Source: an uncultured Candidatus Poseidoniales archaeon (GTDB taxonomy: Archaea; Thermoplasmatota; Poseidoniia; Poseidoniales; Poseidoniaceae). From it: 43,786 nt of DNA. Where the stretch lies: contig CACODE010000011.1 in NCBI GenBank assembly GCA_902625885.1, positions 1 through 43,786 on the forward strand, read 5' to 3'. The notes below the pieces were generated by a model. The model ran no database searches. It saw nothing but the letters and a program-made list of their open reading frames with translations, and was not told the origin of the DNA. The position numbers and the translations under genes were made by a program. Below are positions 1 to 43,786 of the stretch, one piece after another (the stretch's first letter is position 1; every line of letters begins with the position of its first letter).

Positions 1-224
1 GTGGCAAAAACAAACCAAAGCATCCCGAAATTCATCCACGTGCGAGAACCGCTACCGTCCCTGTCATCAAAGATGTCCACGAGGCCGGGTGGGTTCTTCT
101 GCAGAATGAACAAACCGATTTGTTTCAGTGCTCCGCCCACGGTACCAACGCCTTTGGTCAGCGATTGCGAGAGAAAGAAAAGAAGGGTGATAAGCGCCCC
201 GCCTGCAATAAAGATGGTTTCCAT
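1..224 (-). CDS. membrane protein, N-terminal part only (possibly heme-copper oxidase subunit I)
   Basis: This gene runs off the left edge, so only about 74 N-terminal residues are visible. It begins with ATG at 224, preceded by a clear GGAGG ribosome site at 233-237, and starts 15 bases after the stop of the 90-residue membrane protein upstream, so the two are probably co-transcribed. The visible protein has one hydrophobic N-terminal segment, then a soluble stretch with an acidic FDDRDGSGSRTW region, and a second hydrophobic segment beginning MNFGMLWFVFA at the edge. That second segment loosely resembles the first core helix of heme-copper oxidase subunit I, but no heme or copper ligand lies within the window. 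The family name is therefore a guess; the existence of the gene is well supported by its start site and continuous reading frame. Confidence 0.6.
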   Translation of the reverse strand, partial: METIFIAGGALITLLFFLSQSLTKGVGTVGGALKQIGLFILQKNPPGLVDIFDDRDGSGSRTWMNFGMLWFVFA

Positions 225-238
225 ACACCACGCCTCCA

Positions 239-511
239 TTACTCTGCAAGAACCTCGCCGACCAAGGTCGCAACGATGGCTCCTACACCCACCAAGAAAC
301 CGATCAAGTAGTACCATATGCCGCTCCCACCGAGGTTCTGAACCAACGGCACCAATTCACCCAAGAGAGGAAGGTTATCCCAGCCGAAGACGTTTGAAAA
401 CAAGGAGTAGAGGCCAAGCAGGCCCACGAAAAATAAGGTCAGCACAATCCGGCTTGCGGCAGGTTCGCCCGTCCCGACGGTTGTATCAGGCAAAGCTCTA
501 GAGTTTGTCAT
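239..511 (-). CDS. small two-helix membrane protein
   Basis: A protein of 90 residues with a polar N-terminus of about 20 residues and two hydrophobic segments, roughly residues 21-40 (IVLTLFFVGLLGLYSLF) and 64-85 (GIWYYLIGFLVGVGAIVATL), separated by a short loop containing WDNLPLLGEL. I chose ATG at 511 because GGTGA lies five bases upstream; the frame remains open further upstream but has no better start. It ends 15 bases before the next membrane gene, so the two look like parts of one membrane complex. I do not recognise the family. A small accessory subunit of a respiratory complex would fit the context but is only inference. Confidence 0.6.
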   Translation of the reverse strand: MTNSRALPDTTVGTGEPAASRIVLTLFFVGLLGLYSLFSNVFGWDNLPLLGELVPLVQNLGGSGIWYYLIGFLVGVGAIVATLVGEVLAE

Positions 512-617
512 CCCGGTCACCCACGAACTGACTCCTGAGGAGTCATGCCTCCGACTTCTTTGGCGGTGATAAACATTCACCACTCACTTGGAGAAAAAAA
601 GCAGCGCATCGCTGTAT

Positions 618-1784
618 CTATGGCGAGCGAAGACGAGCGACGGCCGAGCCTCTTCGCGCCTTGGAGATGCCCAACGGCACGGGAAGTTGACGTTCGAGGT
701 TTACTTCGGCTTCCCAGGCCAGCTTGCACGAGCAATCAAGGCCGTGGAATTCCTGAAGACTTCCTGACACGGCGTACCTTTCGATTGCGGCGACGACTTC
801 CGCATCGCACGAACCGCAGTTGTGTGAACCTCGAATCTTTCCGCCAGCGGTTGGATGGACGATAAGGCGCGACACCTGATCCTCATCGCCGTTCATCCCA
901 CCCTTCGGATGCACGAGTGGGTGGGCCCTGCGAATCATTTCAACGAGGGACCACAACCACGGTGGGCGGTATTCGTTATGCCGGTGGAGGCGGTCGATGA
1001 CGGTGCCGCGCTGTATGTTCATCGGGTTGATGGAGATCTCATCGGAATGTTCAGCCACATCGCCTATCCACTTGACACAGTGGTCCAGCGCATCTGCCTC
1101 GCTCATGAAGGGCGGCTTGAACATCAGGTAGGTTTTGATTCTCAGGTCGTGCTTTTTCAAATTGGCCACGGCGCGGTCCCATGATGTGGTGGTGAAGCCC
1201 TTGTTGACGTGGAAACGCAGCACTTCGTTGTCGTAAGCTTCCAAGCCGATGGCGACGGTGAACGTGGGGTTGATGGAGGTCGCCCATGCAAGTTTTTTCT
1301 CCGAGAGTTGTTCGCACCGGCTCTCCACGATCAATTCCTTACCGAGTTCTGCACAATCACGCAAGACAGTTTCTTGGAAATCGACGGGTATCTCGCGGTC
1401 CTCCAGAAGGCTGCCGGAAGTGTACACTTTCACCATGGCCTGGCCGCTGAAATTGTCGGACTGGGTTTTGGCCGCTTCCCATTGAGCGTGGAGGTTCTCG
1501 CTTGTGACGTCGTCTCTTGTGTCGTTGAAATAGCCACAAAACGTGCACCCGGACGACCACCACCAATGGCATCCCTTGGTGCGCATGATGATGGTTATCG
1601 CGCTGCACGGCGTCCCGTCAGCCAACACCTCGGGTGTTGTGTAGACCGTGGCTGGTTCACTGGCGTTCCAAGATTGCTGCTTGGCTTTGGCCCACGGCGT
1701 GTTGGCCGGTGCCTTGACCAGATCGTGTATCCGTAACCCTTTCTCTCCGCTACCGAGGAGAGGGAGAGGGTTCGCGCTCGACAT
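618..1784 (-). CDS. radical SAM enzyme, RaSEA-like (archaeosine tRNA modification)
   Basis: A protein of 388 residues. The cluster motif is C72-x7-C80-x2-C83 (KGCHWWWSSGCTFCGY), a widened radical SAM motif like that of the Elp3/RaSEA group, followed by the usual barrel features (KVYTSGSLL, VESRCEQL, IGLEAYDNEVLRFHVNKG). The C-terminus has further cysteines (NCGSCD and CSCKLAW) typical of the RaSEA family. RaSEA works with the lysine transferase ArcS to convert preQ0-lysine at position 15 of archaeal tRNA to archaeosine (G+). ArcS and the guanine transglycosylase are not in the window. ATG at 1784 is preferred over GTG at 1793 because GGTGA at 1790-1794 sits five bases before it. Residues 4-19 are encoded by an imperfect palindrome (1735-1772) and look like an addition to the normal N-terminus. 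An Elp3-like role other than archaeosine is the main alternative. Confidence 0.8.
   Translation of the reverse strand: MSSANPLPLLGSGEKGLRIHDLVKAPANTPWAKAKQQSWNASEPATVYTTPEVLADGTPCSAITIIMRTKGCHWWWSSGCTFCGYFNDTRDDVTSENLHAQWEAAKTQSDNFSGQAMVKVYTSGSLLEDREIPVDFQETVLRDCAELGKELIVESRCEQLSEKKLAWATSINPTFTVAIGLEAYDNEVLRFHVNKGFTTTSWDRAVANLKKHDLRIKTYLMFKPPFMSEADALDHCVKWIGDVAEHSDEISINPMNIQRGTVIDRLHRHNEYRPPWLWSLVEMIRRAHPLVHPKGGMNGDEDQVSRLIVHPTAGGKIRGSHNCGSCDAEVVAAIERYAVSGSLQEFHGLDCSCKLAWEAEVNLERQLPVPLGISKARRGSAVARLRSP
1735..1772. repeat. imperfect inverted repeat inside a coding start
   Basis: Left arm AACCCTTTCTCTCC (1735-1748), loop of eight bases (1749-1756), right arm GGAGAGGGAGAGGGTT (1757-1772). The arms pair fully except for one mismatch and a two-base bulge. 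It lies in frame in the N-terminal codons of the RaSEA-like gene. It resembles the small palindromic elements of type CCCTCTCC...GGAGAGGG scattered in many prokaryotic genomes. No second copy was found in the window. Confidence 0.6.
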
Positions 1785-1789
1785 GGGGT

Positions 1790-1794
1790 TCACC
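1790..1794 (-). promoter_or_regulatory. ribosome binding site deciding the RaSEA-like start
   Basis: GGTGA on the minus strand, five bases before ATG at 1784. It makes that ATG a better start than the in-frame GTG at 1793, which overlaps the site itself. Confidence 0.55.
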
Positions 1795-1820
1795 GGGTTG
1801 TGCCGTCAGCATCAATGGTT

Positions 1821-2894
1821 TCAAACCACCGGCTGTGGTTCGCCTATGCTTTTTCCAAAGAAGGCGAGCATTTTGTTCCGGTATTCATCCGGTTGGGTGA
1901 GCATCAGTGTGATGTGGGACAGAATACCTTCTCGGTCGTCGTCGTTGTGGGCAACCGCCGATGATTCAAACCAACATTCAACCAAACCGTCTTGGTTGAC
2001 GCTCTCTTTGGCGGCGTCGCACATCGCTTTGCCATGATAGATGTTGATGCGAATGTCCTCCAAAGAATGGGTCACGTACACGGACCGGTTTCCAACGACG
2101 CCCATGGCTTCAATCGGTTCGTATTTTACCAAATTATCGCCAGACGAAACTTTCCCAGCAAAGAGGGCGGCGTCCTTGAGAAACGTGGGGAATCCTGCAA
2201 AGACCAGTTCTTCCTCAATCACATTACCCATGGACGAGTAAGGCGATTCCAAAAACACCGACTGGAGCCTCGGCTCTTGCTCAAAGGCGATGGTGACCGC
2301 CCCTGCGCCCATTGATATGCCGACGGCACCGATATGCTCAGGCTCCGCCCCCTTGGTGTCCTGAAGCCACTGCCAAACGGCCAACACATCTCGGTGCTCT
2401 CGTTGCCCTGCGGAAATAAGCCCGTCCTCAGTCGTGCTGTTTCCGTGATCTCGCATGTCAAACAAAATCACGTTGTAGCCAGCTTGGTAGAGCCAGGCTG
2501 CGGGAATAAGCGCCTCATGATTTGCCTTGCAGGACCGAATGCCGTGGACAACGATGACCCAAGGATCGTCGGTGCCATGGTCCATGACCCATGCCGCAAG
2601 GGTGATGGGTTCGTTTGGTACGTCAATGGTCACGTTGTCCCAAGCATCAAACCACAACGGTTCAAGGTTCGAGGCCAAAGTCTCGTTCTTCTGATGAGTG
2701 ACGGTGGTCACGTCTTCGTGCCACAGGGTGACGCTGAAGTTGTCAGGAGAGTTTCGCGCAGAATGACCTGAGCAGTCAGGGCTGCTGGCTGCAGCCTGCG
2801 TGTAGACGATGTTACCCACTTGGAAGTAGGTCATGGGTAGACTGGCCATCAAAAAAAACAGAATTGCGGGCACGGTTCGACGCCATCGACTCAT
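1821..2894 (-). CDS. secreted or membrane-anchored alpha/beta hydrolase
   Basis: A protein of 357 residues. A basic N-terminus (SRWRRT) and one hydrophobic helix at about residues 8-25 suggest a signal anchor, so the enzyme probably faces outside. The hydrolase core shows IVVHG near residue 116, a following arginine where the oxyanion loop lies, FDMRDHGNS, and the nucleophile elbow GISMGAG. A candidate catalytic histidine lies near the end in AHNDDDREGILSHI. This is the lipase/esterase fold; the substrate cannot be told, and a peptidase or esterase acting on marine organic matter are both possible. Its ATG overlaps the stop of the decarboxylase gene by four bases, and GGTGA is six bases before the start, so it is translated from the same transcript. 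Confidence 0.8.
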   Translation of the reverse strand: MSRWRRTVPAILFFLMASLPMTYFQVGNIVYTQAAASSPDCSGHSARNSPDNFSVTLWHEDVTTVTHQKNETLASNLEPLWFDAWDNVTIDVPNEPITLAAWVMDHGTDDPWVIVVHGIRSCKANHEALIPAAWLYQAGYNVILFDMRDHGNSTTEDGLISAGQREHRDVLAVWQWLQDTKGAEPEHIGAVGISMGAGAVTIAFEQEPRLQSVFLESPYSSMGNVIEEELVFAGFPTFLKDAALFAGKVSSGDNLVKYEPIEAMGVVGNRSVYVTHSLEDIRINIYHGKAMCDAAKESVNQDGLVECWFESSAVAHNDDDREGILSHITLMLTQPDEYRNKMLAFFGKSIGEPQPVV

Positions 2895-3751
2895 TCATCC
2901 TCACCTGCTTTTGGTTCAAACACCACGCTTGTTCCCGCCATCAAATGCATCCCTTTGGGGTGGGCCGTGTTGTGATTCTCAGCCGTAATGATTGAAGAAG
3001 TGTATGCTTCGGCCGGGACGCGAAGGTCCACTCTTGAACCAAGACGTATCATGCCGAGCCGCTGTCCACGTCGCAACGTGTCACCTTCGTAGCTGTAAGG
3101 CAGTATGGTGCGAGCGATGGCTCCCGAAATTTGGGTCATCTCGATTCGTATCCCGTTATCGAGCAAGTGAACGGAGCGCACCCGCTCGTTGTGCTCGCTT
3201 TCTTTCTTGTAAGCGGCGCGGAACGGCCCTCTGCGCAAGCCCTTCCCGGTCCGATGTTCAATGCGTTCCACCACACACGCCGCCGGTGCACGATTGACGT
3301 GAACGTCCAACGGTGACATGAAAATGGCCAACCTGTAGACGTCCGTTGGTCGCTCTTCGCCTTGAGCAACCGGGACGTAACGTTGCTCGGTAGCAAAAGT
3401 GAGCGGTTCGTCCAGCGGTTCAGGAAACCACTCGCCGCTGAGAGCGTCGTTTTCAACACGGCCGCTGTTGCGTTGTTCCTGAGTCGGTCGTCGAGCCACG
3501 GCCCGTTCTCGTCGCAAAAACATGGCGTGTCCGTCAGCGGGCGAAACCAGGATGTTTGGGGTTCTTGGTATCGGTCTGTCCGGGTCCCTCCAGAAATAAC
3601 CAAAGAACACGGCGGTCATCAAACAGCCCATCCCAAAAAGGGGAATCAAGCCGGCAATCGGGTCAATGATGGCGCCGATGATGATGGCGCTTGTGCCCAT
3701 CATCGTCATGGTGAAAACGGGGGCAAAACCACCGGGGGCTAGCCCGGCCAT
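2891..3751 (-). CDS. asd: phosphatidylserine/archaetidylserine decarboxylase
   Basis: A protein of 286 residues of the pyruvoyl-dependent decarboxylase family, which makes the ethanolamine headgroup of membrane lipids from the serine headgroup. Two hydrophobic segments at the N-terminus (about residues 8-50) would anchor it in the membrane. Family marks follow in order: FWRDPDRPIP, SPADGHAMF, MSPLDVHVNRAP, a region ending in the conserved NER, and near the C-terminus RLGSRVDL, where the serine of the GS pair should become the pyruvoyl group after self-cleavage. ATG at 3751 is chosen over an in-frame ATG at 3796 because it avoids overlap with the upstream gene and has GGTGA four bases before it. 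It lies between the coiled-coil gene and the alpha/beta hydrolase in one operon. In an archaeon the substrate is presumably archaetidylserine. No partner synthase is in the window. Confidence 0.85.
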   Translation of the reverse strand: MAGLAPGGFAPVFTMTMMGTSAIIIGAIIDPIAGLIPLFGMGCLMTAVFFGYFWRDPDRPIPRTPNILVSPADGHAMFLRRERAVARRPTQEQRNSGRVENDALSGEWFPEPLDEPLTFATEQRYVPVAQGEERPTDVYRLAIFMSPLDVHVNRAPAACVVERIEHRTGKGLRRGPFRAAYKKESEHNERVRSVHLLDNGIRIEMTQISGAIARTILPYSYEGDTLRRGQRLGMIRLGSRVDLRVPAEAYTSSIITAENHNTAHPKGMHLMAGTSVVFEPKAGEDE

Positions 3752-3759
3752 TCCATCAC

Positions 3760-4539
3760 CTACTCCGTGGCCCAGGGGTCCTGGCCATCGCTCCATGCCG
3801 CTGGCGCTTCGTCATCAGAGGCTTCTTCGGCCGGTTCTTCCGCAGCAGGTTCTTCCACGGGTGCTGGCGCCTCTTCGGCAGCGGCCTCTTCCTCGACCGG
3901 CTCCTCAACCACTTCAACCGATGCTGTGGCTTCCTCAGCTTCGGCGACGACGGCTTCCTCTTCGGCCATCTCCTCGGAGCGAGCTTGCACCATTTCCTCA
4001 ACACGCTCGGTGAACGCACGGGACATGTGCTGAGATTTGCGCTCGGATTCAACGGCTCGCTCGATCATGTCGTAGCGCTGTTTGATGGCTTTGTTGAGGT
4101 CTTCGAAAATCTGCATGTGGTCGACGTACCAGTCGTCCCTCGCCTTCATTTCGGTGACGGCAAGACGCAGGTCGTTGTCAAGTTCCTCGGCGATGCCAAA
4201 CACCTTACCGAGTCGGTCTTTTTCACGGGAATATTTCTCTTCCATCTTTTCGAGCTCGGGCTCAAGATGCTCAACGCGCTTTGAGGACTTCGTGGCTTTC
4301 ATTTCCAACTCGCGAACACGAACGTCCTTCTCGGCGATGATGGATTCAAGCGATTCTTTCTCGATTTCTCGGTCGATGATTTCTTTCTCAAGGACCTCAA
4401 TTTCCGCTTTGGCATCAACCAGTTCTTTTTCTTGCGTCTCGTAAGCAGCGAACAGTTTCTGCAAGCGGTCGGTTTCGGTGGCAAGCGCTTCTTCAAGTTG
4501 CTTGATTTGGACCTCAGGCGTAATGGTTCCTTCCGTCAT
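3760..4539 (-). CDS. long coiled-coil protein with acidic Ala/Glu tail
   Basis: A protein of 259 residues. From about residue 10 to 110 it is a near-continuous heptad pattern rich in Glu, Lys and Leu (for example IKQLEEALATETDRLQKL), followed by a more mixed section with DDWYVDHMQIFEDLNKAI. The last 75 or so residues are low-complexity Glu/Ala/Pro ending in SDGQDPWATE. There is no signal peptide or membrane helix, so it is probably cytosolic. GGTGA lies four bases before ATG at 4539. It is the first gene of an operon with the membrane lipid decarboxylase, 8 bases apart. I do not recognise a named family; a structural or membrane-organising role is possible but unproven. Confidence 0.75.
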   Translation of the reverse strand: MTEGTITPEVQIKQLEEALATETDRLQKLFAAYETQEKELVDAKAEIEVLEKEIIDREIEKESLESIIAEKDVRVRELEMKATKSSKRVEHLEPELEKMEEKYSREKDRLGKVFGIAEELDNDLRLAVTEMKARDDWYVDHMQIFEDLNKAIKQRYDMIERAVESERKSQHMSRAFTERVEEMVQARSEEMAEEEAVVAEAEEATASVEVVEEPVEEEAAAEEAPAPVEEPAAEEPAEEASDDEAPAAWSDGQDPWATE

Positions 4540-4643
4540 GTCTTCACCCGGAGGTCAAGCCTCCACATCATGCGAGTCCACTCCTCCCTATCAAGCCGAC
4601 GCTCAAAAGAGCACCAATTGCCCCGCCTTGAACGACCGATTGC

Positions 4644-5606
4644 CTACCGAAGGGCGTCGGTTGCCGCCACCAACTCACGGGCGATGCTCACCTCGCCCAT
4701 GGAGTGACCAGCGTCCGGCACCATGACAAGGCGGCTTTGCGGCATCGCCTTGTGCAACTCCCAAGCACTTCGGGGCGGGCAGACCACGTCGTAGCGGCCT
4801 TGGACAATCACCGTAGGAATGTGTTCAATCGTCTTCGCACGCTTGAGGATAAACCCTTCCTCAACGAAGATGCCGTTGATGAAGTAGTGGCATTCAATGC
4901 GAGCAAAAGCCACGGCAAAATCAAGGTCGTCCGCTTTCTCGAGGTATTCCGGATCGGGAAACAATCGGCTTGTGGCCATCTCCCATCGCGTCCACTCCTT
5001 TGCAGCAGCACGGCGAACCTCCACATCGTCGCTGGTGAGTCGTTTGTAGTACGCTGAAATCAAATCGCTCTGTTCTTCTGTTGGAATGTGGTTTCTGTAG
5101 GGTTCAAAAGCGTCCGGGAAGAGGTGGCTGGCACCGTCCTGATAGAACCAGTGCAGTTCGGATTTCCTGCACATGAAAATACCGCGGAGAACAAGACTCA
5201 TGACGCGCTCTGGGTGGTGCTGTGCGTAAATGAGCGAAAGCGTGGAGCCCCACGAACCACCGAACACGTGCCATTTCTCGAGTCCAAGGTGGGCCCTCAA
5301 CGCCTCCAGATCGCTTACTGAGGCTTGGGTGTTGTTACCCTCCAACTCAGCGTAGGGGGTTGATTTTCCACAGCCGCGCTGGTCAAACTGGATGATGTTG
5401 AACGCTGCCGGGTCGAAGTATTGCCGATAGGACGGTTGGCCGCCACCGCCCGGTCCGCCGTGAATCACCACCACAGGAATGCCGTCTGCCGAACCGCTTT
5501 GCTCCCAGGCGATGGTGTGGACGTCTGACACCTGAAGCATTCCCGTTGTGTGCGGTTCAATCGGCGGATAGAGAACATCAGCAAGCGTGGTGGTCGTGTC
5601 AAGCAT
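4644..5606 (-). CDS. pip: proline iminopeptidase (prolyl aminopeptidase, family S33)
   Basis: A protein of 320 residues, the usual length for this enzyme, which removes N-terminal proline from peptides in the cytosol. Hallmarks are all present: HGGPGGGG at residues 49-56, the DQRGCGKS segment at 75-82, the nucleophile elbow GGSWGS with Ser118, a candidate acid in QGRYDVVCPP, and a catalytic histidine in DAGHSMGE. No signal peptide is seen. It stands alone: 104 bases separate it from the coiled-coil gene downstream, and it diverges from the methyltransferase gene. Peptide use fits the protein-degrading lifestyle proposed for Marine Group II. The identification is firm; the exact substrate range is not visible. 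Confidence 0.92.
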   Translation of the reverse strand: MLDTTTTLADVLYPPIEPHTTGMLQVSDVHTIAWEQSGSADGIPVVVIHGGPGGGGQPSYRQYFDPAAFNIIQFDQRGCGKSTPYAELEGNNTQASVSDLEALRAHLGLEKWHVFGGSWGSTLSLIYAQHHPERVMSLVLRGIFMCRKSELHWFYQDGASHLFPDAFEPYRNHIPTEEQSDLISAYYKRLTSDDVEVRRAAAKEWTRWEMATSRLFPDPEYLEKADDLDFAVAFARIECHYFINGIFVEEGFILKRAKTIEHIPTVIVQGRYDVVCPPRSAWELHKAMPQSRLVMVPDAGHSMGEVSIARELVAATDALR

Positions 5607-5683
5607 GGTTCGTCGGAGACGAAGCCCTGCATGTTCCTTTCGCCATGAACATCTTCATGAGACGCCGTGATTCGTTGTTTGTC

Positions 5684-6307
5684 ATGGGGCTTCGGGAAGC
5701 AACCGATTTGTTTAGTGAATGGGCTGATGTCGGCCGGGATGAAGGCATGCAACAAGGCCACGCCGCAAGTGTTGATGTGATGCTCAAACAGCTGTTGCAA
5801 GGCAGAGAGCAGCCGTTCACAGCGATTGACATCGGGTGCGGTAACGGATGGGTGGTTCGCAAGCTCAAGACCGAGCCGCTTTGCAAGCATGCCTGCGGTG
5901 TTGATGGCGCACCATCGATGATCGCCAAGGCCAAGGCCATCGACCCCGATGGCGACTACATTGAAGCAACGCTTCCTGAATGGCGACCCGCTGAACCCGT
6001 CGACCTCGTTCACAGCATGGAATGCCTCTACTACCTTCAGGACCCGATTGAATTTCTCCATACGCTCCACAACGATTGGGTGGCGCCCGGTGGGCGGGTG
6101 GTCATCGGTGTCGACCACTACGAAGAGAACCCGTCGAGCCACGATTGGGGGCCCTCGCTTAACGTCCACATGGCGCTGTTACCCATCAAGCGTTGGAAAG
6201 AGGGCCTCGCCGCAGCAGGATTTGTCGATGTTGAGGCAACACAGGTCGGTGCGAAGGAGCAGTGGAACGGCACGTTGGTGCTCACGGCGAATCGACGGGC
6301 GGATTGA
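5684..6307 (+). CDS. class I SAM-dependent methyltransferase
   Basis: A protein of 207 residues with the Rossmann-type fold. Motif I is AIDIGCGNGWVVRKL, the acidic end of strand two is in GVDGAPSMI, and motif IV/post-I is in DLVHSMECLYYLQ; the core ends with a typical GGRVVIGVDHYEEN strand. The methyl acceptor cannot be told, though the form is like small-molecule methyltransferases. I chose ATG at 5684, which leaves room for divergent promoters with pip; in-frame ATGs at 5645 and 5657 are alternatives and none has a clear ribosome site. Its 3' end overlaps the AddA-like gene on the other strand by 26 bases. Confidence 0.8.
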   Translation: MGLREATDLFSEWADVGRDEGMQQGHAASVDVMLKQLLQGREQPFTAIDIGCGNGWVVRKLKTEPLCKHACGVDGAPSMIAKAKAIDPDGDYIEATLPEWRPAEPVDLVHSMECLYYLQDPIEFLHTLHNDWVAPGGRVVIGVDHYEENPSSHDWGPSLNVHMALLPIKRWKEGLAAAGFVDVEATQVGAKEQWNGTLVLTANRRAD

Positions 6308-9300
6308 CGAAGCCAACCGGCTGGCCTTTGGGCGCACATCGGCGGAAATCACCCCTGTAATACGGGCACTGCTGACACGAACCAAGTTCACCTTCGCGCT
6401 GAGGTGGTGGCGCCATGTCGGGGTTCAGGTGAACCGTAGCGCGCCATTCCAAATGGGCAAGAAGGTCCTTTCTTGCCTTCTCAAAAGCCCCAGTTGAGAG
6501 TTGAACCATCCGCCCGTTGGCCCCAAGAAGCAAGGCAGGAGGTAATACAACACGACGCTCATGTTCTGGTTTTCGATCTTCAATCGCTTCCAAAGCAAGG
6601 GAATAGAGCGCGAGTTGCAGACGGTGTTCATGAAGAATGGAGGCTTCTTCATCGCTTTGGGGCACCATGGATGTCTCGCTGCAAGGGACGTGTTGAAGGG
6701 GATGGCCGCTCGAGGGCTCCTCCTCGTTGAACGAGTTCAAACAACCACGGGTTTTCAGGTCAACAACCTGAAGCGCTCCTTGCCCGCTTTCATCAACGAG
6801 GGCCAACACCAAGTCCGCACGACCGCTGAAGTCCATGTTGACTTGGTCCACAACGCTCAACGGGCCCGTTTGCACCTGATGATCGCTTGCTAAATCGAGC
6901 GTTGACATGGGCAAACGTTGACGATGGAAAAACGGCAACTCCGTGCGAACGGCTTCCACCGACCACCCGTCAATGATTTCGCCCTGCACCCACCGGCCAA
7001 GTAGCCCGTTGTCGATGAGCGAACCCAGATGCATGAGGCGGTCTCTCCATACCGCCTCCCGAGAGGACGGGTGTTGTTTGGGCCCGTGTCCAAACTCATT
7101 CATCACCCTTCCAACGGTGTCCTGGGAGGAGAGATCGTCGTCTCCCTCGTGCATCCAAGAGGCGTCGAGGCGCGGTGTTTGTTCGTTGAAGGAGCGTGGG
7201 TTGCGCAGCCCGATTTCCAGCACCCTGTGCATCATCAAACCGAACGTGGTGGGCTCAGGCCAAGCGTTGGGACGCGGCCGCTCTTCAGCCGTGTTTGGGA
7301 AGCGGAAAGGTTCTGCTGGCCAGCCTTTGACGTGTTCAAACCAATAACTTCGCTCGCAGTTGAAGGTGGCATCGAGGTTGTGTGCGGCACCTTTGATGTT
7401 CTCAACCAAACGGAGGGGTTGACCGGGTGAAACCTCGAGGGGTTCCAGCGCATCAAGATGGGTGGCCAGGGCGCGTGCACGGTGCTGAGGCGAAGCGGTG
7501 TCCACCCTGTCAAAGCACGAGGAATGGTGGTATATTCGCAACCCGGGCAGCCCGTCTTCTCCAAGCCGGGCGTTGGTCAAGAGCTGGGCCGGATTGAACG
7601 GCGTCTCGGCCCGTAGCGGATCGAACATGGGGAGTTCCGTTTTTTCCAATTCTTGTCCGGTGATCCACGGCACCGTGCCTCCACCGCGCCATGATGCGCG
7701 ACGGAGACCTTCAACCAGCATGCGGCCCATCGTTCGAGGGTCTGGAGCGAAACGCACGGACAGCGTTCCGCTTTCCTCATCAAAGGTCGAAGCGTTGCCC
7801 GGACTACCGGTGAGGATGAGGCGATCTTTCACCCGAGTGAGAGCAACGTAGAATTTTCGACGAAGTTCAGCCTTGTCCTGCGCTTTGTTCATCTCGGCAG
7901 CAAACGCCCACAACCCGTCTTCCGGCCGGTCTTTCGCTCGCCACGGTTGAATACGGCCCGCCAGAACTTGAGGCGTGACGAGAATGTTGTCCTGAACCGA
8001 CATGCTCGCATCGGCCTTCCCGGCAGAGAAGAGACCTGAGACCACCACAACGGGTGCCTGCAGCCCTTTTGCCCCGTGTATGGTCATGATTTTGATGGCG
8101 GAGGCATCGGGTTGGGTGATGGCTTGAGGGCCCTGGCTTCCAAGTTCGCGAACCGCCACCATTCTTCGGTAAATGGCTGCAGCATCGTGACCCGATTCCC
8201 TGCCAATGGATTGAACGATGGTGAGCCAGGCCTCTGCGAATTGGCGTTGCGCATCGTCAGGGTAAGCGGCTAAGAGATCCGACCCGTCAAGGACGGTATC
8301 GAAAACGTCGTAGACAGCGCCCCAACCGATGAGTCGCTGCAAACGCTCCAACAAACGACGGACCCGATCCGTTGGCGCATGCTCTATGAGGTGCGGGAGG
8401 ACTTGTTGCCCGTCCCCGAGCGTTCTGAGGGCTTCGTGAACTTGTTGCTCGGTCATCCCAACCACCGGAGAGCGGGCCAATTCTACAGCGGCTTTGCGCA
8501 TGGTCGGTCTTGCTATCAAGGCAAGAAGGGCCATCAACGGCTGAACCACGGGTTGCATCAACAGCAAACCCTGCCGATCGGCCATGACGGGAATGTCTCG
8601 GGCGCGAAGGCGTTCCACAAGGTCGGGAAGGTGCTTGCGAGAATTGATGAGAATCATGACGTCTTGTGGACGCACAGGCGGTCCTTCATCAACCACGGTG
8701 ACCCATGTGGCCTCCTGACTGTCCCAAACACGAGTGGAGGATTGATGAAGCAAAGCGTGAAGACGGTCGGCGAGGAGTTCGTGTTCCAGTTGAACGCTCG
8801 AGGCGTTTGGGTCTTGAAAGGTGTTCACGGCGACGTCAAGGTCGGTGGGGATTTCCGCAACGGCTCCGGGAATCGGCAACAGCCACTCCAGAACACCCTC
8901 TTGCTCGGTGTCTCTTGCCGGGTGGAGTCGCTGAGGTTCAGCGTGCCAGTCCCCGGGTAGGTCGTGGTATCGAGGGTGAAAGACTTCGTCGAACATGTCG
9001 TTCATGGTCTCCATCAAATCGTGGCGAGTGCGATGGTTTGAGGTCAAGTCGATGTGCCCTTCCGTCCGTCGAAGGAGGCGTTCATCGGTGATGGTTTGGA
9101 GTCCGTCATCGTCTTCCTCGTCAAATGGAACAAAGGTGTGGGGGGCCGATACCGCCCCGTCGTGCTCGTTGGAAAAGGAACCTGTCTCCCCACCCCCACC
9201 CACCGGTCGGGGGTCGCGTCCATGCCCTTCTTGTCGCAAGTGGTCGAGACGGGTTTCGCTCATTTCATCAAGATTGAACGCACGCACGGCCGACACGGCT

Positions 9301-11255
9301 CTGCGCATGACCGAGACCTCGGCCTGTCGGAACCGGTAGATGCTCTGTTTCATGTCGCCAACGATGCAAACGGTCGGATCCCATGCACCGAGGGGCCGTT
9401 GAGGGTCCTCTGGATGATGCCGCCGACGCCCCCACAACCTGGCCAACAACCGATAATGCGAGGGATTTGTGTCTTGATACTCGTCGATAATGAACGCTCG
9501 GAATTGGCGGCGGAGGTCGCCAAGAATCGAGAAGCGCCGATGCAAGTCCTCCTGCAGCGCAGGCCGGTCATTGAGCAGGGTAAGAGCACGCGAAATGTGG
9601 GCGTCAGTCCACGGCTCATCGCCCATACCGTCGAGCGCATCGATGACGGATGGAGGGTAACGATGACGGCAAATGTCCGGGCATCGAGCCAGTAACAAAT
9701 CCGCTGCAAACCGCTGCATGTCGTCAAAGTCGTGCATGTTGTCGAGCGACTTTCGCCTTGCCAATATCTGATTGCAAGCCGTATGGATCACTTGCAAATC
9801 ACTCAACACTTGGGTCTGCAGTTGAGCGGACACGTAGGTGCCACGCTCGCTTGGTTCTGAGGGGAGCGGGTCTTCCAAGGGGTCAAGTCTCAAAGCCGAA
9901 TTGAGCGGCATGCCGTCGAAACCATCGGCTGGGTTCAGCAGGAACGCCGATCGAGCCAAGAGACGAATGAGCGTTCCCTCAGGCGTGTTGAGGTGGTTGC
10001 GCACCTTTTTCATCAAATCTTTGCTGTTCTTGTAAAGGGCGGTTTTGTCGGCGCCACTCATGCCCCTAACCGGTGTTTTTGAAAGCAGGCCTGAAGGCCA
10101 ACCGTCGCCACTTGGCAGACCGTCCCTTGGGAAAAATGAGCAAGGCGTTTTGAGCAGGGTAGAGGCGGTGGCGATGCCAAGCAGGGCTTTCCAAATCCAC
10201 GACAATTGCTCGCCGGCGGTTTCAGGCGGTGGCGAGGAGGTCAGGCGCGTAAGGTGGTTGAAGCGGGTGAGGGTGGTCTCTGCCTCAGCAGGGACGATGC
10301 ACTGTGTACGGTAGGGAAGGAAAGACTGAACCCAATCCAACAACCGGTCGTGGAGCGTCCTCGTGAATTCACCAAGCAGAGGGCGTACCGGTTCAGCAAT
10401 GGTGTCCATGAGCACCTCCACGGGAGGAGGGCCGCGCCCGTTCCACGGCAAGCCCATGTCCTCCGCGCGTTGAATCATCGAGCGATGCGATTGTTCAACG
10501 AACAGCGAGCGATCAAGCAGTCCATTGAGCACCACCTCGGCGTGATCCTGCCCTCCAAGACGCGTGACCAGGCGATTTCTGGCCTCGAGGAACAGGTGAT
10601 GGTGATTGAGCACCCCCGCATCCCTGGCGTCGTCAACGGAGCGGATGCGCCAGACGGCGTTGAGGGTGTCTTGAATCATCAGCGGCTTTCGTTCTTCGGT
10701 GACCTGTTGGTTTGAGGGGTAAAGGGCCACAAGATCGATGTACGGTTGAACGAGTTGACTGAGGAAAGCGTCGATGGTGGAAATAGGGGCTTCGTCAAGG
10801 GCAGAAAGCAACATCTCGACATCGCCCTCGTTCCGCAGACGAGGGTCAAAAACGCCGTCGTTGTCCTCAGGCCCCGGTGGAAGCGCCCTGGTGAGTGACA
10901 GCCGATGGCGAATTCTTGCTTTGAGTTCGGCTGCTGATTTACGCGTGAAGGTGATGGCCACCACTTCTGAAGGCAACAGGCCTTGCCATTCCTTGATATC
11001 CGTCCGTTCCCGTTTGGGAGCTCGCAAGGCACCGTGTCCGGTGAGGGGTGTTCTCGGCCCAGGAGGCGTAACATGAGTGGCTCGCTGATCGGAAGCGATC
11101 AGGTGCTGAACGTACCGCTCTGCCATGACGGTCGTCTTGCCGGTACCGGCGCCGGCATCAAGAGCGATGTGGCGGTCAAGGTCCAGACCAAGCCGTTGAC
11201 TGTTGTTGAATTCGATCAAGAGAACGCCCCCCCGGTGTAATCCGAAACCGCGCAT
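6282..11255 (-). CDS. AddA/RecB-like UvrD-family helicase with PD-(D/E)XK nuclease
   Basis: A protein of 1657 residues, longer than bacterial AddA (about 1200). The helicase motifs appear in order: Q motif NNSQ (17-20), Walker A AGAGTGKTT (34-42), motif Ia AITFTRKSAAELK (100-112), STIDAFLSQ (159-167), Walker B FIIDEYQDTN (588-597), IVGDMKQSIYRFRQAE (631-646), LTSNHRTRHD (737-746), TIHGAKGLQ (1058-1066) and RRKFYVALTRVKDRL (1132-1146). The C-terminal nuclease shows MMHRVLE (1341-1347), GRAD (1478-1481), VVDLKT (1497-1502) and QLALYSLALE. Cysteines 1300, 1627, 1630 and 1640 frame it as a likely 4Fe-4S site. It should unwind and trim broken DNA ends together with the AddB-like protein. The ATG at 11255 overlaps the upstream gene by 40 bases; a TTG at 11219 (TTGA overlap) is an alternative start. 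Segments 58-96 and 661-720 look like insertions. Confidence 0.88.
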   Translation of the reverse strand: MRGFGLHRGGVLLIEFNNSQRLGLDLDRHIALDAGAGTGKTTVMAERYVQHLIASDQRATHVTPPGPRTPLTGHGALRAPKRERTDIKEWQGLLPSEVVAITFTRKSAAELKARIRHRLSLTRALPPGPEDNDGVFDPRLRNEGDVEMLLSALDEAPISTIDAFLSQLVQPYIDLVALYPSNQQVTEERKPLMIQDTLNAVWRIRSVDDARDAGVLNHHHLFLEARNRLVTRLGGQDHAEVVLNGLLDRSLFVEQSHRSMIQRAEDMGLPWNGRGPPPVEVLMDTIAEPVRPLLGEFTRTLHDRLLDWVQSFLPYRTQCIVPAEAETTLTRFNHLTRLTSSPPPETAGEQLSWIWKALLGIATASTLLKTPCSFFPRDGLPSGDGWPSGLLSKTPVRGMSGADKTALYKNSKDLMKKVRNHLNTPEGTLIRLLARSAFLLNPADGFDGMPLNSALRLDPLEDPLPSEPSERGTYVSAQLQTQVLSDLQVIHTACNQILARRKSLDNMHDFDDMQRFAADLLLARCPDICRHRYPPSVIDALDGMGDEPWTDAHISRALTLLNDRPALQEDLHRRFSILGDLRRQFRAFIIDEYQDTNPSHYRLLARLWGRRRHHPEDPQRPLGAWDPTVCIVGDMKQSIYRFRQAEVSVMRRAVSAVRAFNLDEMSETRLDHLRQEGHGRDPRPVGGGGETGSFSNEHDGAVSAPHTFVPFDEEDDDGLQTITDERLLRRTEGHIDLTSNHRTRHDLMETMNDMFDEVFHPRYHDLPGDWHAEPQRLHPARDTEQEGVLEWLLPIPGAVAEIPTDLDVAVNTFQDPNASSVQLEHELLADRLHALLHQSSTRVWDSQEATWVTVVDEGPPVRPQDVMILINSRKHLPDLVERLRARDIPVMADRQGLLLMQPVVQPLMALLALIARPTMRKAAVELARSPVVGMTEQQVHEALRTLGDGQQVLPHLIEHAPTDRVRRLLERLQRLIGWGAVYDVFDTVLDGSDLLAAYPDDAQRQFAEAWLTIVQSIGRESGHDAAAIYRRMVAVRELGSQGPQAITQPDASAIKIMTIHGAKGLQAPVVVVSGLFSAGKADASMSVQDNILVTPQVLAGRIQPWRAKDRPEDGLWAFAAEMNKAQDKAELRRKFYVALTRVKDRLILTGSPGNASTFDEESGTLSVRFAPDPRTMGRMLVEGLRRASWRGGGTVPWITGQELEKTELPMFDPLRAETPFNPAQLLTNARLGEDGLPGLRIYHHSSCFDRVDTASPQHRARALATHLDALEPLEVSPGQPLRLVENIKGAAHNLDATFNCERSYWFEHVKGWPAEPFRFPNTAEERPRPNAWPEPTTFGLMMHRVLEIGLRNPRSFNEQTPRLDASWMHEGDDDLSSQDTVGRVMNEFGHGPKQHPSSREAVWRDRLMHLGSLIDNGLLGRWVQGEIIDGWSVEAVRTELPFFHRQRLPMSTLDLASDHQVQTGPLSVVDQVNMDFSGRADLVLALVDESGQGALQVVDLKTRGCLNSFNEEEPSSGHPLQHVPCSETSMVPQSDEEASILHEHRLQLALYSLALEAIEDRKPEHERRVVLPPALLLGANGRMVQLSTGAFEKARKDLLAHLEWRATVHLNPDMAPPPQREGELGSCQQCPYYRGDFRRCAPKGQPVGFVNPPVDSP

Positions 11256-14200
11256 GAATGGGCGATTGAACAGTAGCTGCAGTGCTTTCCTGGTGTTGGG
11301 TTGACGACGCCCTCGCCGGCGGTCGATATCGCTCGCTGCGCTACAGCGAGCCGCTCAGCCATCCAGCGGCGAAAGGGGGTTGTGGCGTGACCTGTCCTTG
11401 TCTCAGCAGGGAAATGCTTCGGAAACACGTCCGACACTTCACCAATCTCAAGGCTGTCTTTCAACGGCATGATGTCGCTGTCAAGCTCCACGTAATGCCG
11501 TGTGAATTCTCCCACCTCGCTTCCACCGACACCCACCACGCGATCGTTGGGGTGAAGCAATTCCCAAGCACGAGCGTACAACGCCAGTTGAAGGTCTTCG
11601 AACAAGCAACGCATGTGGCGAAGCCCGGCGAGTTTTTTCGGAGGTCCCGCCACGGTTTTCAAATCGCGAATAACAACCAGCCGTTGCGCTGGGCGGGGTT
11701 CACCATGCAATGGAAAAGGGGTTTCATAAGAGGCATCGCCTATGATGCCCTTTTCCTTAAGTTCGTTTCGATGTGTTTCATTTAGCACCAAGACGTCGAC
11801 CCTGTCGGCGTACCCAAACACCCGCAGGCCGCCGTCCGATTCCCCGGTTTCGGTGTCAAGTTCAACGAAGCGATCGGTTTCTGTTCTCATCGCCCACTCC
11901 AACGCCACGGGTGCCGAGTTGTGAAGTGACAAATCGGCCTCGAGCAGGCGAGCCAAGCGCCCCCGAGCGGCCAACGCCACTTCGCCATCTTGATGGGCCT
12001 GCCAAAGTTCTGGCGAGGCGTCGATGAGGTCCCTGGTTCGATGAACCGAGACCGCATTGTTTCGACCCAACCAGTGAACGTTTTGCTCGAGGAAATCCAA
12101 AACGGCGTCCCAGCCCGCCCGACCCTGCCCCATAGGACCGAGATGCAGCGGCAGAGGTGTGCCGGCGTACTCCTCCCCAAACGGAATGCCATGACCTTCC
12201 ATAATGGCGGCTTCGGCATCGTGCACCACCTGCCCGCGAATGCGAACATCAATGTCTTCCGTGGTCAATTCTTCATCGTCGGCTGCCCTGAGAAACTGAT
12301 TCATCCACGCCTGACGCGGGCACTTAAGCCACGCTTCTAAGCGACTTGGCGACCACACCGAACGTTCCAAGGGCGCCTGCATGTCGCCAAATCGGTCCTC
12401 CAATCCTTGAACTGCACCACCATAAGGAGGAAGTGGTCGAGGGTCAACGGTGACCGAAATCGATTTTTCCTCACGATGGCCAAGGTGCGGGAACACGCCG
12501 GGCGCAACCCCAGAAACGCTCAGTGCAGCACGGGTAGGACGGAGAGTGACGGCATCAATGCTGGCGAGTTGATGGCGAAGTTCCCAGTCAAAGGTCTGGT
12601 TCTTTGGAACCCGTTTTGCATGCGGTTGCCGACGGCGACGGTCCGCTTGAATACCGCTTTCAAACGCATGAAGAACGGCGTTTGAATTGTTGAGAATTTC
12701 TCGGCTTTGCAGATGCAGTTGTAGGTCAATACCGAGTTGTTGTCGGCGATCTCTTCCAGCAAATCCATGACGCACGCGACGCAACCCTGATGGCGTTGCT
12801 TCGTGAGAATAGAGGGCGGGTGCCAGCCAACTGCCGTGGCCATCCTCTCTCGACACCCACCGGAACGGGCGAACACCTTCCTCCCCCTGGTAGAGCTCTG
12901 GCGGAAGGAAAGACGGGGGTGCTCTCATGCTGTCCCAGCCTCGGTTGCGTTTGACCACCTCAAGCCATTCTGCAAGGGGTGCGCACGGTCCGCCTCCCTC
13001 CTCGGGAGACGAATCAAAGACGATGACATGCCTGCCGGCATTCAGCAAGTGGCGAAGGTGATGCCGCCCGCGCCTGACAAGTCGGTCTGTCTGAAAGAGG
13101 CCCAACTCGAGTTGCGCTTGAGCGTCGAGCCACGGAACGGTCGGTGAGCGCATCGGCCAAGCATCAACGTCCAAACCCACGAGCAAAAGCAGGTCGGCCG
13201 TGCACCCCAATGCATCGTCTGGCGACACCACGTTGATGCGATCTGTTCGGGATGTTCGATGAGGCACGTCCGTTGTTGCACCAACGTGCTCCAGCGTGTC
13301 AATGAATCCGCGACCCTCATCGGGAAATGGCAAATCAAGCGAATGGAGTTGATGTTTTACCGCGTTGAGGGCTTCAACAAAACGTTGCACGGCTCCAAAA
13401 CCTGCATCAAAAGGCGCCCGCCGATGCTCAAGTTTCGCCACATCAATTTTTCCAAGAAGCCAGGACAGCCAGGCCATGCCGGATTTCATTGGAGATGGGG
13501 TGGGCAAGGTTTGTCCAGTGGTGCACCCAACCAACGCACGACGAAGCAAATACCGTTCCTCGTTTGGCAGCAAAGGTGCCCAAGCGTGTAGCAGGCATCC
13601 CAGCCACCACTGTGTTTCCTCCAACGCTTGCGCTCTTGCCTCAGGGTTTCGCTCCGAAAAAGACGGTTCAGCAACAGAAAGAACACCCAGCCAGCGGGCG
13701 ATAGCCCCAGGACCCCCCAAGACGTGAAACTGGCGAGCAAGGTCTCCAAGCACGCCCGGATCGGGACGTGGGCGATAAGTGTCCCTTTCCGGGTGAACCT
13801 GTTCAGGAAACATGTCCTCCACAAAAGGCATGGTCGAAGAGAAAAACACGGCACGCAACGCTTCAAGCGACCACGCATTCATGCCCTGTGCGAGGTTGGC
13901 GGCACGAACGATGCTGCGGTGCATCGGTTGCAGGTCAAGCCTAGCGGAGCCGGGTTGCCAATTCATGCCAATGGATTTCAGGGCCTTCGACCAGATGTGC
14001 GGTCGATCTCTAGCAGCAGCGTCGACCACCAAGACAGCACCGTCGTTGGTTTCTCGATAGGTTTTGATCATGGTGAGCGCTGCTGACACGGCGTGGCTTC
14101 GATCGTCAAGTGTCAATCGGGTAATCTGGGTTTGATGGCGACGGCCGACATCGGTTTGCCACCCGTCGTCCCCGCCGGACCAAACCTCATGGTCTGGAAC

Positions 14201-14956
14201 CCATGACGGAAGTTCTGCCTGCGTGATCGGTTGCTCATCAACGAGGTAAGCACCGTGGTGACCCAACCGAAACGAACCGGGATTGAGAAGTTGGTGAACG
14301 GGCGTGAACGCAGAAATGGCCAACAGCAGATCCCGTTCGATTTCGGTGAAATCCGGCGCACTGTTCAACATGATGATGCCGCTTACTTCTTGAAGATGGA
14401 ACGGCGCTGCCTCGCTGGTTTCCAGAGCGGTCAGGACGTGCCGTGTGAGCAGAGCAGGTAATGTTCCACCTGCGGTTTTTTCGTAATCGAGGCACAATTC
14501 ATGATAGAACGCCGCACCAGGATCGCCTTCCCACGCAAACGGTTCGCGCAACTGAAGCAGTTCACCGTGGAGCCGCTGCAGCCTGCGGGTTTTCGTCAAC
14601 GTCCATGAGCCGACACCTGGCGTGAAGAGAAAAGGAAGTGCAGCGTTTTCGGCAGCCTCCGCACAACGGGCGTGGAGCGCCATGAAGGCGCTTGTTTCGT
14701 CATCCAGAAGAACGGGCAGCCGAAGATCGGTGTGGAGTTGACGAACAAGCCCGTTGAGCGTGAGGTGATGCTGTGGCGAGACGGCCACACCACTGTCGTG
14801 AAGACGTTCCAGGACTTGTTGGCGGTGCAGTTCGGTTGGGTGGAGAATCAACAAGGACAAGTGGCGTTCGGGGGTGCAGAACGCCTCGAAGAGCCACGGC
14901 GGGCAACCGATACCCGCCGGAACGTACTCCGATGTAACCAACGCTCTTCTCTTCAT
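11216..14956 (-). CDS. AddB-like nuclease subunit with inactive helicase-like region
   Basis: A protein of 1246 residues, close to bacterial AddB length. The C-terminal part is a PD-(D/E)XK nuclease: VVHDAEAAI (910-918), GYADR (1048-1052), VIRDLKT (1095-1101, Asp1098 and Lys1100) and QLALYARAWE (1123-1132). Cys879 (WLKCPRQAW) and C1226-x2-C1229-x5-C1235 match the split four-cysteine 4Fe-4S site of AddB. In the middle, the stretch with LLLLVGLDVDAWP matches the segment in AddB/RecC that derives from the UvrD helicase fold. The N-terminus shows no Walker A; I searched by eye for GK(T/S) in the expected place. It probably pairs with the AddA-like protein whose gene overlaps it. A TATA-like element at 14991-15000 could drive both. 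The family level is confident, orthology with bacterial AddB less so. Confidence 0.82.
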   Translation of the reverse strand: MKRRALVTSEYVPAGIGCPPWLFEAFCTPERHLSLLILHPTELHRQQVLERLHDSGVAVSPQHHLTLNGLVRQLHTDLRLPVLLDDETSAFMALHARCAEAAENAALPFLFTPGVGSWTLTKTRRLQRLHGELLQLREPFAWEGDPGAAFYHELCLDYEKTAGGTLPALLTRHVLTALETSEAAPFHLQEVSGIIMLNSAPDFTEIERDLLLAISAFTPVHQLLNPGSFRLGHHGAYLVDEQPITQAELPSWVPDHEVWSGGDDGWQTDVGRRHQTQITRLTLDDRSHAVSAALTMIKTYRETNDGAVLVVDAAARDRPHIWSKALKSIGMNWQPGSARLDLQPMHRSIVRAANLAQGMNAWSLEALRAVFFSSTMPFVEDMFPEQVHPERDTYRPRPDPGVLGDLARQFHVLGGPGAIARWLGVLSVAEPSFSERNPEARAQALEETQWWLGCLLHAWAPLLPNEERYLLRRALVGCTTGQTLPTPSPMKSGMAWLSWLLGKIDVAKLEHRRAPFDAGFGAVQRFVEALNAVKHQLHSLDLPFPDEGRGFIDTLEHVGATTDVPHRTSRTDRINVVSPDDALGCTADLLLLVGLDVDAWPMRSPTVPWLDAQAQLELGLFQTDRLVRRGRHHLRHLLNAGRHVIVFDSSPEEGGGPCAPLAEWLEVVKRNRGWDSMRAPPSFLPPELYQGEEGVRPFRWVSREDGHGSWLAPALYSHEATPSGLRRVRHGFAGRDRRQQLGIDLQLHLQSREILNNSNAVLHAFESGIQADRRRRQPHAKRVPKNQTFDWELRHQLASIDAVTLRPTRAALSVSGVAPGVFPHLGHREEKSISVTVDPRPLPPYGGAVQGLEDRFGDMQAPLERSVWSPSRLEAWLKCPRQAWMNQFLRAADDEELTTEDIDVRIRGQVVHDAEAAIMEGHGIPFGEEYAGTPLPLHLGPMGQGRAGWDAVLDFLEQNVHWLGRNNAVSVHRTRDLIDASPELWQAHQDGEVALAARGRLARLLEADLSLHNSAPVALEWAMRTETDRFVELDTETGESDGGLRVFGYADRVDVLVLNETHRNELKEKGIIGDASYETPFPLHGEPRPAQRLVVIRDLKTVAGPPKKLAGLRHMRCLFEDLQLALYARAWELLHPNDRVVGVGGSEVGEFTRHYVELDSDIMPLKDSLEIGEVSDVFPKHFPAETRTGHATTPFRRWMAERLAVAQRAISTAGEGVVNPTPGKHCSYCSIAHSCAVSDYTGGAFS

Positions 14957-14990
14957 TGAATCAGCCTGTTGCGTTGAGGGTGCACGAGCC

Positions 14991-15000
14991 TATATCAAAT
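14991..15000 (-). promoter_or_regulatory. TATA-like element for the AddB-AddA genes
   Basis: ATTTGATATA read on the minus strand, about 35-44 bases upstream of the ATG at 14956. This would put transcription start some 10-15 bases before the ATG. Only position and composition support it. Confidence 0.45.
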
Positions 15001-15176
15001 AGCGCGGGTTTTTCGATGAAATAGCCCCTTTTCGACCCTTATTGCACAGACATAACGCTCAATCAGTCCCGATTACAGGAATGGTTGGGTTCGGCGGGCC
15101 TGCCGCTTGGGTGAGTGCTGTACAGACCGGCAGCATGGTTTCGTCATGTTTGGCTTGGATGAGTGCGTGTGGGCAT

Positions 15177-15186
15177 TTATGCATAA
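15177..15186. repeat. perfect palindrome TTATGCATAA
   Basis: A ten-base perfect palindrome in the divergent intergenic region, 18 bases left of a larger inverted repeat. It could be an operator half of the same site. It lies about 90 bases upstream of the TATA box of the TFB-like gene. Confidence 0.5.
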
Positions 15187-15203
15187 GGTTCATATAGTGC
15201 AGT

Positions 15204-15223
15204 CATAATATGAATGTATTATG
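15204..15223. repeat. AT-rich inverted repeat, possible operator
   Basis: CATAATA (15204-15210), six-base spacer, TATTATG (15217-15223). Seven-base arms with a six-base spacer and dyad symmetry of about two helical half-turns fit binding by a dimeric winged-helix regulator. It lies about 50 bases upstream of the TATA box of the TFB-like gene. Confidence 0.5.
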
Positions 15224-15273
15224 TTCCGAGTATGGGAGTCACGAGGTAGCCAATGAAGCATTTATTTGGATAG

Positions 15274-15281
15274 TTTATATA
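15274..15281 (+). promoter_or_regulatory. TATA box of the TFB-like gene
   Basis: TTTATATA followed by ACC, about 35-42 bases before ATG at 15316. The predicted start of transcription is near 15305, leaving a short leader that contains the GAGG ribosome site (15310-15313). Confidence 0.65.
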
Positions 15282-15315
15282 CCCTGAAAGGAAATAAGAA
15301 TAGAGGTTGAGGAAA

Positions 15316-16473
15316 ATGAAGACAAAATGCGACGAATGCGGTGGAAACTTGAGAATTGATGAGGCCCGGGGCGAAGGGGTTTGCGAGGTGTGTTCGCTTG
15401 TGCACGAGCACATATCGAACGACGCCGAGACCAACAGCGGTACGTCGCTGGGCGAGGGGCGACAAAACGAGGCGATTAATGCAGAAGCAGGTCACGCTGG
15501 CGCACGGATGGGCGCACGAATGAACCCCTTCGGCGATCGTGTCGATGGTGCTGGAAACAGGCTCAATGCGCAACAGCAGAAAAGAGCGCGCCGTTTTGGT
15601 CAACTCGACCGCAGCACGCAGCGCGACAAAGACCCCATGTATGCTCAGTTGATGTCAACGATGCGCGACATGTTTGGCCGAGACATGGCCAAGGCGATGG
15701 AACCCCTCGCTCGAGCGAGCGCAAGAAAGCTTACGCAAGCTCAAGAAGCCACCCGCGCAACACTGCCGTCGAGTGCACAGGACCGCCTCAAGTGTCCAAA
15801 GACTTCGATTTGTCGCGCCGGTGGACGTGAGCACCCTGAACTTCGCGGGGCGACAGAGCTAGACAACCTTCGAATCATGTCGCTCGCCATCGCCTCGATT
15901 GCTGCACGGTGGTTTCGCACCGTCAGCATCAACGAACAGCAGCTGATGGCAATGTACGGCATCACGCCCAATCAACTGAAGAACGCTCGCAAAGTCATCA
16001 TGCAGCACTACCAACAGCGAGTCACTCAAGGATGGGCGGCACCACCAAACCAACTCAGCAGAGCAGCCGAAAGAGAAGACAACTTCGACAAGGTGGTTCA
16101 AAACCTGACCAACGCGCTCTCCGAAAGGCTCACTGAATTGGAGTTGGACATGGTCATAGAGGCCTTCTTTGACAACATGACCGCCATCCGAGAGCCAAGC
16201 GTCGATGCCCCTACCGGCAACGTCCCCATCTCAATGGTCGCTGGTTGTGTCGTTTACTCCATTCTGATGCGAATGGGGCTGCATGAAGGCAACCTCAGCG
16301 CCGTAGCAAGAGCCGTTGGTCGCTCTGGAGCCGGCATAAAAAGTCGTTTGGAGGAACTGATGGTCCGATTTGACAGCGGTGAATTCCCCGAAGGAAAGGC
16401 CCTTTTTGTCAACCCGGTGCCTGTACGCGAAGAAAACACGGACGAAATGGATGGCGAACTCGCCGACGAGTGA
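15316..16473 (+). CDS. divergent TFIIB-like transcription factor (TFB)
   Basis: A protein of 385 residues. An N-terminal zinc ribbon has C5-x2-C8 and C23-x2-C26 (CDECGG and GVCEVCSL), as in TFB, which bridges RNA polymerase and TBP at archaeal promoters. After a polar linker rich in Arg and Gln, there are two helical regions compatible with cyclin repeats: one around DNLRIMSLAIASIAARW with a helix-turn-helix like LMAMYGITPNQLKNAR, the second around ISMVAGCVVYSILMRMG and LSAVARAVGRSGAGIKSRL. The repeats are poorly conserved compared with a housekeeping TFB, so this may be a specialised paralogue. The start is ATG at 15316, preceded closely by GAGG. An in-frame TTG at 15307 is less likely. It has its own strong TATA box and is flanked by possible operators, suggesting regulation. 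Confidence 0.75.
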   Translation: MKTKCDECGGNLRIDEARGEGVCEVCSLVHEHISNDAETNSGTSLGEGRQNEAINAEAGHAGARMGARMNPFGDRVDGAGNRLNAQQQKRARRFGQLDRSTQRDKDPMYAQLMSTMRDMFGRDMAKAMEPLARASARKLTQAQEATRATLPSSAQDRLKCPKTSICRAGGREHPELRGATELDNLRIMSLAIASIAARWFRTVSINEQQLMAMYGITPNQLKNARKVIMQHYQQRVTQGWAAPPNQLSRAAEREDNFDKVVQNLTNALSERLTELELDMVIEAFFDNMTAIREPSVDAPTGNVPISMVAGCVVYSILMRMGLHEGNLSAVARAVGRSGAGIKSRLEELMVRFDSGEFPEGKALFVNPVPVREENTDEMDGELADE

Positions 16474-16518
16474 ACGAATCAAAGAGGGTTTCATATCCTC
16501 CTTCCGCGTCCCGTGACC

Positions 16519-17400
16519 ATGCGTTTCAGGTGTTTTGCAATCATCCCCTCGGTTTTGCTTCTTGTCACCATGAGCTCGGCCTCGGCCCTTCCAGCGGCCC
16601 CGGTAGACAACGGTATGGTCTTTGGCGGTCAATGGACGCCAGCCTCAAACGCAACGGCAGTGACCCACAACCTCAGTGATTTGCCCGCCGTTGCAGAAGT
16701 CCACACCGCCACGTGGTGCGACAATTGCGTAGATGTTGAGCACGCTCTTGAAGACGTTCACGACGCAGGCCACCTCCAGCAATACCACATCCACTCGACC
16801 TTCAACGATCCGTTCGGAACCACCGAACTCAACGAACGCTGGCGGCAAAAATACGAACCGAACAGTCCACCCGGTGTGGTCTTCAACGGCAGCGTGAAGA
16901 AAGTTGGTAGCGTTCCTGATGACGGCGACCTGGTAAACGAATTCACCAACCTTGCCCAACGAGACTTGGCCCTAGGCGAGGGCACCACCATGTTTTCCTG
17001 GACGCCCACCACCGATTCTTCTGGAACCTTTGGTTGGGCTCTCGATTTGGAGCAGCGACACTTGGAGAACGCCACGCTGAACGTCACGGCATGGATTGTT
17101 GAAACCGCAAGCGACTACGAAGATGGGCAGAATGGCCTTGGCACTTATCCCCACATCGTGCGTCAGATAATCGGTTTGGGTGACGCCTCTCAAGGCACGG
17201 CCACGATTCAACTCCCAACCCCTAACGACGGCAACGACCTTGAGGTGCACCTCATCTATGAAGTGATGCCGAATATCCCCGAACCTGTTGAAGAAGAGCC
17301 TGTTCAAGAAAGCGAGGATACGCCCGCTCTGTCCTTGATCTCAACGATGATGGTCGTTGGGCTGGCTCTTGCCCTCACCCAAAGAGACCGTCAGGTATGA
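16519..17400 (+). CDS. exported thioredoxin-like protein with C-terminal anchor
   Basis: A protein of 293 residues. Residues 1-24 form a signal peptide (hydrophobic IIPSVLLLVTM then ASA). A thioredoxin-like segment follows with the redox pair in TWCDNC (Cys67 and Cys70) and a possible cis-proline in NSPPGVVFNG. The second half is a beta-rich domain with several N-x-T/S sites, then an acidic Pro/Glu linker and a C-terminal hydrophobic helix ending in RDRQV, so the protein is likely tethered on the outer face. It may handle disulfides in secreted proteins, though peroxidase or metal-related roles are possible. ATG at 16519 is used; a GTG at 16513 is in frame. It starts 45 bases after the TFB-like gene and its 3' end overlaps the opposite gene by 26 bases. 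Confidence 0.75.
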   Translation: MRFRCFAIIPSVLLLVTMSSASALPAAPVDNGMVFGGQWTPASNATAVTHNLSDLPAVAEVHTATWCDNCVDVEHALEDVHDAGHLQQYHIHSTFNDPFGTTELNERWRQKYEPNSPPGVVFNGSVKKVGSVPDDGDLVNEFTNLAQRDLALGEGTTMFSWTPTTDSSGTFGWALDLEQRHLENATLNVTAWIVETASDYEDGQNGLGTYPHIVRQIIGLGDASQGTATIQLPTPNDGNDLEVHLIYEVMPNIPEPVEEEPVQESEDTPALSLISTMMVVGLALALTQRDRQV

Positions 17401-19732
17401 ACTCCTGCTGGTCATTGGCATCCGCCCGGATTGGTTTCCGTTGGTCCCGGTGGTCGACGTGCAGTTGCCAACGAAAGTGCGGAACAGAGTGCGGCGGGGC
17501 CACCACATCCACGTAGTTCCACCACCGTGGCGGCGCTCCCCGTACCCGTTGCGCAACCTGCGCGTCGCGCAGCAGCTCGGTTAATCGAAGTCTGGCGTTG
17601 GGACGAGGGTGATCTCGACGTACGTACACGGTATACTCTCCGTCAACATCGTGTTTCACATAACCCAGGGCCCTTCCAATCCGAGAGAGGAACTTGCGTT
17701 CGATATCGGAGCGAACCGTCACCTGAAGTTCAGTGTGCTCGAAAGAGAGGGGCGAGCCGTTCGTGTTTGGAAGGCGGAACGTAGCGTTCATTGGCTGCAG
17801 CACAAGAACCTCCCAAACCCGTGCGAAGACCTCGCACCATCGGCGTTCACCGTCCCGAATGTCGCCTTCTAGGTGGACATCGTCAAATCTTCGAGGATTC
17901 ATGAGGTGATGAAACCGGCGCTGGAGAACCGCTTCGTGTATGTCGCCAAACCAGTGTCTGTCGGACGGGCGTTCGTGCCGATTGGCATCGTAAGGACGGA
18001 CGGTCCTCCGCCATTCATTCACCACATCGTTGTATGGAAATTCACCCTGGTTCTCTAGCGCTTCGCCAAAACGGTCAATCCATCGAGCCGAGCTACGAGC
18101 CTCAAAGTCCCTGCTGTGCCGATTTCGCAGAATCAACTCTTGGAGCGGATGTCTTCGCCGCCGCTGGTCTTGCAACCCGTTCGCTGCCCTGCCCCACCGA
18201 TAATGGGCGAGTGAGGGTTGTTGGTTACCATCGGACGGCGTCCCAATCGCATCCAGCCAGTGCTGGTCAATGTTGTTGTAAGGAAAAGCGAACGGAGGGT
18301 TGCTAATGATGAGTTCATTCAGACTTTCGATGTCCCTGCACGCAGAAACATCGTTGACCATGGAGAGCAACACGCCTCCTAGCGTATCGCCGAGCGGGAC
18401 TTTTCTGGCGAAATGACCGCTGTGAATGCAGATGCGTCGCATTCTGTTCGGATTGATGTCGATGACGTGTTGAATGTTGTAAGGCGCACCGTGTTGACCG
18501 TGACCTACCGTGATTTCATAGAAGTGGCCAAGTTTGCCCAAAACGAGCGCCTTGTCGTGTTGAAGAAACACGTTCTTCTCAAGGCCGTTCATGATTTCAT
18601 GGCAAAATTGCAACGACTTCACAAGCGGTTCGGACGGTTGCCCCGGGTCGACATAAGCCACCGACCAGTTGTGTTGCAACCCAAGCAGCAGGGTTCCAGC
18701 CTCCGAGCTAAGCGGTGAGAGAGCGAGGGAGCAGAGAAAGGCCCACAAGGCCGGTTCGTTCGGTACTTGGATAAGCCGGAGGGGGCCCGAGCTGGTACGG
18801 GTTCGAAACTTGAGGTTCTTTGCTCCCAATTCCAGAGCCCACTTTTGTGTCTGGGCGCGCGTGGTTTCTTTCTCAAACGACTGCCATGAGCGCATCCACG
18901 GCGTATCGTAGGCGTGAAACAACCCGGGTGGATGGTTAGAAAGGGCGTTTTGAAACAGCCGCTCCATGTTGACGGGGCGCTGGCCTAGGAGATGCGTCTG
19001 AATATCGTGAGCCCAAGCCAGCATCGGTACGCACTCCGAAGATTCCATCGCCAACGTTCGGTCCACCTTGAGCCGGTTTGAGAGCCACAAGAGCATGCCT
19101 GCTAGAGGTCGATAAGGAGAGCGTAAGCCCCGGTGGCCGCCGGCGAAACGACGGCGCTGTGCCCTGGGCAAATGTTCCGGGCGCTCGGGCATGACGGATG
19201 TTGCGAGCAAAAGAAGGGCTGGAATGTCCCAACCCATGCGCTTGTCTCCCTCTCCGAGCAACGAGAACACGGTGTACAGGCTAAGGCCGTGAAGACGGAC
19301 GCCGTTCAAACTCCATGAAGAATCAAGAAATCGAAGGGTTGAACCGTCGCGAAATTTGATGCCTTCTTGCAAGAAGATCTCCTGAGCGGACGAAAGCCCG
19401 TTTCCCTTCAAGACCGAATCCGCCAGCAAACGAAACTCGTTTGAGGACGCAACGTGCTCTGCAAGAGGATCTTGGCCGTTTTCCAAGCGAGCCCAAGACA
19501 CGTGTTCGCTATCGCAGGTGTTGTTCATCAGTGTCTTCCATTTCTTGTATGACGGCCCGCCCGGCCCACCGAAGAGCGCCATCGCCCGTTCGTGTTCTTC
19601 AGGAGGTATCTGGATGCTCCAGCCTTTTCGAGGTTCAAAATCGATCATCGACTGACACCACTCGCAGGCGTGATAGCCTTCATCGGATGCTGGGTTGTAA
19701 ACACATGGCGTCTCGCGCACGCTGCTTGACAT
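17375..19732 (-). CDS. unrecognised 785-residue protein with methyltransferase-like NPPF motif
   Basis: I do not recognise this family. Visible features are an N-terminal CEWC pair with another cysteine (NNTC) about 50 residues on; a helical middle part; a segment VIDINPNRMRR followed after about 50 residues by IISNPPFAFPYNN, which looks like motifs II and IV of N6-adenine methyltransferases; and a C-terminal half rich in Arg, His and Trp (for example RRRRHPLQEL). A clear glycine-rich motif I is not seen, so either it is degenerate or the resemblance is by chance. No signal peptide. It is the last gene of the MCM-GatE run. ATG at 19732 is used; a TTG at 19768 would overlap the stop of the aldolase gene as TTGA. 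A nucleic-acid-related role is a weak guess. Confidence 0.7.
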   Translation of the reverse strand: MSSSVRETPCVYNPASDEGYHACEWCQSMIDFEPRKGWSIQIPPEEHERAMALFGGPGGPSYKKWKTLMNNTCDSEHVSWARLENGQDPLAEHVASSNEFRLLADSVLKGNGLSSAQEIFLQEGIKFRDGSTLRFLDSSWSLNGVRLHGLSLYTVFSLLGEGDKRMGWDIPALLLLATSVMPERPEHLPRAQRRRFAGGHRGLRSPYRPLAGMLLWLSNRLKVDRTLAMESSECVPMLAWAHDIQTHLLGQRPVNMERLFQNALSNHPPGLFHAYDTPWMRSWQSFEKETTRAQTQKWALELGAKNLKFRTRTSSGPLRLIQVPNEPALWAFLCSLALSPLSSEAGTLLLGLQHNWSVAYVDPGQPSEPLVKSLQFCHEIMNGLEKNVFLQHDKALVLGKLGHFYEITVGHGQHGAPYNIQHVIDINPNRMRRICIHSGHFARKVPLGDTLGGVLLSMVNDVSACRDIESLNELIISNPPFAFPYNNIDQHWLDAIGTPSDGNQQPSLAHYRWGRAANGLQDQRRRRHPLQELILRNRHSRDFEARSSARWIDRFGEALENQGEFPYNDVVNEWRRTVRPYDANRHERPSDRHWFGDIHEAVLQRRFHHLMNPRRFDDVHLEGDIRDGERRWCEVFARVWEVLVLQPMNATFRLPNTNGSPLSFEHTELQVTVRSDIERKFLSRIGRALGYVKHDVDGEYTVYVRRDHPRPNARLRLTELLRDAQVAQRVRGAPPRWWNYVDVVAPPHSVPHFRWQLHVDHRDQRKPIRADANDQQEFIPDGLFG

Positions 19733-19764
19733 GAAAGCCAAATTGGGTGAGGCTTTTTCAAGAA

Positions 19765-20811
19765 TCAACCAAACAATTCGTGCGATATGGCCTCAAATCG
19801 ATCGACGTCCTCGTCGGTGATGTGAAGATGGACGACCACGCGGATTCGATTGGCACTCAAATCAAACATGTCCACGCCGTGCCGAGCGTACTTCTCAACA
19901 ACCTCTGAGGCGGGTCCGTTGGTTTCAGCGTAGATCATGTTGGTTTGGACCGTAGACAAGTCAACGGTAAACATGGGCAAATCGTTCAGCATTTTGGCGA
20001 TTCGTTGCGCTCTATGGTGGTCGTCAATCAGACGCTCAACATGGTTGTCAAGCGCGTGAAGGCAGGCCGCTGCCAGCAGACCTGCCTGTCTCCACCCTCC
20101 TCCGAACATCTTCCGCCATCGATGGGCTCGAGCGATGAAGGCAGAGGACCCCACCAGCACCGAGCCAACGGGAGCGCCGAGGCCTTTTGAAAAGCAAATC
20201 GACACGGAGTCGTAGTGTTCACACATTCGAGAGACATCAACACCCGTGGCGATGGCCGCATTGAATATCCGAGCCCCGTCAATGTGGGTTGCGCAACCGA
20301 GCGACTTGGCAACCTTCGCAATTTCATCAAACGTTTCTTGTTCATAACATGAACCACCGCCAAGGTTGGACGTGTTCTCAACACAGACCAAGGAACCGTT
20401 TGGGTAGTGGCTTCCCGAACCTTCGGCCTTCCGAACGGCCGAGCGAACTTGCGCAGGCGTCATGAGGCCACTTTCGCTGTCCACCAAGGCGATGGATGCG
20501 CCGCAAAGGGCGGCGTAACCTCCGCCCTCATATCGGTATATGTGAGCCGTTTTATCGCACACAATTTCATCACCGGGGACGGTGTGTGTCCGAAGCGCAA
20601 TGGCATTGGACATCGTTCCAGAGGCGACAAACAACCCTGCTTCTTTCCCAAACATCGCTGCGACCCTGTCCTGGAGCTCGATGACCGTTGGGTCATCGCC
20701 GAGAACGTCATCGCCAACCGATGCACGGTGCATTGCTTCGCGCATGGCAGCGGTCGGTTGCGTGACGGTGTCTGAGCGGAAGTCAATTCGATCTGAAGAA
20801 TACTCTCGCAT
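19765..20811 (-). CDS. ltaE: L-threonine aldolase (low specificity, PLP-dependent)
   Basis: A protein of 348 residues, normal for the family, which splits threonine or allo-threonine into glycine and acetaldehyde. Marks include the N-terminal IDFRSDTVTQPT, the loop SVGDDVLGDDPT, HIDGARIFNAA with the aspartate that contacts the PLP ring nitrogen, and SICFSKGLGAPVGS with Lys209 forming the Schiff base. It lies 37 bases downstream of the Pth2 gene and just upstream of the unrecognised 785-residue gene. There is no clear ribosome site before ATG at 20811. Glycine supply for one-carbon metabolism is the usual role; the operon position next to translation genes does not by itself suggest a special one. 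Confidence 0.92.
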   Translation of the reverse strand: MREYSSDRIDFRSDTVTQPTAAMREAMHRASVGDDVLGDDPTVIELQDRVAAMFGKEAGLFVASGTMSNAIALRTHTVPGDEIVCDKTAHIYRYEGGGYAALCGASIALVDSESGLMTPAQVRSAVRKAEGSGSHYPNGSLVCVENTSNLGGGSCYEQETFDEIAKVAKSLGCATHIDGARIFNAAIATGVDVSRMCEHYDSVSICFSKGLGAPVGSVLVGSSAFIARAHRWRKMFGGGWRQAGLLAAACLHALDNHVERLIDDHHRAQRIAKMLNDLPMFTVDLSTVQTNMIYAETNGPASEVVEKYARHGVDMFDLSANRIRVVVHLHITDEDVDRFEAISHELFG

Positions 20812-20848
20812 GGTTTCCGGTCCACGCTCTCCTTCATCAATGCCGTGA

Positions 20849-21265
20849 TTACAACAGTTTCAGGTGTCCGGTCAGTTCGTCGAGGACCGATTCATCAGCG
20901 GGACCAAGCGCCAACACCGTCTTTGAGCCCTTTGGGATTTGGGTATGCCCGGCATCCTGCGTCATGTGGTGGGCAACATCTCGGGCCTTAGCACCGTCAA
21001 CCAGAGTTGCAAAATGACTTTCGTCGGGCACTTTTAAGCAAATTTTTTTCTGACCGGTGGCCAACCAAGCCTCCAACGCCGCAGGGTGCGTCACCCCGGC
21101 GTTAAGGAAGGCTTGAACAGAAGCATGCCCCACCTGTGCTGCAATTTTCCCCTTTCCCATTTTTAGGGATTGATTGACAACGCAAACCAGTTTCACGGGC
21201 GTCCTGACCGCCCGGTGTCTGGGACGCGGCGCCGTCATTCGGTGGAGAAACGAACGAAAACCCAT
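20849..21265 (-). CDS. pth2: peptidyl-tRNA hydrolase, archaeal/eukaryal type (Pth2)
   Basis: A protein of 138 residues; Pth2 releases peptides from tRNAs that fall off the ribosome. The core has NQSLKMGKGKIAAQVGHASV, where the lysine and histidine form the active surface, a central WLATGQKKICLKV strand, and the C-terminal signature QDAGHTQIPKGSKTVL followed by ALGPAD and TGHLKLL. About 20 extra basic residues precede the core (FLHRMTAPRPRHRAVRTP); an internal ATG at 21238 could be the true start, but GGTGA sits four bases before ATG at 21265. It lies nine bases after a second Pth2-like gene, making an unusual tandem. This copy is the better match to canonical Pth2. Confidence 0.9.
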   Translation of the reverse strand: MGFRSFLHRMTAPRPRHRAVRTPVKLVCVVNQSLKMGKGKIAAQVGHASVQAFLNAGVTHPAALEAWLATGQKKICLKVPDESHFATLVDGAKARDVAHHMTQDAGHTQIPKGSKTVLALGPADESVLDELTGHLKLL

Positions 21266-21274
21266 GCATTCACC

Positions 21275-21631
21275 TCATAAGGCCTCCAAATGGCGAAGAA
21301 GGGCATCCATGGCCCTTCGAGGGCCCATGATGCCCAACACGGTGAGCGTCCCTGCGGGCACTTCGGTGTGTCCGGCGTCCGATACCAAGGTCGCATAGCA
21401 CCCTGCCGGAACTTTGGCGTGCAATTCGTTCATCAACGAGAGGTTTTCAACGGCCAAGACAACCTTCCGAGCACCGCCTGCGCGCCATCTTTCCAACAGC
21501 CGAGAACGCCGGGCCAGCCGAACAACATCAACGGCAGCATGAGCACACTGAGCGGCGATTTTACCGGTCGTCAAGGCGAGGTCTTGCCGGACGATGAGGG
21601 CCATGGTTGGCGCATCATGCATCGACGCCAT
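21275..21631 (-). CDS. second Pth2-family protein, paralogue of its neighbour
   Basis: A protein of 118 residues with the same fold marks as Pth2: LTTGKIAAQCAHAAV, WRAGGARKVVLAV, SDAGHTEVPAGTLTVL and IMGPRRAMDALLRHLEAL. The key lysine of the GK(I/V)AAQ stretch, the histidine and the DAGHT signature are retained, but the usual MGKGK loop is replaced by LALTTGK and GPA by GPR. It may be a second active hydrolase, a subunit of a heterodimer with its neighbour, or a divergent paralogue. ATG at 21631 is chosen because GGTGA (21637-21641) is five bases upstream; in-frame ATGs at 21622 and 21604 are alternatives. It overlaps the upstream membrane gene by 17 bases. Confidence 0.85.
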   Translation of the reverse strand: MASMHDAPTMALIVRQDLALTTGKIAAQCAHAAVDVVRLARRSRLLERWRAGGARKVVLAVENLSLMNELHAKVPAGCYATLVSDAGHTEVPAGTLTVLGIMGPRRAMDALLRHLEAL

Positions 21632-22274
21632 GACCTTCACCAATCGCTAGGACATCTTCTTCAGTTGTCGTTAATCCGCTCAAGAACGAATGGAGGACAG
21701 GCCCCATCCAGACAGCGAACGCCACGTTACCAAGAGCGTGGATGGCGTCAAACGGCATACCCTGCCCGAGGAGAACCAAAAATTGGGTGAAAGTCAATTC
21801 ACTGGTGATCAGGGAGAAGGTGGAAATCAAACCGAAAAGAGGTGCGGAAACCGCTGCGAAAACGCACAGGCGTGGAAGGTTCAATTCCCCATTTTCAAAC
21901 AGCGTCGCTCGAGCGCCAAGCACAGCGATGGTTGACCAACCAATGGCTTGGAACAGCGTCCACCAGCCGTGACCGATGAGCAGGTTGGAGAGGAGCGTCA
22001 CGAGAATGGCAAACGCTACGCCTCTCTTGGCACCAAGATGCGCGCCAACAAGAAGTGCAGCGACCGTGACCGGTTGGACGTTTGGCAACGGCTGCATGAA
22101 GACGCGCAAAGCCGTCATGGAGAGGACCATGGTTGCGAGCATGGCCACAGACATTCGATTTGTCCGGGGTGGGGCGATGAGAAAGGCGAACGCGATTCCG
22201 ACGAGCACAATGTCGAGAAAGGCTGAGCCGAGCGGGGACAATTCTGGGCCGTGCACCCCGAAGGCCTGGAACAT
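21615..22274 (-). CDS. ECF transporter S-component-like membrane protein
   Basis: A protein of 219 residues with about five or six hydrophobic helices. The stretch LPNVQPVTVAALLVGAHLG, then LLSNLLIGHGWWTLFQAIGW, matches the pattern of ECF S components in which a loop with a GxG-W-T-x2-Q signature precedes a helix. S components bind a vitamin and use a shared energising module of T protein and ATPases, none of which is in the window. The gene upstream encodes a DUF4430 protein, a domain known from cobalamin-binding proteins, so cobalamin or a related corrinoid is the best guess for the substrate. ATG at 22274 has GGAGTG just upstream; a TTG at 22319 overlapping the previous stop is the alternative. 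Another small-molecule membrane transporter is possible. Confidence 0.65.
   Translation of the reverse strand: MFQAFGVHGPELSPLGSAFLDIVLVGIAFAFLIAPPRTNRMSVAMLATMVLSMTALRVFMQPLPNVQPVTVAALLVGAHLGAKRGVAFAILVTLLSNLLIGHGWWTLFQAIGWSTIAVLGARATLFENGELNLPRLCVFAAVSAPLFGLISTFSLITSELTFTQFLVLLGQGMPFDAIHALGNVAFAVWMGPVLHSFLSGLTTTEEDVLAIGEGHGVDA
21637..21641 (-). promoter_or_regulatory. ribosome binding site for the second Pth2 gene
   Basis: GGTGA on the minus strand, within the 3' end of the S-component gene, five bases before ATG at 21631. It decides between three clustered in-frame ATGs. Confidence 0.5.
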
Positions 22275-22315
22275 GAACACTCCGAGGAGGGGGCCATCCT
22301 TGAGGCTTGCCACCG

Positions 22316-23992
22316 TCAAACCAGACGCCAGCGCAACACGACGGTGTCGTCGATCAAGGCCCTATCAACCGAGACCGTCCCGCGTTCGCCGTTGATGAAA
22401 TATTCCCACCCCGAGTCGGACGTGCCGTTGATGGTTGTGATGTAAACGCCAAGCGACGTGTCCGTGCTTTCCAGCAAAAGACCGCTCTTTGCGGCGGCCT
22501 CCTGGGTCAAAGACCAAACATCGGAATGAGCGCCCAATCCCCCGACCACCACGTCCGATTCCGAGAATTCAAACACCACAACTTGCGTGCCAACCCACGA
22601 CTCGGGCCACGACGAATTCCAGTCTGTTTGGGAAGAATTCGAAGCCTCGTTGGTCAGAGCGTTGTTCCAAGATGTGGACAAATCCGGCAGCATCAACACG
22701 CCCAGGACAACGGTGCAGAGCGTCAACACGCGCCACGCGTCTCGCACACGGCCATTCTTGCCAAACCAAGCAACAACAGCCAACCCCGTCGTCAGGCCGA
22801 ACGTGCCGATAACGGCGAGATGATTCGCCTCGTCTTCAGGGCCGCTGAGAGGATCGGGCACGTCAATTTGTGAGGTGTTTGTTCTGTAAGCCATGAGAAC
22901 GCCAGCATCGTTGCCGAGGAAGAGGTGGGTGGCTGTTCGCCCTGCCGCCGACGTGCCGTAGCCGTCGTGGGGCGTGGAGAATTGGGTGTGATTTTCGAAA
23001 CTTCCCGTTTCGTTGAGCCTGACCATCAACCACCCCCCCTGAGGCGTGTTGACCGGCGCCATGAAGCCGCTTGAGGAAACCAGGGACATCTCTCCGTTCA
23101 CCTTGGTGGGCAGAGCGTCGACAACGCGACATGCAGAATCGCAACGAACGGTGGTCAGGCCAGCGCTATCACCAAACACAACATTTTCGCCCACGCGAAG
23201 CGGTACAGCGGGCGAGGGCCCGAGCTGCGCAAGGGTTTGGAACGTTGCCGACGTGATGTTGTAAACCACCAGCACGCTTGACGTGGCCTCTTGAACATGG
23301 AGCAACAGGCGGTCGTCAACAACGACGGGCGCGTGTCGTATCGAACCTGAAACGTTCCAGGAGTCAACAACCGTGCCGTTGTGACTCACCCTCCAGAGCC
23401 GGTTGTCTTCGCTTCCAACCCAGTACCCGTGATGAGTGGCTGAAACACCGTTCCGCCAGCCAATGCTCAGTTCGACCTCAAAATCCATTTCCCCGTCGGC
23501 CAAACAGAACCGAGCAAGGCCGTTGCCCGTGGCCACCGTCACTTTGTCGCTCTCAACAAGCGGTGCACCGGTGATGCCCCGAGATACCGGCGTGGTCGTC
23601 GCCGTCCAATAGAGGGTCCCGTTGGATGGATGAAACGCCATGAGCTCGCCGTTTGTCCAACCAACCAGCAGCAGTTCAGGCCAGGCACCGCACGGCCCTT
23701 CACCGGCTTGAAGCCTGACCAAGGGAGACATGTCGTGTTGCATCGTGTTGTTGTTTGTGTACGACCAAATCTGTTCACCCTCGTGGGAAAAAGCCAGCAC
23801 TTCCGGTCGTTCAACACCCGTCCAGAACCCGGAGGTGCGGACATAAACGCGGCTCTCGTCAACCACGGGGGTGGTTGTGAGGTAGCCTGGTCCCACGTCC
23901 TGTTGCCAAGCAAGGTTCCACGGTGTTGCCGATGAAGGTGGTAAAGCAACGGCGAGCAGCACACCAACAATGAGAAGCGACCAACGCCTCAT
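22316..23992 (-). CDS. exported PQQ-type beta-propeller with C-terminal DUF4430 domain
   Basis: A protein of 558 residues. A signal peptide (MRRWSLLIVGVLLAVALPP, then SSA) leads into about 360 residues of beta-propeller repeats of the PQQ/WD-like kind: strands ending in phrases such as VLAFSHEGEQIWSY, ELMAFHPSNGTLYW and RLWRVSHNGTV. Two membrane helices follow (about HLAVIGTFGLTTGLAVVAWF and VLTLCTVVLGVLMLP). The last 70 residues match DUF4430, the transcobalamin-like C-terminal domain: DSGWEYFINGERG then a VVLRWRL end. If both helices span, propeller and DUF4430 lie on the same, outer side. Together with the S component encoded next it suggests surface capture of a vitamin. ATG at 23992 follows GAGG closely; GTG at 24001 would overlap the GatE stop. 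Acts outside the cell; ligand unproven. Confidence 0.78.
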   Translation of the reverse strand: MRRWSLLIVGVLLAVALPPSSATPWNLAWQQDVGPGYLTTTPVVDESRVYVRTSGFWTGVERPEVLAFSHEGEQIWSYTNNNTMQHDMSPLVRLQAGEGPCGAWPELLLVGWTNGELMAFHPSNGTLYWTATTTPVSRGITGAPLVESDKVTVATGNGLARFCLADGEMDFEVELSIGWRNGVSATHHGYWVGSEDNRLWRVSHNGTVVDSWNVSGSIRHAPVVVDDRLLLHVQEATSSVLVVYNITSATFQTLAQLGPSPAVPLRVGENVVFGDSAGLTTVRCDSACRVVDALPTKVNGEMSLVSSSGFMAPVNTPQGGWLMVRLNETGSFENHTQFSTPHDGYGTSAAGRTATHLFLGNDAGVLMAYRTNTSQIDVPDPLSGPEDEANHLAVIGTFGLTTGLAVVAWFGKNGRVRDAWRVLTLCTVVLGVLMLPDLSTSWNNALTNEASNSSQTDWNSSWPESWVGTQVVVFEFSESDVVVGGLGAHSDVWSLTQEAAAKSGLLLESTDTSLGVYITTINGTSDSGWEYFINGERGTVSVDRALIDDTVVLRWRLV

Positions 23993-23997
23993 GAGCC

Positions 23998-26016
23998 TCA
24001 CTCCAGAGCGGACTGAATCGCTGCTTTGAGTAACGCGCTCACCTCTTTGCCGTCGGCACCACCGGCCGCCTGCATGACCACGCCCATCAGCGGACCCATG
24101 GCTCCCATGCCGCGCTCCTTCACGAAGGTCAATCGGTCTGAAACGATGGCCTTGATGATGTCTTCGAGGCCGCCGATGTCGGCCGGTGCCAAGTCGTTCT
24201 CAAGACAATACTGGCGCAGCGCTTGCAACGAAGGGGTTCCGTTGCGATGGGCTTCAACGACGGCATCGGTGTTATCTCTGGCCAAGGCCCCCTCCTGCCG
24301 GAGGACCAAGACGTTGACCAGCGTTTGAGGCGCCACGCTGTCGTAGTTGAGCAGGAGTGTGGCCCATGCCTTGGCAGGCAACCCGCTGGCATGCTCGCAA
24401 AACACGTCGTCCAGCTCTCTTGACAACAACTGGTCAGACTGATCGTTGGATATGTCGTGTTCGGTCAATCGCTCGGCACGTTCGTCGTCCGACATGGGCA
24501 AGGATTCAACAATTGATGCCCAATGTTCTGCCGTGAGTTGACGAGGCGGAATGTCCGTTTCAGGATACATCCGAGACCGTCCTGGAAGGGGGCGCATTGG
24601 TGAGGTTGTGCCGTCCAGAGGCGCACCTTTCTTCACCACGACGTTGCGCACTTCCTGCGGCACACGATGCCATGCCATGAGGGCTCGATTGTGCACGGCC
24701 TCCAGAGCGAGGCTCGCTTGCCATTCTGGTGCGCAACAAAGAACGAAACCGTCGCCATCAGCAAGTTTGAGTTGGGTGCGTACGGCGTTCACTTCCTCAG
24801 CCGTGATGCCGTAAGCCGGAAGTTCGTCAGCGTGGAAGATGCCTTTCACACCGGCAAGTTTTGCCGCACCCGCCAACTCGCGTCCGAGGCGAGGCAGTTG
24901 AGATCCGTCCTCGTCCATCGCCTTGGTGCCCAACCTTCCGAGCAGGTCTTTCAGCGGGAGCGCCAACACGACCGAGCCGTTGGAAAGGGATTCGCTCACC
25001 ATGCCAGAGGCGGTTGAGGAGAAGGCATCAGAGACGTCATGGAGGGAAAAAGGAAGGTGCTTGGAAACGGTTTCGTGCACTTCCGCTTCGATGGCTGCAT
25101 CATCGTCGTCCCGGTTTGACGGAAGAGGTGGAAGGCCGAGGAGGCTGCGCAATTCGTTAGCAAGGCGGTAAAAATGAAGTTGGCGGGCCATTTCAAGGCG
25201 GATGATTTGAGGAATCCAACCGAGGTCTTGACATCCTTTGATCTCCACCCTATCACCGGCGGCGATGGAGACGTTCAGGTCTTGCCGTATGCTTCCCAAT
25301 CCACGCCGGACGCGCCGGGTACGCCGCAAAACCCGGCCAAGAGCGATGGCTGTTTTCTGAGCATGATCTGGGGTTTTGACGTCCGGAGCGGTGGCGATTT
25401 CGATGAGGGGGAGGCCGAGACGGTCGAGGTTGTACATCACCTGCTGACCGTGGTCCAAGTTGAGCGTGTCAAGTTTTCGAGCGCTGTCCTCCTCAAGACA
25501 GACGACGTCGATGCCAACGGGCCCTTCTTCTGTCTCAAGCACCCCGTCTGTTGCCACCAGTGATGTGCGCTGAAAACCGCTTGTGTTTGAACCATCAACC
25601 ACGGTTTTGCGCATGGTTTGAACGAGCGTGACCGGTTTTGATTGCAACAGCGCAGCCACGGTGAGCGTGATGTCAACGGCCTCCTCGTCCAGAGCAACAG
25701 GCGGCTGCTCGTCAAGTTCAATCAAGCCGGCGTTTGGGGATTGAGCGTAGACAAAGGTTCGGTTTCGTTTGGACTCGAACTTCGCGGCGACGTCCACGAC
25801 CCCACCTTCACCTCGACTTGCCCTCAAGCGACGTTCGAACCGTGGCCAATCGTCGGGCAACGTGTCAACGGTTACATCGTAGAGTTCGCCCGACTGCCGG
25901 GAGTGGAGTTTCCCGGTCGCAAGTTGCTGGTGGACCTCAATGCCGCACATGAAACCGAGTTGCTCGGGGTCGAGTGCCGATGGCTTGCGAACTTCGCCTT
26001 GCGGTTCATCGGCCAT
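23998..26016 (-). CDS. gatE: glutamyl-tRNA(Gln) amidotransferase subunit E
   Basis: A protein of 672 residues, somewhat longer than typical GatE (about 620-640). GatE is the tRNA-binding kinase/transferase subunit that, with the asparaginase-like GatD, turns Glu-tRNA(Gln) into Gln-tRNA(Gln) in archaea. Recognisable parts are the GatB-like cradle start CGIEVHQQLATGKLHSR, GSNTSGFQRTSLVA, CLEEDSARK, YNLDRLGLPLIEIAT and RQDLNVSI, then a GAD-type insertion with VKGIFHADELPAYGI, and a C-terminal helical tail region ending around IGGLEDIIKAIV. GatD is not in the window. It lies 48 bases downstream of MCM and almost abuts the DUF4430 gene. A weak GGGT precedes ATG at 26016. Identification is firm, and it is strong evidence for an archaeal host. 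Confidence 0.95.
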   Translation of the reverse strand: MADEPQGEVRKPSALDPEQLGFMCGIEVHQQLATGKLHSRQSGELYDVTVDTLPDDWPRFERRLRASRGEGGVVDVAAKFESKRNRTFVYAQSPNAGLIELDEQPPVALDEEAVDITLTVAALLQSKPVTLVQTMRKTVVDGSNTSGFQRTSLVATDGVLETEEGPVGIDVVCLEEDSARKLDTLNLDHGQQVMYNLDRLGLPLIEIATAPDVKTPDHAQKTAIALGRVLRRTRRVRRGLGSIRQDLNVSIAAGDRVEIKGCQDLGWIPQIIRLEMARQLHFYRLANELRSLLGLPPLPSNRDDDDAAIEAEVHETVSKHLPFSLHDVSDAFSSTASGMVSESLSNGSVVLALPLKDLLGRLGTKAMDEDGSQLPRLGRELAGAAKLAGVKGIFHADELPAYGITAEEVNAVRTQLKLADGDGFVLCCAPEWQASLALEAVHNRALMAWHRVPQEVRNVVVKKGAPLDGTTSPMRPLPGRSRMYPETDIPPRQLTAEHWASIVESLPMSDDERAERLTEHDISNDQSDQLLSRELDDVFCEHASGLPAKAWATLLLNYDSVAPQTLVNVLVLRQEGALARDNTDAVVEAHRNGTPSLQALRQYCLENDLAPADIGGLEDIIKAIVSDRLTFVKERGMGAMGPLMGVVMQAAGGADGKEVSALLKAAIQSALE

Positions 26017-26064
26017 GACCCTGCCAAGGGCTCAACCTTCATGAGCACAACCCTTGATTGAAAC

Positions 26065-28194
26065 TCAAACGACCTGAAGGGTGTCGTAGCCCGACGGGCG
26101 CATCATCCGCCCGTCTCGGCACAATTTGTCGATGATGTCTTCGGCCTTGCTCCTTGGAATATCGCGTCGTTCCGCTTCGGTCAGCACGTCAAGGAGGTTT
26201 GCTGCCGTCCCAGAATCGTTTTGCAAGACCGATACGATATCAATCATCTGTTTCTCCTGATTGCGCACTTTACCCTTCTTGCCGGATTCGATCGTGGTCA
26301 TGTCAAAATTTTCACCCATCAATTCGTGACGCCACGTCTCCGTGAGCCGAATGGACCGCTCAGCATCCTCCACCGTAGCAAATTCAGAAAGACGAATGCG
26401 AGCGCTCGCTTCTGCGAGTCGGGACAACGCTTCAAGCGACCGAGCCGTGATGGCAACGCTGTCTTCGGAGTCGCCGCCTCGTGTTCGGGTCTCAACGTAA
26501 TAAGCCACGATTTTGGCTTTGGCTTCTTCGTTCAGCTTCGGATGGTACTTCCGCTTGGCGTAAGCAACGTACTTCCGTAGGAAATCGCGAGGGAGCACCT
26601 CGTACTTGCCGTTGATTTTCTTGGCCGCTTTCCCTTTGGCGGTGGACCGTGAAGGGTCGGGCAGCGTTCCTTCTTTGACCAACAATTCGCTGCTTCCCTT
26701 CAGGCGCGTTTCGATGATGTGCGACGCAATCTTCTGATCCGAGGAAGCGTTTGGCGTGTCCGTCATCAACCAAATGATGTCAAAGCGAGAAATCAGTGGA
26801 GGTGCCAAGTTGATTTGTGATGTGAATGGTACGTCGCTAACGGGTTGGAAGCGCCCGCTGGTCGGGTTGGCGGCCGCCAGCACAGCGCACCGTGTGCGCA
26901 GGCTAGCGTTGATGCCGGCCTTTGAGATGGAAATGCTCTGCTGCTCCATGGCCTCGTGCATGCTCGACCGGTCCACAGCGTTCATTTTGTCGAATTCGTC
27001 AATCGCAGCCAGACCGAGGTCGGCGAGCACCAAAGCACCCGCCTCCAACGTCCACCGACCGTCCGCTGTTGAGTCCTGAACGGCGGCAGCGGTCAATCCG
27101 GCTGCGGAAGAGGACTGACCAGAAGCGAACCTTCCTCGGGGGGAAATCGTCGACATGTAATGGAGAAGTTGGGATTTCGCAACACCGGGGTCTCCCATGA
27201 GGAGAATGTGAATGTCACCACGATTTCGGGTGCCGTCTTCGTTGACCTGAGCCTCTCCACCGAACAACTGGAGCATGAGGGATTCCTTGATGCGTTCCAT
27301 ACCAAAGATGGACGGGGCAATGCTACCGGTCAGCAAATCATACACACCTGGGTCGCGAGCCACCTCTTTGATCTCGTTTTCTTCCTCCTCGGAGATGATG
27401 ATTTCTTCGAGCGGAATGTTCTGCCGCTCAAGGGAATGTATGCGCAGGAAGATGTCAAACACCGGCGTGTCTTTTCCACCCTTTCGTTGCGAACGAATGA
27501 ACAGCACGCCGTTGGCCTTCACGCGGTCGCCGGGATTGAGCCGTCCAGCCAGGTCTTGCTCACCAATGCAAAGAATGCGTTCGGGTTGGATGCCACCTTT
27601 CATTTGCTCGGGCAATTCTTGAAGCTCAACGAATTGAGAATTGATCAGATGTGAGGCGCTTTGTTGCAACACAAAACGAGTCTGTCGCTTCGGTCGCCCG
27701 CAACCACCGTCTATTTGTGAGCACTCCAGGGGCTCGATGAGTTCTTGCTCGTTGGGCTGGTTGAGTTCGGTCGTGTGTCCGCAGGCAAGGCACTCAAACA
27801 CAGCGGAATAGAGGCGAGGCCGAACCCCTGAGATTTTTGTCGTGACCGCATCGATGGCGATCAATCGGCCTATGTCATCCGCTCGAAGTTGCGAAACGGT
27901 GCGAATCTGGTCGCTTGGCAGGTGCACAATACGAACAAACGGCATCAGGTTGCCTTCGCCAGCGTCGAGGAGAAACTGCCGCAGTGCCTGATTTGCCGCC
28001 CGAAAGTGGTGTTCGGGATTGGCGAGGATGTCTTGGGCGAACTCGTGGTCATAGCCTTCCACCTCACGGTAAGAAATGTCCAAGGACTCCTCGTCTGGCC
28101 ACATCTTTGACAGGTTGTGCACGGCCTCAGAATATTTGTCCTGAAGCAGCGATGTCCAGCGGGCTGGCAAGTCAAATTCCTGTATCGAAGACAT
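26065..28194 (-). CDS. mcm: replicative DNA helicase MCM
   Basis: A protein of 709 residues, the homohexameric replicative helicase of archaea. The N-terminal domain holds a zinc site C135-x2-C138, C158 and C165. The AAA+ core has Walker A GDPGVAKS (334-341), Walker B LAAIDEFDKM (395-404), sensor AAANPTSGRF and the arginine finger SRFD (469-472). A winged-helix end is seen in the last 70 residues (DVLTEAERRDIPRSKAEDII). No intein is present. ATG at 28194 is chosen because GGTGA at 28200-28204 is five bases before it; upstream in-frame ATGs at 28200 and 28224 lack this. A TATA-like TTATATT at 28234-28241 is well placed to start the long downstream operon. GINS and other replication genes are not adjacent. 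Confidence 0.96.
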   Translation of the reverse strand: MSSIQEFDLPARWTSLLQDKYSEAVHNLSKMWPDEESLDISYREVEGYDHEFAQDILANPEHHFRAANQALRQFLLDAGEGNLMPFVRIVHLPSDQIRTVSQLRADDIGRLIAIDAVTTKISGVRPRLYSAVFECLACGHTTELNQPNEQELIEPLECSQIDGGCGRPKRQTRFVLQQSASHLINSQFVELQELPEQMKGGIQPERILCIGEQDLAGRLNPGDRVKANGVLFIRSQRKGGKDTPVFDIFLRIHSLERQNIPLEEIIISEEEENEIKEVARDPGVYDLLTGSIAPSIFGMERIKESLMLQLFGGEAQVNEDGTRNRGDIHILLMGDPGVAKSQLLHYMSTISPRGRFASGQSSSAAGLTAAAVQDSTADGRWTLEAGALVLADLGLAAIDEFDKMNAVDRSSMHEAMEQQSISISKAGINASLRTRCAVLAAANPTSGRFQPVSDVPFTSQINLAPPLISRFDIIWLMTDTPNASSDQKIASHIIETRLKGSSELLVKEGTLPDPSRSTAKGKAAKKINGKYEVLPRDFLRKYVAYAKRKYHPKLNEEAKAKIVAYYVETRTRGGDSEDSVAITARSLEALSRLAEASARIRLSEFATVEDAERSIRLTETWRHELMGENFDMTTIESGKKGKVRNQEKQMIDIVSVLQNDSGTAANLLDVLTEAERRDIPRSKAEDIIDKLCRDGRMMRPSGYDTLQVV

Positions 28195-28199
28195 CGCCA

Positions 28200-28204
28200 T
28201 CACC
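28200..28204 (-). promoter_or_regulatory. ribosome binding site deciding the MCM start
   Basis: GGTGA on the minus strand, five bases before ATG at 28194. It overlaps the alternative ATG at 28200, which makes that start unlikely. Confidence 0.6.
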
Positions 28205-28233
28205 GTCGGGACATGGAAGAACATTGCCTACGG

Positions 28234-28241
28234 AATATAAT
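28234..28241 (-). promoter_or_regulatory. TATA box of the MCM operon
   Basis: ATTATATT read on the minus strand, centred about 43 bases before the MCM ATG. Transcription would start near 28212, leaving a leader long enough to contain the GGTGA site. Confidence 0.55.
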
Positions 28242-28384
28242 CGTTCTTCGCGAACTTGTCCACCCCTTTGTTTCCACTGGAACCGAGGACATTGCGCATG
28301 ACTCAACTTTGAACTCATGCCGTTGTCGCATGGAAAACGACCGACAACGAAGAATCCATGTACAAAATCCGTAAAACACCCGTC

Positions 28385-28993
28385 ATGAAGGTGACGTTCG
28401 CTCACGGCTTGTGGTCGAGTACCGAGAGCAGCAAGGCAGCATGGATGCGGAGTCTGGGGTGGGACGTTACCGTGCTTGACATGCGCAAGTACGGTTGGGA
28501 CCAAGCCTGCCAAACAAGGGTCGTTTTGGAAGCGATCGATGAGTTGGGGCCCTTTGACGTGTTGATCGGTTCATCGTTTGGTGGACTCGCTACCGCCAAC
28601 GCCGCTGCCCAACGACCCGAGGCAAACCTCCGGTTGGCATTGCTGGCGCCTGCCTTTGGCTACCCTGACCTCATCGAAGCGACGCTGGGTACCGAAGCGA
28701 TGGAGGTTTGGAAACAGCGGGGTGAACACACGTTCCATCCACCCGGATGGCCTGAACCTGTCGTGCTTCCTTATGCCTTTGTAGAGGCGGCTCGAGAGTT
28801 GGCTTGGCCAGCGCTTCCTCACCCAACCGCCATCCTGCATGGACGAGGCGATGATGTTGTGCCGTTGTCCAACAGCCAGCTCGCCAAGGCCGCCAACCCG
28901 CATACGGTTCTTCGCGAAGTTGATGACGGCCACCGGCTTCACGAAAGTTTAGAAGATTTGATTCCGCTTGTGCACGGCCTGATGAAGCGTTGA
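28385..28993 (+). CDS. small alpha/beta hydrolase
   Basis: A protein of 202 residues with a minimal hydrolase core: FAHGLWSS near the start, the nucleophile elbow GSSFGG, an acid in ILHGRGDDVVPL and the histidine in VDDGHRLHES. Length and layout are like the YqiA/RBBP9 type of small esterases. It has no signal peptide, so it is cytosolic. ATG at 28385 gives a natural N-terminus (MKVTFAHG); an in-frame ATG at 28358 is possible. No clear ribosome site. It diverges from MCM and is followed closely by purM, so the three plus-strand genes probably form an operon. Substrate unknown. Confidence 0.78.
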   Translation: MKVTFAHGLWSSTESSKAAWMRSLGWDVTVLDMRKYGWDQACQTRVVLEAIDELGPFDVLIGSSFGGLATANAAAQRPEANLRLALLAPAFGYPDLIEATLGTEAMEVWKQRGEHTFHPPGWPEPVVLPYAFVEAARELAWPALPHPTAILHGRGDDVVPLSNSQLAKAANPHTVLREVDDGHRLHESLEDLIPLVHGLMKR

Positions 28994-29037
28994 GGCTGAA
29001 GCGATTCCTTCATGGGACGCCGACCGATGGCCATTCC

Positions 29038-30150
29038 ATGAGTGAGCCAATGGACTACGCCAGTGCAGGGGTGGACATTGACCTTGAAGGCGCGGCCGTT
29101 GCTTCGCTTGTCGGTGCGCTCGCAAAAAGTGTGCGACCGCCCGGCACGCCCGGAGCACCTGTCGACCTGCCCGGAGGTTTTGGTGGGCTCATCGAGTTCG
29201 GCGACCATCTCCTTGCGCTTGCCACCGACGGCGTTGGCAGCAAATTGCAAATCGCCACCATGCTCGAGCAGTGGGGGGGCGTGGGTATTGATTGCATGGC
29301 AATGAACGTGAACGATCTGCTCTGCGTTGGCGCCGAACCGATAGCGTTCGTGGACTACGTGGCCGTACCGAAGCCCGACCCGACCATCCACGCCGCTCTC
29401 GGAGCGTCCTTGGCCGAGGCTTGTCGCTTGGCTCGCGTCACGCTGGCAGGAGGCGAAACGGCCTCGCTACCGGGCATTGTCCACGAATTGGACCTTTCAG
29501 GTACGGCGCTCGGTTGGCTCCCGAAAGGTCAGGCCATCACCGGAGAGCACCTCCAAGAAGGGGATGTTTTGATTGGGTTGCCGTCTTCTGGCATTCACTC
29601 GAACGGCTATTCCCTCGTTCGTAAAATCGTGGAGCATGCTGGACTTGCTTACACGGATGCAGCTCCCTTTGACCCCACCCACCCCAACAGGTCCCTGAAT
29701 CGATGGACTGAAGGGAAGCCGAGCTTGGGAGAAGTTGTACTCAACCCAACGCGCATTTATTGCAACCCCGTCGTGGATTTGCTCAACGCAGCTCGAGAAG
29801 AGGGTGGGTTCAACATCGACGACATTCGCGCCATTTGCCACATCACCGGTGGTGGGTTGTCAAACCTGCTTCGTCTTCACCCCAGTTTGGGGTGGGATGT
29901 TCACGCCCCGCTTCCGGTCCTTCCGGAGTTCGATTGGCTCCAGAAGGCCGGTGGCGTCGAGACGCGTGAAATGTACAGAACGTTCAACATGGGCATGGGC
30001 ATGGTGATTGCCGTGCGTGCAGAACAGGCCAACACCGTGCTGAAGTGGCTCGGGGAACGGATGACTGGTGTCCAGATCGTCGGCCATGTTCGAAATCACG
30101 GGCACCGGGTGACGCACGCGCTCGAGGGTGTGGAATTCTCACATTACTGA
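29038..30150 (+). CDS. purM: phosphoribosylformylglycinamidine cyclo-ligase (AIR synthase)
   Basis: A protein of 370 residues, slightly longer than usual (about 345). PurM closes the imidazole ring in purine synthesis, using ATP to turn FGAM into AIR. Marks: YASAGVDIDLEG at the N-terminus, ATDGVGSKLQIA, CMAMNVNDLLCVGAEP, LAGGETASLPG, LPSSGIHSNGYSLVRK and ITGGGLSNLLRL, then FNMGMGMVIAV near the end. ATG at 29038 yields a natural N-terminus; a TTG at 28990 overlapping the hydrolase stop (TTGA) is in frame but adds residues unlike the family. The end overlaps possible early starts of the trm1 gene. No other purine gene is in the window. Confidence 0.95.
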   Translation: MSEPMDYASAGVDIDLEGAAVASLVGALAKSVRPPGTPGAPVDLPGGFGGLIEFGDHLLALATDGVGSKLQIATMLEQWGGVGIDCMAMNVNDLLCVGAEPIAFVDYVAVPKPDPTIHAALGASLAEACRLARVTLAGGETASLPGIVHELDLSGTALGWLPKGQAITGEHLQEGDVLIGLPSSGIHSNGYSLVRKIVEHAGLAYTDAAPFDPTHPNRSLNRWTEGKPSLGEVVLNPTRIYCNPVVDLLNAAREEGGFNIDDIRAICHITGGGLSNLLRLHPSLGWDVHAPLPVLPEFDWLQKAGGVETREMYRTFNMGMGMVIAVRAEQANTVLKWLGERMTGVQIVGHVRNHGHRVTHALEGVEFSHY

Positions 30151-30199
30151 CGGCGGCAACCATCGGTGCGGTCTTGAGGAGGAGGGCACTGGCCAAATC

Positions 30200-31561
30200 A
30201 TGGCGGAGGCGAACCAACCGAACGATGACGGAAGTCATCTCTGGATGGAAGGCCAAACCTTGGTCGCCTTGCAGGCCGACCAAGAGCGCCCTACGCACAT
30301 GCCAAGGGGCCCCGCTAAACGCTCTGGCCCTGGTTTTCTCAATCCTGCGATGGCCCCTGCTCGTACCCGCTCCGTGTTGTTGCTGACCGATGCGATGCAG
30401 CACGACTGGTTGGTGAAGGCCGGTCATGACCTGCGGGCGCTTGATGCGCTTTGTGCGACAGGTGTAAGGGTTCGACGATGGAGGAACGAAATTCCTGAGG
30501 AATTTCAAGAAAGGCTTCGAATTTCAGCCAACGACCTTGACGTAACTGCGCTTGAGATTCTCGAGGCTTCTCACGAGCGTTTTCCTCCGAAAACCCGCAT
30601 TGAGCGAGAGGAGGAAACAGACCGGTACGACCGCCCGCCCGAAGGCAAATCGGTCAACGGGATTTTCATCATGCAGAAGGACGCAAGAATTTCCCTGATG
30701 GAATCGGCTTACCAATGGATTGATCTCGATCCCTTTGGTTCGCCTGTTTCGTTTTTGGATGCGGCCATCCAAGGGTTGTCGAGAACGGCTTTCATCGAGG
30801 TAACCGCCACGGACACGGCCGCGTTAACGGGTTCCAGCCATTCCTCAGGACAACGAAGGTACGGCGCCAAAGGCATCGTTGACAGTTATGCTCATGACGA
30901 TGCTGTTCGGGTCCTTCTCGGGCTTATCGCCACGACAGCTGCGCGACACGACCGTTGCATCGAACCCGTTCTTGCCCTGTTTGACGGGCACCATGTCCGA
31001 GTCAGCGTCAAAGTCCGCAGAAGCCGTGATGGTGCCTCAGAGGTGTTGAAGTCGATGGGATGGCGGGTCAGACTGGAAAACGGAAGTTACCGATTTGCTC
31101 ACCACCCAGAGCCAAAGCAACTGGAGGTGGCAAGCGGCCCGCTGTGGACCGGCCCACTTTGGGATGCTCATATTGCAGGAAGGATGACCGAAGCGTTTGC
31201 GATTGAAACCTGTTTTCCATCAGAGGAACGTCTCGTTGAGTATCGACAGGCGGGCCTAAGATGGAGCGAAGCGGATACCGAATACGCACAACGTGAACTT
31301 CGTAGGAGCGTGCGCTACATCGCCGATGCGGCCGACCTCATGAGCAGAGATCATGTCCTCTATCACATGGACGATCTGCCAAACATGGCCGGCACAGGCC
31401 AGGTCCCGAAGATGGAAACCCTGCTCAACGGCCTCCAGCAAGCGGGATTTGCCGCAGCAAGAATACCGGATATCAATCCGTTTTTTGTCACCGATGCTCC
31501 ACATGAACGCGTTTTAGAAGTTGTGAGGTCGGCGGCGGAAAAGAAACCGTCAACCGAATGA
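30200..31561 (+). CDS. trm1: tRNA (guanine-26 N2)-dimethyltransferase Trm1
   Basis: A protein of 453 residues. Trm1 dimethylates G26 at the hinge of tRNA in archaea and eukaryotes. Seen in order: FLNPAMAPART, the SAM-binding region ALDALCATGVRVRRWR, ISANDLDVTALEI, IDLDPFGSPVSFLDAAI with the catalytic DPFG, then YGAKGIV, and a C-terminal domain with GPLWTGPLWDAHI. Compared with typical Trm1 there is a longer N-terminus (about 45 residues before FLNPAM). ATG at 30200 follows purM by 49 bases; the frame is open back to GTG at 30128, inside purM. Its end overlaps the convergent PAC2 gene by 12 bases. The usual C-terminal zinc cysteines of archaeal Trm1 are not evident. Confidence 0.93.
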   Translation: MAEANQPNDDGSHLWMEGQTLVALQADQERPTHMPRGPAKRSGPGFLNPAMAPARTRSVLLLTDAMQHDWLVKAGHDLRALDALCATGVRVRRWRNEIPEEFQERLRISANDLDVTALEILEASHERFPPKTRIEREEETDRYDRPPEGKSVNGIFIMQKDARISLMESAYQWIDLDPFGSPVSFLDAAIQGLSRTAFIEVTATDTAALTGSSHSSGQRRYGAKGIVDSYAHDDAVRVLLGLIATTAARHDRCIEPVLALFDGHHVRVSVKVRRSRDGASEVLKSMGWRVRLENGSYRFAHHPEPKQLEVASGPLWTGPLWDAHIAGRMTEAFAIETCFPSEERLVEYRQAGLRWSEADTEYAQRELRRSVRYIADAADLMSRDHVLYHMDDLPNMAGTGQVPKMETLLNGLQQAGFAAARIPDINPFFVTDAPHERVLEVVRSAAEKKPSTE

Positions 31562-32305
31562 CGGATCAATGTCTGTCGAGTCTTCTTCTGGTGCCGGCAG
31601 CATTTGCGAAGCGTTCTCAATGATGTCGCGAACGCTGTCCTCAATGGATCGGGCGTTTTCCAGCAACTCGGTCAAGGGTATTTCCATGCCGGTCAAATCG
31701 CTCACCGCCTCCACAGCGAGTGCTGCTGCACGGGCGTCAGGGTACATCGGGCTGGCTTCTGATAGCAAAGCCGTGATGTCAATGCTAAGACGGTCACCCT
31801 CGCTCAGCAGAAAACCGGTGATGCCGGAAACGACGCCCTGTTGAATTGGTTCGATGTCGAGCCGCTTCAACCGTTCTCTGGCCGCCGAAATGGAACCGAC
31901 ACCGTACAAATCGCCCGACGTGAGTTCTTTTTCAGGTCGGGTAATTCCGTCAATGATGATTAGCCGGTCAAACCCACCTTTTGTGAACCACTCCAGCACC
32001 GTGGTGGCGAAGGGGATGTCCGTTTCGTTGCCAAATTGAATTTCAGATGTAAAGACGCCAATGCCATCGCCCTGATAGACGCGCACGGGGTGCTTCGGAA
32101 CCTCGTCGTGAATGAGAGCAACCGCTGGGAAATCCTTGTGCATAACGGTGCCCAACTGACGCAGTGCCAGCGTTTTGATGATGTGGGAGGTTGCAATGAC
32201 GCCCACCATTCCTGCCGTTGTGAACCCGCACACAGCCACACCGCCCGTTCGTGGGTCTGCATCCTGATGCAACACGAGCGAGTACGATTGCAGGTTAGCG
32301 TCCAT
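31550..32305 (-). CDS. PAC2-family protein (proteasome assembly chaperone-like)
   Basis: A protein of 251 residues. The PAC2 fold is related to nucleoside phosphorylases; in eukaryotes PAC2 assists 20S proteasome assembly, and archaeal relatives (PbaA/PbaB) are also linked to proteasome assembly or adaptation. Visible marks are VAVCGFTTAGMVGVIATSHI, FPAVALIHDEVPKHPVRVY, a central RLIIIDGIT strand, VVSGITGFLL and SPMYPDARAAALAVEAVS. The C-terminus is acidic and ends TDIDPSFG, without the HbYX motif that docks on proteasomes. ATG at 32305 has GGAG nine bases upstream; ATG at 32314 is too close to it. It follows the surface protein gene by about 50 bases but is probably expressed separately. Confidence 0.88.
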   Translation of the reverse strand: MDANLQSYSLVLHQDADPRTGGVAVCGFTTAGMVGVIATSHIIKTLALRQLGTVMHKDFPAVALIHDEVPKHPVRVYQGDGIGVFTSEIQFGNETDIPFATTVLEWFTKGGFDRLIIIDGITRPEKELTSGDLYGVGSISAARERLKRLDIEPIQQGVVSGITGFLLSEGDRLSIDITALLSEASPMYPDARAAALAVEAVSDLTGMEIPLTELLENARSIEDSVRDIIENASQMLPAPEEDSTDIDPSFG

Positions 32306-32356
32306 GCAGTTCATCTCCGGTGGTCTTTATTGAAAAACTGTAAACAGGCTCTTTGC

Positions 32357-35300
32357 TCACTCTTCCCAGACGGCCCAGTCTTCCCAGCCTTCTTCTCGGT
32401 ACCACCAAGTTTCATCTTCGTCTTGCCACCACTCCGTGCCGTTTTCGTCAACCGTGATGCCATCGTCCGCTTCTGAAGCCTCCTCTTCCCATGCCTCTTC
32501 TTCCGTAGCCTCGTCGGTTGTGGTGTCTTCAGCGGTTGCTCCAAACTCAAAAGCATCGGCGCTGCTGCCGAGGGTTGGTGTGGCGGCAAGGCCTTCGGGT
32601 GCATCGCTATGAAGCGTTTTTCCAGCGTCCTTGAGCTCGTCAAGGGATTTTGAGGCGCCCAGATTCACCTCAGGGTTTCGCCCTATTGGCGCTGGGGCTG
32701 CAAGGGCTTGCTCGAAGTAATCCTCGTCCTCATCGTCAAGGTCGTCATCAAAATCAACATCGCCCTGTCGACGCATGTAGAGTACCCCAGCAATGCCAGC
32801 CACGATGGCGATCACAAGACCGATGCCGACCAGAACAGGGGTCATGGCTCCAGATGTTTGATCGGTTGGAAGCGGCTCATCATCGAGAACGGAGACGGGC
32901 ATGTCGCCGAGCGTCCAAACGAGTTCACCCTCGGTGGTCGCGGTGGGCATGGTCATACCGTCGCAACGTTCAGTTTCGTCATCCAAGCATGTGAAGGTGA
33001 ACACGTACCCGACGCCTTGGATACCAGGGTACAAACCGTCGGATGGCCCGTTGCGAACCGGAGAGAATTCAACTTGAATCGAACCGTTTGCAGGAATCGT
33101 AAGCGTAGGCTCCGCATCCGTTCGCCACGCTTCTTCAAAGGTCAGCGGGGGAGGAGTGGTTGGAATGACTTTCCACGAGAAACCAAGCGTGACATCAAAC
33201 GGGTTCGGATTGGTGATAGTGCAGCTGAGGCTGTCGTCCGTACCGTTGTCCTCCCAAGCGTAGGTGGCGGTTCCGCATGTGACGGTCCCCGGTAATGTTT
33301 CATCAGGGAACACCGGTTCCGGTGTTTCGTTGGTTTCATTTGTTGTGTTGGTTTCGTTTTCTTCCACAACGGGAGCAGAAGCAAAAGATGTGGAGACGAG
33401 CATGCCCGGCATATAGTAGACGGGTGGGTTGTCATCGAGGCTGACATGGAGGTGTCCATCGTAAGCAGCGACGCCGCTTATGCTCAATTCGGAGCCGATG
33501 TACTGGGCCGTTCCGTTGGCGATTTCATTTCCGGCAGCATCGGTTGTCCTCCAGTTGGCGTTCATGTTCGCAAGCAGGGCTTTCTGTGTTGGCTCTTCGG
33601 TGTCAACGGCAATCAGGGTTTCAAACGCACCGTCTGGTGAAACTGGAACGAGGGGGTCGGGCGTCATGGAAACAACGACCGTACCAAAGGCGCTGTGCAT
33701 TGTGGTTGCACCAAGAAGAGGTTGTTGCTGCTCGTCACCTTCGCTTCCGTTGTAGCCAACGGCAAGCGTCATGTTGCCAACCGCATCGATGGGACCGAGC
33801 GAAGCCAATGCGTCCAGCGAGAGTATGGCGTGGCCCGTTTGGTTGGTTGTCATCTCAAGCGAGAAGGTTTCATCTGAACCGTTGATGGTGAACAAAAGTG
33901 GTGCATCAGAAATTGGAGAACCGTTCTGGTGGAGAAGAGCATGGACGTCCAGTCCTTTGTTCCGCGCAAGGAGGATGGTCCCTTCAAACGCCCCTTGCGT
34001 GAAATCGGTGTAGGCGACCTCCAAGGTTGTGATGAGGCCGGTGTCGTTTCTGGTGTAGACCGGGCCCAAAGCCGAGACGTTGGTTGAGGCGTTTCCGTAT
34101 TCGTCCAATCCAATAGCGGCGACGTAGTAAGCCATTCCGTCAACCAGCGAAGAACCGTTGCTGTCTGTCTCGGCCACGATGGACGTGGCGTTGGCGTCTG
34201 CCATCAGCACCGTGGTGAGATCGGCAACATCGGTAAACTCGTAGGGGAGAACAAAGAGGTGGTGCTGAACGATGGAAACATCACCCGGGCTCCAATTGAT
34301 CTGCATCACACCCCCGTTGTCCTCGGGCACGTCCATCGCCGTTAGGTTTGGAATGAAGGATTTTGGCGCCGGATAGGGTATGGTCACCGAAAGCGGTGCT
34401 GAAAGGTTGCTCGTGACGCCAAATTCGTGGACGCTGATGACCCAATACGTCCACGACTGCCCGGGTTGTACGTTGGTGTCCATGGAGTTGTTAGCAAAGG
34501 TGTTCGCATACGGGTTCTGGATGTCAACCGGTTGACCGGTCGGCGATCGGTAAACGACAAAGTCCAGCAAATCGCTACCAAAATCGGTGATGGGTTGCCA
34601 ATCGAAAACCACGAGGCCAGGGTCGAGGTCCGTCAGTTTCAGGACTGGTGTTGGCGGTAGCGCAATGTTTGGTGCCCCATCGGTGTACGTGATCATGGGA
34701 TTGTTGAGCACAAAACTCCCGTTTCTGGTGGTCATGAAGTCCAAAGAGACGTTGAATTTCCCGTTCCCGGGCGTCATCTGCTGGTTCAGAACATTGCTAA
34801 GGTTCGCCGTTATGCTTGGGTTGTTGCTCACGACAAAGTTGGCAGAATAATCAACCTCAAGGTTGCTGAAGGTGAACGTTCCCTTGGTGATGGACGACAT
34901 CGTGAGATTGACCGGCGACATCTGGATGCCGTAGGCGTCGGTGGTGTAAGGCAGGCCGGGCGTCAGGACGTTCAACGTCGATGTGAAGTTGCCCGATGTG
35001 TCCTGAACGGTGAGCATGGGCAGACCGTTGCTGCCGTTTCCTGCATAACCTTCGCCGTTCACGTCGTTAACGCCGTCCTTGTCAAGGTCAAAGCCAACCC
35101 GGTGGTGGGCGGAAATGAAAACGCCCTGCTGCGCGCCTTCGCCAGCCAGAATAAGTTGCTCAATTGAACCGTCACCGTCCATGTCCCCGAAATGGATGTC
35201 CCTCGGCGAGGTGTAGGGTTCCAGAACAATGCTTGCGGAGCCAATGTAGTTGTCGTTGTTCCCTGAGCTCCCAAACGGATAAGCGGTCACGTCTCCCGTA

Positions 35301-36694
35301 GGCGTCAACGGGTTTCCATCGACCGTTCCGGAATCTGGAACCAACCAGTGGGCGACACCGTCCAAGTCGTAGTCGAGGATGGTCGTGTTTGTGAGGTCCA
35401 AAATCGCGTAGTTGTAGTTGTCCCCATCCCAGCCCTGAACGCCCTGATTCTCAATGGACCGGAAGCCTGTGGCGGTTGAGGCTAAGATATCGAGGTCTTG
35501 ATCGCCGTCAAAATCTCCTACGATGGAATCTTGCGAGACACCCGAAATGCTCCCGGCAAGCAACACGATGCTGTTTTGACTCGCCGACCAAATCAGACGA
35601 TAGGCTTCGCCGGTGTTTCGAGCAGCGACAAGGCTTGGGTTGTTCATGACCCCGTCAAACCTGGCCAGGTGCATGTGCGAAAGAGAGACCGCTGTTGCCG
35701 AGCCCGAGGGGATAACGGTCGTGCTGTCTAGGTTCCGAAACGTGTTGGTGCGCGAATCGTAGTAGTCAACGTGGACTTTACCACCCGAACGAATGGACAC
35801 CATGTCGTCAAAACCGTCGCCATCAAAGTCGTCAAAGTCGAGATTGATGACGCTGGTTGGGTGCGTGTAGTTGAACTGCGGGAGGAAGCCTCCAGTGGTG
35901 CTGTTGGTGAAGTGAATGCAGAGCTTGTCATCGGCAGGAGCGTAGCCGACGACGTCGTCGTAATCGTCACCATCAATGTCGGCCAGATGCATCCGGGTGG
36001 CGTTCGCACAGGTAATCTGCCATGGCGACATCGTGATGCCCGAGGCGTTGGAGTACGTGACGATTCGGAAAGCCGTTGCTGTGGTGTTGGTTGGCGAGGT
36101 TGCGTTCCCGCCGGGAATGGTTGCGGAGCGAGAGAGCAGGGCAAAATCAACCTTGGAATCGTTGTTGACATCGCCTTTGGCAACATCGTCAACGTACCCT
36201 GTTTGGAAGAACCCTCCAGAAAGCGTTGGCGAAAAACCGACCTCTAGGGCAGTGCTGGAGGCAACCGCAGCAGTCGGTAGATAGAACGAAGGTGAATTTG
36301 GGTTGGAGTTAGCGCCCTGATTCGGATCGATAAAGAGGGTCTCGGTGGCGTTACCGGAAGCAAACACGGTCTGTTGCCCAAAATCACCATACCCCGTGCT
36401 GTTGAACGACCACTCGGGGACGCCGTCTTGGTTAGCGTCGATCTCCAAAACACCGGGTGATGAACCTGCAGCCCCCGGTTTGACGAAGAAAAGTGCGGAA
36501 TTGACCGTCGTGTTTCGCTCCAATTCAAAGCCTATTGGGGTGTATTGACCGCCTGAAACCGAGACGGTGTGCTCCGCAGTTCCTGTCGAGAAGGTCGTGA
36601 TGGTCCCTCCTTGTGCCTGAGCAAACATCACGGACCATGCCGGCGCTACAAACAAGAAAACGAAGAGAAAACCGAGGAAATGCCGGCGTATCAT
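32357..36694 (-). CDS. giant surface protein with FG-GAP repeats, Fn3 domains and acidic Trp-rich tail
   Basis: A protein of 1445 residues. A signal peptide (MIRRHFLGFLFVFLFVAPAWS) is followed by at least six calcium-loop FG-GAP/VCBS-type repeats between about residues 150 and 560 (GDVNNDSKVDF, DIDGDDYDDV, DFDGDGFDDM, DFDGDQDLDI, DMDGDGSIEQ). Two fibronectin type III-like domains follow (about VLKLTDLDPGLVVFDWQP and MQINWSPGDVSIVQHH). A Thr/Asn/Glu-rich linker, a further beta domain with cysteines, and one membrane helix (about 1282-1306) come next. The last 139 residues should be cytosolic, very acidic, and end in a stretch with seven Trp in 25 residues. Many N-x-S/T sites suggest glycosylation. 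Probably an adhesin or matrix protein. ATG at 36694 precedes the signal peptide directly. Confidence 0.88.
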   Translation of the reverse strand: MIRRHFLGFLFVFLFVAPAWSVMFAQAQGGTITTFSTGTAEHTVSVSGGQYTPIGFELERNTTVNSALFFVKPGAAGSSPGVLEIDANQDGVPEWSFNSTGYGDFGQQTVFASGNATETLFIDPNQGANSNPNSPSFYLPTAAVASSTALEVGFSPTLSGGFFQTGYVDDVAKGDVNNDSKVDFALLSRSATIPGGNATSPTNTTATAFRIVTYSNASGITMSPWQITCANATRMHLADIDGDDYDDVVGYAPADDKLCIHFTNSTTGGFLPQFNYTHPTSVINLDFDDFDGDGFDDMVSIRSGGKVHVDYYDSRTNTFRNLDSTTVIPSGSATAVSLSHMHLARFDGVMNNPSLVAARNTGEAYRLIWSASQNSIVLLAGSISGVSQDSIVGDFDGDQDLDILASTATGFRSIENQGVQGWDGDNYNYAILDLTNTTILDYDLDGVAHWLVPDSGTVDGNPLTPTGDVTAYPFGSSGNNDNYIGSASIVLEPYTSPRDIHFGDMDGDGSIEQLILAGEGAQQGVFISAHHRVGFDLDKDGVNDVNGEGYAGNGSNGLPMLTVQDTSGNFTSTLNVLTPGLPYTTDAYGIQMSPVNLTMSSITKGTFTFSNLEVDYSANFVVSNNPSITANLSNVLNQQMTPGNGKFNVSLDFMTTRNGSFVLNNPMITYTDGAPNIALPPTPVLKLTDLDPGLVVFDWQPITDFGSDLLDFVVYRSPTGQPVDIQNPYANTFANNSMDTNVQPGQSWTYWVISVHEFGVTSNLSAPLSVTIPYPAPKSFIPNLTAMDVPEDNGGVMQINWSPGDVSIVQHHLFVLPYEFTDVADLTTVLMADANATSIVAETDSNGSSLVDGMAYYVAAIGLDEYGNASTNVSALGPVYTRNDTGLITTLEVAYTDFTQGAFEGTILLARNKGLDVHALLHQNGSPISDAPLLFTINGSDETFSLEMTTNQTGHAILSLDALASLGPIDAVGNMTLAVGYNGSEGDEQQQPLLGATTMHSAFGTVVVSMTPDPLVPVSPDGAFETLIAVDTEEPTQKALLANMNANWRTTDAAGNEIANGTAQYIGSELSISGVAAYDGHLHVSLDDNPPVYYMPGMLVSTSFASAPVVEENETNTTNETNETPEPVFPDETLPGTVTCGTATYAWEDNGTDDSLSCTITNPNPFDVTLGFSWKVIPTTPPPLTFEEAWRTDAEPTLTIPANGSIQVEFSPVRNGPSDGLYPGIQGVGYVFTFTCLDDETERCDGMTMPTATTEGELVWTLGDMPVSVLDDEPLPTDQTSGAMTPVLVGIGLVIAIVAGIAGVLYMRRQGDVDFDDDLDDEDEDYFEQALAAPAPIGRNPEVNLGASKSLDELKDAGKTLHSDAPEGLAATPTLGSSADAFEFGATAEDTTTDEATEEEAWEEEASEADDGITVDENGTEWWQDEDETWWYREEGWEDWAVWEE

Positions 36695-36838
36695 GCTGAG
36701 GCCTCGTGTGTCTGTGCCAACCACCGGGTTATGTCGGTTTCGCCTGTGCGAACCGTCGTTTCTGGGCAAAAATGTATTTTTTTTCTCAACATAATGTTAT
36801 GAAGGACCAGAAAACATTCATCGGTGAGGGCGTGGATA
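36695..36838. promoter_or_regulatory. divergent promoter region, AT-rich
   Basis: The 144 bases between the surface protein gene and the winged-helix gene. It includes an AT-rich tract at 36770-36785 (AAAATGTATTTTTTTTCTC) and further AT-rich sequence around 36790-36801. This is the most likely place for promoters of both genes; I could not fix a single TATA box for either. Confidence 0.4.
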
Positions 36839-37327
36839 TTGAGGCTCACGATTCAAGCAGGCGATGTGGAGATAGACCTGAAAGGTGCTGCTATCCAAAT
36901 CGACGAACAAATGGTGCACACAAAGGCAGAACACACTTGGACTGTGCTCCTTGAACGCATCAGAGAAGCGAGAGAAAGCGCCATGGAAGCTGCCGTAGCG
37001 GCTGCGCGAGAAGCCGGCCTGCCAGAGCGAGGCTCTGCGTTCCGAGCCCTCTTGGAGAACTGCGCCCTCACTCGAAAGCCCGACCAGGTCCTTGGGGCCA
37101 TTCACTACCTCAGGGACGTCGAAGGCATCAGCGATAGCCCGCCCCGGGTCGTCAACGACCTGTTTACCGACGCAGGCATCGAACCGCCCGGCAACCTCTC
37201 CCTCTACCTCAACCGACTCAAGGAACGAAACTTCCTCATGGTTCCCAGCGGCAAAGACGACAAAAACCGATTCGCAATCCTTACACCAGAAGGCCAAGCT
37301 CACCTCGACAAGCGCTCCAACGCTTGA
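36839..37327 (+). CDS. winged-helix-like DNA-binding protein
   Basis: A protein of 162 residues. It begins with a beta-hairpin pattern RLTIQAGDVEIDLKG also seen at the start of some archaeal regulators, then a helical, alanine-rich middle part, and a C-terminal domain like a winged helix: LGAIHYLRDVEGISDSP, PPGNLSLYLNRLKERNFL and a wing ending RFAILTPEGQAHLDKR. It is probably a transcription regulator or a chromatin-associated factor. The start is uncertain: TTG at 36839 gives a natural N-terminus and has GGTGAGG nine bases upstream; GTG at 36824 is in frame but lacks a ribosome site. An ATG at 36794 in the same frame meets a stop at once. It is followed 9 bases later by the pentapeptide gene. 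Confidence 0.7.
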   Translation: MRLTIQAGDVEIDLKGAAIQIDEQMVHTKAEHTWTVLLERIREARESAMEAAVAAAREAGLPERGSAFRALLENCALTRKPDQVLGAIHYLRDVEGISDSPPRVVNDLFTDAGIEPPGNLSLYLNRLKERNFLMVPSGKDDKNRFAILTPEGQAHLDKRSNA

Positions 37328-37336
37328 GGTGAAAAC

Positions 37337-37783
37337 ATGGTCATGTCGGGCGGCGGACAAGGCGACCCTCGTGACGATGCGACGACGGCTGAAGAAGCCG
37401 TGGTGGTCGACTTTTCGTTCCAAAACCACAGCGAAACCGTTCTTCGTAAGGGCAGGCACTCCGGATCAAACTTCCGTCGAACAATTTTTGATCGTGCTGA
37501 TTTAACCGAAGGCGACTTCACGTACTGCGATTTTCGGCGCGCGTCGATGGTTGAAGCCGATTTGATGAAGTCGGCCTTCGACAACTCTGATTTCCGTGGG
37601 GCCGACCTGCGCAAAGCCCGATTGAACCTGTCCAACTTTCGAAACTGTCAGTTTGGAGGTGCCGATCTCAGGGGCATACGTGGGAAATACGCCATATGGC
37701 AAGGCAGCGACTGGTGGAACGCTGTCATGGATGACGACTTGAGAAAAGCCTTGGCAAAGAAATGGCCACAGCCTGAATCCTGA
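37337..37783 (+). CDS. pentapeptide-repeat protein
   Basis: A protein of 148 residues. Residues about 43-115 are pentapeptide repeats of the A(D/N)LXX kind: NFRRTIFDRADLTEGDF, ADLMKSAFDNSDF, GADLRKARLNLSNF and GADLRG. Such repeats form a right-handed beta-helix. Some family members mimic DNA and bind gyrase; the function of most is unknown. GGTGA four bases before ATG at 37337 is a good ribosome site. It lies directly after the winged-helix gene, so the two are likely co-transcribed. The number of repeats (about 14 or 15) is small for a gyrase mimic. It ends one base before the convergent membrane protein gene. Confidence 0.82.
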   Translation: MVMSGGGQGDPRDDATTAEEAVVVDFSFQNHSETVLRKGRHSGSNFRRTIFDRADLTEGDFTYCDFRRASMVEADLMKSAFDNSDFRGADLRKARLNLSNFRNCQFGGADLRGIRGKYAIWQGSDWWNAVMDDDLRKALAKKWPQPES

Positions 37784-38362
37784 TCACTCTGACTCTTCAT
37801 CAACAACCAATCGCAGCGGTTGAAGCGCCATCCGAGCACGAAGGTTGAGCAAAGGTAAAGCAGCCACGCCCAAACAAAGCCCCATCGTTGCGCCACAGAT
37901 GTAAACCCACGCCTCGTAGGTGGTGACCACCGCCTCTTGCATGTGCGCCCGTGCCGACTCACGCACCATCAGGCTCGCGCCGACGCCCCCCAGAAGACCG
38001 ATGAGCGCCCCTCCCGTGGAGAGGTAGGCGCCGATGCGTCGAAGTCTCAACAAGAAAAGAGCACCCACAAACAACATGGTGCCGGAGGTTAGCAACGAAA
38101 CGGCTCGTATCAGGAAAGCGCTGTCTTCACGGGCCTCGGCCTCAAACGTACGGAAATCCTCGCCCGTGGTTGGCTCACCGCCCTGCGCATTGGGTGTGGC
38201 CAGCAGTGTGTCGACCTGCTCTTCACTCAGTCCAAAACGGTGGGCTTGCAAGTCTGCATAGCCATAGGTTAACACGATAAGCGAGCCCACCAGCAGCGCC
38301 CTAGCCACATTTTTGACACCTTTCTTATCAGGACGTACATCAAACATGGACGACCCGTTCAT
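37784..38362 (-). CDS. four-helix membrane protein of unknown function
   Basis: A protein of 192 residues with four hydrophobic segments: about residues 19-36 (VARALLVGSLIVLTYGY), 84-105 (IRAVSLLTSGTMLFVGALFLL), 109-130 (GAYLSTGGALIGLLGGVGASL) and 146-172 (AWVYICGATMGLCLGVAALPLL). A polar, acidic extracellular loop of about 45 residues lies between the first two. No family is recognised. Its ATG overlaps the stop of the thioesterase gene (ATGA), so translation is coupled to it. An in-frame ATG at 38347 is the alternative start. Confidence 0.7.
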   Translation of the reverse strand: MNGSSMFDVRPDKKGVKNVARALLVGSLIVLTYGYADLQAHRFGLSEEQVDTLLATPNAQGGEPTTGEDFRTFEAEAREDSAFLIRAVSLLTSGTMLFVGALFLLRLRRIGAYLSTGGALIGLLGGVGASLMVRESARAHMQEAVVTTYEAWVYICGATMGLCLGVAALPLLNLRARMALQPLRLVVDEESE

Positions 38363-38784
38363 GACGACACCTCGGCTTCAAGGTGCTTTTCCATGCCTTC
38401 TCTAAGGTCAGCAGGAATTGGTTTTGGTTCCATCGAGTCCATATCGATGCACACCGTGGTTTGCATGGATTGCCACACCAGAACGCCGTCCTGATTGAAA
38501 AATCGATAGCGCCAACCCAGCGATGTTTTGCCAATGTTGGTGAACGTGATGTGGGCATCGATGCGATCGCCGAAGCGCAAGGGATGATGGAAGGATGCAT
38601 CCACGCTTACAACAGGAAAACCGAGACGTCGGGTGTTGATGATGTGAGGATAGGATTGGCCGCAGATGTCTTCCCACACCGATTCGAAAAATCGGTGGGC
38701 GAGGTCAAAAATTCTGGGGTAGTAAGCGATGTTGGCCATATCGACCATCGCGAACTCCACGGTGCGCTCTTGCCTCAAGACCAT
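38359..38784 (-). CDS. acyl-CoA thioesterase, hotdog fold (4HBT type)
   Basis: A protein of 141 residues, the normal size for one hotdog domain. The family signature is seen as FAMVDMANIAYYPRIFDLAHRFFES, where the asparagine or nearby aspartate is catalytic in relatives, followed by VVSVDASFHHPLRFGDRI, ITFTNIGKTSLGWRYRFFN and TTVCIDMDSMEPKPIP. It probably hydrolyses acyl- or aryl-CoA thioesters in the cytosol. It is the first gene of a pair with the four-helix membrane protein. The upstream tRNA-Arg gene is on the other strand, with 94 bases between them that must hold both promoters. No good ribosome site precedes ATG at 38784, so a leaderless transcript is possible. Confidence 0.85.
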   Translation of the reverse strand: MVLRQERTVEFAMVDMANIAYYPRIFDLAHRFFESVWEDICGQSYPHIINTRRLGFPVVSVDASFHHPLRFGDRIDAHITFTNIGKTSLGWRYRFFNQDGVLVWQSMQTTVCIDMDSMEPKPIPADLREGMEKHLEAEVSS

Positions 38785-38848
38785 GATGGGCCCAATTCAA
38801 CACCGCCCATGAACCCTTGTGAAGCAAGCGTGCAAGCACACCCTCGCG

Positions 38849-38856
38849 CTTATATC
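38849..38856 (+). promoter_or_regulatory. TATA box of tRNA-Arg
   Basis: CTTATATC on the plus strand, centred 26 bases before the first base of the tRNA. This is the expected spacing if transcription starts at or just before the mature 5' end. Confidence 0.65.
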
Positions 38857-38878
38857 GGTGCGGTCGGTGGACCAAAGT

Positions 38879-38955
38879 GGCCCTATAGTGTAGCTTGGAT
38901 ATCACAGAGGCTTGCGGAGCCTCGAACCCGTGTTCAAATCGCGGTGGGGCCGCCA
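38879..38955 (+). tRNA. tRNA-Arg (anticodon GCG)
   Basis: A complete cloverleaf was folded by hand. Acceptor stem GGCCCTA pairs with TGGGGCC (one T-G pair); D arm GTG...CAC; anticodon stem GAGGC/GCCTC with loop TTGCGGA, giving anticodon GCG for Arg codons CGC and CGT; T stem CCGTG/CGCGG with loop TTCAAAT. The discriminator base is G, and the CCA end is encoded (38953-38955). No intron is present. A TATA box is correctly placed upstream. Confidence 0.95.
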
Positions 38956-38965
38956 ACACCTGTCC

Positions 38966-39943
38966 TCAAGCGTGCGCACGCCGAAGAACTTGCTTGTCCA
39001 GTTGTCGAATGAGTTCGGTTTCCTCTTCCTCCAACGGCTCATCGTAAAACGAGAAGATGGCCTCTGGGTCGTAGTTTTCGTGCGTGATGCGCAGGGCCAA
39101 TGATTTGGCCACCGGCGGGTAGTCTGTGGCAATTTTACGCAGGAAAATAGGGTCGGTGTTCCAGTCGTTCGCATCCTTCAACTGTCCGGGGCAGGCCGAG
39201 AGGTGCTCAACCGTTTCAAAAAATCCAGACAAAGTGTAATGCCCTGTTGATTCTTTGTGGTGGTCTTGAAACAAAACGTTCCACCAGTATTGGCGGGGCT
39301 TTTGATACTCGATTCTGAAACCTTTGGTGAACGGCTGGCCAAAATCAAGGCGCCACCGCCATCCGTTTGTACCGGAAAAGGTGAAGGTGTCGCTGTCAAA
39401 GTCAAAGGCACCGTTGATGGTTTGACGAAAATGACGCCCCAGACTGTCCGAAAGGGGAGAGCGAGCAAGGCCGTAAATTTGGAACAGCGTTCGACGAAGG
39501 GGCCCGAGGCTTTCCTCAAGCCAAGTCACTTCATCGTTGAGAAGACCGAGGATGTAACCTGCAAACAAATCGTATGCAGGCATGTTCTTTTGCGGTTGAA
39601 CCTGGACGCAGGCCGTCTGTGGCTCCTTCACCAAACCGTTCTTTGGGTGAACCTCAACAACGTCGAACGAGTTGTAATCGAACGGGTTGACAAATTTAGC
39701 CATGAAGGAAGCGATGTCCACTCTGTAAATCGCCAAACGCCCCACAATCACAAGATGCTGCTCGTCATCAAGTTGCATGCGCCCTTCGTGCTTCTCAACA
39801 ATGCCCATGACAAGGTGTGCGGCACGTTCGGCAGCGTTGGCGCAGTTCAACATCCGACCGAACATTTCCGCTCGTCGTAATTCCTGAACAGTGCTGTTGT
39901 GTTCTCCTTCGTTCCCTTCACCGCTCCGCCCGTAACCGTTCAT
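38966..39943 (-). CDS. unrecognised 325-residue protein
   Basis: I do not recognise a family. The protein has a polar N-terminus, a mixed alpha/beta body with phrases such as EQHLVIVGRLAIYRVD, NPFDYNSFDVVEVHP and DTFTFSGTNGWRWRLDFGQ, and a charged C-terminus (PLEEEETELIRQLDKQ). There is no signal peptide or membrane helix, so it is likely cytosolic. ATG at 39943 is preferred: a TATA-like TTTATCTATT (39964-39973) lies about 25 bases upstream, which would give a leaderless transcript. The frame is open to TTG at 39991, overlapping the HAD gene end by 14 bases. It ends 10 bases past the tRNA-Arg on the opposite strand. The content of Phe, Trp and Tyr is high. Confidence 0.7.
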   Translation of the reverse strand: MNGYGRSGEGNEGEHNSTVQELRRAEMFGRMLNCANAAERAAHLVMGIVEKHEGRMQLDDEQHLVIVGRLAIYRVDIASFMAKFVNPFDYNSFDVVEVHPKNGLVKEPQTACVQVQPQKNMPAYDLFAGYILGLLNDEVTWLEESLGPLRRTLFQIYGLARSPLSDSLGRHFRQTINGAFDFDSDTFTFSGTNGWRWRLDFGQPFTKGFRIEYQKPRQYWWNVLFQDHHKESTGHYTLSGFFETVEHLSACPGQLKDANDWNTDPIFLRKIATDYPPVAKSLALRITHENYDPEAIFSFYDEPLEEEETELIRQLDKQVLRRAHA

Positions 39944-39963
39944 GAGAGCCACTGCTGGTTCAG

Positions 39964-39973
39964 AATAGATAAA
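39964..39973 (-). promoter_or_regulatory. TATA-like element, possible leaderless promoter
   Basis: TTTATCTATT on the minus strand, centred about 25 bases before ATG at 39943. It begins a few bases after the stop of the HAD gene. It supports the shorter start for the 325-residue protein. Confidence 0.4.
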
Positions 39974-39977
39974 GTTC

Positions 39978-40640
39978 TCAACGCCAGTCAAGAATGTCCC
40001 AGTTCTTGGCTTCAGCGTGTCGACGCAAGGAAGCCTCCGGACTTACGGCGATGGCGTGGCCGCACAGGGACATGAACCAAGAATCGGCCAAAGTGTTACC
40101 ATAGCCGTAGCATTTCGCAAGATCGTGCCCGTTGGTTTCGGCATCTCTCTGGACGACGGGCACCTTGCCTTTTCGTCGCGGTACGCTCCAACCGCGTTCA
40201 GAACCGGACAGCACCCCCTTTCGCTCGGGGGGGCCACAACCGTAAACGGCGTCCATGCCAAGGATTTCTGCCATCGCCTCTGCCATCGGCGCCACCGTTG
40301 CCGTGACGAGGACGAGACGGTGGCCTTGTTGCCGGTGCCATGCCAGTTTTTCCCACGCCTCGCTCGGCACGTGTTGCTTGAGCTTGTTCTCAGCGAGTTC
40401 GGTGGAATACCGTTCCAAAACGTCCCAAGACGCCAGCGAAAGGTGGCCTCGATTCCGCGCTGCATCGTAGAAGGCTCGCCCGGTCATGAGGTTGGTCAGA
40501 AAGCCGGCCGTCCACGCCAACGTGCCCCACGGAATTCGCCACGGTCGGCGCCGAGCGAGGTGGGCTGTGAGGGTCTTTTCGCTGGAGGCGTTCAGCAGCG
40601 TCCCGTCCAGGTCAAAGTACGCCGCAACGGTCCCTGCCAT
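39978..40640 (-). CDS. HAD-superfamily phosphatase, SerB-like subfamily IB
   Basis: A protein of 220 residues. The nucleophile motif is YFDLDGTLL (Asp10 and Asp12); a helical cap follows (residues about 20-85); motif II is LVLVTAT; a lysine in the RRKGKVPVV stretch is a candidate for motif III; and motif IV is YGYGNTLADSW, where most relatives have GDS or GNS before the final Asp. The layout is like HAD-IB enzymes related to phosphoserine phosphatase. It should be cytosolic and dephosphorylate a small metabolite; the substrate cannot be told. It has no clear ribosome site before ATG at 40640. It lies between a small winged-helix-like gene upstream and an orphan gene downstream. Confidence 0.85.
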   Translation of the reverse strand: MAGTVAAYFDLDGTLLNASSEKTLTAHLARRRPWRIPWGTLAWTAGFLTNLMTGRAFYDAARNRGHLSLASWDVLERYSTELAENKLKQHVPSEAWEKLAWHRQQGHRLVLVTATVAPMAEAMAEILGMDAVYGCGPPERKGVLSGSERGWSVPRRKGKVPVVQRDAETNGHDLAKCYGYGNTLADSWFMSLCGHAIAVSPEASLRRHAEAKNWDILDWR

Positions 40641-40699
40641 GATGGGTTCAAAACACCGAACCTACATGAGCGAACCGCATGAAAAGCGCCGAACGGACC

Positions 40700-40972
40700 T
40701 TATTCTTTGCTTTCAGTGGAAGGGCCGTAAACCCGGCGACCGGCGCGATGGTCTTGCCACCACACAAGTGAGTGGCGAAGGTGGCGAGTGATGAAAAAAC
40801 CGACTTTCCGTGGTGTTAAGCCGTGATTTCGCATTTTTTGGTCGTGATTGAGGCTTGCAACAATGGCCTGGGCTGAACAGCCCGGGTTGGCGTACACGAA
40901 TTTTCGTACCTCGTTCGCCAGTCGCTCAAATCGTGCTTGTTTTTGGCTTCCCTTTCCATGCCTGCGCAACAT
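40700..40972 (-). CDS. small basic protein, winged-helix-like
   Basis: A protein of 90 residues, strongly basic (RRHGKGSQKQARFER at the start). Helices around FERLANEVRKFVYANP, CSAQAIVASLNHDQK and LTPRKVGFFITRHL followed by WWQDHRAGRRVYG look like the three helices and wing of a small winged-helix DNA-binding domain. ATG at 40972 lies in an AT-rich context with no ribosome site. The gene is compact, and the charge supports nucleic-acid binding. No named family is recognised; a chromatin or replication accessory role is only a guess. Confidence 0.6.
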   Translation of the reverse strand: MLRRHGKGSQKQARFERLANEVRKFVYANPGCSAQAIVASLNHDQKMRNHGLTPRKVGFFITRHLRHSLVWWQDHRAGRRVYGPSTESKE

Positions 40973-41018
40973 ATTACGAAAAATCTGCGTAAACCGTTAT
41001 CAAAGATTCGCTGGGGGT

Positions 41019-41372
41019 TCAATCAAACCGAACAGGTTGGGTTGTCTTCCAGTTGGCCGTGGCCAATTTCTTTGCTTTCCCGTCGGCGATGATTGGATGG
41101 ATGTCGTTTAGTCGGCCGTGCATGCCGTGGACTTGAAATTTGACCCGGAGTTCCGCCATGCGATCGCGCTGAAGAGCCTCGTCTTGTTCCTCGTCGAGTT
41201 CAACAGTAGCCAAGGTTGTGCCCTGATTTGCACAGGCAATGGTCAGCGTGTTGCCTGCGTAGCTCAGGGATGGACGGAAATCCCAATCATCGGGGTGGTG
41301 CATCCAGACCGATATGTCGAGCGAGAGGGTGTCCCTTATGTTCACGCGCCCTATGTCCACCGTATCTACCAT
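41019..41372 (-). CDS. small hypothetical protein, mostly beta
   Basis: A protein of 117 residues without signal peptide or membrane helix. The pattern is alternating polar and hydrophobic in short strands (DTLSLDISVWMHHP, LSYAGNTLTIACAN, TTLATVELDEEQ, RVKFQVHG), suggesting a beta-sandwich or barrel. ATG at 41372 is used; no strong ribosome site. Support comes from its place in a minus-strand run with short gaps and from natural-looking composition; the opposite-strand frame at 41118-41405 reads as unnatural. I do not recognise it. Confidence 0.5.
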   Translation of the reverse strand: MVDTVDIGRVNIRDTLSLDISVWMHHPDDWDFRPSLSYAGNTLTIACANQGTTLATVELDEEQDEALQRDRMAELRVKFQVHGMHGRLNDIHPIIADGKAKKLATANWKTTQPVRFD

Positions 41373-41419
41373 CGTGACCAGCCCGACCTAACGATTACCG
41401 ATTGATACCCCTTTCGCCT

Positions 41420-42607
41420 TCACTCGCTCGTGGTGCTCATGGCAACCTCTGTGAGTGAAGGGCGCATAATCACCACTTCGACCGTTAACACCCAATCGTT
41501 GCCCGGGTCGGGATCGATGTCGCCAATGAAGGCATCTGGGTCCGATTGCTGAGCGACAACCGTCCAAACCCAAGCGCCCTGTCCTTGACCGTTCTCTTTT
41601 GAATTGAGCAGCATGCTCAGCAATTCTTCAGCAGAATCTGAGGTGTACATGCCATCTTTCGCAGGCTGATTGATGTTGTCTTCCTCCATTTCTGCACGAG
41701 CGGGCTCGTTCGTTGAGTAGTTTCCTGGCTCGGTTGACACGCGCCGTTTGTAATTATCATCGGGAATGCTGAGCGACAGCGTGAAGTTGTCATGTGGAGG
41801 TGCCACATCTTGGTCCAGTTCTAGCACAGCGGTGAACGACATGACGCGCCCTTCGTCTCCAGGCGTCATGTTTCCTGACCACGAATCACCTTGGTTCAGG
41901 TACTCATCCCACGACACCTCGTAACGTTCGGTGATCCACGTGACTTGGAAAGTTCTGGAGGTCACGTTGACTTCGAACGGTTCCACAGCGTAAGCACCTG
42001 CTGCGTCGTCAACCCGTAGAGCGCCATAAATCATGCCCGATGTTGACGTGTCGAGGAGAACCGTGGGCGTGGTCTGGTCAGCATCGTTTCTCGGGTCGCC
42101 ATCGCCGTCGGTGTCCTCAAGCGCATTCAAGTCCCACCGATAGGTGAGGTCGTTGCCCTCTGGGTCAAAGGAAGCTGAAGCGTCAAGAAGGGCGGCGTCC
42201 CCTGCTCGTACCGTTTTCGGCATGGAGATGTTGATGTTTGGAGCGCCGTTGACCACGACGGTTGCGATGGCATCGTCGGTGCCACCTTGGTCGTTTGTCA
42301 CGGTGAGGCGAACCGTGTATTGTCCGTACGTAAGGTAAGAGTGCGAGGTGTAGCCGACGATGGTCTCGGCGGTGGTACCGTCACCAAAATCCCACGCATA
42401 GGTTGTGAGGACCCCTTCAACCGGTGATGAGTCGCGGGCGTCCAACGTCACCATTTCGCCTTCCTGAATGAGGGTTGGAAAGGCCTCAAGGGAGGCCCGA
42501 GGGTCAACGGTGTTGTCCAAGGCTCCGATGCACCCCGAAACAAGGGTCAACAGCATGATGTTGGTCATGGTCAAAGCGAACAAGCGCTCCTTACGTCTAC
42601 CCAACAT
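41420..42607 (-). CDS. PKD-domain lipoprotein
   Basis: A protein of 395 residues. The signal peptide MLGRRKERLFALTMTNIML leads to a lipobox LVSGC (Cys26), so it is probably lipid-anchored on the outside. A PKD domain covers about residues 38-118 (YAWDFGDGTTAE, SHSYLTYGQYTVRLTV), and a second PKD-like domain follows (about 120-210, with LDASASFDPEGNDLTYRWD and a DTDGDGDPRNDAD calcium-like loop). The last part is a beta domain of unknown type. Such proteins often bind polysaccharides or act as cell-surface adhesins. AGG close to ATG at 42607 could be the ribosome site. It is probably transcribed separately from the small acidic gene upstream. Confidence 0.85.
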   Translation of the reverse strand: MLGRRKERLFALTMTNIMLLTLVSGCIGALDNTVDPRASLEAFPTLIQEGEMVTLDARDSSPVEGVLTTYAWDFGDGTTAETIVGYTSHSYLTYGQYTVRLTVTNDQGGTDDAIATVVVNGAPNINISMPKTVRAGDAALLDASASFDPEGNDLTYRWDLNALEDTDGDGDPRNDADQTTPTVLLDTSTSGMIYGALRVDDAAGAYAVEPFEVNVTSRTFQVTWITERYEVSWDEYLNQGDSWSGNMTPGDEGRVMSFTAVLELDQDVAPPHDNFTLSLSIPDDNYKRRVSTEPGNYSTNEPARAEMEEDNINQPAKDGMYTSDSAEELLSMLLNSKENGQGQGAWVWTVVAQQSDPDAFIGDIDPDPGNDWVLTVEVVIMRPSLTEVAMSTTSE

Positions 42608-42652
42608 GACCTAGTTGTCCACCTTTCCCTATCTAATGGTTCGTCTCCAACA

Positions 42653-43033
42653 TTAAACAGAACCTGATTTTTTGTCGGACTCAAACACCACCGATTCGGG
42701 GATGTCGCCCTCGATGGAGGCATCAAGCAAGTGATCTTCCAGAGCCTCCACATCCGTGATTTCCACTTCATCAACATGAGTGAAACTGTGATCGCCTTCC
42801 GAGAGCAGGTCTTCTGCAAGCGCCTCGCTTGCATCGTAAGGCGCTTCAATGGCCACCGACGGGTTTGCTTCTGGTTCATGTTCATCAAACAGAGCCGCGG
42901 CTTCGCTGGTCCTCGTCGCCTGAAGTTGGGCAAACGCCAAGGCATCGTTCTCTTCAACCGCAGAAGAAGCTTCCTTTTCTTCGGTTGACGTTGCCCGGTG
43001 CTTACCGGATGTGAACCAATCCCGCAGGCCCAT
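42653..43033 (-). CDS. small very acidic protein
   Basis: A protein of 126 residues. After a short amphipathic, basic start (MGLRDWFTSGKHR) the remainder is dominated by Glu, Asp, Ala and Ser with no hydrophobic core or motif that I recognise; it is likely disordered. The N-terminal helix could touch the membrane or a partner. It diverges from the exonuclease gene, with 33 bases between the two starts, so at least one transcript has almost no leader. The reading frame has natural codon patterns and no competing frame, which supports it as real; function unknown. Confidence 0.6.
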   Translation of the reverse strand: MGLRDWFTSGKHRATSTEEKEASSAVEENDALAFAQLQATRTSEAAALFDEHEPEANPSVAIEAPYDASEALAEDLLSEGDHSFTHVDEVEITDVEALEDHLLDASIEGDIPESVVFESDKKSGSV

Positions 43034-43066
43034 GTTGGGCTGAGCATGTCATGAGGTTTGAGAGTG

Positions 43067-43786
43067 ATGTTCAAAGAGGGTGCCATCAAAACACAAAGCA
43101 TGGCCCAAGACCTCTTCCACGGCGAAAAGGTGCTGGCCTTCGACTTGGAAACCACTGGTGTTTCCACCAACAACGACCGAATCGTCCAGTATGCCCTCAT
43201 TGGCACCCTCGCTGACGGCACATCGGTTAACGTGGAGCAAATCGTCAAACCAAGCATACGCATCCCGATTGACGCCAGCAACATTCACGGCATAACCAAC
43301 GACGATGTCAGGGACAAACCCCCGTTGAGTTCGGTCGCTGATGAACTGGCTGAACTGATCGACGGTGCTATCCTTGTCGGCCACAATGTCCGAAATTTCG
43401 ATTTTCAAATGCTGAAAACGGAATTCCTCAGGATGGGGAGGTTGGCGCCCCAGCCCAAAGCCATCATGGACACGTTGGAACTTGTTCGCCGTTTGCGCCT
43501 TCCCAGACCCCACAACCTCGGAGCCCTCTGCCGTCGACACGGTATTCGTCTTGAGGCAGCACACACGGCGGCGGCCGATGCTGCAGCAACGATGCTTCTT
43601 TTTTGGCGCTTATCGGTGGAACATGCTGGAGAATTCCGACGTTCGCTGCCTGAATTGGAGCGCTGGATCGTGCACGGCGAGAAAGCGAAAGACGTCTCTG
43701 AACTCGGGAGAGGTTTGAACGATTTGACGCCCGTTGACGCCATGGGGAAAATCCGGCGGGACGGTGATGCGTTGGTGGTCGCTTTT
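43067..43786 (+). CDS. DEDDh 3'-5' exonuclease (DnaQ/PolC-epsilon-like), C-terminus cut off
   Basis: The frame starts with ATG at 43067 and runs to the window edge, giving 240 residues without a stop. The nuclease motifs are all visible: Exo I FDLETTG, an NIHGITNDDV stretch, Exo II LVGHNVRNFDFQML, and Exo III HTAAADAAAT with the catalytic His and Asp. This fold proofreads DNA or trims DNA and RNA ends. The residues after 200 (DVSELGRGLNDLTPVDAMG) may lead into a further domain beyond the edge, as in fused DnaQ-like proteins. Bacterial-type DnaQ exonucleases are uncommon in archaea as replicative proofreaders, so this is more likely a repair or RNA enzyme. Confidence 0.88.
   Translation, partial: MFKEGAIKTQSMAQDLFHGEKVLAFDLETTGVSTNNDRIVQYALIGTLADGTSVNVEQIVKPSIRIPIDASNIHGITNDDVRDKPPLSSVADELAELIDGAILVGHNVRNFDFQMLKTEFLRMGRLAPQPKAIMDTLELVRRLRLPRPHNLGALCRRHGIRLEAAHTAAADAAATMLLFWRLSVEHAGEFRRSLPELERWIVHGEKAKDVSELGRGLNDLTPVDAMGKIRRDGDALVVAF

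Follow-up and report, generated by a model that had tools for sequence, protein, structure and literature searches.

The closest described counterpart of the locus examined here is CbrT, the S component of the ECF-CbrT transporter of Lactobacillus delbrueckii, the structure of which is deposited as entry 6FNP (PMC5997447). CbrT is reported to require EcfT and EcfAA′, and solitary CbrT is described as giving no B12-dependent growth in E. coli (PMC5997447). S components dock onto EcfT through an AxxxA motif in helix 1 according to the account in PMC4820897. BtuM also has the S-component fold and is reported to import B12 without an ECF module; it is described as lacking sequence relatives among other proteins and as using a cysteine to ligate cobalt (PMC6072759). 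Outside the membrane, corrinoids are handled by the transcobalamin family, in which an α and a β domain are described as clamping the ligand (PMC4350170), and in Bacteroides by BtuG, a seven-bladed surface β-propeller that catches B12 for the adjacent transporter and partners BtuB at the outer membrane (PMC6143338).

The window analysed is a 43,786-nucleotide stretch from a 70% complete metagenome-assembled genome of Candidatus Poseidoniales, the order also known as Marine Group II (MGII). Two neighbouring genes within it encode a β-propeller protein ending in a DUF4430 domain and a CbrT-like S component (Table 1). The reading frame of the former is open back to a GTG at 24001, within the GTGA overlap with the gatE stop, and that of the latter opens at a TTG at 22319, overlapping the stop of the propeller–DUF4430 gene. 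The neighbours in the operon have housekeeping roles (MCM, gatE, PTH2) and none is a B12 gene; an Rfam search of the window gave no cobalamin riboswitch. Both points weigh against a B12 assignment. The reading that we favour, with a probability of roughly 0.65, is that the pair takes up corrinoids without an ECF module, using a membrane-tethered, transcobalamin-like receptor.

Table 1. Coordinates of the two genes, their domains and motifs, and the flanking genes (window numbering).
Feature	Position	Strand	Remarks
gatE-like gene	23998..26016	minus	directly upstream, GTGA overlap; position kept in most relatives viewed
Propeller–DUF4430 protein	22316..23992	minus	558 aa from ATG 23992; signal-type N-terminus
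BamB/PQQ-like β-propeller	22877..23917	minus	eight-bladed; predicted outside
Two-helix membrane hairpin	22652..22822	minus	short basic loop; predicted topology
DUF4430 domain	22319..22621	minus	transcobalamin β-domain fold
CbrT-like S component (DUF6580)	21615..22274	minus	219 aa from ATG 22274
Helix preceding conserved Arg	22107..22148	minus	A-xxx-L at the site of the AxxxA of CbrT and genus g15
PNVQPVT motif	22065..22085	minus	S component; common to CbrT
GHGWWTLFQ loop (GxG-W-T-x2-Q)	21948..21974	minus	S component; CbrT version GFGIWTLPQ
Peptidyl-tRNA hydrolase PTH2 gene	21275..21643	minus	directly downstream; position kept in most relatives viewed

The propeller–DUF4430 protein

The first-pass annotation had described a propeller joined to DUF4430 in one exported protein, and on this the domain matches and the predicted structures agree. 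The protein is predicted from its sequence to be exported, and the propeller and the DUF4430 domain would both lie outside the cell on either side of the hairpin; a domain search returned nothing beyond these three elements. For the propeller, Foldseek ranks BamB and the eight-bladed design Cake8 first, and the blade number is taken from these relatives; no BtuG entry occurs among the best 50 of 1810 matches. The propeller resembles BtuG in its predicted surface location beside a putative B12 transporter, and differs in being BamB-like, with a proposed contact with B12. Across 34 aligned proteins, including that of the window, 40 of 347 positions are invariant, among them W182-R183-N184, R222-H223, Q237 and four cysteines.

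The Pfam HMM search confirms the identity of the C-terminal domain (PF14478, 26.7 bits; cut-off 23.8), and no second DUF4430 match turned up in the assembly. Its predicted model (pLDDT 94) also bears out the proposed structural kinship to transcobalamin, since it matches the β domains of B12 carriers before any other fold. The top 19 Foldseek matches are all either the DUF4430 structure 3u7z or B12 carriers (TMq 0.59–0.74), the solved carriers occupying ranks 3–19 (E 2.1e-4 to 6.4e-3), and the first other fold appears only at E 0.12. The β domain of intrinsic factor, transcobalamin and haptocorrin shares this fold with a TMq of up to 0.74 (2bb5_A) and an identity of 10–19% over the aligned part. 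At the sequence level a PDB search with the DUF4430 profile gave noise only, with no transcobalamin match, and direct profile comparison with one bacterial DUF4430 is weak (E 0.0014, 17.5% probability). The likeness does not extend to a whole transcobalamin: the β-domain fold is present alone and no α domain was found. The α domain of transcobalamin is an α barrel; in its place the MGII proteins carry a propeller, or nothing, and they are predicted to be tethered to the membrane, in which they differ from the carriers.

The S component and the ECF module

The gene immediately downstream had been read as S-component-like with a GxG-W-T-x2-Q loop, and this loop is present. The protein scores 35.8 bits against Pfam DUF6580 (cut-off 27), its single match in a phmmer search of the PDB is CbrT (6fnp_A, E 1.5e-10), and the S component profile matches CbrT at E 1.8e-29. 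Eighteen residues are invariant across 24 MGII S proteins and 14 of these are identical in CbrT, with which the MGII proteins share the PNVQPVT and WTxxQ motifs. They differ from CbrT in an extra predicted N-terminal helix and in their housekeeping operon, and most copies have neither a recognised module nor AxxxA. They are unlike BtuM in being CbrT-like and in having a DUF4430 partner.

Computational searches find the S component in 106 of 115 genomes of the order with a profile of the 24 MGII proteins; Pfam DUF6580 alone undercounts it, at 85 of 115. Each of the 86 genomes in which DUF4430 was called also has the S component, the two genes being adjacent in 79 and separated by a fused chain in five more. 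Both genes, arranged in this order, are likewise found in 74 of the best 80 of 287 GTDB contig loci, some of these contigs being identical to contigs within the 115 genomes; of the remaining loci four have no upstream flank and in two the motif script gave no S component. As the same arrangement recurs across the order and the GTDB loci, the pairing is not due to chance. One PF20221 match (G114:C25) was rejected as a likely contaminant; its contig carries bacterial-looking genes.

The occurrence of DUF4430 beside transporters of this type in bacteria, as stated in the first-pass annotation, is borne out by plasmids. In nine of the 11 plasmid regions viewed, a CbrT-like S gene has a DUF4430 gene no more than 5 kb away. 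These nine belong to lactic acid bacteria and enterococci; five have the B12-dependent NrdJ, and four of the five also a cobalamin adenosyltransferase. The pairing itself is thus not new; what is new is that DUF4430 is fused to a propeller, that the pair is spread through archaea and that no module is recognised.

The expectation of an ECF transporter in the organism of the window found no support, as no ECF A or T genes were recognised in its genome or in the single-contig (2.06 Mb) MGII genome G039. The Pfam model for EcfT (PF02361) matched none of the 115 genomes while detecting 10 of 14 controls. This absence was dropped as proof that there is no module because a fused EcfT-EcfA-EcfA′-like chain, missed by PF02361, turned up in genus g15, where it sits between the DUF4430 and S genes; a divergent EcfT elsewhere may have escaped PF02361 in the same way. 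An ECF module in g15 would comprise two ABC domains and an EcfT-like domain that bears two coupling-helix R-G motifs. The ABC pair is clear (E 1.3e-21 in a profile comparison with an annotated AA′ protein). The only two PDB matches of the T domain are both EcfT but weak (E 0.34 and 0.66), as are its matches to TIGR02454 (E 0.2) and, by direct profile comparison, to an annotated EcfT (E 0.21, 0.3% probability). Over the 115 genomes the T-domain profile found g15 alone, seven further matches (E 0.06–0.5, four crossing stops) being noise-like. With the limit set at E 1e-6, the fused-chain profile gave 17 matches, each spanning one ABC domain, in the five genomes G000, G039, G029, G074 and G079. 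Judged by eye, none of the 17 has an EcfT-like gene beside it, the flanks holding ABC-F, SufC-, Lol-, NatA-, PhnC- and CcmA-like genes. The AxxxA docking motif is kept in all five g15 S components and in 5 of 121 other MGII sequences, which are related by descent, so that this figure is not a tally of independent losses. In a tree of 35 hand-chosen S sequences, eight of the 11 plasmid loci among them, the split between g15 plus bacteria and the remaining MGII sequences stands at 97/98, in conflict with the grouping of g15 in family f2; this position may reflect gain, transfer or differing constraint.

Proposed corrinoid uptake and its alternatives

The corrin-synthesis marker CbiC, the sole pathway marker examined, is absent from all 115 genomes, while B12-binding domains occur in 109 and the genome of the window encodes a methylmalonyl-CoA mutase (L120); B12-dependent enzymes without full B12 synthesis were what the first-pass annotation had suggested looking for. 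Marine Group II has been called B12-auxotrophic in print, and the same source describes B12 addition experiments in which it showed no response, which counts against an uptake role (PMC9296465). No named B12 importer for the group was found in the literature searched. No other clear B12 importer emerged from the genomes: FecCD exceeds its cut-off in only 18 of 115, with 35 matching at E 0.001. The copy in the genome of the window adjoins Peripla_BP_2, Fea1 and CREG/DUF2470 genes, a neighbourhood that looks like iron or heme uptake, and for this reason FecCD was set aside as BtuC, although it may serve as a B12 permease in the 18 genomes that carry it.

A normal ECF transporter, with a shared or divergent EcfT/EcfA module missed elsewhere in the genome, is favoured by the inactivity of solitary CbrT in E. 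coli (PMC5997447), by the failure of PF02361 on the g15 domain and by the incompleteness of the genome. The confinement of the T-domain profile to g15, the 17 ABC matches with no EcfT-like neighbour and the loss of the docking motif outside g15 nevertheless make it unlikely. Nor does a missing module remove the B12 assignment, because BtuM imports B12 without one. S components that share a fold can differ in the vitamin they handle, B12 genes are missing from the operon and the ligand is assigned indirectly, all of which would suit a pair that binds or imports something other than a corrinoid. This is improbable given that CbrT is the nearest solved S component, that DUF4430 folds like the B12 carriers, that five bacterial pairs adjoin NrdJ and that B12-binding enzymes occur without CbiC. 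A B12 receptor or sensor, in which a module-free S fold senses rather than transports, would fit the reported link of this fold to both transporters and receptors (PMC11109136) and the lack of a recognised module in most genomes; it is very improbable, as neither protein has a signalling domain match, most of the order shows no FecCD-type alternative importer and a likely ATP motor occupies the corresponding position in g15.

Under the favoured reading, the two genes together would form a scavenging system for corrinoids (vitamin B12). After export, the DUF4430 protein would stay anchored by its hairpin at the outside of the cell membrane, its DUF4430 domain would capture B12 and, in the weakest step, the propeller might offer a second contact surface. 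B12 would then pass to the adjacent S component and cross the membrane by toppling, as extrapolated from CbrT and BtuM. In the genome of the window and nearly all relatives this would proceed by BtuM-like facilitated diffusion with trapping inside, whereas in g15 the fused chain would power the same system; binding, transport, its direction and its energy source are all proposed on this basis. A more specific version is tentative and rather doubtful: that an order-wide importer has shed its ATP motor, leaving a CbrT-type S component minus the docking motif and a tethered receptor in which the eight-bladed propeller takes over from transcobalamin's α domain as the other jaw of the clamp, with g15 having kept or regained the motor as a single chain.

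The pair provides a concrete, order-wide candidate for a B12 importer of Marine Group II that can be tested in the laboratory, and connects the DUF4430 family of prokaryotes with the human B12 carriers by way of their fold. The presence of an ECF-like module in one genus, where none was found elsewhere, offers a natural comparison for studying ATP-free vitamin transport by S-component proteins and, if the motor has indeed been shed, one lineage would hold both modes of the same importer. These abundant ocean archaea probably scavenge B12 through a pair of proteins without the usual ATP-driven motor.

The propeller–DUF4430 protein and its locus

An MCM gene on the window's minus strand is followed in succession by a gatE-like gene, the gene for the propeller–DUF4430 protein, that for the S component and two PTH2 genes (see table). 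The C-terminal domain of the propeller protein passes the Pfam profile PF14478 (26.7 bits; cut-off 23.8), as the first-pass annotation had supposed. Modelled with AlphaFold together with 33 relatives, the last 105 residues reach a pLDDT of 94.1. In a Foldseek comparison of this model with the PDB, ranks 1–19 consist solely of the DUF4430 structure 3u7z and of intrinsic factor, transcobalamin and haptocorrin, the first different fold appearing only at E 0.12. The link to the B12 carriers is by fold, because a PDB sequence-profile search with DUF4430 gave no match of the B12-carrier type.

The whole-protein model (pLDDT 86.8) consists of a propeller and DUF4430 joined by two helices; BamB and the eight-bladed design Cake8 are its top Foldseek matches in the PDB. 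The loop that connects the two helices is basic, which suggests that in this model both the propeller and DUF4430 would face outward. Across 34 aligned proteins 40 of the 347 propeller positions are invariant, polar and aromatic residues among them, a pattern that fits a putative ligand or partner site.

Further along the window, viewed relatives keep one or both PTH2 genes in place. A 797-aa protein without a Pfam or NCBIfam match has a counterpart of similar length at the same position in several relatives (e.g. locus L083). The adjacent exported protein, with a sub-threshold thioredoxin match only, has the same neighbours in relatives.

Positions of genes, domains and loci at the DUF4430–S pair and elsewhere in the order
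Feature	Position	Strand	Remarks
Propeller–DUF4430 gene	window 22316-23992	minus	start ATG 23992, or GTG 24001 (GTGA overlap with gatE stop)
S component gene	window 21615-22274	minus	start ATG 22274 (41 bases past upstream stop), or TTG 22319 (overlaps that stop)
PTH2 peptidyl-tRNA hydrolase tandem	window 20849-21265, 21275-21643	minus	
797-aa protein	window 17375-19768		
Exported protein	window 16513-17400		
Propeller	residues 29-373		whole-protein model
Helices	residues 394-415, 419-450		whole-protein model
DUF4430	residues 473-560		whole-protein model
EcfT-EcfA-EcfA'-like single chain, 653 aa	L081:3222-5180; also L098-L103		L081 from G075, genus g15
Stand-alone DUF4430 proteins of family f2	L095:362-835, L253:7817-8281		lipobox-like N-terminus (by eye)
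Propeller-like or DUF4430-motif protein	just upstream of S		G022, G032, G039, G050, G055, G061
Iron/haem-like cluster	L078 (G000:C5:12000-26000)		window's own MAG

The S component and its conservation with DUF4430

The assignment of the downstream protein as an S component is borne out by its DUF6580 match (35.8 bits against a cut-off of 27) and by its sole PDB relative, 6fnp_A, CbrT; the available part of the CbrT paper gives 6FNP as the ECF-CbrT entry (PMC5997447). Fourteen of the 18 residues invariant among 24 Marine Group II (MGII) S proteins are identical in CbrT. Poseidonia and Candidatus Poseidoniaceae are among the named relatives of the S gene, and the original MGII label therefore holds. 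One strong DUF6580 match (L084, G114:C25) lies on a contig with bacterial-looking genes and is a probable contaminant of its MAG.

The survey of 115 genomes of the order, one of them the window's own, detected S in 106 (27/28 high-quality genomes, 22/22 genera) and DUF4430 in 86 (Pfam, E 0.001; 76 above cut-off). All 86 DUF4430-positive genomes contain S: the two genes are directly adjacent on the same strand in 79, have one gene between them in 5, are separated by 9.8 kb in 1 and lie on different contigs in 1. Eight of the 20 genomes with S and no Pfam DUF4430 call were inspected at the locus, and in 6 the neighbouring upstream gene encodes a propeller-like or DUF4430-motif protein; in the other two the upstream frame is truncated by the contig end (G057) or there is nearly no upstream flank (G100). 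In the 85 genomes with both genes on one contig, the propeller fusion is usual in family f1 (37/43 frames of at least 500 aa) and a stand-alone DUF4430 in family f2 (37/42 at 240 aa or less). By eye, the upstream gene has a GW-type DUF4430 ending in 74 of the best 80 of 287 GTDB contig loci, four of the other six having no flank and two being missed by the motif script; these counts and those from the 115 genomes are not independent because several contigs occur in both.

A tblastn search with the window's S gave 36 plasmid records from bacteria, of which 11 annotated regions were viewed (the PLSDB gene tables are incomplete). Nine of the 11 have DUF4430 no more than 5 kb from S, three of the 9 being near copies (Lactococcus twice, E. 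durans). B12-dependent NrdJ is present in 5 of these 9 regions, with cobalamin adenosyltransferase in 4 of the 5. In the two regions without DUF4430 in that range, from L. kefiri and L. brevis (the latter stopping ~0.7 kb past S), S is directly preceded by EcfT and an ABC gene.

The ECF module

PF02361 detected EcfT in 0/115 genomes (controls 10/14). In all five genomes of genus g15 an extra gene between DUF4430 and S encodes a protein in which a membrane domain is joined to two ABC domains (in two pieces in G107), and which Pfam CbiQ does not recognise; the same order, DUF4430 - EcfT - AA' - S, is seen on an L. curvatus plasmid. A PDB profile search with the g15 membrane domain gave only two matches, both weak and both EcfT. 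EcfT coupling helices end in R-G motifs, and the domain similarly has two helices with R-G ends (ERG, SRG/ARG), the motif being visible also in the EcfT alignment from that search. PF02361 has a blind spot here because this EcfT-like domain escapes it, and a second search was therefore made with g15 profiles. Of the 17 ABC matches listed from the window's MAG (1.66 Mb, 58 contigs, 70% complete), the one-contig genome G039 and three others, none adjoins an EcfT-like gene, and across the 115 genomes the g15 T-domain profile gave credible matches in g15 alone. Among 340 genomes of the phylum, two double-ABC genes were found besides those of g15, one of them adjoining an EcfT-looking gene (by eye).

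According to the available part of PMC4820897, docking to the module depends critically on an AxxxA motif in helix 1. At the aligned place it occurs in 5/5 g15 sequences and 5/121 other MGII sequences (rows with X in the helix excluded), counts that are not independent because the sequences are related. In any register it occurs in 10/121 MGII sequences versus 23.9 in shuffles, again among related sequences. Six distinct pattern-fitting bacterial CbrT relatives from the 11 plasmid loci have AxxxA in 4 and small residues in 6 at the aligned place. The S tree splits g15 and the bacteria from the remaining MGII rows (support 97/98).

B12 dependence and the reading of the pair

B12-binding domains are found in 109/115 genomes (controls 12/14) and CbiC, a single corrin-synthesis marker, in 0/115 (controls 7/14). 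Methylmalonyl-CoA mutase is encoded in the window's genome (L120). Individual relatives encode MetH, a mutase with MeaB and B12-binding domains, or a small B12-binding subunit adjoining MeaB. The window's genome also contains a cluster of FecCD, Peripla_BP_2, ABC, Fea1, flavodoxin-like and CREG/DUF2470 genes that looks like iron/haem uptake.

CbrT, BtuM and BtuG are described in the available parts of PMC5997447, PMC6072759 and PMC6143338, respectively. In passages from a few open-access papers on DUF4430, with or without cobalamin, and on B12 transport or auxotrophy in MGII/Poseidoniales, no report of a DUF4430–S system was found, and the mention of energy-coupling factor found together with MGII concerns Thermococci. 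The texts of PMC6461757 and PMC6336850 contain no words starting with vitamin, cobalamin or B12. The accessible text of PMC9296465, citing Iverson 2012, states that MGII are auxotrophic and encode B12 transport. The first-pass annotation proposed cobalamin capture by the DUF4430 propeller together with an ECF S component. An ECF transporter in this organism is not the best reading of the pair; the best reading of the DUF4430–S pair is predicted B12 capture and uptake.
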